From positions 1 to 42,450 of the forward strand of contig DASQNC010000010.1 of NCBI GenBank assembly GCA_035645145.1: a stretch of DNA of 42,450 nucleotides. The letters run 5' to 3'. The notes under the pieces are model-generated. The model made no database searches. It saw only the letters and a list, made by a program, of their open reading frames with translations, and was not told the DNA's origin. The DNA is from Azospirillaceae bacterium (GTDB lineage Bacteria; Pseudomonadota; Alphaproteobacteria; Azospirillales; Azospirillaceae). Shown in pieces: positions 1 to 42,450 of this stretch (the stretch's first letter is position 1; each line of letters begins with the position of its first letter). Position numbers and translations under genes: made by a program.

Positions 1-76
1 TGCCTCCCTCTTGCGCGCGAGCTCCGGGCGCCGTTGAATGCGGCCCCTTTACCGTCCACCTGCTTCGAGCCGTCCC

Positions 77-868
77 ATGCCCCTCGACCCCGCACCGTCG
101 CGCGCCACGCCGGCCTTGAGCGTGGAAGGGATCGTCAAACGCTTCGGGAGCGTGGACGTGCTGCGCGGTGTCGACCTGCAGGCAGGGGATGGCGATGTGA
201 TCGCCATGATCGGCGCATCGGGATCGGGCAAGAGCACGCTTCTGCGCTGCATCAACTTCCTGGAAATGCCCGACGCCGGACGCATCGTGGTGGGCGGGGA
301 TGTGTTGCGCACGAAATCCGGTCGGCACGGGCCGGTGCCCGAAGACCCGCGCCTCGTGGACCGTGTGCGCTCGCGGCTCGGCATGGTGTTCCAAAGCTTC
401 AATCTGTGGTCCCACCGCACGGCATTGGAGAACGTCACCGAGGGGCCCATCCACGTCCTGAAGGTGCCGAAGGACGAGGCGGTCGCGCGTGGGCGCGACC
501 TGTTGGCCAAGGTGGGGCTGGCCGACAAGGCGGATGCCTATCCGGCCATGCTGTCGGGCGGGCAGCAGCAGCGCGTGGCCATTGCCCGCGCCCTGGCCAT
601 GCAGCCCAAGGTGATGCTGTTCGACGAGCCGACCTCCGCCCTGGACCCGGAACTGGTGGGCGAAGTGCTCCAGGTCATGCGTGCGCTCGCCGACGAGGGC
701 ATGACCATGATCGTCGTCACCCACGAGATGGGGTTCGCCCGCGAAGTGGCGGATCGGGTCGTGTTCCTGCACGAGGGCCGGATCGAGGAGGAGGGGGCCC
801 CCGCCCAGGTCTTCGGCGCACCGCGATCCGAGCGGCTGAAGCGGTTTCTGGACAGCCGTGTCCGGTGA
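77..868 (+). CDS. Polar amino-acid ABC transporter ATP-binding protein (HisP/GlnQ type)
   Basis: This is the cytoplasmic ATPase that should power the importer encoded by the next three genes. The 263-residue product has a Walker A motif (GASGSGKST), the Q-loop in [16 protein letters not shown], the ABC signature LSGGQQQR, Walker [13 protein letters not shown] and the switch histidine in VVTHEMG. The FNLW-H-T and THEMGFA forms are typical of the HisP/ArtP/GlnQ family. I chose the ATG at 77; an in-frame ATG at 38 would only add a short, arginine/proline-rich, unconserved-looking leader. The length is normal. The order ATPase, binding protein, permease, permease on one strand suggests one transcription unit. 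The family is secure; the exact amino acid cannot be read from the sequence. Confidence 0.95.
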
Positions 869-970
869 ATGGAACTCGTCCGCAGGCTGCGTTCCGATGA
901 GGTCTTTGCAAGCCCTCGCCGCTGTGCTTGCTTAGGGCACCGAACAACACAACGTCTGGGAGTTCAGGAC

Positions 971-1819
971 GTGAAGAAGGTTCTCCTCGCCATTGCCGGC
1001 GCCGCCGCCATTCTCGCCGGCGCCGCCACCGACGCCCTGGCGCAGCAGCGCACCGTTCGGGTCGCCACCGAGGGCGCGTACCGACCCTGGAACTTCACCG
1101 ATGCGTCGGGCAAGCTGGTCGGCTTCGAGATCGACCTCGCGAACGACCTGTGCCGCCGGATGAACGCCAAGTGCGAGATCATCGCCCAGGATTGGGACGG
1201 CATCATCCCCGCGCTCCAGCAGGGGCGCTATGACGTGATCATGGCCGGCATGTCCGTCACCGAAAAGCGCAAGGAAGTGATCGACTTCGCCGGTCCGTAC
1301 GCCACGGACGCGACCGTGTTTTCGGCGCTGAAGTCCAGCCCGCTGGTCAAGACGCCCACCGGCGAGCGGCTGGACATGCAGGAGATCAGCGCCGAGGAGA
1401 AGAAGACCATCGACGGCATCGCCCAGCAGCTCAAGGGCAAGACGGTGGGCGTGCAGGTCTCGACCATTCAGCAGGCCATGATGGAGCAGCTGTTCCCCGG
1501 CGTGACCATCCGCACCTACGACACCGGCGACAACGCCGCCCTCGACCTCGTCGCGGGCCGTGTGGACGCCCTGCTGATGGACCGTTCGGCCGTCAACGCC
1601 ATCATCCAGGCCGAAGGCGGGCAGGGCAAGGACATCCAGATCTTCGGCCCGGCCTTCGCCCGTGGCGTGCTGGGCGCGGGCGTGGGCGTCGGCCTGCGCA
1701 AGAACGACGCCGACCTGAAGAAGGCGTTCGACAAGGCCATTGCCGATGCCACCGCGGACGGCACCATCACCCGCCTGTCCACCCAGTGGTTCGGTTACGA
1801 CCTCGCGATCCGGAACTGA
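971..1819 (+). CDS. Periplasmic amino-acid-binding protein of the ABC importer
   Basis: Family 3 solute-binding protein of about 282 residues that would capture a basic or polar amino acid (lysine/arginine/ornithine/histidine or opine-like) and deliver it to the two permeases. A GTG start at 971 gives a classic Sec signal: KK, a hydrophobic Ala/Leu/Ile core, then cleavage near ALA-QQ. The mature protein starts with TVRVATEGAYRPWNF, followed by GFEIDLANDLC, DWDGIIPALQ and the GRYDVIMAGMSVTEKR block, all typical of HisJ/LAO-type proteins. An insert around mature residues 115-145, before the KTVGVQ motif, is typical of the alphaproteobacterial octopine/LAO branch. A GGGAG-like ribosome site lies just upstream. 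An in-frame start at 869 would bury the signal peptide, so I rejected it. Confidence 0.93.
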   Translation: MKKVLLAIAGAAAILAGAATDALAQQRTVRVATEGAYRPWNFTDASGKLVGFEIDLANDLCRRMNAKCEIIAQDWDGIIPALQQGRYDVIMAGMSVTEKRKEVIDFAGPYATDATVFSALKSSPLVKTPTGERLDMQEISAEEKKTIDGIAQQLKGKTVGVQVSTIQQAMMEQLFPGVTIRTYDTGDNAALDLVAGRVDALLMDRSAVNAIIQAEGGQGKDIQIFGPAFARGVLGAGVGVGLRKNDADLKKAFDKAIADATADGTITRLSTQWFGYDLAIRN

Positions 1820-1834
1820 TCGCGGTCGCCACTT

Positions 1835-1876
1835 CGCCCAAGGCCGGTCCCCTCAAAGTGGGGCCGGCCTTGGGCG
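1835..1876 (+). promoter_or_regulatory. Long intercistronic hairpin after the binding-protein gene
   Basis: An almost perfect inverted repeat: CGCCCAAGGCCGG, one unpaired T, CCCC, a TCAAAGT loop, then GGGG and CCGGCCTTGGGCG. It lies 15 bases after the stop of the binding-protein gene and about 70 before the first permease. No run of T follows, so it looks less like a full intrinsic terminator than like a 3' stabiliser or partial attenuator. Such elements are known to let binding proteins be made in excess over membrane subunits. The structure is seen directly; the role is inferred. Confidence 0.65.
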
Positions 1877-1943
1877 GCTGCTTCGGGCACGCCCCGCGTC
1901 GATGTGCGCGGGGTGCCTTGTTTAACGGCTTGCCGCAGGACCG

Positions 1944-2654
1944 ATGTTGACCCTTTTCGCCTTCGGCCCCAACGGATGGGGCGATGAGCTGTTGCGAGGC
2001 GCCGGCATGACGCTGGTGCTGGCGGCCCTGGGCTTCGCGCTCGGGCTTGTCTTCGGGACGATGGGGGCGGCCGCCAAACTGTCGGGCAGCCGGATCCTGC
2101 GGATCGTCGCCGAGGCCTACACGACCGTCATTCGCGGCGTTCCGGAACTGCTGGTCATTTACCTGTTCTTCTTCGGTTCGAGCGGGGCGATCATGTTCTT
2201 CGCCCGGATGTTCGGCCATGCCGGCTATGTGGGCGTGGACGCCTTTACGGTCGGGGTCCTGGGGCTCGGCGTGATTTCCGGCGCCTATGCCACGGAGGTC
2301 ATCCGCGGCGCGTTCCAGGCCGTGCCCACCGGCCAGATCGAGGCCGGCCGCGCCATCGGCATGACCCGTGGCCTGATCTTCCGCCGCATCCTGCTGCCGC
2401 AGGCCGCGCGCTTCGCGCTGCCGGGGTTGGGCAACGTCTGGCAGCTTGTGCTGAAGGACAGCGCACTCGTTTCGGTCACGGCGCTGGCCGAGCTAATGCG
2501 CACCGCCTCGGTGGCCGCCCGTTCCTCGGGCCAGCCCTTCACCTTCTACGTCGCCGCCGGTGTGCTCTATCTCGTGCTCACCACGCTTTCCACCACCTTG
2601 TTCGCGCTGGCCGAGCGGCGGGCCGGCCGCGGCGTCGTGCAGGTGAACGCATGA
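1944..2654 (+). CDS. Amino-acid ABC transporter permease (HisQ type)
   Basis: Inner-membrane permease of 236 residues, one half of the heterodimeric channel of the importer. It has about five hydrophobic segments. The cytoplasmic EAA loop that docks the ATPase is visible as GAFQAVPTGQIEAGRAIGMTRG..FRRILLPQA. The N-terminal GAGMTLVLAALGFALG is typical of the HisQ/M family. It overlaps the next permease gene by four bases (ATGA), which indicates translational coupling. The ATG at 1944 follows GCAGGACCG, a moderate ribosome site. Confidence 0.94.
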   Translation: MLTLFAFGPNGWGDELLRGAGMTLVLAALGFALGLVFGTMGAAAKLSGSRILRIVAEAYTTVIRGVPELLVIYLFFFGSSGAIMFFARMFGHAGYVGVDAFTVGVLGLGVISGAYATEVIRGAFQAVPTGQIEAGRAIGMTRGLIFRRILLPQAARFALPGLGNVWQLVLKDSALVSVTALAELMRTASVAARSSGQPFTFYVAAGVLYLVLTTLSTTLFALAERRAGRGVVQVNA

Positions 2655-3340
2655 ACTTCGCCCTGATCTGGGAGAGCCTGCCTCGCCTGCTGGACGGGGC
2701 CGCCCTCAGCCTGCAATTGACGTTGCTGGCGCTTGCGGTCGGGCTCGTGCTGGGCATTGCCCTTGCCATGCTCGGCCGGAATGGCGGGGTCGTGGGTCGC
2801 CGGTTCGTGGGGGGCTACGTCTTCGTGTTCCGCGGGACGCCGCTGCTGGTGCAGATCTTCCTTCTGTACTACGGGCTGGGCCAGTTCGCGGACATCCGCA
2901 CCAGCGCCCTTTGGCCGTTCCTGCGCGAGCCGTTCTGGTGCGCGGCCCTGGCGCTGAGCATGAACACGGCGGCCTACACCACCGAGATCGTCCGCGGTGG
3001 CATTGAGTCCGTACCGGCGGGCCAGATCGAGGCCGCCCGCGCGCTGGGCTTCACACGCTGGCAGATCTACCGGCTGGTGGTGTTCCCGATTGCACTGCGT
3101 CAAGCCTTGCCGGCCTACGGCAACGAGATGGTGCTGATGGTGAAGGCGAGTTCGCTCGCCAGTACGATCACGCTGCTGGAGATCACCGGCATCGCACGCC
3201 AGATCGCCTCGCGCACCTATGCGCCGTTGGAGATCTTCACGGCCGCCGGGCTCATCTACCTGACCATCAACACCTTGCTGGCCCGCGGCGTGCGCCTGCT
3301 GGAGCAGCGGTTGACCCCCCACCTGCGCCCGGCGCGGTGA
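2651..3340 (+). CDS. Amino-acid ABC transporter permease (HisM type)
   Basis: Second inner-membrane permease of the importer, 229 residues, with the family motifs GAALSLQLTLLALAVG near the N-terminus, FVFRGTPLLVQIFLLYYGLGQF in the middle and the EAA loop GGIESVPAGQIEAARALGFTRW. It starts inside the stop of the preceding permease, so the two are probably made in equal amounts. This is the last gene of the transporter operon; the next gene on this strand starts about 100 bases later and belongs to another family. Confidence 0.94.
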   Translation: MNFALIWESLPRLLDGAALSLQLTLLALAVGLVLGIALAMLGRNGGVVGRRFVGGYVFVFRGTPLLVQIFLLYYGLGQFADIRTSALWPFLREPFWCAALALSMNTAAYTTEIVRGGIESVPAGQIEAARALGFTRWQIYRLVVFPIALRQALPAYGNEMVLMVKASSLASTITLLEITGIARQIASRTYAPLEIFTAAGLIYLTINTLLARGVRLLEQRLTPHLRPAR

Positions 3341-3437
3341 CGCCCTTTGCGAACCGCGAATTCCAACCGACGGGAACGCCGGACCGGCAAGTTTGCTGTA
3401 TGCAGCGAGCCACGTAACCCACGATAGGCACAAGAAC

Positions 3438-4262
3438 GTGGAATTCGATTCCGGCTTCCTCGCCATCCTGGCGGTCTCGCTCGTCGCGGTCGGTGTGGTC
3501 GCGGGCATCATCGCCGGCCTGCTCGGGGTCGGCGGCGGAATCGTGATCGTGCCGGTGCTGTTCCACGTCTTCGGCATGCTTGGCATCGACGAGGATGTGC
3601 GGATGCACTTGGCCGTGGGCACCTCGCTCGCGACCATCATCCCCACGTCGATCTCGTCGCTGCGGGCCCATGCAAGACGGGGGGCGGTCGATGCGGGCCT
3701 GCTGCGCAGCTGGGGCCCGTGGATCGCACTCGGCGTCCTGGCGGGCTCGGTGCTGGCGGGCGTGATGGATGGCGAGGTGCTGACGGCCGTGTTCGCCACC
3801 ATCGCCATCGTGGTGGCGATCCACATGGCATTCTCCCGCGAGTCCTGGCGGGTGGCCGACGCGCCCCCGACGGGGGTGGTGAAGGGGGTCGTCGCCAGCG
3901 TGATCGGGGGCTTTTCCGTGATGATGGGGATCGGCGGCGGAACCCTGGCCGTGCCCACCCTGGTCCTGTGCAACTATCCCGTCCACCGCGCCGTGGGCAC
4001 CGCGTCGGCCATCGGGCTCATCATCGGCATCCCGGGGACGATCGGTTTCATCATCGGCGGCCTGGGCGCATCCGAGTTGCCGCCCTTCTCCTTCGGTTAT
4101 CTCAGCCTGGTCGGGTTTGCGCTTCTGACCCCCACCACGGTCATGTTCGCCCCGGTGGGCGCGCGGATCGCGCACAGTATCAACCGCCAGGCGCTCCGCC
4201 GGGCCTTTGCGGTGTTCCTGGCCTTGACCGCCGCCAGGATGTTCCACCAGTTCCTGACCTGA
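3438..4262 (+). CDS. TauE/SafE-family sulfite/anion exporter-type membrane protein
   Basis: Inner-membrane protein of about 274 residues with roughly eight hydrophobic helices. Both halves carry the glycine-rich repeat typical of the family: GIIAGLLGVGGGIVIVPVLF in the first and VMMGIGGGTLAVPTLVL in the second, together with the helix AVGTSLATIIPTS. Family members move sulfite, sulfoacetate or related anions, or have unknown substrates; nothing here fixes the substrate. I prefer the GTG at 3438, just before the first helix; a TTG at 3393 would add 15 polar residues. It is convergent with the SPOR-type gene downstream. Confidence 0.88.
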   Translation: MEFDSGFLAILAVSLVAVGVVAGIIAGLLGVGGGIVIVPVLFHVFGMLGIDEDVRMHLAVGTSLATIIPTSISSLRAHARRGAVDAGLLRSWGPWIALGVLAGSVLAGVMDGEVLTAVFATIAIVVAIHMAFSRESWRVADAPPTGVVKGVVASVIGGFSVMMGIGGGTLAVPTLVLCNYPVHRAVGTASAIGLIIGIPGTIGFIIGGLGASELPPFSFGYLSLVGFALLTPTTVMFAPVGARIAHSINRQALRRAFAVFLALTAARMFHQFLT

Positions 4263-4310
4263 CGTTCCGGCCCCGCTGCGGGGGAGGGTGTGTTCCCGTC
4301 CGTGGCGGGA

Positions 4311-5588
4311 TCAGCCGCGGGGAATGCAGCTCAGCCGCACGGCCTTCAGGCGTTCGCAGTAGGCCCGGGCGGCGGCGATGTCGTCGAATGGGGCGACGAC
4401 GATGGTCCAGGCGGGCCGTCCGTCCGCAAGGCTCGACGTGCGGACCACCACGTCCACGCCGGCTTTCAGCTCCGGCGGCAGGATGCGTTGGAAGCGGGCG
4501 CGTTCGGCCCGTGCCAGCTCCTCCTCGGGCACCGTCGCCAGTTGGACGAAGGCTCCGGCCGGTTGCTCGGCTGTGGCAGCCGCCGTCGCAGCGGGGACCG
4601 GACCTTCCGACGGTTTCGGTGCGCAATCGGCAACCGACCGCTCCAGCGCGGTGCACAGGCGCTCCACCGCCGCGGCGTCGGCAAGTCCGTCGATGGTCAG
4701 GACGAATGCCAGGCCGCCGCCCTCGAAGACCGGCAGCACCCGTCGGTCGAGGCCGGCGACCAGCGTCCGGTGCTCGCGCCCGATGCGCTGGTCGAGTCTG
4801 CGCAATGTTTCGGCATCGCCGCTCCGGCCCGCGGTGATCTGGTACCGTTCGGCCGGCGGCAGCGAGAGGGTGGGGGGCGGCGGGGCGGCCGCCACCTGCG
4901 TCTGGGGTGCCTCCGCCTGGGCCACCTGCGCCTCGGGCGGCTGAGTCGCCTGGGGTGGGGGCGCCGGGACAGGCTCCGCCGGAGGTGGCGGCGCCGGTTC
5001 GGCTGGGGCTGGGGCCGCGGGCGGGGGCGTGGCCGGCGATTGCTCCGGCGGCTGCGGAGCCGGTGCCGCCGCCTGTTCGGTCCGCTCCGCGGCCGGATCC
5101 CCGTCCAGGCCCACCGCCAACCGCAACCGGCGCAGGGCATCGGCCAGTTCGCCGAAGGCCGCCGGATCGGCCCCGGCCAGCAGCGCCTTGGCCCGTTCGG
5201 GATCGGCCGGAACGCCAAGCCCGTCGATCAGCATCCGCGCGGCACCATAGATGCCGGCAGGGTGGCCCTCGCGGGCCGCGCGTTCGAACCATGCGAACGC
5301 CACCACCGGATCGGTTTCGATTCTCAGGCCGCGCAGGTAAAGCACGCCGAGCAGCGCTTCGGCCTGTCCACGGCCGGCCCTGTCGATCATCAGCCGGACC
5401 GCATCGTTGCCGAGCGCATCCCGGTCCGCCGGATCCGGGGACGCCGCGCCGGGCGGGGTGCCGGATGCGGTCTGCGCCCAAACGGGAAGGGGCAGGCCGA
5501 ACCACAGGGCGGCTGCGACCGCACCCGACAGGACCTTCGGGACGGTCCGTGCGCGGGGGCTGCGGGCGTTGGGCGTGCGAAACGGCAT
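4311..5588 (-). CDS. Exported Sel1-repeat/SPOR-like protein with proline-rich linker
   Basis: A 425-residue envelope protein starting at the ATG complementary to 5586-5588; an upstream in-frame start would add 15 residues. A basic N-terminus and hydrophobic segment ending AVWAQ-type (LPVWAQTAS) indicate a signal peptide. Residues around 60-140 form Sel1-like repeats (RGQAEALLGVLYLRGL..DPVVAFAWFERAAREGHPAGIYGAARML). A long Pro/Ala/Gln/Glu linker (about 180-265) follows. The C-terminus has two alpha/beta stretches; the last (FVQLATVPEEE ... WTIVVAPFDDIAAARAYCERL) resembles a SPOR domain, which binds denuded septal peptidoglycan. Function is inferred from these pieces only. It is transcribed divergently from hisZ across about 128 bases. 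Confidence 0.8.
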   Translation of the reverse strand: MPFRTPNARSPRARTVPKVLSGAVAAALWFGLPLPVWAQTASGTPPGAASPDPADRDALGNDAVRLMIDRAGRGQAEALLGVLYLRGLRIETDPVVAFAWFERAAREGHPAGIYGAARMLIDGLGVPADPERAKALLAGADPAAFGELADALRRLRLAVGLDGDPAAERTEQAAAPAPQPPEQSPATPPPAAPAPAEPAPPPPAEPVPAPPPQATQPPEAQVAQAEAPQTQVAAAPPPPTLSLPPAERYQITAGRSGDAETLRRLDQRIGREHRTLVAGLDRRVLPVFEGGGLAFVLTIDGLADAAAVERLCTALERSVADCAPKPSEGPVPAATAAATAEQPAGAFVQLATVPEEELARAERARFQRILPPELKAGVDVVVRTSSLADGRPAWTIVVAPFDDIAAARAYCERLKAVRLSCIPRG

Positions 5589-5716
5589 GGTCGTCCTTGA
5601 TCGCAAGCAATCGTGGCAACGCCGTGGCCGCACCCACGTCCCTTTCCCGCCTTTTTGTTTGCCGAGGGGGGGGCCATGGTCTATTCACCGCCGGTAACCG
5701 GGACCTTGCCGACGCC

Positions 5717-6877
5717 ATGACCGATCTGCCATCGAAGGCGCTGCTGCCTGCCGGGTTGTCCGACCTGCTGCCGCCCGATGCCGCACATGAGGCGGCCGTG
5801 GTCGAGCGTGTGATGGCCGCCTTCGCCGCCCATGGCTACGACAGGGTCAAGCCGCCTCTGATCGAGTTCGAGGACGCGCTGCTGTCCGGGCCCGGTGCGG
5901 CCATCGCCACCCAGACCTTCCGCCTGATGGACCCGGTCTCCCGCCGCATGCTGGCGGTGCGCCCGGACATCACCCTCCAGGTGGCCCGGATCGCGCTTTC
6001 GCGCTTGGCCAAGGCACCGCGCCCGTTGCGGCTGGCCTACGCCGGCCAGGTGCTGCGGGTCGAGGGGTCGCACCTCCGGCCCGACCGTCAGTTCGGTCAG
6101 GTCGGCGTCGAGCTGATCGGAAGCCTCGCGGCCTCCGCCGATGCCGAGGTGATCCTGCTGGCCGCCGGAACCCTGGAGCGGCTCGGGATTTGCAACCTGT
6201 CCGTCGACCTCTGCGTGCCCACGCTGGTGCCCGCCGTTTGCCGGGCGCTCGATCTGCCGGCGGCGGAGACCAAGCGGCTCCGACAGGCCCTGGACCGCAA
6301 GGATGCGGCCGCAGTGGCTGCGGTCGGCGGGCCTGCGGCCGAGCTGGCATCCGCCCTGATGGCGGCGTCCGGGCCCGCCGCGGGCACGGTCGAAACCTTG
6401 TCCAAGCTGGACCTGCCCGCCGAGGCGGAGGCCGATCGCCGCCGGCTGACCGAGGTTGTCCGCTTGGTCGGAGAGGCCGCGCCCCACCTGATGCTGACGG
6501 CCGACCCGGTCGAGCACCGGGGGTGGGAGTACCAGACCGGGCTGAGCTTCACGCTTCTGGCCCGTGGTGTGCGGGGCGAACTCGGCGCCGGTGGCCGCTA
6601 CCGGGCGGGGGCGCTGGACGGGGCCGGGGATGGCGCGGGCGAACCCGCCACCGGCTTCACCCTCTACACCGACGTGCTGCTGCGGGCGCTGCCCGCCCCC
6701 GAGGCGCCGCGCCGCCTCTTCCTGCCCCACGGCACACCGGCGGCGGTGGCCGACCGGCTGCGGGGCGAGGGGTGGGCGGCCGTCGCAGCGCTCGAACCCT
6801 CGGCCGATCCCGTCGCCGAAGCGCGCCGGTTGGGCTGTACCCACCTATTTCGCGACGGGCATCCGCACGCCGTTTAG
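5717..6877 (+). CDS. hisZ: ATP phosphoribosyltransferase regulatory subunit HisZ
   Basis: A 386-residue relative of histidyl-tRNA synthetase. HisZ activates the short form of HisG, the first enzyme of histidine synthesis. Visible features are LLPAGLSDLLPPDAAHEA at the N-terminus, the class II motif-2-like DITLQVARI...RPLRLAYAGQVLR, and YQTGLSFTLLARGVRGELGAGGRY near residue 290, which corresponds to the histidine-binding region. The full anticodon-binding domain of a true HisRS is absent, and length and the purA linkage fit HisZ. Starting at ATG 5717, it runs into purA after 39 bases. No hisG is in the window. Confidence 0.92.
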   Translation: MTDLPSKALLPAGLSDLLPPDAAHEAAVVERVMAAFAAHGYDRVKPPLIEFEDALLSGPGAAIATQTFRLMDPVSRRMLAVRPDITLQVARIALSRLAKAPRPLRLAYAGQVLRVEGSHLRPDRQFGQVGVELIGSLAASADAEVILLAAGTLERLGICNLSVDLCVPTLVPAVCRALDLPAAETKRLRQALDRKDAAAVAAVGGPAAELASALMAASGPAAGTVETLSKLDLPAEAEADRRRLTEVVRLVGEAAPHLMLTADPVEHRGWEYQTGLSFTLLARGVRGELGAGGRYRAGALDGAGDGAGEPATGFTLYTDVLLRALPAPEAPRRLFLPHGTPAAVADRLRGEGWAAVAALEPSADPVAEARRLGCTHLFRDGHPHAV

Positions 6878-6916
6878 GCGCGCGGGGGCTGTCGCCCATC
6901 GAGAGAGGAGCGTTCC

Positions 6917-8218
6917 ATGGCGAACGTCACGGTTGTCGGCGTCCAGTGGGGCGACGAAGGAAAAGGCAAGATCGTCGACTGGCTGTCCAGCCGGGCCGAC
7001 GTGGTGGTTCGCTTCCAGGGCGGGCACAATGCCGGGCACACGCTGGTCATCGACGGGGTTGAGTACAAGCTCAGCCTGCTGCCGTCCGGCGTGGTCCGTC
7101 CGGGCACGCTGTCCATCATCGGCAACGGCGTGGTGGTGGATCCCTGGGCGCTCCTGACCGAGATCGACAAGCTCGCGGCCAAGGGCGTGTCCGTCACGCC
7201 CGACAATTTCGTCCTGGCCGAGAACGCGGTTCTGATCCTCCCCGTCCACGCCCTGGTGGACCGGGCGCGGGAAGAGGCGCGCAGTGCCGTTGACAAGCTG
7301 GGCACGACCGGCCGCGGCATCGGACCGGCGTACGAGGACAAGGTGGCACGCCGGGCCATCCGCGTGTGCGACCTGGACGATCCGCCGGTCCTCCAGCGCA
7401 AGGTCGAGCAGATGCTGTTGCACCACAATGCGCTGCTGCGCGGCCTGGGTGCGCCGGAGGTGGATCCGGCGGACCTGCTGGCCAAGCTGAACGAGGTCGC
7501 GCCCCGAATCCTTCCCTTCGCCGGCGTCGTCTGGCGCCGGCTGGACGAGCTGCGCCGGGCCGGCAAGCGCATCCTGTTCGAAGGTGCGCAGGCCGCCATG
7601 CTGGACGTGGACCACGGCACCTATCCGTTCGTCACCTCCTCGACCACCCTGGCGGCACAGGCCGCGAGCGGAACCGGCATGGGGCCCGACGGCATCGGCT
7701 ATGTTCTGGGGATCTGCAAGGCCTATACGACCCGCGTCGGCGCCGGTCCGTTCCCAACCGAGGATGATGGGCCCGACGGCCAGCGGATGGGCGAGCGTGG
7801 GCGCGAGTTCGGCACCGTCACCGGCCGCAAGCGCCGCTGTGGCTGGTTCGACGCCCCGATGGTCCGTCAGGCCGTCACGGTGGGCGGGGTCCACGGTATC
7901 GCCCTGACCAAGCTGGATGTGCTCGACGGGTTCGAGACCCTGAAGGTCTGCGTCGGCTACCGCTGGAAGGGGCGGGAGCTGGACTACCTTCCGGCCAGCC
8001 AAAGCGCCCAGGCCGAGGTGGAGCCCATCTGGGAGGAGCACGAGGGCTGGCAGGAAAGCACCCGGGGCGCGCGCTCCTGGAACGACCTGCCGGCCAAGGC
8101 GGTGAAGTACGTCCGCCGCATCGAGGAGCTGGTTGGCGCCCCGGTGACGCTGCTGTCGACCAGCCCGGAACGCGAAGACACGATCCTGGTCCGCGATCCC
8201 TTTGCCGACCGGGGGTAG
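6917..8218 (+). CDS. purA: Adenylosuccinate synthetase
   Basis: Cytoplasmic GTP-dependent enzyme that joins aspartate to IMP, the first committed step from IMP to AMP. The 433-residue length is standard. The P-loop GDEGKGK is at residues 12-18 with catalytic Asp13, and His41 lies in [10 protein letters not shown]. Further family blocks are [37 protein letters not shown], and GPFPTE. A good ribosome site (GAGAGGAG) sits nine bases before the ATG. It forms an apparent operon with hisZ and is followed by a strong hairpin at 8271. Confidence 0.98.
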
Positions 8219-8270
8219 GCAAACTCCGCCGATGGGATGAACTTGTAAGGGGTAACCGGAAAGAATGACC

Positions 8271-8303
8271 GGCGCGCGCAAGATCGGTTAGACTGCGCGC
8301 GCC
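8271..8303 (+). terminator. Hairpin terminator after purA
   Basis: A ten-base perfect stem (GGCGCGCGCA / TGCGCGCGCC) with a 13-base loop, followed by CCTTTTCT. It lies 52 bases after the purA stop and ends 28 bases before the next start, so it probably ends hisZ-purA transcription and may insulate the pseudokinase gene. Confidence 0.65.
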
Positions 8304-8331
8304 CCTTTTCTCCTGCCGGTCTTTGTTTCGC

Positions 8332-10404
8332 ATGGCAACGGTTGCCGATAAGCGCGGTCACAACCCGGCGGGCGCATCCGGCCCGGGGCCGGCACCAAGC
8401 GTGCCGCCCGTTGCCGTGGGTCGCTGGTTCGAGGTCCGCCCCGACGAACCGATGCCCGAGTACGACGGCCAGGGCGGCAAGGCTTTCCGCGCCGTCAGCA
8501 GTCGCAACCGTTCCGGCCACCATTTCGCACTCGTGTGCGATACGACGCTTCCGGCGCGCATGGACGTCGCCGGTTCCTTGCGCGACAGCGAGCCGGCCGG
8601 GCTTCTCGCCCTGGGCGAGGCCATGACGGTGGACTGGCCGCCGGCAGGTGGACGTCGCACGGTGCTGGTCTATACCCGTCCGGCCGGTTCCCGAGTCGTG
8701 CGGAACCTGGACTCCCCGTTTGGGGGCTTCTCCGAGGACGCGCTCATCCGCACCGTGGTTCAGCCGGTGGTGGGCGCGTTGCGCGATTTGGAGCTCCGCG
8801 GCATTACCCACGGCGCGATCCGGCCGGACAACATGTTCTTCCGGGATGGCGCTGGATCATCGATCCTGCTGGGGGATTGCGTTTCGGTCCCCAGCGGATA
8901 CGGCCAGCCAGCGTTTTTCGAAACAATCGAGCGGGCAATGGCCGATCCGGTCGGCCGCGGGCCGGGGTCGATCGCCGACGATCTGTTCGCGCTGGGGGCG
9001 ACGGTCCTGTGGCTGGCGGTTGGCGGCAATCCGGCACCGGATGTCGACGATGCGGAGATGCTGGCGCAGCGTCTGGACCGTGGATCCTACACCGCCATGT
9101 GCGGGCCGCACCGGTTCAGCCAGACGATCCAGGAACTGCTGCGCGGCCTGCTGGCCGATGATCCACGGCAGCGTTGGTCGCTGAAGGAGCTCGATCTGCT
9201 GCTGGCCGGGCGCCGGCCCAGCCCCCGGCACGCCACCTTGCCCAAGCGTGCCCCGCGTCCCTTGGACGTCGGTGGGAAGCCCTATTGGACCGCCCGCGGC
9301 GTGGCGTTCGGGCTCGCCGTCAATCCGGGCGCGGCGGTCTCGTTGATCGAAACGGGTGAGTTGGACAAGTGGCTCCGGCGCAGTCTTGCCGACGAGGCGG
9401 TGGCGGATGCGGCGGCCCAGGCCGCGGCGTCCGGCGGCGGGAGCGGCGGCCCCGCCGGCACCCACCAACACCGGCTGGTTGCCCGTGTCGTCATGGCGCT
9501 CGACCCACGGGGACCCATTCGCTACCGGGGCCGGTCGGTGCTGCCGGATGGCATCGGAACCGCCCTGTATGCGGCCTATGCCGGCGGTGGGGCGCCAAGC
9601 GTGTTTGGCGAAATCATCGCCGCCCAGCTTCCCGGGTTCTGGATGAGCGTCCAGACCGAGGCCCGTCCGGAGCTGGCGGGGCTCGTCCAGATCTTCGACA
9701 GCCTGCGCGTTCTGCTGGACAGCGTGATGGTCGGCTATGGGCTGGAACGCATCCTTTACGAGATGAATCCCGCCGCGCCCTGCCTCAGCCCGATGGTGGC
9801 GGGCGACCGCCCGGCGACCCCTGGCGAGCTGCTGAGCGCACTGGATGCGGTGGGCCGGCGGAAAAACCGTCCGGACGAGCCGATGGACCGGCACCTTGCC
9901 GCCTTTCTCCTGGCGCGGCACCGCAAGCTTGACGACCGCCTCTTCACTGTGCTCGCCCATGGGCAGCCGCCCTCCAAGCGCGTGCTGGGCATTCTCACCA
10001 TCCTGGCCGACACCCAGCATGTGTTCGGACCGTCGTCGTGCCCCGGGATCACCGCCTGGATGCAGCCCCTGTTGCGCTCGGCGGTCGACCGTATCCGCAA
10101 CCGCGAGCGCCATGCGCAGATGGGCCGCGATGTGGAAAGCATCGCGGCCGAGGGCGATCTGCGGAAGCTCCTGCAAGTGGTGGACGATGCCAACGTGCTG
10201 CGCGAGGACGCGCACGCATTCGTGGAGGCCCAGCGCGAACATGCGCGCCTTGGCGACCAGATCCGCCAGTTGGAAAGGTCGACCCGGGACAAGGTGGGGG
10301 TCATTGAAACCGAAGGGCGCCAGATCGCAGCCATCGCGTCGGGCATCCTTGCCTCCATCATCTGCTTCGGCATTGTGGCCGTGAAGCTGGGGGGCATCGG
10401 ATGA
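8332..10404 (+). CDS. Membrane-anchored degenerate protein-kinase-fold protein
   Basis: A 690-residue protein whose first 300 residues resemble a Ser/Thr protein kinase. The catalytic loop is HGAIRPDN (residues 160-167), where the usual Asp of HRD is Ala162. The DFG site is GDC (181-183). The VAIK lysine region reads HHFALVCDT, with no lysine. The ADDLFALGATVLWLAVGGNP helix and a DDPRQRWS block near the end of the lobe are kinase-like. Residues about 300-610 are unrecognised and largely helical. A coiled-coil-like segment (about 590-655) precedes a C-terminal membrane helix (IASGILASIICFGIVAV). It is therefore probably a pseudokinase scaffold or sensor tethered by its tail. Its stop overlaps the start of the next gene. 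I prefer the ATG at 8332 over a TTG-type start nine bases earlier. Confidence 0.82.
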   Translation: MATVADKRGHNPAGASGPGPAPSVPPVAVGRWFEVRPDEPMPEYDGQGGKAFRAVSSRNRSGHHFALVCDTTLPARMDVAGSLRDSEPAGLLALGEAMTVDWPPAGGRRTVLVYTRPAGSRVVRNLDSPFGGFSEDALIRTVVQPVVGALRDLELRGITHGAIRPDNMFFRDGAGSSILLGDCVSVPSGYGQPAFFETIERAMADPVGRGPGSIADDLFALGATVLWLAVGGNPAPDVDDAEMLAQRLDRGSYTAMCGPHRFSQTIQELLRGLLADDPRQRWSLKELDLLLAGRRPSPRHATLPKRAPRPLDVGGKPYWTARGVAFGLAVNPGAAVSLIETGELDKWLRRSLADEAVADAAAQAAASGGGSGGPAGTHQHRLVARVVMALDPRGPIRYRGRSVLPDGIGTALYAAYAGGGAPSVFGEIIAAQLPGFWMSVQTEARPELAGLVQIFDSLRVLLDSVMVGYGLERILYEMNPAAPCLSPMVAGDRPATPGELLSALDAVGRRKNRPDEPMDRHLAAFLLARHRKLDDRLFTVLAHGQPPSKRVLGILTILADTQHVFGPSSCPGITAWMQPLLRSAVDRIRNRERHAQMGRDVESIAAEGDLRKLLQVVDDANVLREDAHAFVEAQREHARLGDQIRQLERSTRDKVGVIETEGRQIAAIASGILASIICFGIVAVKLGGIG

Positions 10405-10955
10405 CGCGGCGCCCGGTGCCCGCCCCTTCGCGGCTCAGGCCTTTGAAGGCGGCGTTCGTCCTGATGTCGGTGGCGGCGGCGATCGTGTCCCTGCCATCGG
10501 TGGTGTTGCTGGCTGTCGGCATGATCCCGACACTGGTGGCCTACATCATCGACGACGACGATGAAAAGCTGGCCCCGATCACGGTGGGCGCATTGAATTT
10601 CGCCGGAGTCCTGCCGCTGCTGTTCGAGCTTTGGCAGGGCGGCGGTTCCATGCCGCAACTGAGGTCGCTGGCGGCGAGCCCGGCGCATTGGCTGCTGATG
10701 TATGGGGCCGCGGCGTTCGGCTGGGCCATTTATTTCGCCGTGCCGCCGGTCATCGGGTCGACCCTCATTGCAAAGCGGCAGGCCAAGGTGCAAACGCTCC
10801 GGGCCGAGCAGATGAAGCTTGTCGGTGCGTGGGGCGAAGATGTCCGGGGCTTGGCGGAGGTGGATGGGACCGAGCCCCTGGCGGGGCCGGCCGACGGGGC
10901 CTCGGCGGCCCCGGCGCAGGGGGCCACCCAGGGTAGTGCCGTCCAGGGGGATTGA
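10401..10955 (+). CDS. Unrecognised multi-pass membrane protein, partner of the pseudokinase
   Basis: A 184-residue product I do not recognise. It has a basic N-terminus, two closely spaced hydrophobic segments (about residues 15-50), an acidic DDDDEK patch, and two or three further hydrophobic segments (about 60-80 and 95-125). A charged tail rich in Ala, Gly and Glu follows. The start ATG overlaps the pseudokinase stop (ATGA), so the two are co-translated and probably work as a membrane complex. No catalytic motif is visible. Confidence 0.8.
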   Translation: MTRRPVPAPSRLRPLKAAFVLMSVAAAIVSLPSVVLLAVGMIPTLVAYIIDDDDEKLAPITVGALNFAGVLPLLFELWQGGGSMPQLRSLAASPAHWLLMYGAAAFGWAIYFAVPPVIGSTLIAKRQAKVQTLRAEQMKLVGAWGEDVRGLAEVDGTEPLAGPADGASAAPAQGATQGSAVQGD

Positions 10956-10957
10956 AC

Positions 10958-10996
10958 GGCCCCGGTTCGCAAGGCGACCCGCCGTGCCGCGGGGCC
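10958..10996. terminator. Possible bidirectional hairpin between convergent genes
   Basis: GGCCCCG and CGGGGCC form a seven-base stem with a 25-base interior in the gap between the convergent membrane-protein gene and rpoH. There is no T-run, so a terminator role is only plausible. Confidence 0.3.
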
Positions 10997-10999
10997 TGC

Positions 11000-11893
11000 T
11001 TAGGAGGTGCCGATCAGCCGCTGCTCCAGGGCGGCGCTCCGGATCGCCTTCTGCAGCTTTTCGAAGGCCCGCACCTCGATCTGGCGCACGCGCTCGCGGC
11101 TGATGCCGTACTGCTGGGACAGGTCCTCCAGGGTGGTCGGGTCGTCGCGCAGCCGTCGCTCGATCAGGATATGGCGCTCGCGCTCGTTCAGCCCCTTCAT
11201 GGCCTCCTGGAGCAGGGCCTTGCGCTTGCCCAGCTCCTGCGCCTCGGCCAGCCGGACTTCCTGGGTTTCCTGCTCGTCGACCAGCCAGTCCTGCCACTCC
11301 CCTTCGCTGTCGGCCCGCAGCGGTGCGTTCAGGGAATGGTCCGGGCTGGACAGGCGGCGGTTCATGTTGACCACGTCCACCTCGGGCACATCCAGCTTCT
11401 TGGCGATGGCCGTGACGTGTTCGGGCGACAGGTCGCCCTCCTCGATCGCCTTCATCTGGCCCTTCAACCGGCGCAGATTGAAGAACAGCTTCTTCTGGGC
11501 CGCGGTGGTGCCCATCTTCACCAGCGACCAGCTGTGCAGGATGTATTCCTGGATCGCGGCGCGGATCCACCACATGGCGTAGGTGGCGAGGCGGAAGCCC
11601 TTGTCCGGGTCGAAGCGCTTGACCGCCTGCATCATTCCGACATTGCCTTCGGAAATCAGCTCGGACACCGGCAGGCCGTAGCCGCGGTATCCCATGGCGA
11701 TCTTCGCCACCAGACGCAGGTGGCTTTGCACCAGGGTTTCGGCCGCCTTGAGGTCATGGTGTTCGCGCCAGGCCTTGGCCAGCATGTACTCCTGATCCGG
11801 TTCCAGCATCGGGAACTTCCGGATCTCCTGGAGATAGCGCGCCAGATTGGTCTCGGAATTGAGGACCGGTACGCTTGGTCGGTTCGTCGCCAT
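11000..11893 (-). CDS. rpoH: RNA polymerase heat-shock sigma factor (sigma-32)
   Basis: A 297-residue alternative sigma factor directing RNA polymerase to heat-shock promoters. Region 2 shows LVQSHLRLVAKIAMGYRGYG, ELISEGNVGMMQAVKRFDPDKGFRLATYAMWWIRAAIQEYIL. The RpoH box QKKLFFNLRRLK, specific to sigma-32, follows. Region 4 is ERERHILIERRLRDDPTTLEDLSQQYGISRERVRQIE. I chose the ATG complementary to 11891-11893, giving the normal MATNRPSVPVL N-terminus. It lies about 120 bases downstream of rluD on the same strand, the order common in alphaproteobacteria. Confidence 0.97.
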   Translation of the reverse strand: MATNRPSVPVLNSETNLARYLQEIRKFPMLEPDQEYMLAKAWREHHDLKAAETLVQSHLRLVAKIAMGYRGYGLPVSELISEGNVGMMQAVKRFDPDKGFRLATYAMWWIRAAIQEYILHSWSLVKMGTTAAQKKLFFNLRRLKGQMKAIEEGDLSPEHVTAIAKKLDVPEVDVVNMNRRLSSPDHSLNAPLRADSEGEWQDWLVDEQETQEVRLAEAQELGKRKALLQEAMKGLNERERHILIERRLRDDPTTLEDLSQQYGISRERVRQIEVRAFEKLQKAIRSAALEQRLIGTS

Positions 11894-12013
11894 CCCTGCA
11901 CCCCTCGCGGATCGATTGGCCCCCGGATGGGGCGCCGTCGCCAGGCCATGCATTCCGCCCTGGCCCGTGCGACGACCCGCATGCCGATTTACTTACGTGC
12001 ACCGAACAGCATT

Positions 12014-12985
12014 TTAAAGGTGTTCGAGCTTTTCGACCAACCCGCCCAGATCCGGCGGCAATCCGCTTTCAAAGCTGACCATTCGGCCTGTGGCGGGGTG
12101 GCGGAATGTCAGCGCCACCGCGTGAAGCGCCTGCCTTGGAAAGGCAACAAGGGCGCTTCGCAACGGTTCCGCCAGGTCGCGGGTCCGGCCGCGGGTGCGT
12201 CCGCCATAGACCGGGTCGCCCACGATCGGGTGTCCGATGGCGGCCATGTGCACGCGGATCTGGTGGGTCCGGCCGGTGGCCAGCTTGCATTCCACCAGCG
12301 ACGCCGCCATCCCGAACGGCTGGACGACGCGGTAGCGGGTCAGGGCGAACCGGCCGTTCGCCACCACCGCCATCCGCTTCCGGTCCTTCGGGTCGCGGCC
12401 GATGGGCTTGTCGATCTCGCCCGCGGTGGGGGAGGGCACGCCCCAGACGACGGCGCGGTAGGTCCGGCTGAGGGTGCGGTCGGCGAACTGGGCCGACAGG
12501 GCGGCATGGGCGCGGTCGGTCTTGGCCACCACCATCAGGCCGCTGGTGTCCTTGTCCAGGCGGTGGACGATGCCCGGCCGCTTCACCCCGCCGATGCCCG
12601 ACAGCCCATCCCCGCAATGGGCCAGCAGGGCGTTCACCAGGGTGTTGTCCGGGTTGCCGGCCGCCGGGTGGACCACCATGCCCGGCGGCTTGTCCAGCAC
12701 CAGGAGGTCGGCATCCTCGTGCACGATGACGAGCGGGATGTCCTGGGCCTCGGGCACCGCCGGTTCGGCCTCGGGCACATCGACCTCGTAGGACTGGCCG
12801 GCCTTCACCTTTTCCGACGGGTTGGTGACGGTGGTCTCGCCGCGGCGGATCCGCCCCTGATCCAGCAAGGCCTGGATGCGCGACCGGCTGAGCCCGGCAT
12901 CGGCCAGGGCCGCGGCCAGGAACCGGTCCAGGCGTTCGCCCGCCTGCGCGTCGGCGACCGTGACATGGTACGGGATTGCGGTCAT
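12014..12985 (-). CDS. rluD: Large-subunit rRNA pseudouridine synthase (RluD/RluC type)
   Basis: A 323-residue enzyme that isomerises uridines in 23S rRNA. An N-terminal S4 RNA-binding domain (GERLDRFLAAALADAGLSRSRIQALLDQGRIRRG) is followed by the catalytic domain with HRLDKDTSGL, in which Asp144 is the nucleophile. The family blocks VLDKPPGMVVHP, ATGRTHQIRVHMAAIGHPIVGD and RQALHA are present. The start at 12985 gives a conventional N-terminus. rpoH follows on the same strand, and the threonine aldolase is divergent across about 130 bases. Confidence 0.95.
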   Translation of the reverse strand: MTAIPYHVTVADAQAGERLDRFLAAALADAGLSRSRIQALLDQGRIRRGETTVTNPSEKVKAGQSYEVDVPEAEPAVPEAQDIPLVIVHEDADLLVLDKPPGMVVHPAAGNPDNTLVNALLAHCGDGLSGIGGVKRPGIVHRLDKDTSGLMVVAKTDRAHAALSAQFADRTLSRTYRAVVWGVPSPTAGEIDKPIGRDPKDRKRMAVVANGRFALTRYRVVQPFGMAASLVECKLATGRTHQIRVHMAAIGHPIVGDPVYGGRTRGRTRDLAEPLRSALVAFPRQALHAVALTFRHPATGRMVSFESGLPPDLGGLVEKLEHL

Positions 12986-13115
12986 GCGGTTGGCGATGTC
13001 GCGGGCGGTGCCGGGATGTGGATGGAATGTGGCGCCGGATGGCCGGGCAGGGCAGGATGCGGGCCGAACCGGACCGGGTGAACTTAGCCGGATTGGGGCG
13101 ACAAGGGCAGGGGTT

Positions 13116-14165
13116 ATGAACTTCGCAAGCGACAACGTGGCGGGCGCCGCGCCGGAGATCCTGGCGGCCTTGGCGCGCGCGGCCGAGGGGACGGCCTCCT
13201 CGTACGGGGCCGACCCGTACACCGCGCGGCTGGAAGCGGCGCTGGCCGAACTGTTCGAAACGAAGGTGGCCGCATTCCCGGTGGCGACCGGCACGGCCGC
13301 CAATTCCCTGGCGCTCGCCTCGATCTGTCCGCCCTGGGGGGCGGTCTACGCGCACGAGTCCAGCCACGTGATGGTGGACGAGTGCGGTGCGCCCGAGATG
13401 TACACGGCGGGCGCCAAACTGGTCGGCCTGCCCGGTGCCGACGGCAAGATCACCGCCGCGGACCTGGACCGGGCCGCCGGCCGCTGGCCGCGCGGGGCCG
13501 TGCACCATGTGCAGGCCGCGGCCGTGTCGCTGACCCAGGCGACCGAGGCCGGCACCTGTTACCGGCCGGACGAGGTGGCCGTCATCAGCGAGGTGGCGCG
13601 GCACCACGGGATGCGCGTCCACATGGACGGGGCGCGGTTCGCCAATGCGGTGGCGTGGCTCGGCCGGTCGCCGGCCGACGTGACGTGGCGGGCCGGCGTG
13701 GATGTCCTGTCCTTCGGCGCCACCAAGAACGGCGCCCTGGCGGCCGAGGTGGTGGTGTTCTTCAAGCCCGAACTGGCGGCGGAGTTCCAGTTCCGACGCA
13801 AGCGGGCGGGGCACCTGTTCTCGAAGATGCGGTTCCTGTCGGCGCAGTTGGACGCCTATCTGGCGGACGGGCTGTGGCTGCGCCTGGCCCGCCACGCCAA
13901 CCTGATGGCCGCCCGCCTCGCCGAGGGGCTGGCGGCGATCCCCGGCGTGCGTCTGGCCTATCCGGTGGAGGCGAACGAGGTGTTCGCCGAGCTGCCGGAG
14001 CGCATGATCGAAGGGCTGCAGGCCCGCGGGTTCGTGTTCTACCGGTGGGAAGGCCGGGTCGTCCGTCTGGTGACGGCGTTCAACACCGAGGCCGGATCGG
14101 TGGACGCCCTGTTGGACGCCGCCCGCAGCATGGCCCCCAACGACGACGGGCGTGCCGCCGGATGA
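13116..14165 (+). CDS. ltaE: Low-specificity L-threonine aldolase
   Basis: A 349-residue PLP enzyme that cleaves threonine or allo-threonine to glycine and acetaldehyde and may act on other beta-hydroxy amino acids. It starts NFASDNVAGAAPEILAAL and has the PLP-binding lysine Lys204 in SFGATKNGAL. The Asp in RVHMDGARFANA contacts the PLP ring. The start is ATG 13116, preceded by GGCAGGGG. An upstream in-frame extension overlaps rluD on the other strand and is not family-like. The tRNA-Glu gene follows 61 bases later. Confidence 0.93.
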   Translation: MNFASDNVAGAAPEILAALARAAEGTASSYGADPYTARLEAALAELFETKVAAFPVATGTAANSLALASICPPWGAVYAHESSHVMVDECGAPEMYTAGAKLVGLPGADGKITAADLDRAAGRWPRGAVHHVQAAAVSLTQATEAGTCYRPDEVAVISEVARHHGMRVHMDGARFANAVAWLGRSPADVTWRAGVDVLSFGATKNGALAAEVVVFFKPELAAEFQFRRKRAGHLFSKMRFLSAQLDAYLADGLWLRLARHANLMAARLAEGLAAIPGVRLAYPVEANEVFAELPERMIEGLQARGFVFYRWEGRVVRLVTAFNTEAGSVDALLDAARSMAPNDDGRAAG

Positions 14166-14226
14166 GCCGGTGACGATTGTTCTTGCGGCCGGCGCGGCGA
14201 AACGCTATATCGCCGCTCCGGCCTTC

Positions 14227-14302
14227 GTCCCGTTCGTCTAGAGGCCTAGGACACCGCCCTCTCACGGCGGCGACAGGGGTTCAAATCCCCTACGGGACGC
14301 CA
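14227..14302 (+). tRNA. tRNA-Glu (anticodon CTC)
   Basis: A complete 76-base cloverleaf. Acceptor stem GTCCCGT pairs with ACGGGAC, then discriminator G and an encoded CCA. The anticodon arm is CCGCC, loop CTCTCAC, GGCGG, placing anticodon CTC at 14261-14263. The T arm is AGGGG-TTCAAAT-CCCCT. It reads as functional. Its 3' end faces the region with the SAMHD1-like operon, the usual geometry for islands integrated at tRNA genes. Confidence 0.95.
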
Positions 14303-14778
14303 ACGGTTTCAAGGGGTACAGAGGCCCCCCACCTCGGCAGCCGGACAACTTCCCCAACTGTTCCCCAAAACCGGTCGCGGACACGGGTAGGCGCTGATTG
14401 CGGCCAAGACGCGGCGGCCGGTCAGGGTGATCGCGACCGCACGCCACTGGCAGGATATGCACCGCCTGCTAAGCGAGCCCGACGACGAGGCCACCAAACA
14501 GGCTTACCGGCGATGCTGGAAGGTTGAGGCCGCGATGTCCATCGCCAAGCGGCGCTGGAGCGGGGCTCCGTCGGTGCGCACCGATCCGACCCAGCGCCCA
14601 CACCCCCAGGGGGGTGGGCTACAGCCTCAACTGCCTTGTCCTGCTTGGACAATTCGCCTGAGCTTTCCGACGGGGCACGGCGCGCCAAGTCGGATAAAAC
14701 CCTCCAGGAAATAGGGTTGTGAATGGGGTTTTGCTAATCCATAAAAGGTTGTGCATCTGGTATGGTGTGGGTGGTTCG
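14303..14778. other. 476-bp stretch without a recognisable gene, downstream of tRNA-Glu
   Basis: It holds no convincing gene. An open frame of 96 codons from GTG 14427 has a plausible first half (ARHWQDMHRLLSEPDDEA) but turns into Pro/Gly/Gln-rich noise after about residue 50. It could be a decayed coding fragment. A G/C hairpin (CCCAC..CCCCC / GGGGG..GTGGG) lies at 14597-14618. From about 14690 onward the DNA becomes more AT-rich and contains the likely promoter of the next operon. No second copy of the tRNA 3' end was seen. Confidence 0.5.
14717..14745 (+). promoter_or_regulatory. Candidate sigma-70-type promoter of the HD/YwgA-like operon
   Basis: TTGTGA (14717-14722) and CATAAA (14740-14745) are separated by 17 bases in a locally AT-rich patch. 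They lie about 34 bases before the preferred start of the HD protein. Both hexamers match the vegetative consensus at four of six positions, so this is only a candidate. Confidence 0.35.
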
Positions 14779-16143
14779 ATGGAAAGGCGTGTGCGTGACC
14801 CGGTCCACGGTCTGATTGTGTTCGAAAGTGACAATCGGATCGATCCGTTGGCGTGGTCTCTCATAGACACACCGGAGTTCCAGCGTCTGCGCCGCATCCG
14901 GCAACTCGGGGTGTCTGAGTTCACCTTTCCCGGCGCCGTTCACACCCGCTTTGCCCATTCCATCGGCGTTTTCCACACCGCAAGAATGCTTGTCCGCATC
15001 ATCGAACGGGAGATGAGTCGCCTCGACAAGCCGTACGAACCTGAGAAGGCCGAGGTGGCCCTGATTGCGGCGCTACTGCACGATCTCGGGCACGGACCGT
15101 TCAGCCACACGTTCGAGGGGGTGCAGGAGTCCCGCGGCGTCAAGCGGCGGCACGAGAAATGGACGGCGGACATCATCCGCAACCCCAAGGGACGGATACG
15201 ACCGCTTCTGGAGGCTCACCGGGTCGGATTTGCGGACCAGGTTGCGGCCCTCTTGGAGAAGGAGGATCCGGAGGACATCTACCACGCCGTCGTATCCAGC
15301 TCGTTCGACGCCGACCGGCTGGACTATCTACGCCGCGACAAGCTGATGACCGGCACCGGCGCCGGCGGCCTGGATTTCGACTGGCTGATCGCCAACGTGC
15401 AAGTCGCGGAGATCGAGCTGGACGCGCCGGACGAAAACGGGGGCGGGGCACGCAAAGTGCTGACCTTCTGCCTGATGAAGAAGGCGCTCCCGGCCGCGGA
15501 GCAGTTTCTCCTCGCGCGCTACACTCTTCACCAGCAGGTTTATTTCCACAAGACGACCCGGTGTGTGGAGCACATGATTGGAAAGCTCCTCCGCGCCGTT
15601 GCACGTCTTGCCTGCGGCAAAGCGAGCGAGCGCACGAAGAGCGGCCTCCGGAACGACCATCCGCTGCTCCGATTCTTCGCCAAGGGTGGCGATACCGTCG
15701 AGAACTACCTCGCGTTGGACGATGCACTCATCTTGGGATCGCTTGATGCCCTGGCGCGGGCGGGCGATCCCATCGTTTCCGACATCGCCACGCGCTTGAA
15801 GGAACGGAATCTGTACAAAACCCTCGACATCGCCGAGTTCGGAGAGGATGGGGGGCGACAGCGGGGGGTGCTGCGACGTATCAAGGAGCGGTTTAAGGAT
15901 CAGATGGCGGACGAGACGGTTCTACTCGACGAGAAGGCGGCGATCGGCATCTACGCGGAAATCGGGGGCGACGAGGAGAGGATGCACAAGAAGCTGCACA
16001 TCCTTGACGCTGGCCGGCCCGTTGAGATCAGCCGATTGTCCCGCCTCGTCGAAACGCTCGAACCGAAGAAGCAATTCACGCGACTGTACTTCGCCAATTC
16101 GGCCGAAAGAGACGCCGCCCGCACCCAGGGAAGGACCGCATGA
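14779..16143 (+). CDS. SAMHD1/YwfO-like HD-domain phosphohydrolase (probable dNTPase)
   Basis: A 454-residue HD-superfamily protein. The N-terminus VRDPVHGLIVF..IDTPEFQRLRRIRQLG..FPGAVHTRFAHSIGV matches the pattern of SAMHD1 and bacterial YwfO/EF1143 dNTP triphosphohydrolases. The metal site is His60, His101-Asp102 (LLHDLGHGPFSH) and Asp179 in FDADRLDYLRRD. Known relatives split dNTPs into nucleoside and triphosphate, often as oligomers with allosteric nucleotide sites. I chose ATG 14779 because the motif begins five residues later and a promoter-like sequence overlaps the alternative start at 14719. Its stop overlaps the next gene (ATGA). Composition is less GC-extreme than that of the flanks. 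Substrate and role are inferred. Confidence 0.88.
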   Translation: MERRVRDPVHGLIVFESDNRIDPLAWSLIDTPEFQRLRRIRQLGVSEFTFPGAVHTRFAHSIGVFHTARMLVRIIEREMSRLDKPYEPEKAEVALIAALLHDLGHGPFSHTFEGVQESRGVKRRHEKWTADIIRNPKGRIRPLLEAHRVGFADQVAALLEKEDPEDIYHAVVSSSFDADRLDYLRRDKLMTGTGAGGLDFDWLIANVQVAEIELDAPDENGGGARKVLTFCLMKKALPAAEQFLLARYTLHQQVYFHKTTRCVEHMIGKLLRAVARLACGKASERTKSGLRNDHPLLRFFAKGGDTVENYLALDDALILGSLDALARAGDPIVSDIATRLKERNLYKTLDIAEFGEDGGRQRGVLRRIKERFKDQMADETVLLDEKAAIGIYAEIGGDEERMHKKLHILDAGRPVEISRLSRLVETLEPKKQFTRLYFANSAERDAARTQGRTA

Positions 16144-16664
16144 CCGACACGCCCGAGGACCACGTTGCTGAGATTGTCCGCGCGGCGGGAGGCCGCTTGG
16201 TCAGCCGCATCCGCATGCAGAAGATCGCGTACCTGCTCGACCAGCTCGGCGCCCGAAGTGGGTTCGACTATGCCTATCACCACTATGGTCCCTATTCGCG
16301 GGACCTCGATAGCGCGATCCTTGATGCCACCGAATTCGAGGTGGTGGAGGAAAAGTTTGAGCGTCGTAAATCGGATGGGGCGCGCTACAGCGTCTTCACG
16401 GCCGTCGGTGACTCGAACAGCTATGCGTTCAAGCACCTGAAGGATGAGAGGCTTCGCGAGCTGGTAAGGCGGTGGGCATCGACCAACATCACCGTGCTCG
16501 AACTTGCCGCGACGGCGCACTGGCTTTCCGAGGCCGAGAAGGTCGAGGACTGGGAGACCGAAATACACCGCCGCAAGGGATCGAAGACACAGAACGGTCG
16601 GCTGGAGGAAGCGAAGCGGCTGCTCGCCGAGGTTGGATTGCCGCCGGCGACCGCGGTCGCGTGA
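16140..16664 (+). CDS. YwgA/Panacea (DUF4065-like) family protein paired with the HD phosphohydrolase
   Basis: A 174-residue soluble protein. Residues 20-55 (RLVSRIRMQKIAYLLDQLG, then HHYGPYSRDL) follow the pattern of YwgA and of the Panacea/SocA antitoxin-like fold: a first helix with a K-I/L-x-YLL core, then a YGPYS turn. The rest is helical and charged. It overlaps the HD gene by four bases, so the two are coupled. As I recall, ywgA and ywfO (an HD dNTPase) are also neighbours in Bacillus subtilis. Panacea-type proteins neutralise diverse toxins; a regulator or antitoxin role here is inference. Confidence 0.75.
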   Translation: MTDTPEDHVAEIVRAAGGRLVSRIRMQKIAYLLDQLGARSGFDYAYHHYGPYSRDLDSAILDATEFEVVEEKFERRKSDGARYSVFTAVGDSNSYAFKHLKDERLRELVRRWASTNITVLELAATAHWLSEAEKVEDWETEIHRRKGSKTQNGRLEEAKRLLAEVGLPPATAVA

Positions 16665-16668
16665 GAGG

Positions 16669-16689
16669 GGAGGGTGTTAACCCTCCTTT
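16669..16689 (+). terminator. Hairpin terminator of the HD/YwgA-like operon
   Basis: GGAGGGT, loop GTTA, ACCCTCC, then TTT, starting five bases after the YwgA-like stop. The stem is seven perfect pairs. It separates this operon from the convergent nfrA end. Confidence 0.6.
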
Positions 16690-16779
16690 CCAAATACCTT
16701 AGCCTGTGCGCCGAGCGGGGTGAGCGGCCCGAAATCCCGACCCGCCGCATCGCGGGCGGGCCGGGAGCAGGGCAAGCCC

Positions 16780-18480
16780 TCAGAACGACACGTGGACTTG
16801 CAAAACGATCCCCCCGGCGCGGTCCGACGCGGTCACCGGCACGCGGTAGCCGAAATCGACCTGCACATAGCTGGCCGGCGCGCGGTGGGCGGTTTCGCGG
16901 AACCAGTAGCGCAGGGACAGGCCGGGCCCGATGCCGGCGGCAAAGGGCATGGGTTCCGCCTGATCGTAGGAAAGCCCGGCACCCAGGTACGCCGACCCCG
17001 TGAGCGTTTGCGAGCCGAACAGCTTGGTTGTCAGGCCGTACCGCGCTTCGGCCGAGAACAGCGCCCGCTCCTGTTGCAGGTAATAGCCGGCCTCGGCGTA
17101 GTGCTGTTCGAACGTCCAGGTCTGTTCGACGGGGTTCAGGTCGAGGCCGAAGCCGCCCGAATAGCCCGCCCGGACCAGCCAATCGCTGGTGGCCGCGTCG
17201 CCGAAGGCGATGTGGCGCTCGGCGGCCAGCACGAGGTTGAGGTCGGCCAACGGCTTGTACCGAACGCCGACCGCGCCCAGCAGGGAGTCCGTCCCCGGTG
17301 CGGGGCTGCCGGCGCCGGGCGCGTCGTTGGACAGGCGGGCATAGGCCTGGAACACCCGCCCGTCCTGGAAGCCGAACCATTCCGGCTGCCAGTACCCTTC
17401 CAGGATGAGCTGGGCCGCCGTGCCGCCCCCGGCGTCGCTCCGGCCCGTGCGCCAGGCGTAGCCGCCGGTCAGGCCGAATTCCCGCACCAGCGTATCCACC
17501 TCGCGGCGCAGGCCGAATTCCGCCATCGGGTCCAGAACGGCCGATCCGGCGCCGCGGTAGCCGTCCAATGCGGCGGTGAACCGTCCGGCGGCCTCGCGGT
17601 TGCGGTGAAGCCGCTTGGTGGCATAACCCAGGTCGGCCTGCACCCCCGGCGTCAGGCTGCCCGCACAGCCCGGCGCGTCCGCCATGGCGATGGCACCCGC
17701 GTCGTCGTTCGCCCGCATCAGAAGGTAGATCAGGTCCGGATCGCACCCGGCGGTGCCGTCCGCAAGGGTCCGGACAAGGCCCCGGACCCGGTCCTGGTCC
17801 CCCAGCGCCGCGGCCGACTGCGCCCAGCCCTTGTCGGCCGTCCGCCGGTCCTCGGGCGTTGCCGCCGCGGCCGACGCGGCCTCGAAGGCCGCCGCCGCGT
17901 CCGCGTACCGTTCCAGCGCGAACAGGGCGAAGCCGCGCCGGGCGTTCACCGCATAGCCGGTGTCGCCCGCATACGGGTCCAGCGCATCGAGCACCTCGGC
18001 CGGCCGGCCCGCGGCCAGCGCCTGATCCGCCAGCGACAACCGCAGTTCGCGCACCCGTTCCGCCGCAAGGCCGGGCGTCGCCAGCGCCGTCCGGAAATCC
18101 TCCATCGCCGCTTCGGGACGACCCGCCGCCGCCCGCAGGTAACCGCGCTGCGCATGAAGGCCGGAGTCCTGGACGCCACGCGCGATGGCCTGGTCGGCGA
18201 TCTCCATCGCCGCCGGTCCGTTTCCGGCCCGCGCGAGCACGTCCACCAGCAGGCGGACCGCGTTCGGGTTCTCCGGCGCCCGTTCGACCGCGGCCCGCGC
18301 CTCGCGCTCCGCCGCCACTAGATCCTGGCGGTTCAAGGCCGCATAGGCCTGCGCCGCATGCTCGTAGGCGCGGCCCGATAAGGGGTGGGCGTCCTGCGCC
18401 ATCGCCACCCCCGCGGGGAGGCCGCAGAAACCCAGGGCTCCGGCCGCCGCCAGGAGCGCCAGTCGATTGCGTAGGGCCAT
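16780..18480 (-). CDS. nfrA: NfrA-like TPR and outer-membrane beta-barrel glycan exporter
   Basis: A 566-residue envelope protein with a signal peptide (LLAAAGALGFCGLPAGVAMAQ). About 280 residues of TPR-like helices follow (AYAALNRQDLVAAEREARAAVERAPENPNAVRLL, GYLRAAAGRPEAAMEDFRTAL). The C-terminal 250 residues are beta-strand-rich with alternating aromatics and end in Phe (VQVHVSF), as outer-membrane barrels do. In E. coli, NfrA is the outer-membrane part of the N4 glycan receptor system and a phage N4 adsorption protein. It is shorter than E. coli NfrA. It begins one base after the nfrB stop and is the last gene of the operon. Confidence 0.8.
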   Translation of the reverse strand: MALRNRLALLAAAGALGFCGLPAGVAMAQDAHPLSGRAYEHAAQAYAALNRQDLVAAEREARAAVERAPENPNAVRLLVDVLARAGNGPAAMEIADQAIARGVQDSGLHAQRGYLRAAAGRPEAAMEDFRTALATPGLAAERVRELRLSLADQALAAGRPAEVLDALDPYAGDTGYAVNARRGFALFALERYADAAAAFEAASAAAATPEDRRTADKGWAQSAAALGDQDRVRGLVRTLADGTAGCDPDLIYLLMRANDDAGAIAMADAPGCAGSLTPGVQADLGYATKRLHRNREAAGRFTAALDGYRGAGSAVLDPMAEFGLRREVDTLVREFGLTGGYAWRTGRSDAGGGTAAQLILEGYWQPEWFGFQDGRVFQAYARLSNDAPGAGSPAPGTDSLLGAVGVRYKPLADLNLVLAAERHIAFGDAATSDWLVRAGYSGGFGLDLNPVEQTWTFEQHYAEAGYYLQQERALFSAEARYGLTTKLFGSQTLTGSAYLGAGLSYDQAEPMPFAAGIGPGLSLRYWFRETAHRAPASYVQVDFGYRVPVTASDRAGGIVLQVHVSF

Positions 18481-18481
18481 G

Positions 18482-20605
18482 TCAGGCGTTCCTTTGAACC
18501 GTCTGCTGAGCCATCTGGGCGGCGGCCGGGCTTCGCCGCGCGAGGGCGTCTTCGAGCTGCGTGCGGGTGATAAGGCCTTTTGCGACGAGATGGTCGCCAA
18601 ATCGGCGGCCGGGGCCGGGGGTGTAGTCGCGCAGGGCCTCGGTGATGTCCTGGCGGCGCAGGATCCCCGCATCGACGAGGCTTTCGCCCAGCAGCGGCCC
18701 GTGCGGCCGTTCCTCCGCCGCCGTGCCGCCGACCAGCCGGCGCAAGCCCTCGGCGATCTCGCTGCGGGTGGCGACCCGCACGACGACCGGCCCATTCCAG
18801 TGGGTGGCGATCTCCGCCAGGGCGTCGGGCGGCAGCGTCCCGGCCGCCAGCACCCGGAGCGTGCCGCCGTCGGTGCCGGCGGGAAGCACCTGGTGCCGGA
18901 CCGCCAGGGGCAGGGGCAGGGCGTCCCGGTGGGCGGCAAGCGCGTCGCGGTCCAGGTCCGCCCGCTCCAGCCCGTTCTGATAGGCCAGCGCGTCCGCCAG
19001 CGTGTCTTCGGACACCCAGCCTTCCCGCAGCAGGATGTTGCCCAGCAGGTCGCCGGACCCCGTCTGCCGGGCGATGGCGTCCTCGATCTGGCGGGCGTCC
19101 ACCGCCTTCCAGGCGATCAGCAGGTCGCCCAGCTTGCGGCGGGTTTCCTTGAGCTGGTCGGTCGAGGGAAAGGCGTGGTCCGTCTTGTCCCACGCGATGC
19201 GCTGGCCGAGGATGACGTGGGAGACGAACAGCCGCCACGCCCGCATGGTGGCGAAGAAGTTGATCAGGTTGTTGACCACCATGCGCGGCAGCGACATCAG
19301 CCCCTGCGCCACGCCGTAGACCGAGGACACGAAATAGAACCGCTGGCCGATGCGGTTGCAGAGCATGACGAAGTTGATCGCCATGATCTCCTGCATCCAG
19401 TCGTGCGAGGCGATCAGGCTGGCGAACAGGACGCTGCCGGTCCACCACTTGACCGCGAACGCGGCCAGGAAGTTCAGGACCAGCAGATAGGCGACGATCG
19501 TGACGACCGAGGTGATGACGCCCTTGCGGTCGCGGAGCAGGATGTAGCGCGTCCGCCAGTTCCCCCGCCACGCCATCTCCAGCCAGCCCTGGAACACGAT
19601 GCCCAGGATCCAGCGGGCGCGCTGGCGGTAGGCGGCCCGGAAGGTGTCCGGGAAGTATTCCCGGACGGCCACCACGCTCTCCATCTCGATCTCGCGCACC
19701 CGTCCGGTCAGGAGGCTCCGGCGCGTCACCGTGTAGCCGACCGGAAACCGCACGAAGACCTGCCGCATGCCCAGCTTCGCGAGCCGGTAGCTGAAATCGT
19801 AGTCCTCGGTCAGGCTTTCCGTGTTGAAGGGCTGGTTGGCGGTCTCCTGCGACAGGGCCCGCATGGCGCGGTGGCTGAAGCAGGTGCCGACGCCGGCCGA
19901 CGGCACCTCGCCGAGCAGGCTTTCGCGCACCACCAGATCCTTGCTGTGCCACTCGGCGAAGTCGTCGAGATAGGTCCCGCCGACCAGTTGCCGGAGCGGC
20001 CGGTCCAGCGACAGGACCGGAAGCTGGATCAGGTCCTTGCGCGGCAGCAGGTAGTTGAAAAGCTTGAGTTCCAGGGGGTGGATGACGTCCTCGCTGTCGT
20101 GCAGGACGACACCCGCGAACGTGATCCCCTGCGTCTGCTCGGTCAGGAAAATGGCCTGGATGATCCAGTTCAGGCAGTCGGCCTTGCAGGTGGGGCCGTC
20201 GTGCGGCACCCGGACATGCACGACCTGCCGGTACCGGCGCGCCATGCGGTCGACGATCTCGCCCGTCGCCGGATCGTTGGGATAGGTGCCGCAGAAGATC
20301 CGGAAGTTGGAGTATTCGAGCGTCGCGACCGTGTTTTCGATCATCTGCCCGATGACCGCATCCTCGCGCCAGGCCGGCACCATGATCGCGATCGGCTGCT
20401 CGGGCTTGGCGACCAGGGCGGAGATCGGCAGGGGCTTGTGGCGCAAGGCGTGCAGGTACACGAACCGGTACGCCTGCCGCACCCAGTAGTAGGCGTCGAT
20501 GAAGGCGTCGTCGAGGCTGCTGACCAGGATGATGATCGAGCAGACGAGCGTTGCCCACTCCAGGGCGTGGACATAGTTGGCGAGAAGAAGGGACTGCTCG
20601 ACCAT
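18482..20605 (-). CDS. nfrB: NfrB-like membrane glycosyltransferase with c-di-GMP-binding MshEN modules
   Basis: A 707-residue inner-membrane family 2 glycosyltransferase. An N-terminal helix (residues 14-30) precedes the GT domain, with the metal-binding pattern DSED (170-173), TED (266-268) and QRARW (328-332). Membrane helices follow at about 363-388 and 400-460. The cytoplasmic tail has MshEN-type motifs at 490-514 and 519-543 (KLGDLL...IEDAIARQ, LLGNIL...LADALAYQ), then a GspE-N-like segment (about 550-625). A second motif pair lies at about 636-660 and 667-691. MshEN motifs bind c-di-GMP, and E. coli NfrB is a c-di-GMP-activated enzyme making a ManNAc polymer. It lies four bases after the bcsB-like gene. 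Confidence 0.88.
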   Translation of the reverse strand: MVEQSLLLANYVHALEWATLVCSIIILVSSLDDAFIDAYYWVRQAYRFVYLHALRHKPLPISALVAKPEQPIAIMVPAWREDAVIGQMIENTVATLEYSNFRIFCGTYPNDPATGEIVDRMARRYRQVVHVRVPHDGPTCKADCLNWIIQAIFLTEQTQGITFAGVVLHDSEDVIHPLELKLFNYLLPRKDLIQLPVLSLDRPLRQLVGGTYLDDFAEWHSKDLVVRESLLGEVPSAGVGTCFSHRAMRALSQETANQPFNTESLTEDYDFSYRLAKLGMRQVFVRFPVGYTVTRRSLLTGRVREIEMESVVAVREYFPDTFRAAYRQRARWILGIVFQGWLEMAWRGNWRTRYILLRDRKGVITSVVTIVAYLLVLNFLAAFAVKWWTGSVLFASLIASHDWMQEIMAINFVMLCNRIGQRFYFVSSVYGVAQGLMSLPRMVVNNLINFFATMRAWRLFVSHVILGQRIAWDKTDHAFPSTDQLKETRRKLGDLLIAWKAVDARQIEDAIARQTGSGDLLGNILLREGWVSEDTLADALAYQNGLERADLDRDALAAHRDALPLPLAVRHQVLPAGTDGGTLRVLAAGTLPPDALAEIATHWNGPVVVRVATRSEIAEGLRRLVGGTAAEERPHGPLLGESLVDAGILRRQDITEALRDYTPGPGRRFGDHLVAKGLITRTQLEDALARRSPAAAQMAQQTVQRNA

Positions 20606-20609
20606 CCGC

Positions 20610-23003
20610 TCAGGCCTTGGCCTGCGCCTTTCCGCGGTTGCGCTTGCGGGCCGTCACGATGGCGCGGACGATCCGCATCAGGACGAGCGCGGACAGCACG
20701 CCGAAGCCCGCGATCAGGTGGGTGCGGTAGCGGTAGATCAGCGCCGCCGGCTCGTACATCGCCCGGTCGATGGCGTCCGCCCGGCGTTCCGCGGCGCCAA
20801 GCTCGGCGATGACGCCCGTGGCGTCGATGACGGCCACGTCGCCATGGGCGAGCTGGTCCACCCTCACCACGGGCAGGCGTGCGCCGGGACGCGTGTCCAC
20901 CAGGACGCCGGGCACGCCGTCGATCTCGCCGATCCGGGCCACCGCGACGTCGCCCGCACCGGACAGGTCGACCAGCGTCTGGCGCGTCTCGCCGGCCAGG
21001 ACCAGCCGGTCCTGCTGGATCTCCACGCCGGCCCGCACGCCGGGCAGGGCGCTGCCGAAGGCCACGAAGGCCATGTCCGGCTTGGCGGGGCGCGCCTCGT
21101 CGACGACCGCAAGGCGCAGCGAGGACGAGGTGAAGCTCAACGCCCGCAGCAGCGCCGTCGTGAAGGGCAGGGCTTCGAGCGGCCGTTCCAGATAGTCGGG
21201 CGGAATGTAGGCGATGCCGGTGTGGGCGAAGCGCGGCAGCAGGCCGAAGAACTGCCCGTCGAGCGACGCCCGGCTCAGCGACAGGCGGCTGGTGGGCAGA
21301 ACCTGCGCGAGATAGCCGCGCGGGACGGACCGGCAGTCGCCGGCGAGCGCCCCCCGCTGCAAGGCGATCTTCAGCGTGTTGTTCGCACCCAGCAGGAACG
21401 GCGGGATGTCGGCCGTCATCCGGAAGACCGAGGACTCCGCATCGACCTTCTGGGCGCGCAGGAGCGTGTCGTTCAGCATCACCGACGCGATCGGCGATCC
21501 GTCCGCCGTGTCCGGCGAGACCCGCATCTCAAGCTCGACCGCGTTCGGCCATCGGCCGGGCGGAAGCTGCGAGGCGTTGAACGAAACCGCCCATTCGCCG
21601 TAGTCGGAGATCGCCTGGGCCGCGAAGCCGCCCGACAGCCGCGCGAGCGGCAGGTCGTCGGCGGTGCGTCCGCCCTCGACCGCCTGCCGGACGGTCAGGG
21701 ATCCCGACCCGGCAAGCCGGTGCCAGCGGCCGCCGAGCAGGGTGGCGGAAACCGGAGCCGCGTCGGTGTCCAGCCGGATCAGGGGAAAACCAAGGAGCTG
21801 CGCGAGCGACAGGTTCGCTTCGTCGTTCCCGTCCGCCTTGCGCTGCGCCACGCCGAGCCAGCGGTCGAAGGACGCCAGCACGGCGGGAGCGCCGGACCCC
21901 AGTTCGGCCTCCAGTTCGGCCCGCAGCGCCTGGAGGTCCCGCTCCACGGTTTCCAGGACGCCCGCGGCACCCACGGCGATGTCGCCCAGGGCGTGCCCCG
22001 ACAGTGCCAGCAGCACCAGATAGGCGCCGCGGTCCGCGGCCGTCGCGATCCGCGCCTTGCCGGGGGCGTCCAGGAGTCTGGCGAAGGCGCCGATCCCGGC
22101 CAGGGCCGGATCGACCTGGAGCGGCGCCGTGGGAACGAAGCCGCCGAGGGCCGGGAGCGCCACGAATTCCGGTGTGCGGCCCGATGCGTGGACCGCCAGC
22201 GCGATGCGGACCGCCGCATCGAACCGCGCCGCATCGACGGGGTCCTCGTCCACCAGGATTTTCACCCGATGGGGCAGAACGGCCCACGCGGCGCGCACGC
22301 TGCGGATGTCCCCGGGATCCACCTGGTAGGTCAGCCGCGTGCGGGGATCGACGGACACGACGTTCCCGATCGACCGCTGGTCGGTGCAGCGGTCGCCCGT
22401 GCTGACGGCCGAGAACTTCAGGCCCAGCGTCAGGAAACCTTCCGGACCATCGGGGCCCGGCGCCAGGACGGAGCGGACGAAACGGCCCTCGTGCCCCTCG
22501 AAGTCGATGGTCGTCGCCGGCGTTCCGTTCACGTCGGCGAGAAGGGTGAGCCGCCCGTTCGCGGCCTTCAGGTGCGATCCCGCCAGTTCGATCCGGGCGT
22601 CGCGCAGGGCGACGTCCCGCGGGACCCCGAAGAAGATCTGGCGTTCCGCGTCGGCGCCGCTGAACACCACCGGCCGGCGGAAGCCCAGATCGTCCAGGGA
22701 AACCGAGCGCGCCAGCCTCGGCCGGGACGCCAGCGCGTCGAAGAACCCAACGGCCGGGTGCGGCTCCCGACTTTGCGCCTTGAACCCGGCGGCCTTCGGG
22801 CGCGGCTCCCGACGTTCCGCCGCGGCTGCGGGAGCGGTGGGAGCAACGGGAGCTGCGGGAAGCGGCGCCGCGGGGGCCGCCTCGACGGCCTCGAACGCCG
22901 GCTCATCGGGGGCCGGTTCCTGGGCCGCCGGGTGCCCGGGCGATAAGATCGCCGAAAGGGCCGCGACGGCGCAAAGACGGCGCGGCAGGCCTCCGATCCG
23001 CAT
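20610..23003 (-). CDS. BcsB-like periplasmic glycan-synthase subunit
   Basis: A 797-residue protein with a signal peptide, a Pro/Ala-rich spacer (about residues 28-70) and a large beta-rich periplasmic body resembling cellulose synthase subunit BcsB. Jelly-roll-like blocks include IFFGVPRDVALRDARIELAGSH and VRVSPD-type MRVSPDTADGSPIASVMLNDT. A single C-terminal membrane helix (about 756-776) precedes a basic tail. BcsB normally guides the polymer emerging from BcsA. There is no BcsA here; NfrB is the only synthase in the operon. I infer that this protein performs the BcsB job for NfrB. It begins one base after wecB ends. Confidence 0.78.
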   Translation of the reverse strand: MRIGGLPRRLCAVAALSAILSPGHPAAQEPAPDEPAFEAVEAAPAAPLPAAPVAPTAPAAAAERREPRPKAAGFKAQSREPHPAVGFFDALASRPRLARSVSLDDLGFRRPVVFSGADAERQIFFGVPRDVALRDARIELAGSHLKAANGRLTLLADVNGTPATTIDFEGHEGRFVRSVLAPGPDGPEGFLTLGLKFSAVSTGDRCTDQRSIGNVVSVDPRTRLTYQVDPGDIRSVRAAWAVLPHRVKILVDEDPVDAARFDAAVRIALAVHASGRTPEFVALPALGGFVPTAPLQVDPALAGIGAFARLLDAPGKARIATAADRGAYLVLLALSGHALGDIAVGAAGVLETVERDLQALRAELEAELGSGAPAVLASFDRWLGVAQRKADGNDEANLSLAQLLGFPLIRLDTDAAPVSATLLGGRWHRLAGSGSLTVRQAVEGGRTADDLPLARLSGGFAAQAISDYGEWAVSFNASQLPPGRWPNAVELEMRVSPDTADGSPIASVMLNDTLLRAQKVDAESSVFRMTADIPPFLLGANNTLKIALQRGALAGDCRSVPRGYLAQVLPTSRLSLSRASLDGQFFGLLPRFAHTGIAYIPPDYLERPLEALPFTTALLRALSFTSSSLRLAVVDEARPAKPDMAFVAFGSALPGVRAGVEIQQDRLVLAGETRQTLVDLSGAGDVAVARIGEIDGVPGVLVDTRPGARLPVVRVDQLAHGDVAVIDATGVIAELGAAERRADAIDRAMYEPAALIYRYRTHLIAGFGVLSALVLMRIVRAIVTARKRNRGKAQAKA

Positions 23004-23004
23004 G

Positions 23005-24168
23005 TCAGGCGATCTCCGGCATCTTCGACGGCACCGTCCGTTGGCGGACCAGCGCCGCGACGATCCGCTCCGACGCCCGTCCGTCGCCGAACGGATTTTG
23101 GACGCCCGCCATGCGCCGCCGCCGGTCGGGATCGTTCAGCAGGTCTTCGGCCTCGCGCACGATGCGGCGGGGATCCGTGCCGACCAGGATGGCCGATCCG
23201 GCGTCCAGCGCCTCCGGCCGTTCGGTGACCTCCCGGGTCACCAGCACCGGCACGCCGAGCGTGGGCGCCTCCTCCTGGATGCCGCCGGAATCCGTGATGA
23301 TCAGGTGGGCCCGTTCCATCAGGTGGATCATCCGATGGTAGGGCTGGGGCCCGATCAGGTGCACGTTGGCCAATTCGCCCAGCGCCCGCTCGGCCGGCGC
23401 CGCGACATTGGGGTTGAGATGGACCGGATAGACGATCTGCACGTCCCGGCCCAGCGAAAGGGCGGCCAGGGCGTCGAACACCCGCTCCAACCCCGGACCG
23501 AAGTTCTCGCGCCGATGGCCGGTGACCAGGATCATACGCTTGGCGGGGTCGAGGAACGGGAACGCGCGCTGGCAGTCCGCCCTCAAGGCCCTGTCCCGGC
23601 CGAGGCGCCGGCGCATGTCCAGAAGGGTGTCGATGCCGGTGTTGCCGGTCACCGTGACGGTCGCCGGGTCCACCCCCTCGGCCAGAAGGTTCGCGGCGGC
23701 CTGCCGGGTCGGTGCGAAATGCCAGGACGCAATGGGTGCGATCATCCGGCGGTTGCCTTCCTCGGGCCAGGGGGCCTTCAGATTTCCGGTCCGCAGGCCC
23801 GCCTCGACATGGGCGACCGGGACGCCGCGGAGATGGGCGGCCATCGCGCCCCCCAGCGCCGAGGACGTGTCGCCCTGGACGATGACGAGGTCTGCGGGGA
23901 AATCGGCCAGAACGTCCCCGACGCCGGAAATGATGGCGGCCGCCCCATGGGGCAGGCTCCGGACACTGGCGGAAACATTCAGATCGAAGCGCGGCCGGAT
24001 GCGGAAAAGCTCGAGCGCCTGCTCCAGCATTTCCTTTTGCTGGCCCGTCGAGCACACGGCGTGGATCACGTCCTTCCGCTGCTCAAGTAAGGCGACCAGC
24101 GGGGCCAGCTTGATCGCTTCGGGGCGCGTCCCCAGGACGGTCAGGATGCGGATGGAGCGGCCGATCAT
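23005..24168 (-). CDS. wecB: UDP-N-acetylglucosamine 2-epimerase (non-hydrolysing)
   Basis: A 387-residue cytosolic enzyme interconverting UDP-GlcNAc and UDP-ManNAc. It has the N-terminal TVLGTRPEAIKLAPL, VQGDTSS with Asp100, HVEAGLRTGN with Glu122, TGHRRENFG and TDSGGIQEEAPTLGVPVLVTR motifs, all diagnostic. As the first gene of the wecB/bcsB-like/nfrB/nfrA operon it would supply UDP-ManNAc to NfrB. In E. coli the N4 glycan receptor pathway also depends on WecB, encoded elsewhere; here the epimerase is part of the locus. Confidence 0.95.
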   Translation of the reverse strand: MIGRSIRILTVLGTRPEAIKLAPLVALLEQRKDVIHAVCSTGQQKEMLEQALELFRIRPRFDLNVSASVRSLPHGAAAIISGVGDVLADFPADLVIVQGDTSSALGGAMAAHLRGVPVAHVEAGLRTGNLKAPWPEEGNRRMIAPIASWHFAPTRQAAANLLAEGVDPATVTVTGNTGIDTLLDMRRRLGRDRALRADCQRAFPFLDPAKRMILVTGHRRENFGPGLERVFDALAALSLGRDVQIVYPVHLNPNVAAPAERALGELANVHLIGPQPYHRMIHLMERAHLIITDSGGIQEEAPTLGVPVLVTREVTERPEALDAGSAILVGTDPRRIVREAEDLLNDPDRRRRMAGVQNPFGDGRASERIVAALVRQRTVPSKMPEIA

Positions 24169-24616
24169 ATCCGGGCGACGTCTTCCCCAACGTTCAAAAA
24201 TCGTTTGTTTGGAAATCTATGGCCTCCACAGGCGCGATGATAGTTGAGGGTGCGCACCGGGAGCAACTCCCTCTGGTCGAGGCGTGTAATTTTCACCGTT
24301 TGTATGCGGGTATCGTGGTTAATGAGTTATGAAGTATTCTGCGTCGACACGGGGGCGGCGGACGAATTCACGCGCGGCCAAGATATTGTCGGCGGGCTCG
24401 GATTGTCCTCGTACTCCCGCGGTGGGCGACGATGCCCATCCGGGGGATTTCACTTGCTTGCCCGTGGGATTGCGGTTCCGGCCCGAGGCGCCGGGACCGC
24501 CACATGACGGCGCTAGAGAGGTAAGGTCGGTGGGTCCTCGGCATGTCTCCTTCCCTCGAAACCTCAGGGGAGCGAGGCGACCGCGCGTCCGGCTCCAATC
24601 CGAGGCACAATGACCG
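24169..24616. other. 448-bp non-coding region upstream of wecB
   Basis: No convincing gene. The first 160 bases beside wecB are unusually AT-rich for this window and carry the wecB promoter candidate. The rest is GC-rich, and its open frames on both strands have low-complexity Arg/Pro/Gly composition. It also covers the region after the esterase stop; no clear terminator was seen. Confidence 0.5.
24237..24266 (-). promoter_or_regulatory. Candidate promoter of the wecB/bcsB-like/nfrB/nfrA operon
   Basis: Read on the minus strand, TTGCTC (24266-24261) and TATCAT (24242-24237) are separated by 18 bases, the second matching TATAAT at five of six positions. It lies about 70 bases before the wecB start in an AT-rich patch. 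Confidence 0.45.
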
Positions 24617-25399
24617 TCAAGACCGGCCCGCCAGGAACATGTCCACCCCTTCCTGCGCGATGTCCGGCGGGACGGCGTGGCCGCCCGGGAACTCGTGGTA
24701 GCGGACCGGATAGCCGGCCCGCTGGAGCGCCGGGACGAGGCGCCGGCTGCACACCTCGATGGGCAATACCCCGTCTTCCGTGCCATGCGACACGTAGATC
24801 GCCGGCCGCCCGTGAAGCGATGCCGGGGCCATGAATCCGGGGGCGAAGGCCAGGATGTGGCTGAACAGGTCTCCGTTCGTCAGGCCGAGCGACAGGGCAT
24901 AGGACGCCCCGTCGGAAAAGCCGGCCACCGCGATCCGCCGCGGGTCGATGGCCTGTTCGGACAGCAGTTTGCGCAGGGCGTCCGCCAGGAACCGCACATC
25001 CGGGCCATAGCCGCCAAGGATCACATCCCAGGTCCGCCCGCGGGATTCCGGCACAAGCAGCACCACCCCGGCCGCATCGGCTTGGGATTTGATCAGTTCC
25101 ACCGTGCCACGGGCCGCACCGCCGGCCCCGTGCAGCATCACGACCAGGGGGGCTGGGCGGTCGATCGGAACCGACGGCGGGACATGGACCAGCCCGTCTC
25201 GCTGGCCGCCGAGCCCGATCGGACGCTCGCCAGCCGGCGCCGTGGCGGATGGGGAGGGCGCGGGAATTGCGGCCGGCCGCACGTCGAGACGCCCTTGGTC
25301 CGCAGCCATCGCCGGTCCGTCCATTGCCGATCCCCCGTGCCGCAGCGGAACACCCAACAGGGTCGCCAGCAGAACGACCCGCACACACCACCCGACCAT
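24617..25399 (-). CDS. Secreted alpha/beta-hydrolase (carboxylesterase/phospholipase type)
   Basis: A 260-residue esterase-like protein starting at the ATG complementary to 25397-25399. This start gives a hydrophobic export signal (VRVVLLATLLGVPL). The core begins PLVVMLHGAGG, with the nucleophile serine in AGFSDGAS, the acid in SHGTEDGVLP and the histidine in FPGGHAVP. This is a complete catalytic triad of the PF02230-like family. Substrate cannot be told. A longer in-frame start at 25570 would put 57 Arg/Pro/Gly-rich residues before the signal peptide and is unlikely. Confidence 0.85.
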   Translation of the reverse strand: MVGWCVRVVLLATLLGVPLRHGGSAMDGPAMAADQGRLDVRPAAIPAPSPSATAPAGERPIGLGGQRDGLVHVPPSVPIDRPAPLVVMLHGAGGAARGTVELIKSQADAAGVVLLVPESRGRTWDVILGGYGPDVRFLADALRKLLSEQAIDPRRIAVAGFSDGASYALSLGLTNGDLFSHILAFAPGFMAPASLHGRPAIYVSHGTEDGVLPIEVCSRRLVPALQRAGYPVRYHEFPGGHAVPPDIAQEGVDMFLAGRS

Positions 25400-25857
25400 G
25401 CCCGTGCGTCTTCCCTGATCCCGGTTTGATGGCGCGCACCGAACCGCTCGCCGGTCCACCCAACGCGGCCCGGTCGGACCGGAACAGCCAGACCCACCGG
25501 TCCAAGCCGGTTCACGTACCGAAGGGGAGGGCGCGGCGTGCCCACGGTCAAATCGAGCCGTGCCCGGCATGGACGGGAAGCTTATCCAACGAACAGGTCA
25601 CGGCTTGTCCTTCGGGGCACGTCATAGGTCAAAAGAAGCCGAGCGGGGATGCCCTCCGGGCTGTTGTGGGCAAGCCGTCAACTTCTGGTTCCGGGTGTCG
25701 GCACCGCGTCCGTTCGCCCTCCCTCCCGGACGCATTCACCGGTGGAACCGGGTCCGGGCATCGGCCTTCCGCAGCCGGTGCCCGGACCCTTCGCATGCGC
25801 CCGACATGTGTGAAAGGCCGGGCAACGCGCGAGGGATGGCAAGGAAGGGACGCGCCG
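25400..25857. other. 458-bp divergent intergenic region
   Basis: It lies between the start of the esterase gene (minus) and the NADH dehydrogenase (plus). Open frames cross it but have shadow-like composition. I see no RNA gene and no clear promoter, apart from small palindromes such as CCGGTCGGACCGG near 25482. Confidence 0.4.
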
Positions 25858-27300
25858 ATGACGCCGCCCGACATTTCCCCCGGTCGCCTTGTGCCCGATC
25901 AGCCTGTGGATGCCGCGGCCCGCCCGACGCCACACCAAGCAGCCGCGGACACCGGTCCCCTGCGCGACCTGACCCCCGCCCCGGTGGACGACCGCCCGCA
26001 CGTGGTGATCGTCGGGGCCGGCTTCGGCGGCCTTTCGGCCGCGCGCGCCCTGGGGGGCGCACCCGTGCGGGTGACGCTGGTGGACCGGCAGAACTACCAT
26101 CTGTTCGTGCCCCTGCTGTACCAGGTGGCAACCGCCGTCCTGTCGCCGGCCGACATCGCGCAACCGATCCGCCGGCTGGTGGCCCGCCATCCCAACATCG
26201 ACGTGGTGATGGGCGAGGTCACCGGCATCGACGCCGCAAGCCGCCGGCTGATCCTGTCCAACGGCTACATCCCCTACGACAAGCTGGTCATCGCCGCCGG
26301 CTCCACCCACGGCTATTTCGGCCACGACGAATGGGCGGCGCACGCGCCCGGCCTGAAGACCATCGAGGACGCGCGGCGCATCCGCGGGCGCCTGCTGCGG
26401 GCGTTCGAACGGGCGGAGCTGGAACCCGACCCGGCCGAACGCAGCCGGCTGACCACCGCCGTGGTCGTCGGCGGCGGACCCACGGGCGTCGAGATGGCGG
26501 GGGCGCTCGCCGGCCTGATCCACCGCGCGCTCAGCCGCGACTTCCGCCGCATCCGCCCGGAAGCCGCGCGCATCGTGCTGGTGGAAGCCGGCCCGCGCAT
26601 CTTGTCCGCCTTTCCGCAGGACCTGTCGGACTATGCGCACCGGGCCTTGCAACGGCTCGGCGTCGAGGTCCGTCTGGGCGAGAAGGTGGAAGCGGTCGAG
26701 GCGGGGGCCGTCACCGTGTCCGGCAAGGTCATCCCCGCCGAAACGGTCGTCTGGGCGGCCGGGGTGCAGGCGTCACCCTTCGGCCGGTGGCTGGGTGTCC
26801 CTACCGACCGGGCCGGCCACATTCCGGTCGGGCCCGATTTCGCGGTTCCCGGCGTGCCCGACGTGTACGCCATCGGCGACATCGCGCACGTCCAGGACAA
26901 GGACGGCAAGCCGCTGCCGGGGCTGGCCCAGGTGGCGCAGCAGGAGGGACGGCACCTCGGGCGCGGCCTCGCGGCCCTGCTGGGGAAGGGTGTGCCCATC
27001 CCGCCGTTCCGGTTCCGCAACTTCGGCAATTGGGCCGTCATCGGCCAGCACCACGCGGTTGCCGATTTCGGCCGTACGCGGATGAAGGGATGGTCCGCCT
27101 GGGTGATGTGGTGCGTCATCCACATCTACCTGCTGATCGGGTTCCGCAACCGGCTGTTGGTTTCGGTGCAGTGGCTGTGGGCGTGGCTGACCAACGAACG
27201 CGGTGCCCGGCTGATCACCGATGGCGCCGGCCAACTCTCGACACCGGCCTCCCCGCCCGCCGTGCCGCCAGGGGCTCCTGTGCACAAGCGCCCGGCTTGA
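25858..27300 (+). CDS. ndh: Type II NADH:quinone dehydrogenase (NDH-2)
   Basis: A 480-residue FAD protein that would oxidise NADH and reduce quinone at the inner face of the membrane without pumping protons. The FAD fold is VVIVGAGFGGLSAARAL (about residue 50), the NADH fold is AVVVGGGPTGVEMAGALA, and the flavin-binding aspartate is in VYAIGDIAHV. The quinone-site motif appears as AQVAQQEGRHLGRGL. The C-terminus (KGWSAWVMWCVIHIYLLIGFRNRLLV) is the usual amphipathic/hydrophobic membrane anchor. The first 45 residues are a disordered-looking extension not needed for the fold, so a later start is possible. I kept ATG 25858, which follows GGAAGGGA. Confidence 0.93.
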   Translation: MTPPDISPGRLVPDQPVDAAARPTPHQAAADTGPLRDLTPAPVDDRPHVVIVGAGFGGLSAARALGGAPVRVTLVDRQNYHLFVPLLYQVATAVLSPADIAQPIRRLVARHPNIDVVMGEVTGIDAASRRLILSNGYIPYDKLVIAAGSTHGYFGHDEWAAHAPGLKTIEDARRIRGRLLRAFERAELEPDPAERSRLTTAVVVGGGPTGVEMAGALAGLIHRALSRDFRRIRPEAARIVLVEAGPRILSAFPQDLSDYAHRALQRLGVEVRLGEKVEAVEAGAVTVSGKVIPAETVVWAAGVQASPFGRWLGVPTDRAGHIPVGPDFAVPGVPDVYAIGDIAHVQDKDGKPLPGLAQVAQQEGRHLGRGLAALLGKGVPIPPFRFRNFGNWAVIGQHHAVADFGRTRMKGWSAWVMWCVIHIYLLIGFRNRLLVSVQWLWAWLTNERGARLITDGAGQLSTPASPPAVPPGAPVHKRPA

Positions 27301-27373
27301 AGTGCGGCGCGGAACGGGGCCGGGCGGCACCTGTCGGCAGGCGACCACAGCCGGCGGCAATTCGGGGGCTCAC

Positions 27374-27517
27374 ATGACCGAGCCGCGGAAAGACACCCCG
27401 TCCACCCCCGCGGCCCGGAACGAGGCGGAAGCGCAGCCGTCCAATGCCAAGCCCGACGGCAAGCGCCCGGGCTGGTGGCAAAAGGATGCGTTCGACCACC
27501 GGGCGGCGCAGGATTAG
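27374..27517 (+). CDS. Small charged hypothetical protein (47 residues)
   Basis: A hydrophilic 47-residue product rich in Pro, Ala, Lys, Asp and Glu, ending PGWWQKDAFDHRAAQD. It is probably disordered. Codon use has the expected G/C third positions. It starts 74 bases after the NADH dehydrogenase stop. No family is recognised. Confidence 0.45.
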   Translation: MTEPRKDTPSTPAARNEAEAQPSNAKPDGKRPGWWQKDAFDHRAAQD

Positions 27518-27845
27518 ACCAACATGGTCCCTGACAATTCGAAGGGCAACGACATCTAGCCGGGACCGTGGGGCCGGCGTGTCCGGTCCGCTCACCCCCG
27601 CACACGCGGGGAACACCCTGCCCGGAAGCCCTTCAAAAGGAACACGGAACCAGTCCGCGCGCGACCTACAGACTTTTCCCTGTAGTGGTTGCTTGCCCGT
27701 TCCGCAGCCACGAACGGCCGGGGCCGAAATGCGTCGCGGGGTGTTTATTTCCGGATCCGCCCGGACCGAAACGATTTCCGCCGCGTTGGCTGTGTTTGCG
27801 GTTCGGACGATCCGGACCCCGCCCCGTTTCCGGTGATCCCGGCCC
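27518..27845. other. 328-bp intergenic region with a lone CRISPR-like repeat
   Basis: No gene recognised. It carries the palindromic repeat-like unit at 27588-27616 and, near its end, an AT-richer stretch (about 27660-27790) that could hold the promoter of the large kinase gene. Confidence 0.45.
27588..27616. repeat. Solitary 29-base type I-E CRISPR-repeat-like sequence
   Basis: The segment contains CACCCCCGCACACGCGGGGA, with the CCCCGC/GCGGGG stem and the GGGGAACAC end that characterise type I-E repeats (reverse strand GTGTTCCCCGCGTGTGCGGG). By memory it differs from a common repeat variant at about two positions near its other end. There is only one copy; about 61 bases on either side I see no second repeat. 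No cas gene is in the window. Confidence 0.4.
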
Positions 27846-31865
<4,020 letters not shown>

Positions 31866-31867
31866 AG

Positions 31868-32248
31868 ATGGCCAAGATATTGTTGGTCGAAGATCATGAG
31901 GAGATCTGGGACTTCCTCTCGCGACGGCTCAAGCGGCGCGGGTTCGAGGTCATCCTGGCCCATGACGGCCGGGAGGGCGTCGACAAGACGCGCACCGAGC
32001 GCCCCGATGTCGTGCTGTTGGACATGAACCTGCCCGTGATGGACGGATGGACGGCGGCCCGCACCCTGAAATCCAGTCCCGAGACCGCGTCGGTCCCGAT
32101 CATCGCGCTGACCGCCCACGCCATGTCCGGTGACCGTGACAAGGCGCTCGACGCGGGGTGCGACGACTACCACCCCAAGCCCGTCGATTTCTCGAAGCTG
32201 CTTTCGCAGATCGGCGTCGTGCTGGGCACGACGCCGGCAACCCCGTGA
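31868..32248 (+). CDS. Stand-alone receiver-domain response regulator
   Basis: A 126-residue single-domain protein. The phosphoacceptor is Asp52 in VVLLDMNLPVMDG, the acidic pair is Glu8-Asp9, the conserved Thr is Thr82 and the conserved lysine is Lys104 (HPKP). There is no output domain, so it probably passes phosphate onward or acts by protein contact, in the manner of CheY, DivK or Spo0F. It starts two bases after the hybrid kinase stop and is surely its partner. Confidence 0.95.
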   Translation: MAKILLVEDHEEIWDFLSRRLKRRGFEVILAHDGREGVDKTRTERPDVVLLDMNLPVMDGWTAARTLKSSPETASVPIIALTAHAMSGDRDKALDAGCDDYHPKPVDFSKLLSQIGVVLGTTPATP

Positions 32249-32264
32249 ACGGGCGGGAGGCCCG

Positions 32265-32888
32265 ATGGCTTCGGCTCCGGACTTTCTGACGCAGCTCGTC
32301 CGCGCCGCCCTCGACCGGGGCGGGAACACACCCGCCCCGGCGGCCGGGAATGACGCCCCGCCGGTCCCCCGGGAGCCTGGCCGGGATCCCGCTCCCGAAG
32401 CCGCGGCGGACCTCGATCCCGGCGCGGACCTCGATCCCGGTATCGCCGGGATCCTCGCCGAGAAGGTGCTTCTCGCGTGGCTGCGCAACCGCCACCAACT
32501 GCTGTTTCCCTTCGCTCTCGACCTGCGGCGCCTGGACCGGGACCGGGCCGAGCTTCTGGTCCACGCCATGGTGGCGGCCGCGCAGGCCGACGGATCGTTC
32601 GAGCCTAGGGAGCGGGACCGCATCGACGGGGTGCTGGCCGCGGTCACGCCCAATGAGGGCGAGCGTCGCGCCCTGGCCGCGGCCTTGAACCGCCCGAAGC
32701 CGCTGTACGACCTGCTGCGCGACGTGCGCGACGTGCAGACGGGGGCGCTGGTCTATGCGGCGTCGCTGCTTGCGGTCGACGGGCGCAAGCCCGTCAACCG
32801 CCACTATCTCGGCTATCTTGCGGCGCGGCTCCAGCTCTCCCCGGAGCTGGTGGAAAGTCTGGAGCAGCGCTTCCGTTCATCCGCCTGA
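32265..32888 (+). CDS. DUF533/TerB-like protein
   Basis: A 207-residue protein. A variable Pro/Asp-rich N-terminal third includes a short duplication (DLDPGADLDPG). The C-terminal part (about residues 65-205) is helical with LVHAMVAAAQADGSFEPRERDRIDGVL and LVYAASLLAVDG..VNRHYLGYLAARLQLSPELVESLE. These are the acidic helix pairs of the TerB/DUF533 (YebE) family, some members of which bind metal or associate with membranes. Function is unknown. It follows the response regulator by 16 bases. Its 3' end overlaps the convergent CBS gene by 95 bases. Confidence 0.82.
   Translation: MASAPDFLTQLVRAALDRGGNTPAPAAGNDAPPVPREPGRDPAPEAAADLDPGADLDPGIAGILAEKVLLAWLRNRHQLLFPFALDLRRLDRDRAELLVHAMVAAAQADGSFEPRERDRIDGVLAAVTPNEGERRALAAALNRPKPLYDLLRDVRDVQTGALVYAASLLAVDGRKPVNRHYLGYLAARLQLSPELVESLEQRFRSSA
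32406..32441 (+). repeat. 18-bp tandem duplication inside the DUF533 gene
   Basis: Two adjacent 18-base units beginning GCGGACCTCGATCCCGG encode the repeated ADLDPG. It lies in the variable N-terminal region and is likely a recent in-frame duplication. Confidence 0.7.
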
Positions 32889-33393
32889 CGGGGGGTGGCG
32901 GGGTCGGATCGGGCGTGGCCACCTCGTCGGCTGCCGTGCTGGACGCCGCGTCCCCGGCGGCATCATCCCCGCCGAGGCGGTCGGTCAGGTCCCGCAGGCC
33001 CTGCTGGACTACCTCGCTGTCCACCAGCAGCCGCCGGGAGACATCGGACAGCGTCAGCCAGCCGACGACGCGGGCGCCTTCGTCCACGACGGGCAGGCGC
33101 CGGATGTTGTGGGACGCCATCAGGTCGAGGGCGCCGGTGAGCGGGTCGTCCGGGCGGCAGGTGAAGACAAGCTTGGTCGCGATATCCACGATCCGGGTGC
33201 GCCGCGGGTCCTTTCCCTCGGCGACGGCCCGGTAGAGGACGTCGCGGTCCGTGACCACGCCCTTCAGGTCCTCGGGGCTGCCCACCGGCAGGGCGCCGAC
33301 GTCCAGTTCCCCCATCAGGATCACGGCGTCCTGGACCGTGGCGTCCGCCTCGACGAATTCGACGTGGCGGGTCATGATATCGGCAACCCTCAT
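32794..33393 (-). CDS. CBS-domain-pair protein
   Basis: A 199-residue protein with two CBS motifs: RVADIMTRHVEFVEADATVQDAVILMGELDVGALPV (residues 2-37) and a second ending in LMASHNIRRLPVVDEGARVVGWLTLSDVSR (about 90-118). Such pairs bind adenine nucleotides or S-adenosyl compounds and act as energy or stress sensors. The last 60 residues are Pro/Ala/Gly-rich and overlap the DUF533 3' end on the other strand, so the true functional part may be the first 135 residues. It is on the same strand as the SLC13 permease, 30 bases after its stop. Confidence 0.88.
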   Translation of the reverse strand: MRVADIMTRHVEFVEADATVQDAVILMGELDVGALPVGSPEDLKGVVTDRDVLYRAVAEGKDPRRTRIVDIATKLVFTCRPDDPLTGALDLMASHNIRRLPVVDEGARVVGWLTLSDVSRRLLVDSEVVQQGLRDLTDRLGGDDAAGDAASSTAADEVATPDPTPPPPVRRMNGSAAPDFPPAPGRAGAAPQDSRDSGG

Positions 33394-33423
33394 GGCATCC
33401 GTCCTGTCAGGGTGGGCCCCCTT

Positions 33424-35208
33424 TCATGGTTGACCCGTGGCAAGGGGCCAGATCAATGCAATCAGGGGAACACCGGCCGCGACCACCAGGATCGACAGTG
33501 GCAGGCCGAGTTTCCAATAGTCGCTGAACCGGTAGCCGCCCGGTCCCATGACCAGCGTGTTGCACTGGTGGCCGAACGGCGTCAGGAAGTCGCTGGCCGC
33601 CCCGATCGCCACGGCCATCAGGAACGGGTCGGGGTTGAGCCCCAGCTTCTGCGCCAGGCTGGCGGCGACCGGCGCCATCATCAGGACCGTGGCGGCGTTG
33701 TTGAGGAACGGCGTGATGGCCATGGCCGCAACCAGGATGAGGCCGAGCGCGCCGATGGGCGGAAGCGCATGGGCCGCCACCGACAGCCAGCCCGCGATCA
33801 GGTCGGTGGCGCCCGTCGTGCGCACCGCCTCGCTGACCGGAATCAGGGCGCCCAGCAGGATCAGGACCGGCCATTCGACGGTCTCGTAGGCTTCGCGCAG
33901 GGACAGCGCCTTGGTCAGCAGAAGGGCGAGCGCCGCGCCGAAGAACGCGATGGCGACGGGTGCGAACTTGAACGCGACCGCCCCCATGGCCACCGCCAGG
34001 ATCAGGACCGGAAGCCACCGCCGCCGTCCCCGCCCCAGCCCGACATCGCGTTCGGCGAGCGGTAGGATGCCCAGATCCTTCAGCGCATCGGGAAGGATGT
34101 CGAAACGCCCCTGCAGGACGACGACATCGCCCGCCTGCAGGCGGACGGACCGCAGTCTCTGCGTGATCCGTTCCCCGCTGCGGCTGATGGCCAGGAGGTT
34201 GATCTGGAAGCGGTCGCGCAGGTCCATGTGCGCCGGGGTTTCCCCCACCAGGGGGGAGTCGGCGGTCACCACGCCTTCCACCACGCCGACCGTGTCCGCG
34301 TCCTCCGCCGTTCCCGTGTCCTGGCCCGCCAGCTCCAGCCCGCCGCGGGACACCACGCGCTCCAGCGCGTCCGGCTCGCCCTCCAGCAGGAGCACGTCGC
34401 CGGCCTGGAGTTTCAGCATGGGCGTCGGCTTGTACCGGCGGAACCGTTCGCGGACGACGGTGGTGACGGCCGCCGGCCCGTCGGCGAGCGCCGCGATGTC
34501 GCGGGCGACCGTGCCAACCAGCGGGGACGTGGAGGGGACCCGCGCTTCGGCCGTGTAGTTCTCGATGTTGATCGCCGCGTCGAGGGACGCGCCGGCCCGC
34601 CGGTCCTTGGGCAGAAGCCAGTAGGTCAGGGTGATGCACACCAGCCCGACCGCGGAAAGGCCGAGGCCCACCGGCGCGTAGTCGAACATCTGGAAAGGCT
34701 GCCCCGTGATCTCCTCGCGCACACGCGCGACGATGATGTTCGGCGATGTGCCCACCAGGGTGATCGACCCGCCCAGCAGCGACCCGAAGGAGAGCGGCAT
34801 CAGCAACTGCGACGGGGGCGTGCCGAACCGCTTGGCGAGCTGGAGCGCGACGGGCATCAGGATCGCCAGGGCGCCCACGTTCTTGACGAAGGTGGACAGC
34901 GCGATGACCGCCAGCACCAGGACGAACACCTGGGCGCGCGTCGAGCGCAGATAGGGGGAAAGCGGCCGGATCGCCTGCCCGGCCACGCCCGATTTCGCCA
35001 CCGCCGCGCTGACCAGCAAGGCCGCGGCCACGATGACGACGACGTCGTCGCTGAACCCGGAGAAGGCGTCCTTCGCGGGAACGATCCCCGTCGCGACGGA
35101 CGCGAACAGGGCCAGCAGGGCGACGACGTCGTAACGCAGGCGCCCCCAGACGAAGAGCGCCATCATCGCGGCGACGATTGCGAAGGTGAAACCCTGTTGA
35201 AGCGTCAT
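33424..35208 (-). CDS. SLC13-family permease with two RCK_C (TrkA-C) domains
   Basis: A 594-residue inner-membrane carrier of the divalent anion:sodium symporter family. Five or six N-terminal helices contain STFVKNVGALAILMPVAL and LGGSITLVGTSPNIIVA, the family hairpin motifs. Two cytosolic RCK_C domains lie at about 215-285 and 305-385 (each with an LQAGDVLLLEG- or LQAGDVVVLQG-type strand). A second helix bundle follows, with TPFLNNAATVLMMAPVA and TPFGHQCNTLVMGPGGY. Substrates in the family are sulfate, dicarboxylates or other anions; RCK_C domains suggest ligand gating. The paired TSPN and NNAAT motifs are intact. Confidence 0.93.
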   Translation of the reverse strand: MTLQQGFTFAIVAAMMALFVWGRLRYDVVALLALFASVATGIVPAKDAFSGFSDDVVVIVAAALLVSAAVAKSGVAGQAIRPLSPYLRSTRAQVFVLVLAVIALSTFVKNVGALAILMPVALQLAKRFGTPPSQLLMPLSFGSLLGGSITLVGTSPNIIVARVREEITGQPFQMFDYAPVGLGLSAVGLVCITLTYWLLPKDRRAGASLDAAINIENYTAEARVPSTSPLVGTVARDIAALADGPAAVTTVVRERFRRYKPTPMLKLQAGDVLLLEGEPDALERVVSRGGLELAGQDTGTAEDADTVGVVEGVVTADSPLVGETPAHMDLRDRFQINLLAISRSGERITQRLRSVRLQAGDVVVLQGRFDILPDALKDLGILPLAERDVGLGRGRRRWLPVLILAVAMGAVAFKFAPVAIAFFGAALALLLTKALSLREAYETVEWPVLILLGALIPVSEAVRTTGATDLIAGWLSVAAHALPPIGALGLILVAAMAITPFLNNAATVLMMAPVAASLAQKLGLNPDPFLMAVAIGAASDFLTPFGHQCNTLVMGPGGYRFSDYWKLGLPLSILVVAAGVPLIALIWPLATGQP

Positions 35209-35304
35209 GCGGCCTCTGGGACCGGCGTGGGCAGGCCTGGATCAACGACGGGCGGCGCCGATGGTTGCGTGCAGCCCCGCGGATCTTCGCCGGTCCGGGG
35301 CCGG

Positions 35305-36765
35305 TCACGGGTTCGGAGGTCCGGCGCCCGGCAACCCGCCACCTTCCGCGGCGCGCGTGCGGAGATCGACTTCCCGCAACATGCTGCGCAGGACCTCGTC
35401 GCCGATGCGGTTTTCCGCGCGCAGCCTCAGCAGGTTGCGGCGTGCGGCATCGGATCGGCCGCCGGCATCGGCGACGACGTGATCCGCAAGCCGTCGTTCG
35501 TGTTCGGCGCCCGCATCGTCGGCCAAGGGCGCGTGCTTCACGAAAAAGCGCAGCGACAGCCCCTGGGCGAGCACCGATCCGGTGATGACCAGGGCGAGCA
35601 CGACGACGACGAGGTCGCGTTCGGCGAAAGGCGTGCCGTCCGGGAGGTGCGTCGGGATGGAGAGCGCCAGCAACAGCCCCACGACCGAGCGGGTGGAGGC
35701 CCAGGCCATCACCCCAGCCGCCGTGGGACGTGTCGCCGTCGGATGCCGGTCGACGGCCGGGGCAATGGAAGGCGCTGCCGTCGTCGCCAGTGCCGCCGCG
35801 TATTGGACCGCGAGGACGACGGCCAGCACGAACGCGGACGCCCCGGCAACCTGCCGGACCTGCCACGCCTCAATGCCGGCCAGGGCGTCCGGCAGTTCCC
35901 GCCCGGCGAGCAGGAACAGGACCGCGGACACGATCAGGCTGGTTTCCTCCCAGAATGCGACCGCCGTGATGCGGGCTTCGCTCGACGAGCCCGTGGCGCC
36001 CGTCCGCGGGCTTATGCGCAGCGTGGAAATCGTCAGCGCGGCCGCCATGATCACGACCACCATGGACATGCCCAGGCCGCGGGCGGCGAGGGCGCCCAGG
36101 TAGGGGGTGGCCACCGATACGGCGATCTCGACCGGGGCCGGGTCGATGCGCCTGCGCAGCCAGTCGACGGCCCATCCGATGATGGTTCCGACCACCGCCC
36201 CACCCGCGATGTCGTACGCGAAGCCCCCCAGCACGCTCCAAAGCGACGGCGGTCCCTGAACCAGTGCGTCGATTGCCAGCGCAAAACCGGAGATCACCAC
36301 CACCCGCGATGCCATCTCGCGGGCTTTCAGGGCGTCCGCGATCGCCCGCGGAACGTGCGGCCGGCCCCTCGCCTCGTGGAACAGGCGGGTGTCGAACACC
36401 GAGGCGACGATGCCGATGAGCGCCGCGCTGGTCCAGGGAAGGCCCGGCAGCACCAGCCGCGCGGTGACGGCGACCGCGGCGGTGGTTCCCAACGCCAGCA
36501 GCGCGCCCGTCAGCACGCCGGTGACGAACGTGAAGCGCAGGAGGTGGACGGACAGCCGGACCGTCGCGGCGTAGATGATGGGCGGAAGGAACAACGCCAG
36601 GACGAGTCCGGGGGCGAGACGGGCCGGCGGCAGTCCCGGAACATAGGCCATGGCCACCCCGGCGCCGAGGAGGAGCAGGGAGTCCGGGAGCCGCAGGACA
36701 CGCGCGACGGCCATCAGCGGTCCGACACCGGCAAGGACAAGGGCAACCAGTTCGACTTCGGTCAT
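35305..36765 (-). CDS. Divergent CPA1-like cation:proton antiporter
   Basis: A 486-residue membrane protein with about 12 hydrophobic segments, starting at the ATG complementary to 36763-36765. The N-terminal layout (LRLPDSLLLLGAGVAMAYVPGLP, ALFLPPIIYAATVRL) is that of NhaP-type antiporters. The usual TDPVA ion site is replaced by ASVFDTRLFHEARG, and the usual ESLLNDG helix reads ALKAREMASRVVVISG. A C-terminal stretch (LGALAARGLGMSMVVVIMAAALTIS, MAWASTRSVVGLLLALSIP) is still antiporter-like. About 80 soluble C-terminal residues follow. Ion coupling may therefore be altered. It lies upstream of the SLC13 gene on the same strand, with a 96-base gap. Confidence 0.85.
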   Translation of the reverse strand: MTEVELVALVLAGVGPLMAVARVLRLPDSLLLLGAGVAMAYVPGLPPARLAPGLVLALFLPPIIYAATVRLSVHLLRFTFVTGVLTGALLALGTTAAVAVTARLVLPGLPWTSAALIGIVASVFDTRLFHEARGRPHVPRAIADALKAREMASRVVVISGFALAIDALVQGPPSLWSVLGGFAYDIAGGAVVGTIIGWAVDWLRRRIDPAPVEIAVSVATPYLGALAARGLGMSMVVVIMAAALTISTLRISPRTGATGSSSEARITAVAFWEETSLIVSAVLFLLAGRELPDALAGIEAWQVRQVAGASAFVLAVVLAVQYAAALATTAAPSIAPAVDRHPTATRPTAAGVMAWASTRSVVGLLLALSIPTHLPDGTPFAERDLVVVVLALVITGSVLAQGLSLRFFVKHAPLADDAGAEHERRLADHVVADAGGRSDAARRNLLRLRAENRIGDEVLRSMLREVDLRTRAAEGGGLPGAGPPNP

Positions 36766-37019
36766 GGGCACCTCCGCCACCGATCCACGCAACCAATGTC
36801 GCGGCGTGTCCTCCGCTGGATGGGGCGTCCATTCCCGCAAGGTCCCGCACAGGGATCCGAGAGGTAACCCCGCTGGCCGTGCCTACCCGGAGGGTCATGG
36901 GCGGATGGGCATGCTCGTACGCGCAGTCGAAACCGGGGGCGGGGAAATGCGATTCTTATCGTTCGTGATGCCCAGGTCGAAGGCACTTCGACCGTACCCG
37001 ACCGATGGAAACGACATAG

Positions 37020-37250
37020 ATGGCAGAGCAGGAGGACACCCGCCGGGATCGGGCGCCGGAGGCGGAGCACTCTCCAAGTGCCGGCCCACATGCCGGCACG
37101 ACGGATTCGGACGGGGAGGAGAGGCTGGACAAGACGAAGACCCCCGGCGAGGGCGTCCTCAAGGGCTCCACGCCGGGTGGGCTGTCTGCCGACGAGTTGC
37201 GCCGTCGCGCCAAGAATACGGAAGGCGACGTGGAGCCGGGTACGGGCTGA
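37020..37250 (+). CDS. Small acidic hypothetical protein (76 residues)
   Basis: A hydrophilic, Glu/Asp/Gly/Thr-rich product with LDKTKTPGEGVLKGSTPGG and LSADELRRRAKNTEGDVEPG in its C-terminal half. It is likely disordered. Not recognised. It lies 60 bases upstream of the helix-hairpin-helix gene on the same strand, so they may be co-transcribed. Confidence 0.55.
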   Translation: MAEQEDTRRDRAPEAEHSPSAGPHAGTTDSDGEERLDKTKTPGEGVLKGSTPGGLSADELRRRAKNTEGDVEPGTG

Positions 37251-37309
37251 GGCATGGCCGGCAGTGGCCAGCGCCCTTCGGTATGGGCGAGGAAACGGGA
37301 AACAGGTTT

Positions 37310-37612
37310 ATGGATCAGCACACACAGTTCCGGAATGCGGAGGCAATTCCGACAATCGCAGAGCGCAGGGACGGCAACGGCCGTGCATCCGCGGCGGAAC
37401 GGGACTGCGGCGTCGACCTCAATGCGGCGGACCTCGACGAACTCATGGGCTTGCCCGGCATCGGGCGGGCGGAGGCCGAGGACATTCTGCGGTACCGCGC
37501 CGTCCGGGGCGCTTTCCGCAGTGTGGACGAGCTGCGCTACGTCGGCGGCCTCAGTGCCGAAAGCCTTCGTCTCGCCGCACAGCGCCTGCGCGTGGCCGTA
37601 CAGGACCTTTAG
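37310..37612 (+). CDS. Helix-hairpin-helix (ComEA-like) small protein
   Basis: A 100-residue protein with a charged N-terminal 35 residues and one ComEA-type tandem helix-hairpin-helix: VDLNAADLDELMGLPGIGRA, EAEDILRYRAVRGAFRSVDEL and GGLSAESLRLAAQRL. Such folds bind DNA backbone without sequence specificity. There is no signal peptide or membrane anchor, unlike the DNA-uptake protein ComEA, so a cytosolic DNA-binding role is more likely. Start at ATG 37310 after GGAAACGGG. Confidence 0.78.
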   Translation: MDQHTQFRNAEAIPTIAERRDGNGRASAAERDCGVDLNAADLDELMGLPGIGRAEAEDILRYRAVRGAFRSVDELRYVGGLSAESLRLAAQRLRVAVQDL

Positions 37613-37895
37613 GGGAGGTCCCTTTCCGGGTCGGGTGGCCCCATATCGCGGTGGACAAGGCCGTTTCGGCAGTCGGTTCCTGGACGGTCGCGAGCGCGTG
37701 TTCCTGCACTTCAAGTCGATGGAAAGCGGCTCCAGGGCCATTGTGAGCTCAGGCCGTGCCGGAGGCCATCCTGCCTCGTACATCGTTGGGTGTGCCGGCC
37801 GCGAGCGGGGGTGACCCTATCGGCTGCGGGGGGCCGCCGATGAGGCCGCCCCCCCCCGCGACTGGACCGCCTTCATCGTCTTCCGGGTTGGCTTG

Positions 37896-38063
37896 ATGGT
37901 CGCGTCCGTTCCGTGGTGTTTCGCCTGCGCCGGAGCCATCGCCTGGACGCGCCGGTTCGTCAGCCCGCTGGCATGGATGCTCGTCAACCTGGGGGGTGGC
38001 GCCGGGTTGGCTTTCTTTGCGGTCATGATTGTCTGGCGGATCCTTTCGAACTGGATGGCTTGA
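37896..38063 (+). CDS. Small two-helix membrane protein (55 residues or longer)
   Basis: From ATG 37896 the product has two hydrophobic stretches, VPWCFACAGAIAW and LAFFAVMIVWRIL, separated by a positively charged and Gly-rich turn. The frame stays open upstream, through DWTAFIVFRVGL, back to about 37815 but without a good start. An ATG at 37840 with a GGGGGG ribosome-like run is in the wrong frame by one base of the nine-C tract at 37849-37857. Not recognised. The opposite strand also has an open frame, but with shadow-like composition. Confidence 0.4.
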   Translation: MVASVPWCFACAGAIAWTRRFVSPLAWMLVNLGGGAGLAFFAVMIVWRILSNWMA

Positions 38064-38128
38064 GGCCCGATGCCCCCGGGAGTGGATCGCCAGCGCGCTT
38101 TTCCGGGGGCTCGGCTGTTGCCCGTTGC

Positions 38129-39316
38129 ATGCCCGACATCAACACCCCCCCGGAACCGTCCCCCTCCGCTCCGGACATCGTTCTCGTGCTCGGCGGTGGG
38201 AACGCGCTTGGCGCCTATCTGGCCGGCGCCTGCGAGCAACTGTACGAGCACGGCATCGAGCCGCGGCGCATCGTCGGCGTCTCCATGGGTGCCGTCACGG
38301 GCGCCATTCTCGCGGGCAATCCGCCCGGCACCCGGTTGGACCGGTTGCGGGCCTTCTGGGCGGAGGCCGCCCAGGCCGACCCCCCCTTGGGGCGCTCGGA
38401 CAGCGGTTGGGCTCGCAAGATGCGCAACGCCGCGCATCTGGCACTCGCCTCGACATTCGGGCGTCCGCCCATTTTCCGGCCCCGGGTCCCCGGCGTGTGG
38501 GCGCAATTGCCCTGGATGGCCGAGGACATCGCCGTTTTCGACCTCGGGCCGCTGACGGAGGCCCTTGGGCGGTTCGTCGATTTCGAGCTATTGAACCGCG
38601 GGCCGGTCCGCCTGTCCGTCGGCACGCTGGATCTGGAGACGGGTGACGAGGTGTTTTTCGATACCCACACCGCCCCGATCCGTGCCGAGCACATCCTGGC
38701 CAGTGCGGCCCAGTTGTCGGTGTTCCCGCCGGTGGAGATCAATGGCCGTCTTCTGGGCGATCCCGCGTACACCAACAACCTGCCCATCGACCGGGCATTG
38801 GCCAACCCGCCGCGGCGCGACACCGTCTGCTTCGCGGTGGATCCCTTCAGCCTGGATGGTGCGCGGCCGCGGACGCTGGACCAAGCGCTCGGCCGCGCCC
38901 ACGAACTGATGTTCGCCGGCGCCGCCCGCCGCAACATCGAAGCCCTGCGGCGGGAATACGCACTGCATGAAAAGCTGGAGCCGGGCGGCGCGTCGGTCAC
39001 CCTGGTCCACTTGGGCTACCGGCCCCCGGCGCATGAGCTTGCGGCGCGGATGTTCGAATTCTCCGAACGCTCCATCCGCGACCGGTGGGACGCCGGCCGG
39101 CGCGACATGGCGGACGCGCTCGCCCGCCTGCACCGGCATACGCCGACCGGCCGCTTCACGTATCTACCGGCGGTCGAGCGCACCACACCGGAGGGCACGG
39201 CCGGGGATGGGGCCGGGGATGGGGCCGGGGGTGGGGCCGCACGTGGCCAAGGCGAGCCGGCGGCGCGGCCAACGATGGCGGTCGGTGTCTGGCCCCTTCC
39301 GGCCGGCGACATCTGA
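38129..39316 (+). CDS. Patatin-like phospholipase (DUF3734-type)
   Basis: A 395-residue predicted lipid acyl hydrolase. The oxyanion-hole segment is VLGGGNALGAYLAGACEQLY, the nucleophile elbow IVGVSMGAV has Ser52, and the dyad aspartate is Asp211 in LLGDPAYTNNLP. The GNALGAY form and the C-terminal layout resemble the alphaproteobacterial patatin/DUF3734 group, sometimes linked to polyhydroxybutyrate metabolism. I chose ATG 38129; upstream in-frame sequence overlaps the small membrane protein and is Arg-rich. The C-terminal 50 residues are Gly/Ala-rich and include a tandem repeat. Confidence 0.88.
   Translation: MPDINTPPEPSPSAPDIVLVLGGGNALGAYLAGACEQLYEHGIEPRRIVGVSMGAVTGAILAGNPPGTRLDRLRAFWAEAAQADPPLGRSDSGWARKMRNAAHLALASTFGRPPIFRPRVPGVWAQLPWMAEDIAVFDLGPLTEALGRFVDFELLNRGPVRLSVGTLDLETGDEVFFDTHTAPIRAEHILASAAQLSVFPPVEINGRLLGDPAYTNNLPIDRALANPPRRDTVCFAVDPFSLDGARPRTLDQALGRAHELMFAGAARRNIEALRREYALHEKLEPGGASVTLVHLGYRPPAHELAARMFEFSERSIRDRWDAGRRDMADALARLHRHTPTGRFTYLPAVERTTPEGTAGDGAGDGAGGGAARGQGEPAARPTMAVGVWPLPAGDI
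39201..39236 (+). repeat. 12-bp tandem repeat (three units) in the patatin gene
   Basis: CCGGGGATGGGG occurs twice and CCGGGGGTGGGG once, head to tail, encoding GDGAGDGAGGGA near the C-terminus. Units are multiples of three, so copy-number change would keep the frame. Confidence 0.8.
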
Positions 39317-39366
39317 TCCGAAGGCTCCGGCCGGGTACCGACCGTCCGGCACCTGGACCTTAGGTC

Positions 39367-41160
39367 TTAGGTGCCCCGGTCGGGTGCCGGACCTGGGCGC
39401 GGTCGCCGGGGGGCGGTCGCACCGGGGCCGCGGCGGCCACCGCCGGACGGGCCGCCGAATGGGCCGTCGGCGGGCTTGCCGCCCCGCGGTCCTCCGCCGC
39501 CACGCGGCGCCCCACCGGTCCGCGGCGGTCCGCCGCGCACGGGTTCGATCCGCAGCTCGCCGTCGTCGGCGTGGCGGCTGTCATCCCCGGACGGCTTCCG
39601 CTTGGCGGCGGCGGCGAACCGCGCCGCCGCCGCGGCGGCCACCTCGAATTCGGTCTCGCGGTCGAACACGCGGATGCGGCCGATCTCCCTACGGGTGACG
39701 TGCCCACGGCGGCACAAGAACGGCAGCAGCCAACGCGGATCCGCATTGCCCGCGCGGCCGACGTTGATCCGGAAGCGGACATAGTCCCCATCGGCCCCGC
39801 CGTCCCGCGGGCGCTCGGACGTGTCGCGCCCGTCCCCGCCGTCGGCACCGGCCGACAGCTCCTCGGCGGCCGGAAGCGGGGCACGCAGTGCACGGACCAG
39901 CGCGGCCGCGATCTGCTCGGGACCGCGTTCGGCCAGCAGGGCGCGGACGACGGCCTGATCCTCTTCCGACACCTCCTCCGCGGCAAGCGATGCGGCCTCG
40001 CGCCACAACCGGTCGCGGTCGCTGGCCCGCACCTCGTCGGCCGAAGGGGGGGCCGACCATGCGACCCGCACGCCGGCGTCCTTGATGAGGCGCTCGGCGG
40101 CCCGGCGGCGCGTGTGTGGCACCAGCAGGACGCAGGTGCCCTTGCGGCCCGCCCGGCCGGTGCGCCCGCTCCGGTGCAGCAGCGTCGCCGGGTCGCGCGG
40201 CAGGTCCGCGTGCACCACCAGGCCCAGATCGGGCAGGTCGATGCCGCGGGCCGCCACGTCGGTGGCCACGCAGACCCGTGCCCGACCGTCGCGCAGCGCC
40301 TGCAACGCGCGGGTCCGTTCCGCCTGGCCGAGTTCACCCGACAGCGCCACGGCCGCGAAGCCCCGCTCCTGCAGGTTGCCCTGCAGGCGCGCCACCGCCT
40401 CGCGGGTGGCGCAGAACACCATGGCGCCGCGGGCTTCGAACAAGCGCAGCACGTTCACCAGGGCGCGCTCCACCTCCAACGGTGCCACGCGCATGGCGCG
40501 GTACTCGATGTCGCCGTGCGGCTCGCCCCCCGAGCTCGCTTCGATCCGCAACGCGTCGCGCTGGTAACGCTTCGCCAAGGCCGCGATGCCCCGCGGCACG
40601 GTGGCGGAGAACAGCAGGGTGCGGCGCTCCGGCGGCGTCTCGTCGAGGATGGCTTCCAGATCCTCGCGGAAGCCCAGGTCCAACATCTCGTCGGCTTCGT
40701 CGAGCACCACAACCCGAAGCGAGGTGGCGTCCAGGCTTCCCCGCTCCAAATGGTCGCGCAACCGTCCCGGCGTCCCGACCACGATGTCGGCACCCTGCTC
40801 CAGGGCGCGGCGTTCCCGGCGCATGTCCATGCCGCCGACGCAGGTGGAGATCCGGAATCCCAGGCGCGCGTACAGCCACCCCAGCTCGCCCCCGACCTGC
40901 AGCGCCAGTTCCCGCGTCGGCGCGATCACCAGCATGCGGGGGGCGTGGGGCCCATCGCCGCGCGCGTCCGGTTCGATCAGTTCCGGTGCCGCGGCCAAAC
41001 CGTAGGCGACGGTCTTGCCGGAGCCGGTCTGGGCCGAGACCAGCAGGTCGCGCCCGGATGCCTCCGGCTGCAGCACGGCGGCCTGGACCGAGGTCGGTTC
41101 GGCATAGCCGCGGGCGGACAGGGCTTCAAACAGGGCGGGATGAAGGGAGGGAAACGGCAT
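39367..41160 (-). CDS. DEAD-box ATP-dependent RNA helicase with DbpA-type RNA-binding domain
   Basis: A 597-residue helicase. Core motifs in order: Q motif (PTSVQ), AQTGSGKT, PTRELA, GG, TPGRL, DEAD (VVLDEADEMLDLGF), SAT, and HRSGRTGRAGRKG. After the core come about 75 linker residues and a DbpA-like RNA-binding domain (YVRFRINVGRAGNADPRWLLPFLCRRG, IGRIRVFDRETEFEV). A tail of RGG-like Gly/Arg/Pro-rich sequence follows. Proteins of the CsdA/DbpA type help ribosome assembly and RNA unfolding, often in the cold. The start is the ATG complementary to 41158-41160; a start 16 codons earlier is possible but not conserved in appearance. Confidence 0.95.
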   Translation of the reverse strand: MPFPSLHPALFEALSARGYAEPTSVQAAVLQPEASGRDLLVSAQTGSGKTVAYGLAAAPELIEPDARGDGPHAPRMLVIAPTRELALQVGGELGWLYARLGFRISTCVGGMDMRRERRALEQGADIVVGTPGRLRDHLERGSLDATSLRVVVLDEADEMLDLGFREDLEAILDETPPERRTLLFSATVPRGIAALAKRYQRDALRIEASSGGEPHGDIEYRAMRVAPLEVERALVNVLRLFEARGAMVFCATREAVARLQGNLQERGFAAVALSGELGQAERTRALQALRDGRARVCVATDVAARGIDLPDLGLVVHADLPRDPATLLHRSGRTGRAGRKGTCVLLVPHTRRRAAERLIKDAGVRVAWSAPPSADEVRASDRDRLWREAASLAAEEVSEEDQAVVRALLAERGPEQIAAALVRALRAPLPAAEELSAGADGGDGRDTSERPRDGGADGDYVRFRINVGRAGNADPRWLLPFLCRRGHVTRREIGRIRVFDRETEFEVAAAAAARFAAAAKRKPSGDDSRHADDGELRIEPVRGGPPRTGGAPRGGGGPRGGKPADGPFGGPSGGGRRGPGATAPRRPRPGPAPDRGT

Positions 41161-41660
41161 GGCGGGCAGGTGGGATCCAGATAAGGCAGGCGGAGGACTT
41201 CGTTCCACGCTTCAGGACCGGTCAAAGACCGGATGCGTGGATTGTGGTGCTTCTCCGCTCGGGGCAGTGGAACGTTCAACAGAGCACCGTCGCCCCGGTT
41301 ACGGGGCCGGCGAAAAGTCCGGGGCAGGTGTCGGTGCGGAACCGACGGAACTCTGCCTGTCGCGACGAGCAGACTCTGTAACAAACCATGTATGCGAAAT
41401 GGCGGCCTGTGAACAGCGGATTCGTTCTCACGACCGAACTCGCCCTCCTTTCCGCTCCGCCCGCGCACCCGGGGCCGCGATCGCCTAGCCCGTCGGCGTA
41501 CGCTGCCTGCCCGGGTCTGTCGTGCATCTCCCGGCCCTGTGCAAAGTGTTACGTCCGAACCGGATAGTTCCCCATGGACGCGAATGGTCCACCGCTCCTG
41601 GCGGCGCGGTGGGCGGAGGAAGGCGGGATCCGGCGGGCAAAGCAACGGGAGGGCCATGTG
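41161..41660. other. 500-bp divergent intergenic/leader region
   Basis: It separates the helicase gene (minus) from the SDR gene (plus). The part next to the helicase contains the nested hairpin at 41205-41240 and further G/C palindromic pieces up to about 41350. A less GC-rich patch at about 41375-41410 could hold promoters. No credible gene is seen, although an in-frame ATG at 41574 could extend the SDR protein by 29 residues. Confidence 0.5.
41205..41240 (-). promoter_or_regulatory. Nested hairpin in the 5' leader of the RNA helicase gene
   Basis: Outer stem CCACGC/GCGTGG and inner stem CCGGTC/GACCGG with an AAA triloop (TTT on the transcript strand), joined by an asymmetric internal loop of seven and two bases. 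It lies 45 bases before the helicase start. Both stems are perfect. A role in cold or autoregulatory control of the helicase is inferred. Confidence 0.5.
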
Positions 41661-42450
41661 ATGCCGGTGCGTCTGAACGGAACCGTGGTCGTGATCACCG
41701 GGGCGTCCAGCGGGATCGGGCGCGCGGCCGCCCACGCCTTTGCCCGGCGTGGCGCACGACTGGTCCTGGCGGCGCGCCGTGCGGACCAGCTCGACGAGGC
41801 CGTGCGGGAGTGCGAACGGTTCGGCGCGCAGGCGATGGCCGTTCCCACCGACGTGACCGATCCGGATGCCGTGGAGCGGCTGGCCGAAGCGGCCGAACGC
41901 CGTTTCGGGCGCATCGACGTCTGGGTCAACAATGCGGGGGTCACGGCACTCGGCCGCTTCGACCGGTTGCCGGCGGACGTCTTCCGCCAAGTGATCGAGA
42001 TCAACCTGTTCGGCTATGTCCACGGCGCGAGGGCCGCTTTGCCCCGGTTCCGTGCGCAGGGCTCGGGTGTGCTCATCAACAACGCCTCGATGAACGCGTA
42101 CGTGGCGGCGCCCTATGCCAGCGCCTATGTGGCCAGCAAGTTCGCCGTCCGCGCCCTGTCGGACTGCCTGCGTGCGGAGTGGCTGGACGAACCGGGAGTC
42201 CACATCTGCACGGTGCTGCCGGCGAGCATCGACACGCCGCTGTTCCAGCACGCGGCCAACTACGATGGGCGTCCGGTCCGGGCCATGCCCCCCGTCTACG
42301 CCGCGGAACAGGTTGCCGACACCATCGTCGCGCTGGCCGAGCGGCCGCGGCGGGAGGTGTTCGTGGGCAACAGCGGGCGCATGCTGGCCCTGCAACGCAT
42401 GCTGGCACCCGGCTTGGCCGAACGGATGATGGCCCGCCTGGTGGACCGGC
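41661..42450 (+). CDS. Short-chain dehydrogenase/reductase (3' end outside the window)
   Basis: The first 263 residues of an SDR oxidoreductase; the gene runs off the window. The NAD(P)-binding motif TGASSGIG is at residues 13-20, NNAG at 90-93, and the catalytic Ser143, Tyr156 and Lys160 (YVASK) are present. The Arg pair after strand 2 (AARRAD) suggests NADP preference. The C-terminal part beyond residue 215 (AAEQVADTIVALAERPRREVFVG) is typical of the longer SDR proteins of about 330 residues. ATG 41661 follows GGGAGG at good spacing. Substrate unknown. Confidence 0.9.
   Translation, partial: MPVRLNGTVVVITGASSGIGRAAAHAFARRGARLVLAARRADQLDEAVRECERFGAQAMAVPTDVTDPDAVERLAEAAERRFGRIDVWVNNAGVTALGRFDRLPADVFRQVIEINLFGYVHGARAALPRFRAQGSGVLINNASMNAYVAAPYASAYVASKFAVRALSDCLRAEWLDEPGVHICTVLPASIDTPLFQHAANYDGRPVRAMPPVYAAEQVADTIVALAERPRREVFVGNSGRMLALQRMLAPGLAERMMARLVDR

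What the first reader, a model, noticed from the sequence alone, without database searches (positions are those of the whole stretch)
14717..16689. SAMHD1-like dNTPase paired with a YwgA/Panacea-like protein beside tRNA-Glu: candidate defence or toxin-antitoxin module
Seen: two genes overlapping by ATGA, with their own promoter-like sequence and hairpin, placed just downstream of tRNA-Glu(CTC) and less GC-rich than the flanks. The first has a complete HD metal site (His60, His101-Asp102, Asp179) in SAMHD1-type context; the second has the HHYGPYS turn of YwgA/Panacea-like proteins. Known: dNTP-hydrolysing HD proteins restrict viruses (SAMHD1) and some bacterial dGTPases act in phage defence; Panacea domains are versatile antitoxins; ywfO and ywgA are neighbours in Bacillus. 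Inference: the partner restrains or gates the dNTPase, which depletes dNTPs on infection. I know of no described function for this exact pairing.
Basis: partly seen in the sequence, partly recalled or inferred. Interest (0 to 1): 0.78.

Follow-up and report, generated by a model that had tools for sequence, protein, structure and literature searches.

The report
dNTP-destroying enzyme with DarG-like antitoxin
Two overlapping bacterial genes encode an enzyme that probably destroys DNA building blocks and a small partner that resembles the inhibitor half of a known anti-phage toxin-antitoxin system; they stay together across distant bacteria, so they are a promising but untested virus-defence or self-restraint switch.

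Summary
The genes are real: an EF1143/SAMHD1-type HD dNTPase (14779-16143) overlapping by ATGA a YwgA-family protein (16140-16664). The pairing is conserved: of 80 species-level loci found through the small gene, 77 have HD directly upstream on the same strand, 2 are cut there by contig ends, and 1 appears to lack it. The proteins diverge together (r 0.93, 76 pairs).

"Panacea" is not supported. The small protein is homologous to the C-terminal domain of antitoxin DarG: hhalign 98%, E 5e-14; the only PDB fold matches below E 0.001 are DarG chains of the DarT:DarG complex (Z 12.2, next 6.3).

In 10 loci an HNH gene follows YwgA; 7 show a restriction-modification-type operon, SNF2 helicase-methyltransferase-[HD-YwgA]-HNH. 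That slot is empty in one relative and holds LmuB-like ATPase plus GmrSD in another. Two viral contigs carry YwgA without HD.

Best reading: a dNTPase effector held by a DarG-type antitoxin, used as portable defence cargo. Toxicity, inhibition and phage restriction are untested; the main rival is ordinary dNTP-pool regulation.

The parts
14779..16143 (+). HD-domain dNTPase gene, 454 aa (EF1143/SAMHD1 type), intact metal site and HE dyad
   Evidence: (start); homologue fold
16140..16664 (+). YwgA-family protein, 174 aa, homologous to the C-terminal (DarT-binding) domain of antitoxin DarG
16140..16143 (+). ATGA overlap of the HD stop and the YwgA start (translational coupling inferred)
   Evidence: the same -4 overlap in 24 of 63 non-Bacillus loci with HD, first-start rule
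14769..16648 (+). stretch of DNA homology shared with other bacteria; its ends lie at the two genes, so the pair alone is the shared unit
   Evidence: 14 loci compared
16669..16686 (+). 7-bp-stem hairpin after the second gene, possible weak terminator
   Evidence: read; not scored as a terminator
14227..14302 (+). tRNA-Glu(CTC) of the family's ltaE-tRNA junction; blastn homology to relatives ends within 12 bp of its 3' end

Best explanation
A two-gene effector/inhibitor module. The first protein is a SAMHD1/EF1143-type dNTP triphosphohydrolase that can empty the cell's dNTP pool. The second is a stand-alone DarG-C-terminal-domain-type antitoxin (YwgA family) that binds the dNTPase and keeps it off in healthy cells. 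When phage replication disturbs the balance (by titrating the inhibitor or raising dNTPs), the dNTPase is released and DNA synthesis stops. The pair travels as portable cargo, alone (as here) or inside restriction-modification operons, where it would act as a second line. Shown by computation: the families, intact catalytic residues, near-obligate order and linkage seen from the small gene, co-divergence, homology and fold match to DarG-CTD, an R-M slot with alternative cargo, YwgA-only viral contigs. Inferred: dNTP hydrolysis by this protein, direct inhibition, the trigger, phage restriction.
For: HD identity: E. faecalis HD dNTPase E 1e-47 over residues 2-372; homologue model Z 38.8 to it and about 34 to SAMHD1; catalytic residues kept across 78 rows except truncated rows and L028. 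Partner identity: PADLOC DarG 1e-12; NCBIfam DarG 3e-10 over profile 184-312 of 338, below the family cut-off; hhalign 98.2%, E 5e-14 over 140 columns with six DarG proteins; PDB fold 7yk3. The six DarG loci (L006-L011): macrodomain in 5 of 5 DarG proteins scanned and DarT (PF14487) in 5 of 5 neighbours scanned; the sixth neighbour (L009) is DarT-like by eye. So the fused form sits with DarT and the stand-alone form with HD. Linkage 77 of 80; distance correlation 0.926 (76 pairs) and 0.894 (61 non-Bacillus), best of 1000 permutations 0.126 and 0.11. Patchy spread: strong hits in 5 of 385 class genomes, HD absent from the one same-genus genome searched, HD tree mixes phyla (several rows are MAGs). 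Defence context; alternative cargo. Three loci with HD broken but YwgA intact: L139 (truncated), L037 (two frames), L028 (in-frame stop and Gln for the dyad Glu), as expected if the partner is protective. YwgA without HD in two viral records.
Against: No functional data. The window has no defence or mobility gene recognised among the flanking genes scanned (six scanned). Neighbours of the other pairs are mixed, many of them metabolic genes, and the PADLOC comparison near against far was not decisive. From the HD side, 6 of 14 class genomes with an HD match at E 1e-30 lack a recognised YwgA downstream, so the enzyme family does not always need this partner; L080 has YwgA with no HD recognised in the 349 bp upstream. 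The Bacillus-type pair (14 of the 80 loci) looks chromosomal; ywgA is, as far as I recall, dispensable in B. subtilis, which argues against a strong toxin there; and a YwfO-like protein is kept in the minimal cell Syn3.0 (PMC4993169, passage), which fits housekeeping. The co-divergence shows only that partners are inherited together, as any tightly linked pair would be. The fused-pair model does not establish docking (pTM 0.77). The broken-HD cases are three and were found through YwgA or in draft contigs, so the asymmetry is biased by the search.
Confidence: 0.5

Rival explanations
1. Housekeeping dNTP-pool regulator: YwgA is a regulatory or activating subunit that tunes a dNTPase for replication fidelity or cell-cycle control; any effect on phages is incidental.
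For: Bacillus-type pairs (L082-L095) and Priestia with ordinary neighbours; metabolic families among nearest neighbours of proteobacterial pairs; a YwfO-like protein kept in Syn3.0 and proposed there as a promiscuous pyrophosphohydrolase (PMC4993169, passages); ywfO listed among genes co-evolving with polC (PMC3814617, passage); Caulobacter FssC, a bacterial dNTPase, controls the cell cycle and did not change CbK susceptibility (PMC12186491, passages).
Against: Patchy distribution, low GC and GC3, restriction-operon slot, viral YwgA-only copies and homology to a known antitoxin domain do not fit a pure housekeeping role in proteobacteria.
Confidence: 0.3
2. Two-part effector: the winged-helix-like partner binds nucleic acid (or phage DNA) and directs or activates the HD enzyme at replication forks; both are needed for activity.
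For: N-terminal half of the partner resembles winged-helix regulators (Z 4.7-6.3); SAMHD1 has solved complexes with ssDNA and ssRNA (entry titles).
Against: Winged-helix matches are middling and far below the DarG-CTD match (Z 12.2); that domain is a reported protein inhibitor acting by ssDNA mimicry (title cited).
Confidence: 0.12
3. Selfish addiction pair or neutral remnant: the genes persist by toxin-antitoxin dependence or chance, without a defence benefit; in the window they may be left over from a larger restriction operon.
For: Window HD lies in a supported clade that includes operon-borne pairs; the window has only the pair and its genome has no HNH match at E 1e-25.
Against: Both genes are intact with all catalytic residues; stand-alone pairs occur repeatedly in the same clade (L017, L022, L023); blastn found no operon genes in the window's flanks.
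Confidence: 0.08

Closest known systems
EF1143 (Enterococcus faecalis dNTPase) / YwfO / SAMHD1
   Same: Sequence over most of the protein, metal site, HE dyad and fold. That PDB 2o6i/3irh is EF1143 is recalled.
   Different: No protein partner described in the papers found here; here it is tied to a DarG-CTD-type protein and sometimes embedded in R-M operons.
DarTG toxin-antitoxin system (DarG C-terminal domain)
   Same: Partner is homologous to the DarG C-terminal domain in sequence profile and fold.
   Different: No macrodomain on the partner; the neighbour is an HD dNTPase, not the DNA ADP-ribosyltransferase DarT.
Clover (CloA dGTPase + CloB nucleotidyltransferase)
   Same: Two-gene logic of a dNTPase effector restrained by its neighbour (PMC12265719, abstract and first of eight parts read).
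   Different: CloB is a Pol-beta-type nucleotidyltransferase that makes an inhibitory nucleotide; here the partner is a DarG-CTD-type protein. The HD protein is closer to EF1143 than to Dgt-type enzymes.
Panacea (PF13274) antitoxins
   Same: Small antitoxin-type partners of varied toxins (PMC8832971, passages); faint shared K..Y...GP pattern.
   Different: No Pfam match at E up to 1; hhalign probability 4.4%.
Backup effectors nested in restriction/BREX operons (PARIS, GmrSD)
   Same: Interchangeable cargo inside a restriction operon; the BREX survey describes auxiliary and backup effectors including GmrSD (PMC12839542, passages).
   Different: Cargo here is a dNTPase with an antitoxin-like partner, not a nuclease; a word search of that paper for SAMHD1, dNTP, DarG and two HD terms gave none.

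Membership tests
EF1143/SAMHD1-type dNTPase | HD metal site H..HD..D | tested here: met
   His60, His101, Asp102, Asp179
EF1143/SAMHD1-type dNTPase | HE catalytic dyad at the CloA spacing (HD +9, +12) | tested here: met
   His110, Glu113 in the window; 78 of 78 and 77 of 78 rows; CloA residue numbers
EF1143/SAMHD1-type dNTPase | Similarity over most of the chain and the same fold | tested here: met
   E 1e-47 residues 2-372; Z 38.8 on homologue L043, (window protein itself not folded)
EF1143/SAMHD1-type dNTPase | dNTP hydrolysis and allosteric activation | not testable with these tools
   needs purified protein
DarG antitoxin | C-terminal DarT-binding domain | tested here: met
DarG antitoxin | N-terminal macrodomain (or NADAR) | tested here: not met
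   174 aa, matches only profile 184-312 of 338; no Pfam domain
DarG antitoxin | DarT gene next door | tested here: not met
   HD gene instead
Panacea (SocA_Panacea, PF13274) | Match above the Pfam gathering score | tested here: not met
   no Pfam family at E up to 1; profile comparison 4.4%
Clover | Partner is a Pol-beta nucleotidyltransferase (CloB) | tested here: not met
   partner is DarG-CTD-like
Type II toxin-antitoxin | Two adjacent co-oriented genes, co-inherited | tested here: met
Type II toxin-antitoxin | Toxicity of one protein neutralised by direct binding of the other | not testable with these tools
   fused-pair model inconclusive, pTM 0.77
Anti-phage defence system | Association with defence genes | tested here: inconclusive
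   restriction-type genes in 10 of 80 loci; mixed elsewhere; not in the window
Anti-phage defence system | Reduces phage plating | not testable with these tools
   needs experiment

The most novel reading that the evidence does not exclude
A new toxin-antitoxin-style defence class in which a DarG-C-terminal-domain protein inhibits a SAMHD1-type dNTPase by nucleic-acid mimicry at the site where SAMHD1 itself binds single-stranded DNA or RNA. It is deployed as a backup in restriction operons, and phages carry YwgA-only decoys to keep the enzyme switched off. Bacillus ywfO-ywgA would be the domesticated form.
Probability: 0.2. Interest if true: 0.88.

Novelty: new variant of a known kind. Interest (0 to 1): 0.7.

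Why it matters
It links two well-studied immune chemistries, dNTP depletion (SAMHD1, Clover) and the DarTG toxin-antitoxin system, through one small domain. That suggests the DarG C-terminal domain is a reusable inhibitor fold paired with at least two unrelated nucleotide- or DNA-acting enzymes. It gives an immediate, cheap test of function for a Bacillus gene pair that is hardly discussed in the held literature (five papers hold either name; in the two opened, ywfO is mentioned in passing), and it points to a restriction-operon slot in which further defence cargo can be looked for.

Tried and rejected
Panacea membership: rejected. Clover membership: rejected, because the partner is not a nucleotidyltransferase. 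Dgt-type dGTPase membership: matches cover only a part around residues 29-117 and fall far below the cut-offs (PADLOC). Mobile element at the tRNA: no second copy of the 22-base tRNA 3' end in the window with up to 4 mismatches; tRNA adjacency is not shared by most other pairs. An empty-site comparison was not possible, because NfrB was not found in the 10 relatives searched (E 1e-60), and the tool warned that an empty answer there shows little. Remnants of the restriction operon in the flanks: blastn found only one 40-bp, 80% match (L034, E 0.007). A six-frame tblastn of the flanks gave many weak hits (best 1e-6) scattered over frames and loci, which I put down to GC-rich composition. Defence enrichment of nearest neighbours: inconclusive. 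87 near and 61 far proteins were scanned of 88 and 66 selected (cut or end pieces dropped); the 11 loci named as operon loci had been left out beforehand; and my simple gene caller gave no gene index for 13 of 69 loci. The near set matched 58 PADLOC families at E 1e-15 and the far set 33, many of them redundant models. The first mixed alignment of fused, HD-only and YwgA-only rows was misaligned and dropped. P0002 found nothing in plasmids (E 1e-5) or phages (E 0.01) by tblastn, while P0001 matched 42 plasmid records, of which I opened four. Fold-search rows under Z 8 were not used as relations.

P0002 alone misses divergent copies: a profile found three more next to HD (L157, L158, L160). Several of the 77 HD genes are cut by contig ends or broken (L028, L029, L030, L033, L037, L062, L063). 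The 78 HD rows are the window, 73 genome loci and 4 viral loci with at least 360 aa. The -4 overlap count uses the first start codon.

Literature: searches (10 of 10 used). No paper on an HD-YwgA pair was seen in these listings; each listing shows at most 40 papers, and most papers were not opened. For PMC12265719 I read part 1 of 8 and passages; for PMC11481870, PMC8832971, PMC10440598, PMC12186491, PMC12839542, PMC12458937, PMC4993169, PMC3814617 and PMC12170906 only found passages; the DarG structure paper (Structure 2023) only as a cited title.
Full report
What is there. Two + strand genes overlap by ATGA. The first, 14779-16143, encodes a 454-aa HD protein; the second, 16140-16664, a 174-aa protein. 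A tRNA-Glu(CTC) lies at 14227-14302. The pair is 62.2% GC with GC3 0.78, against 69.7% for the window and GC3 0.93 for two flanking genes. A hairpin follows at 16669-16686 (read), but no promoter-like site was found with a sigma-70 scan, and terminator-like sites were 4 against 2.2 +/- 1.5 in shuffles. Against 14 loci with related pairs, DNA homology covers at most 14769-16649 and nothing else in the window apart from one tRNA match, so ATG 14779 is the likely start and the two genes are the shared unit.

The enzyme. Best solved relative: an Enterococcus faecalis HD phosphohydrolase (2o6i, 3irh, 4lrl), E 1e-47 over residues 2-372, which I take to be EF1143 (recalled), a dNTPase that needs dNTP activation with Mg (PMC12186491, passage). 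Matches to Dgt-type families are partial and far below cut-off. A homologue (L043) folds with Z 38.8 to that protein with dGTP/dATP and about 34 to SAMHD1. Metal ligands and a His/Glu pair spaced as in CloA are kept in nearly all of 78 rows; the gaps are three truncated rows, and L028 has Gln at the Glu position. From memory, Gln35 and Arg38 correspond to SAMHD1 residues that bind the activating guanine nucleotide; both are kept in 75 of 78 rows with 3 gaps, while the Asp30 position varies. The mapping is recalled, not computed.

The partner. No Pfam family at E up to 1. DarG models match most of its length (PADLOC 1e-12; NCBIfam 3e-10 to profile 184-312 of 338, below cut-off). A 60-sequence alignment gives a confident model (pLDDT 93.9, pTM 0.91). 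The only PDB matches at E below 0.001 are the two DarG chains of the DarT:DarG complex 7yk3; the chain listed by the second aligner has Z 12.2 over 158 residues at rmsd 4.2, and the next entry 6.3. Profile comparison with six DarG proteins gives 98.2%, E 5e-14; with Panacea 4.4%; DarG with Panacea 22%. The structure paper cited names ssDNA mimicry by this domain as the way DarT is kept inhibited (title only seen). The partner is therefore a stand-alone relative of the DarG toxin-binding domain. Its name YwgA rests on synteny in Priestia plus recall of B. subtilis gene order; the Priestia protein is about 20% identical to the window's.

Linkage. In 385 class genomes the partner has matches in 11. 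Five, the window included, are strong, and all have HD next door, though in G091 the HD is cut by the contig end. The six weak ones are DarG: proteins of 344-410 aa, with a macrodomain in 5 of 5 scanned and a DarT neighbour in 5 of 5 scanned; the sixth neighbour is DarT-like by eye. A species-level scan gave 80 loci (best 80 of 347). HD is directly upstream on the same strand in 77; L019 and L052 start at the contig end; in L080 nothing like HD is seen in the 349 bp available, so it is a likely exception. Fourteen loci (L082-L095) are Bacillaceae or Fictibacillaceae with gaps of 5-125 bp; of the 63 others with HD, 24 have the -4 overlap and 59 lie between -60 and +8. Co-divergence: r 0.926 for 76 pairs and 0.894 for 61 non-Bacillus pairs; best of 1000 permutations 0.126 and 0.11. 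This shows stable partnership, not contact. From the HD side, 14 of 385 class genomes match at E 1e-30; 8 have YwgA downstream (window included; G091 through its second contig) and 6 do not. So YwgA depends on HD more than HD on YwgA. A tree of 78 HD proteins places the window with Skermanella, Azospirillum, Pseudaminobacter and Nitrobacter pairs (99/94), in wider supported sets with a Verrucomicrobiota MAG and others: horizontal spread, with the caution that several rows are MAGs.

Context. In 10 loci an HNH-endonuclease gene follows YwgA (L016, L018, L019, L020, L021, L027, L028, L036, L039, L043); 8 of them have the methyltransferase upstream and 7 also the SNF2-type helicase (L016, L018, L020, L021, L028, L039, L043); L019, L027 and L036 are cut by contig ends. 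PADLOC and Pfam name these genes DpdE/DrmD-like helicase, DrmMI/Eco57I-like methyltransferase and HNH (seven proteins from L016, L018 and L021 scanned). The same operon occurs with the methyltransferase directly followed by HNH (L146) and with an LmuB-like ATPase plus GmrSD in that place (L145). The pair is therefore one of at least two cargos in a variable slot. Outside these loci the neighbours are mixed: PADLOC hits in 87 near proteins include MADS, Type I methyltransferase and reverse-transcriptase models, but 61 far proteins also give hits, and Pfam shows many metabolic genes. The window copy stands alone beside LtaE and NfrA/NfrB-type genes, and its genome has no HNH match at E 1e-25.

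Signs of conflict. Two IMG/VR contigs carry YwgA with no HD match in the whole record; both may be fragments, so absence is weak. Four other viral records do carry HD. The viral fold library has an archaeal-virus protein with this fold (Sulfolobus ellipsoid virus 1, E 2.9e-4). A phage antitoxin that binds DarT is known (AdfB, PMC11481870, passages), so viral YwgA proteins could be decoys; this is inference. In three loci the HD gene is broken and YwgA intact: truncated in L139, split over two frames in L037, with an early in-frame stop in L028.

How it most likely works. dNTPase effector plus DarG-type inhibitor, released on infection. The closest published logic is Clover, in which the partner makes an inhibitory nucleotide; here a protein inhibitor is proposed. 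A fused-pair model gave pTM 0.77, which does not settle docking. SAMHD1 has solved complexes with ssDNA and ssRNA (titles), so a nucleic-acid-mimicking inhibitor has a natural place to bind; this is the boldest reading. The main rival is dNTP-pool housekeeping, which may hold for Bacillus; a YwfO-like protein is kept in the minimal cell Syn3.0 (PMC4993169, passage).

Verdict. Observation partly confirmed; interpretation partly supported and sharpened: not Panacea but DarG-CTD, with conserved pairing and a restriction-operon link. No paper on the pairing was seen in the searches run. No function has been shown.

Noticed in passing
L145:460-9497, L146:6053-10949, L021:2-9324: A restriction-type operon (SNF2 helicase, DrmMI-type methyltransferase, HNH) has a variable slot between methyltransferase and HNH: empty, LmuB-like ATPase plus GmrSD, or HD-YwgA.
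   Followed up: partly
L012:3634-7425, L013:267-3886, L014:2638-6425: Rhizobium, Roseibium and Sinorhizobium plasmids carry a related HD protein in a shared four-gene row with radical SAM protein, 3'-5' exonuclease and AAA ATPase, without YwgA; in S. meliloti M162 a DncV-like nucleotidyltransferase and a ThiF protein lie just upstream.
   Followed up: partly
L099:4971-5474, L100:4950-5462: Two IMG/VR contigs encode a YwgA-family protein with no HD match in the record; possible counter-defence decoys.
   Followed up: partly
window 16780-24168, - strand: NfrA_C-type protein, NfrB-like glycosyltransferase, BcsB-like protein and UDP-GlcNAc 2-epimerase in a row: resembles phage N4 adsorption / exopolysaccharide export genes; the NfrB-like protein was not found in 10 relatives searched at E 1e-60.
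   Followed up: partly
window 13116-14302: A tRNA gene lies by ltaE in 12 of 18 family loci scanned (11 tRNA-Glu, one called with unclear identity, one of the 12 about 1.3 kb away); blastn homology to the window ends within 12 bp of the tRNA 3' end, so this may be a variable junction.
   Followed up: partly
L049 and L056: Inquilinus limosus DSM 16000 carries two different HD-YwgA pairs.
   Followed up: no
viral fold library hit A0A2H4RBN9: Proteins of Sulfolobus viruses match the YwgA/DarG-CTD fold (best E 2.9e-4).
   Followed up: no
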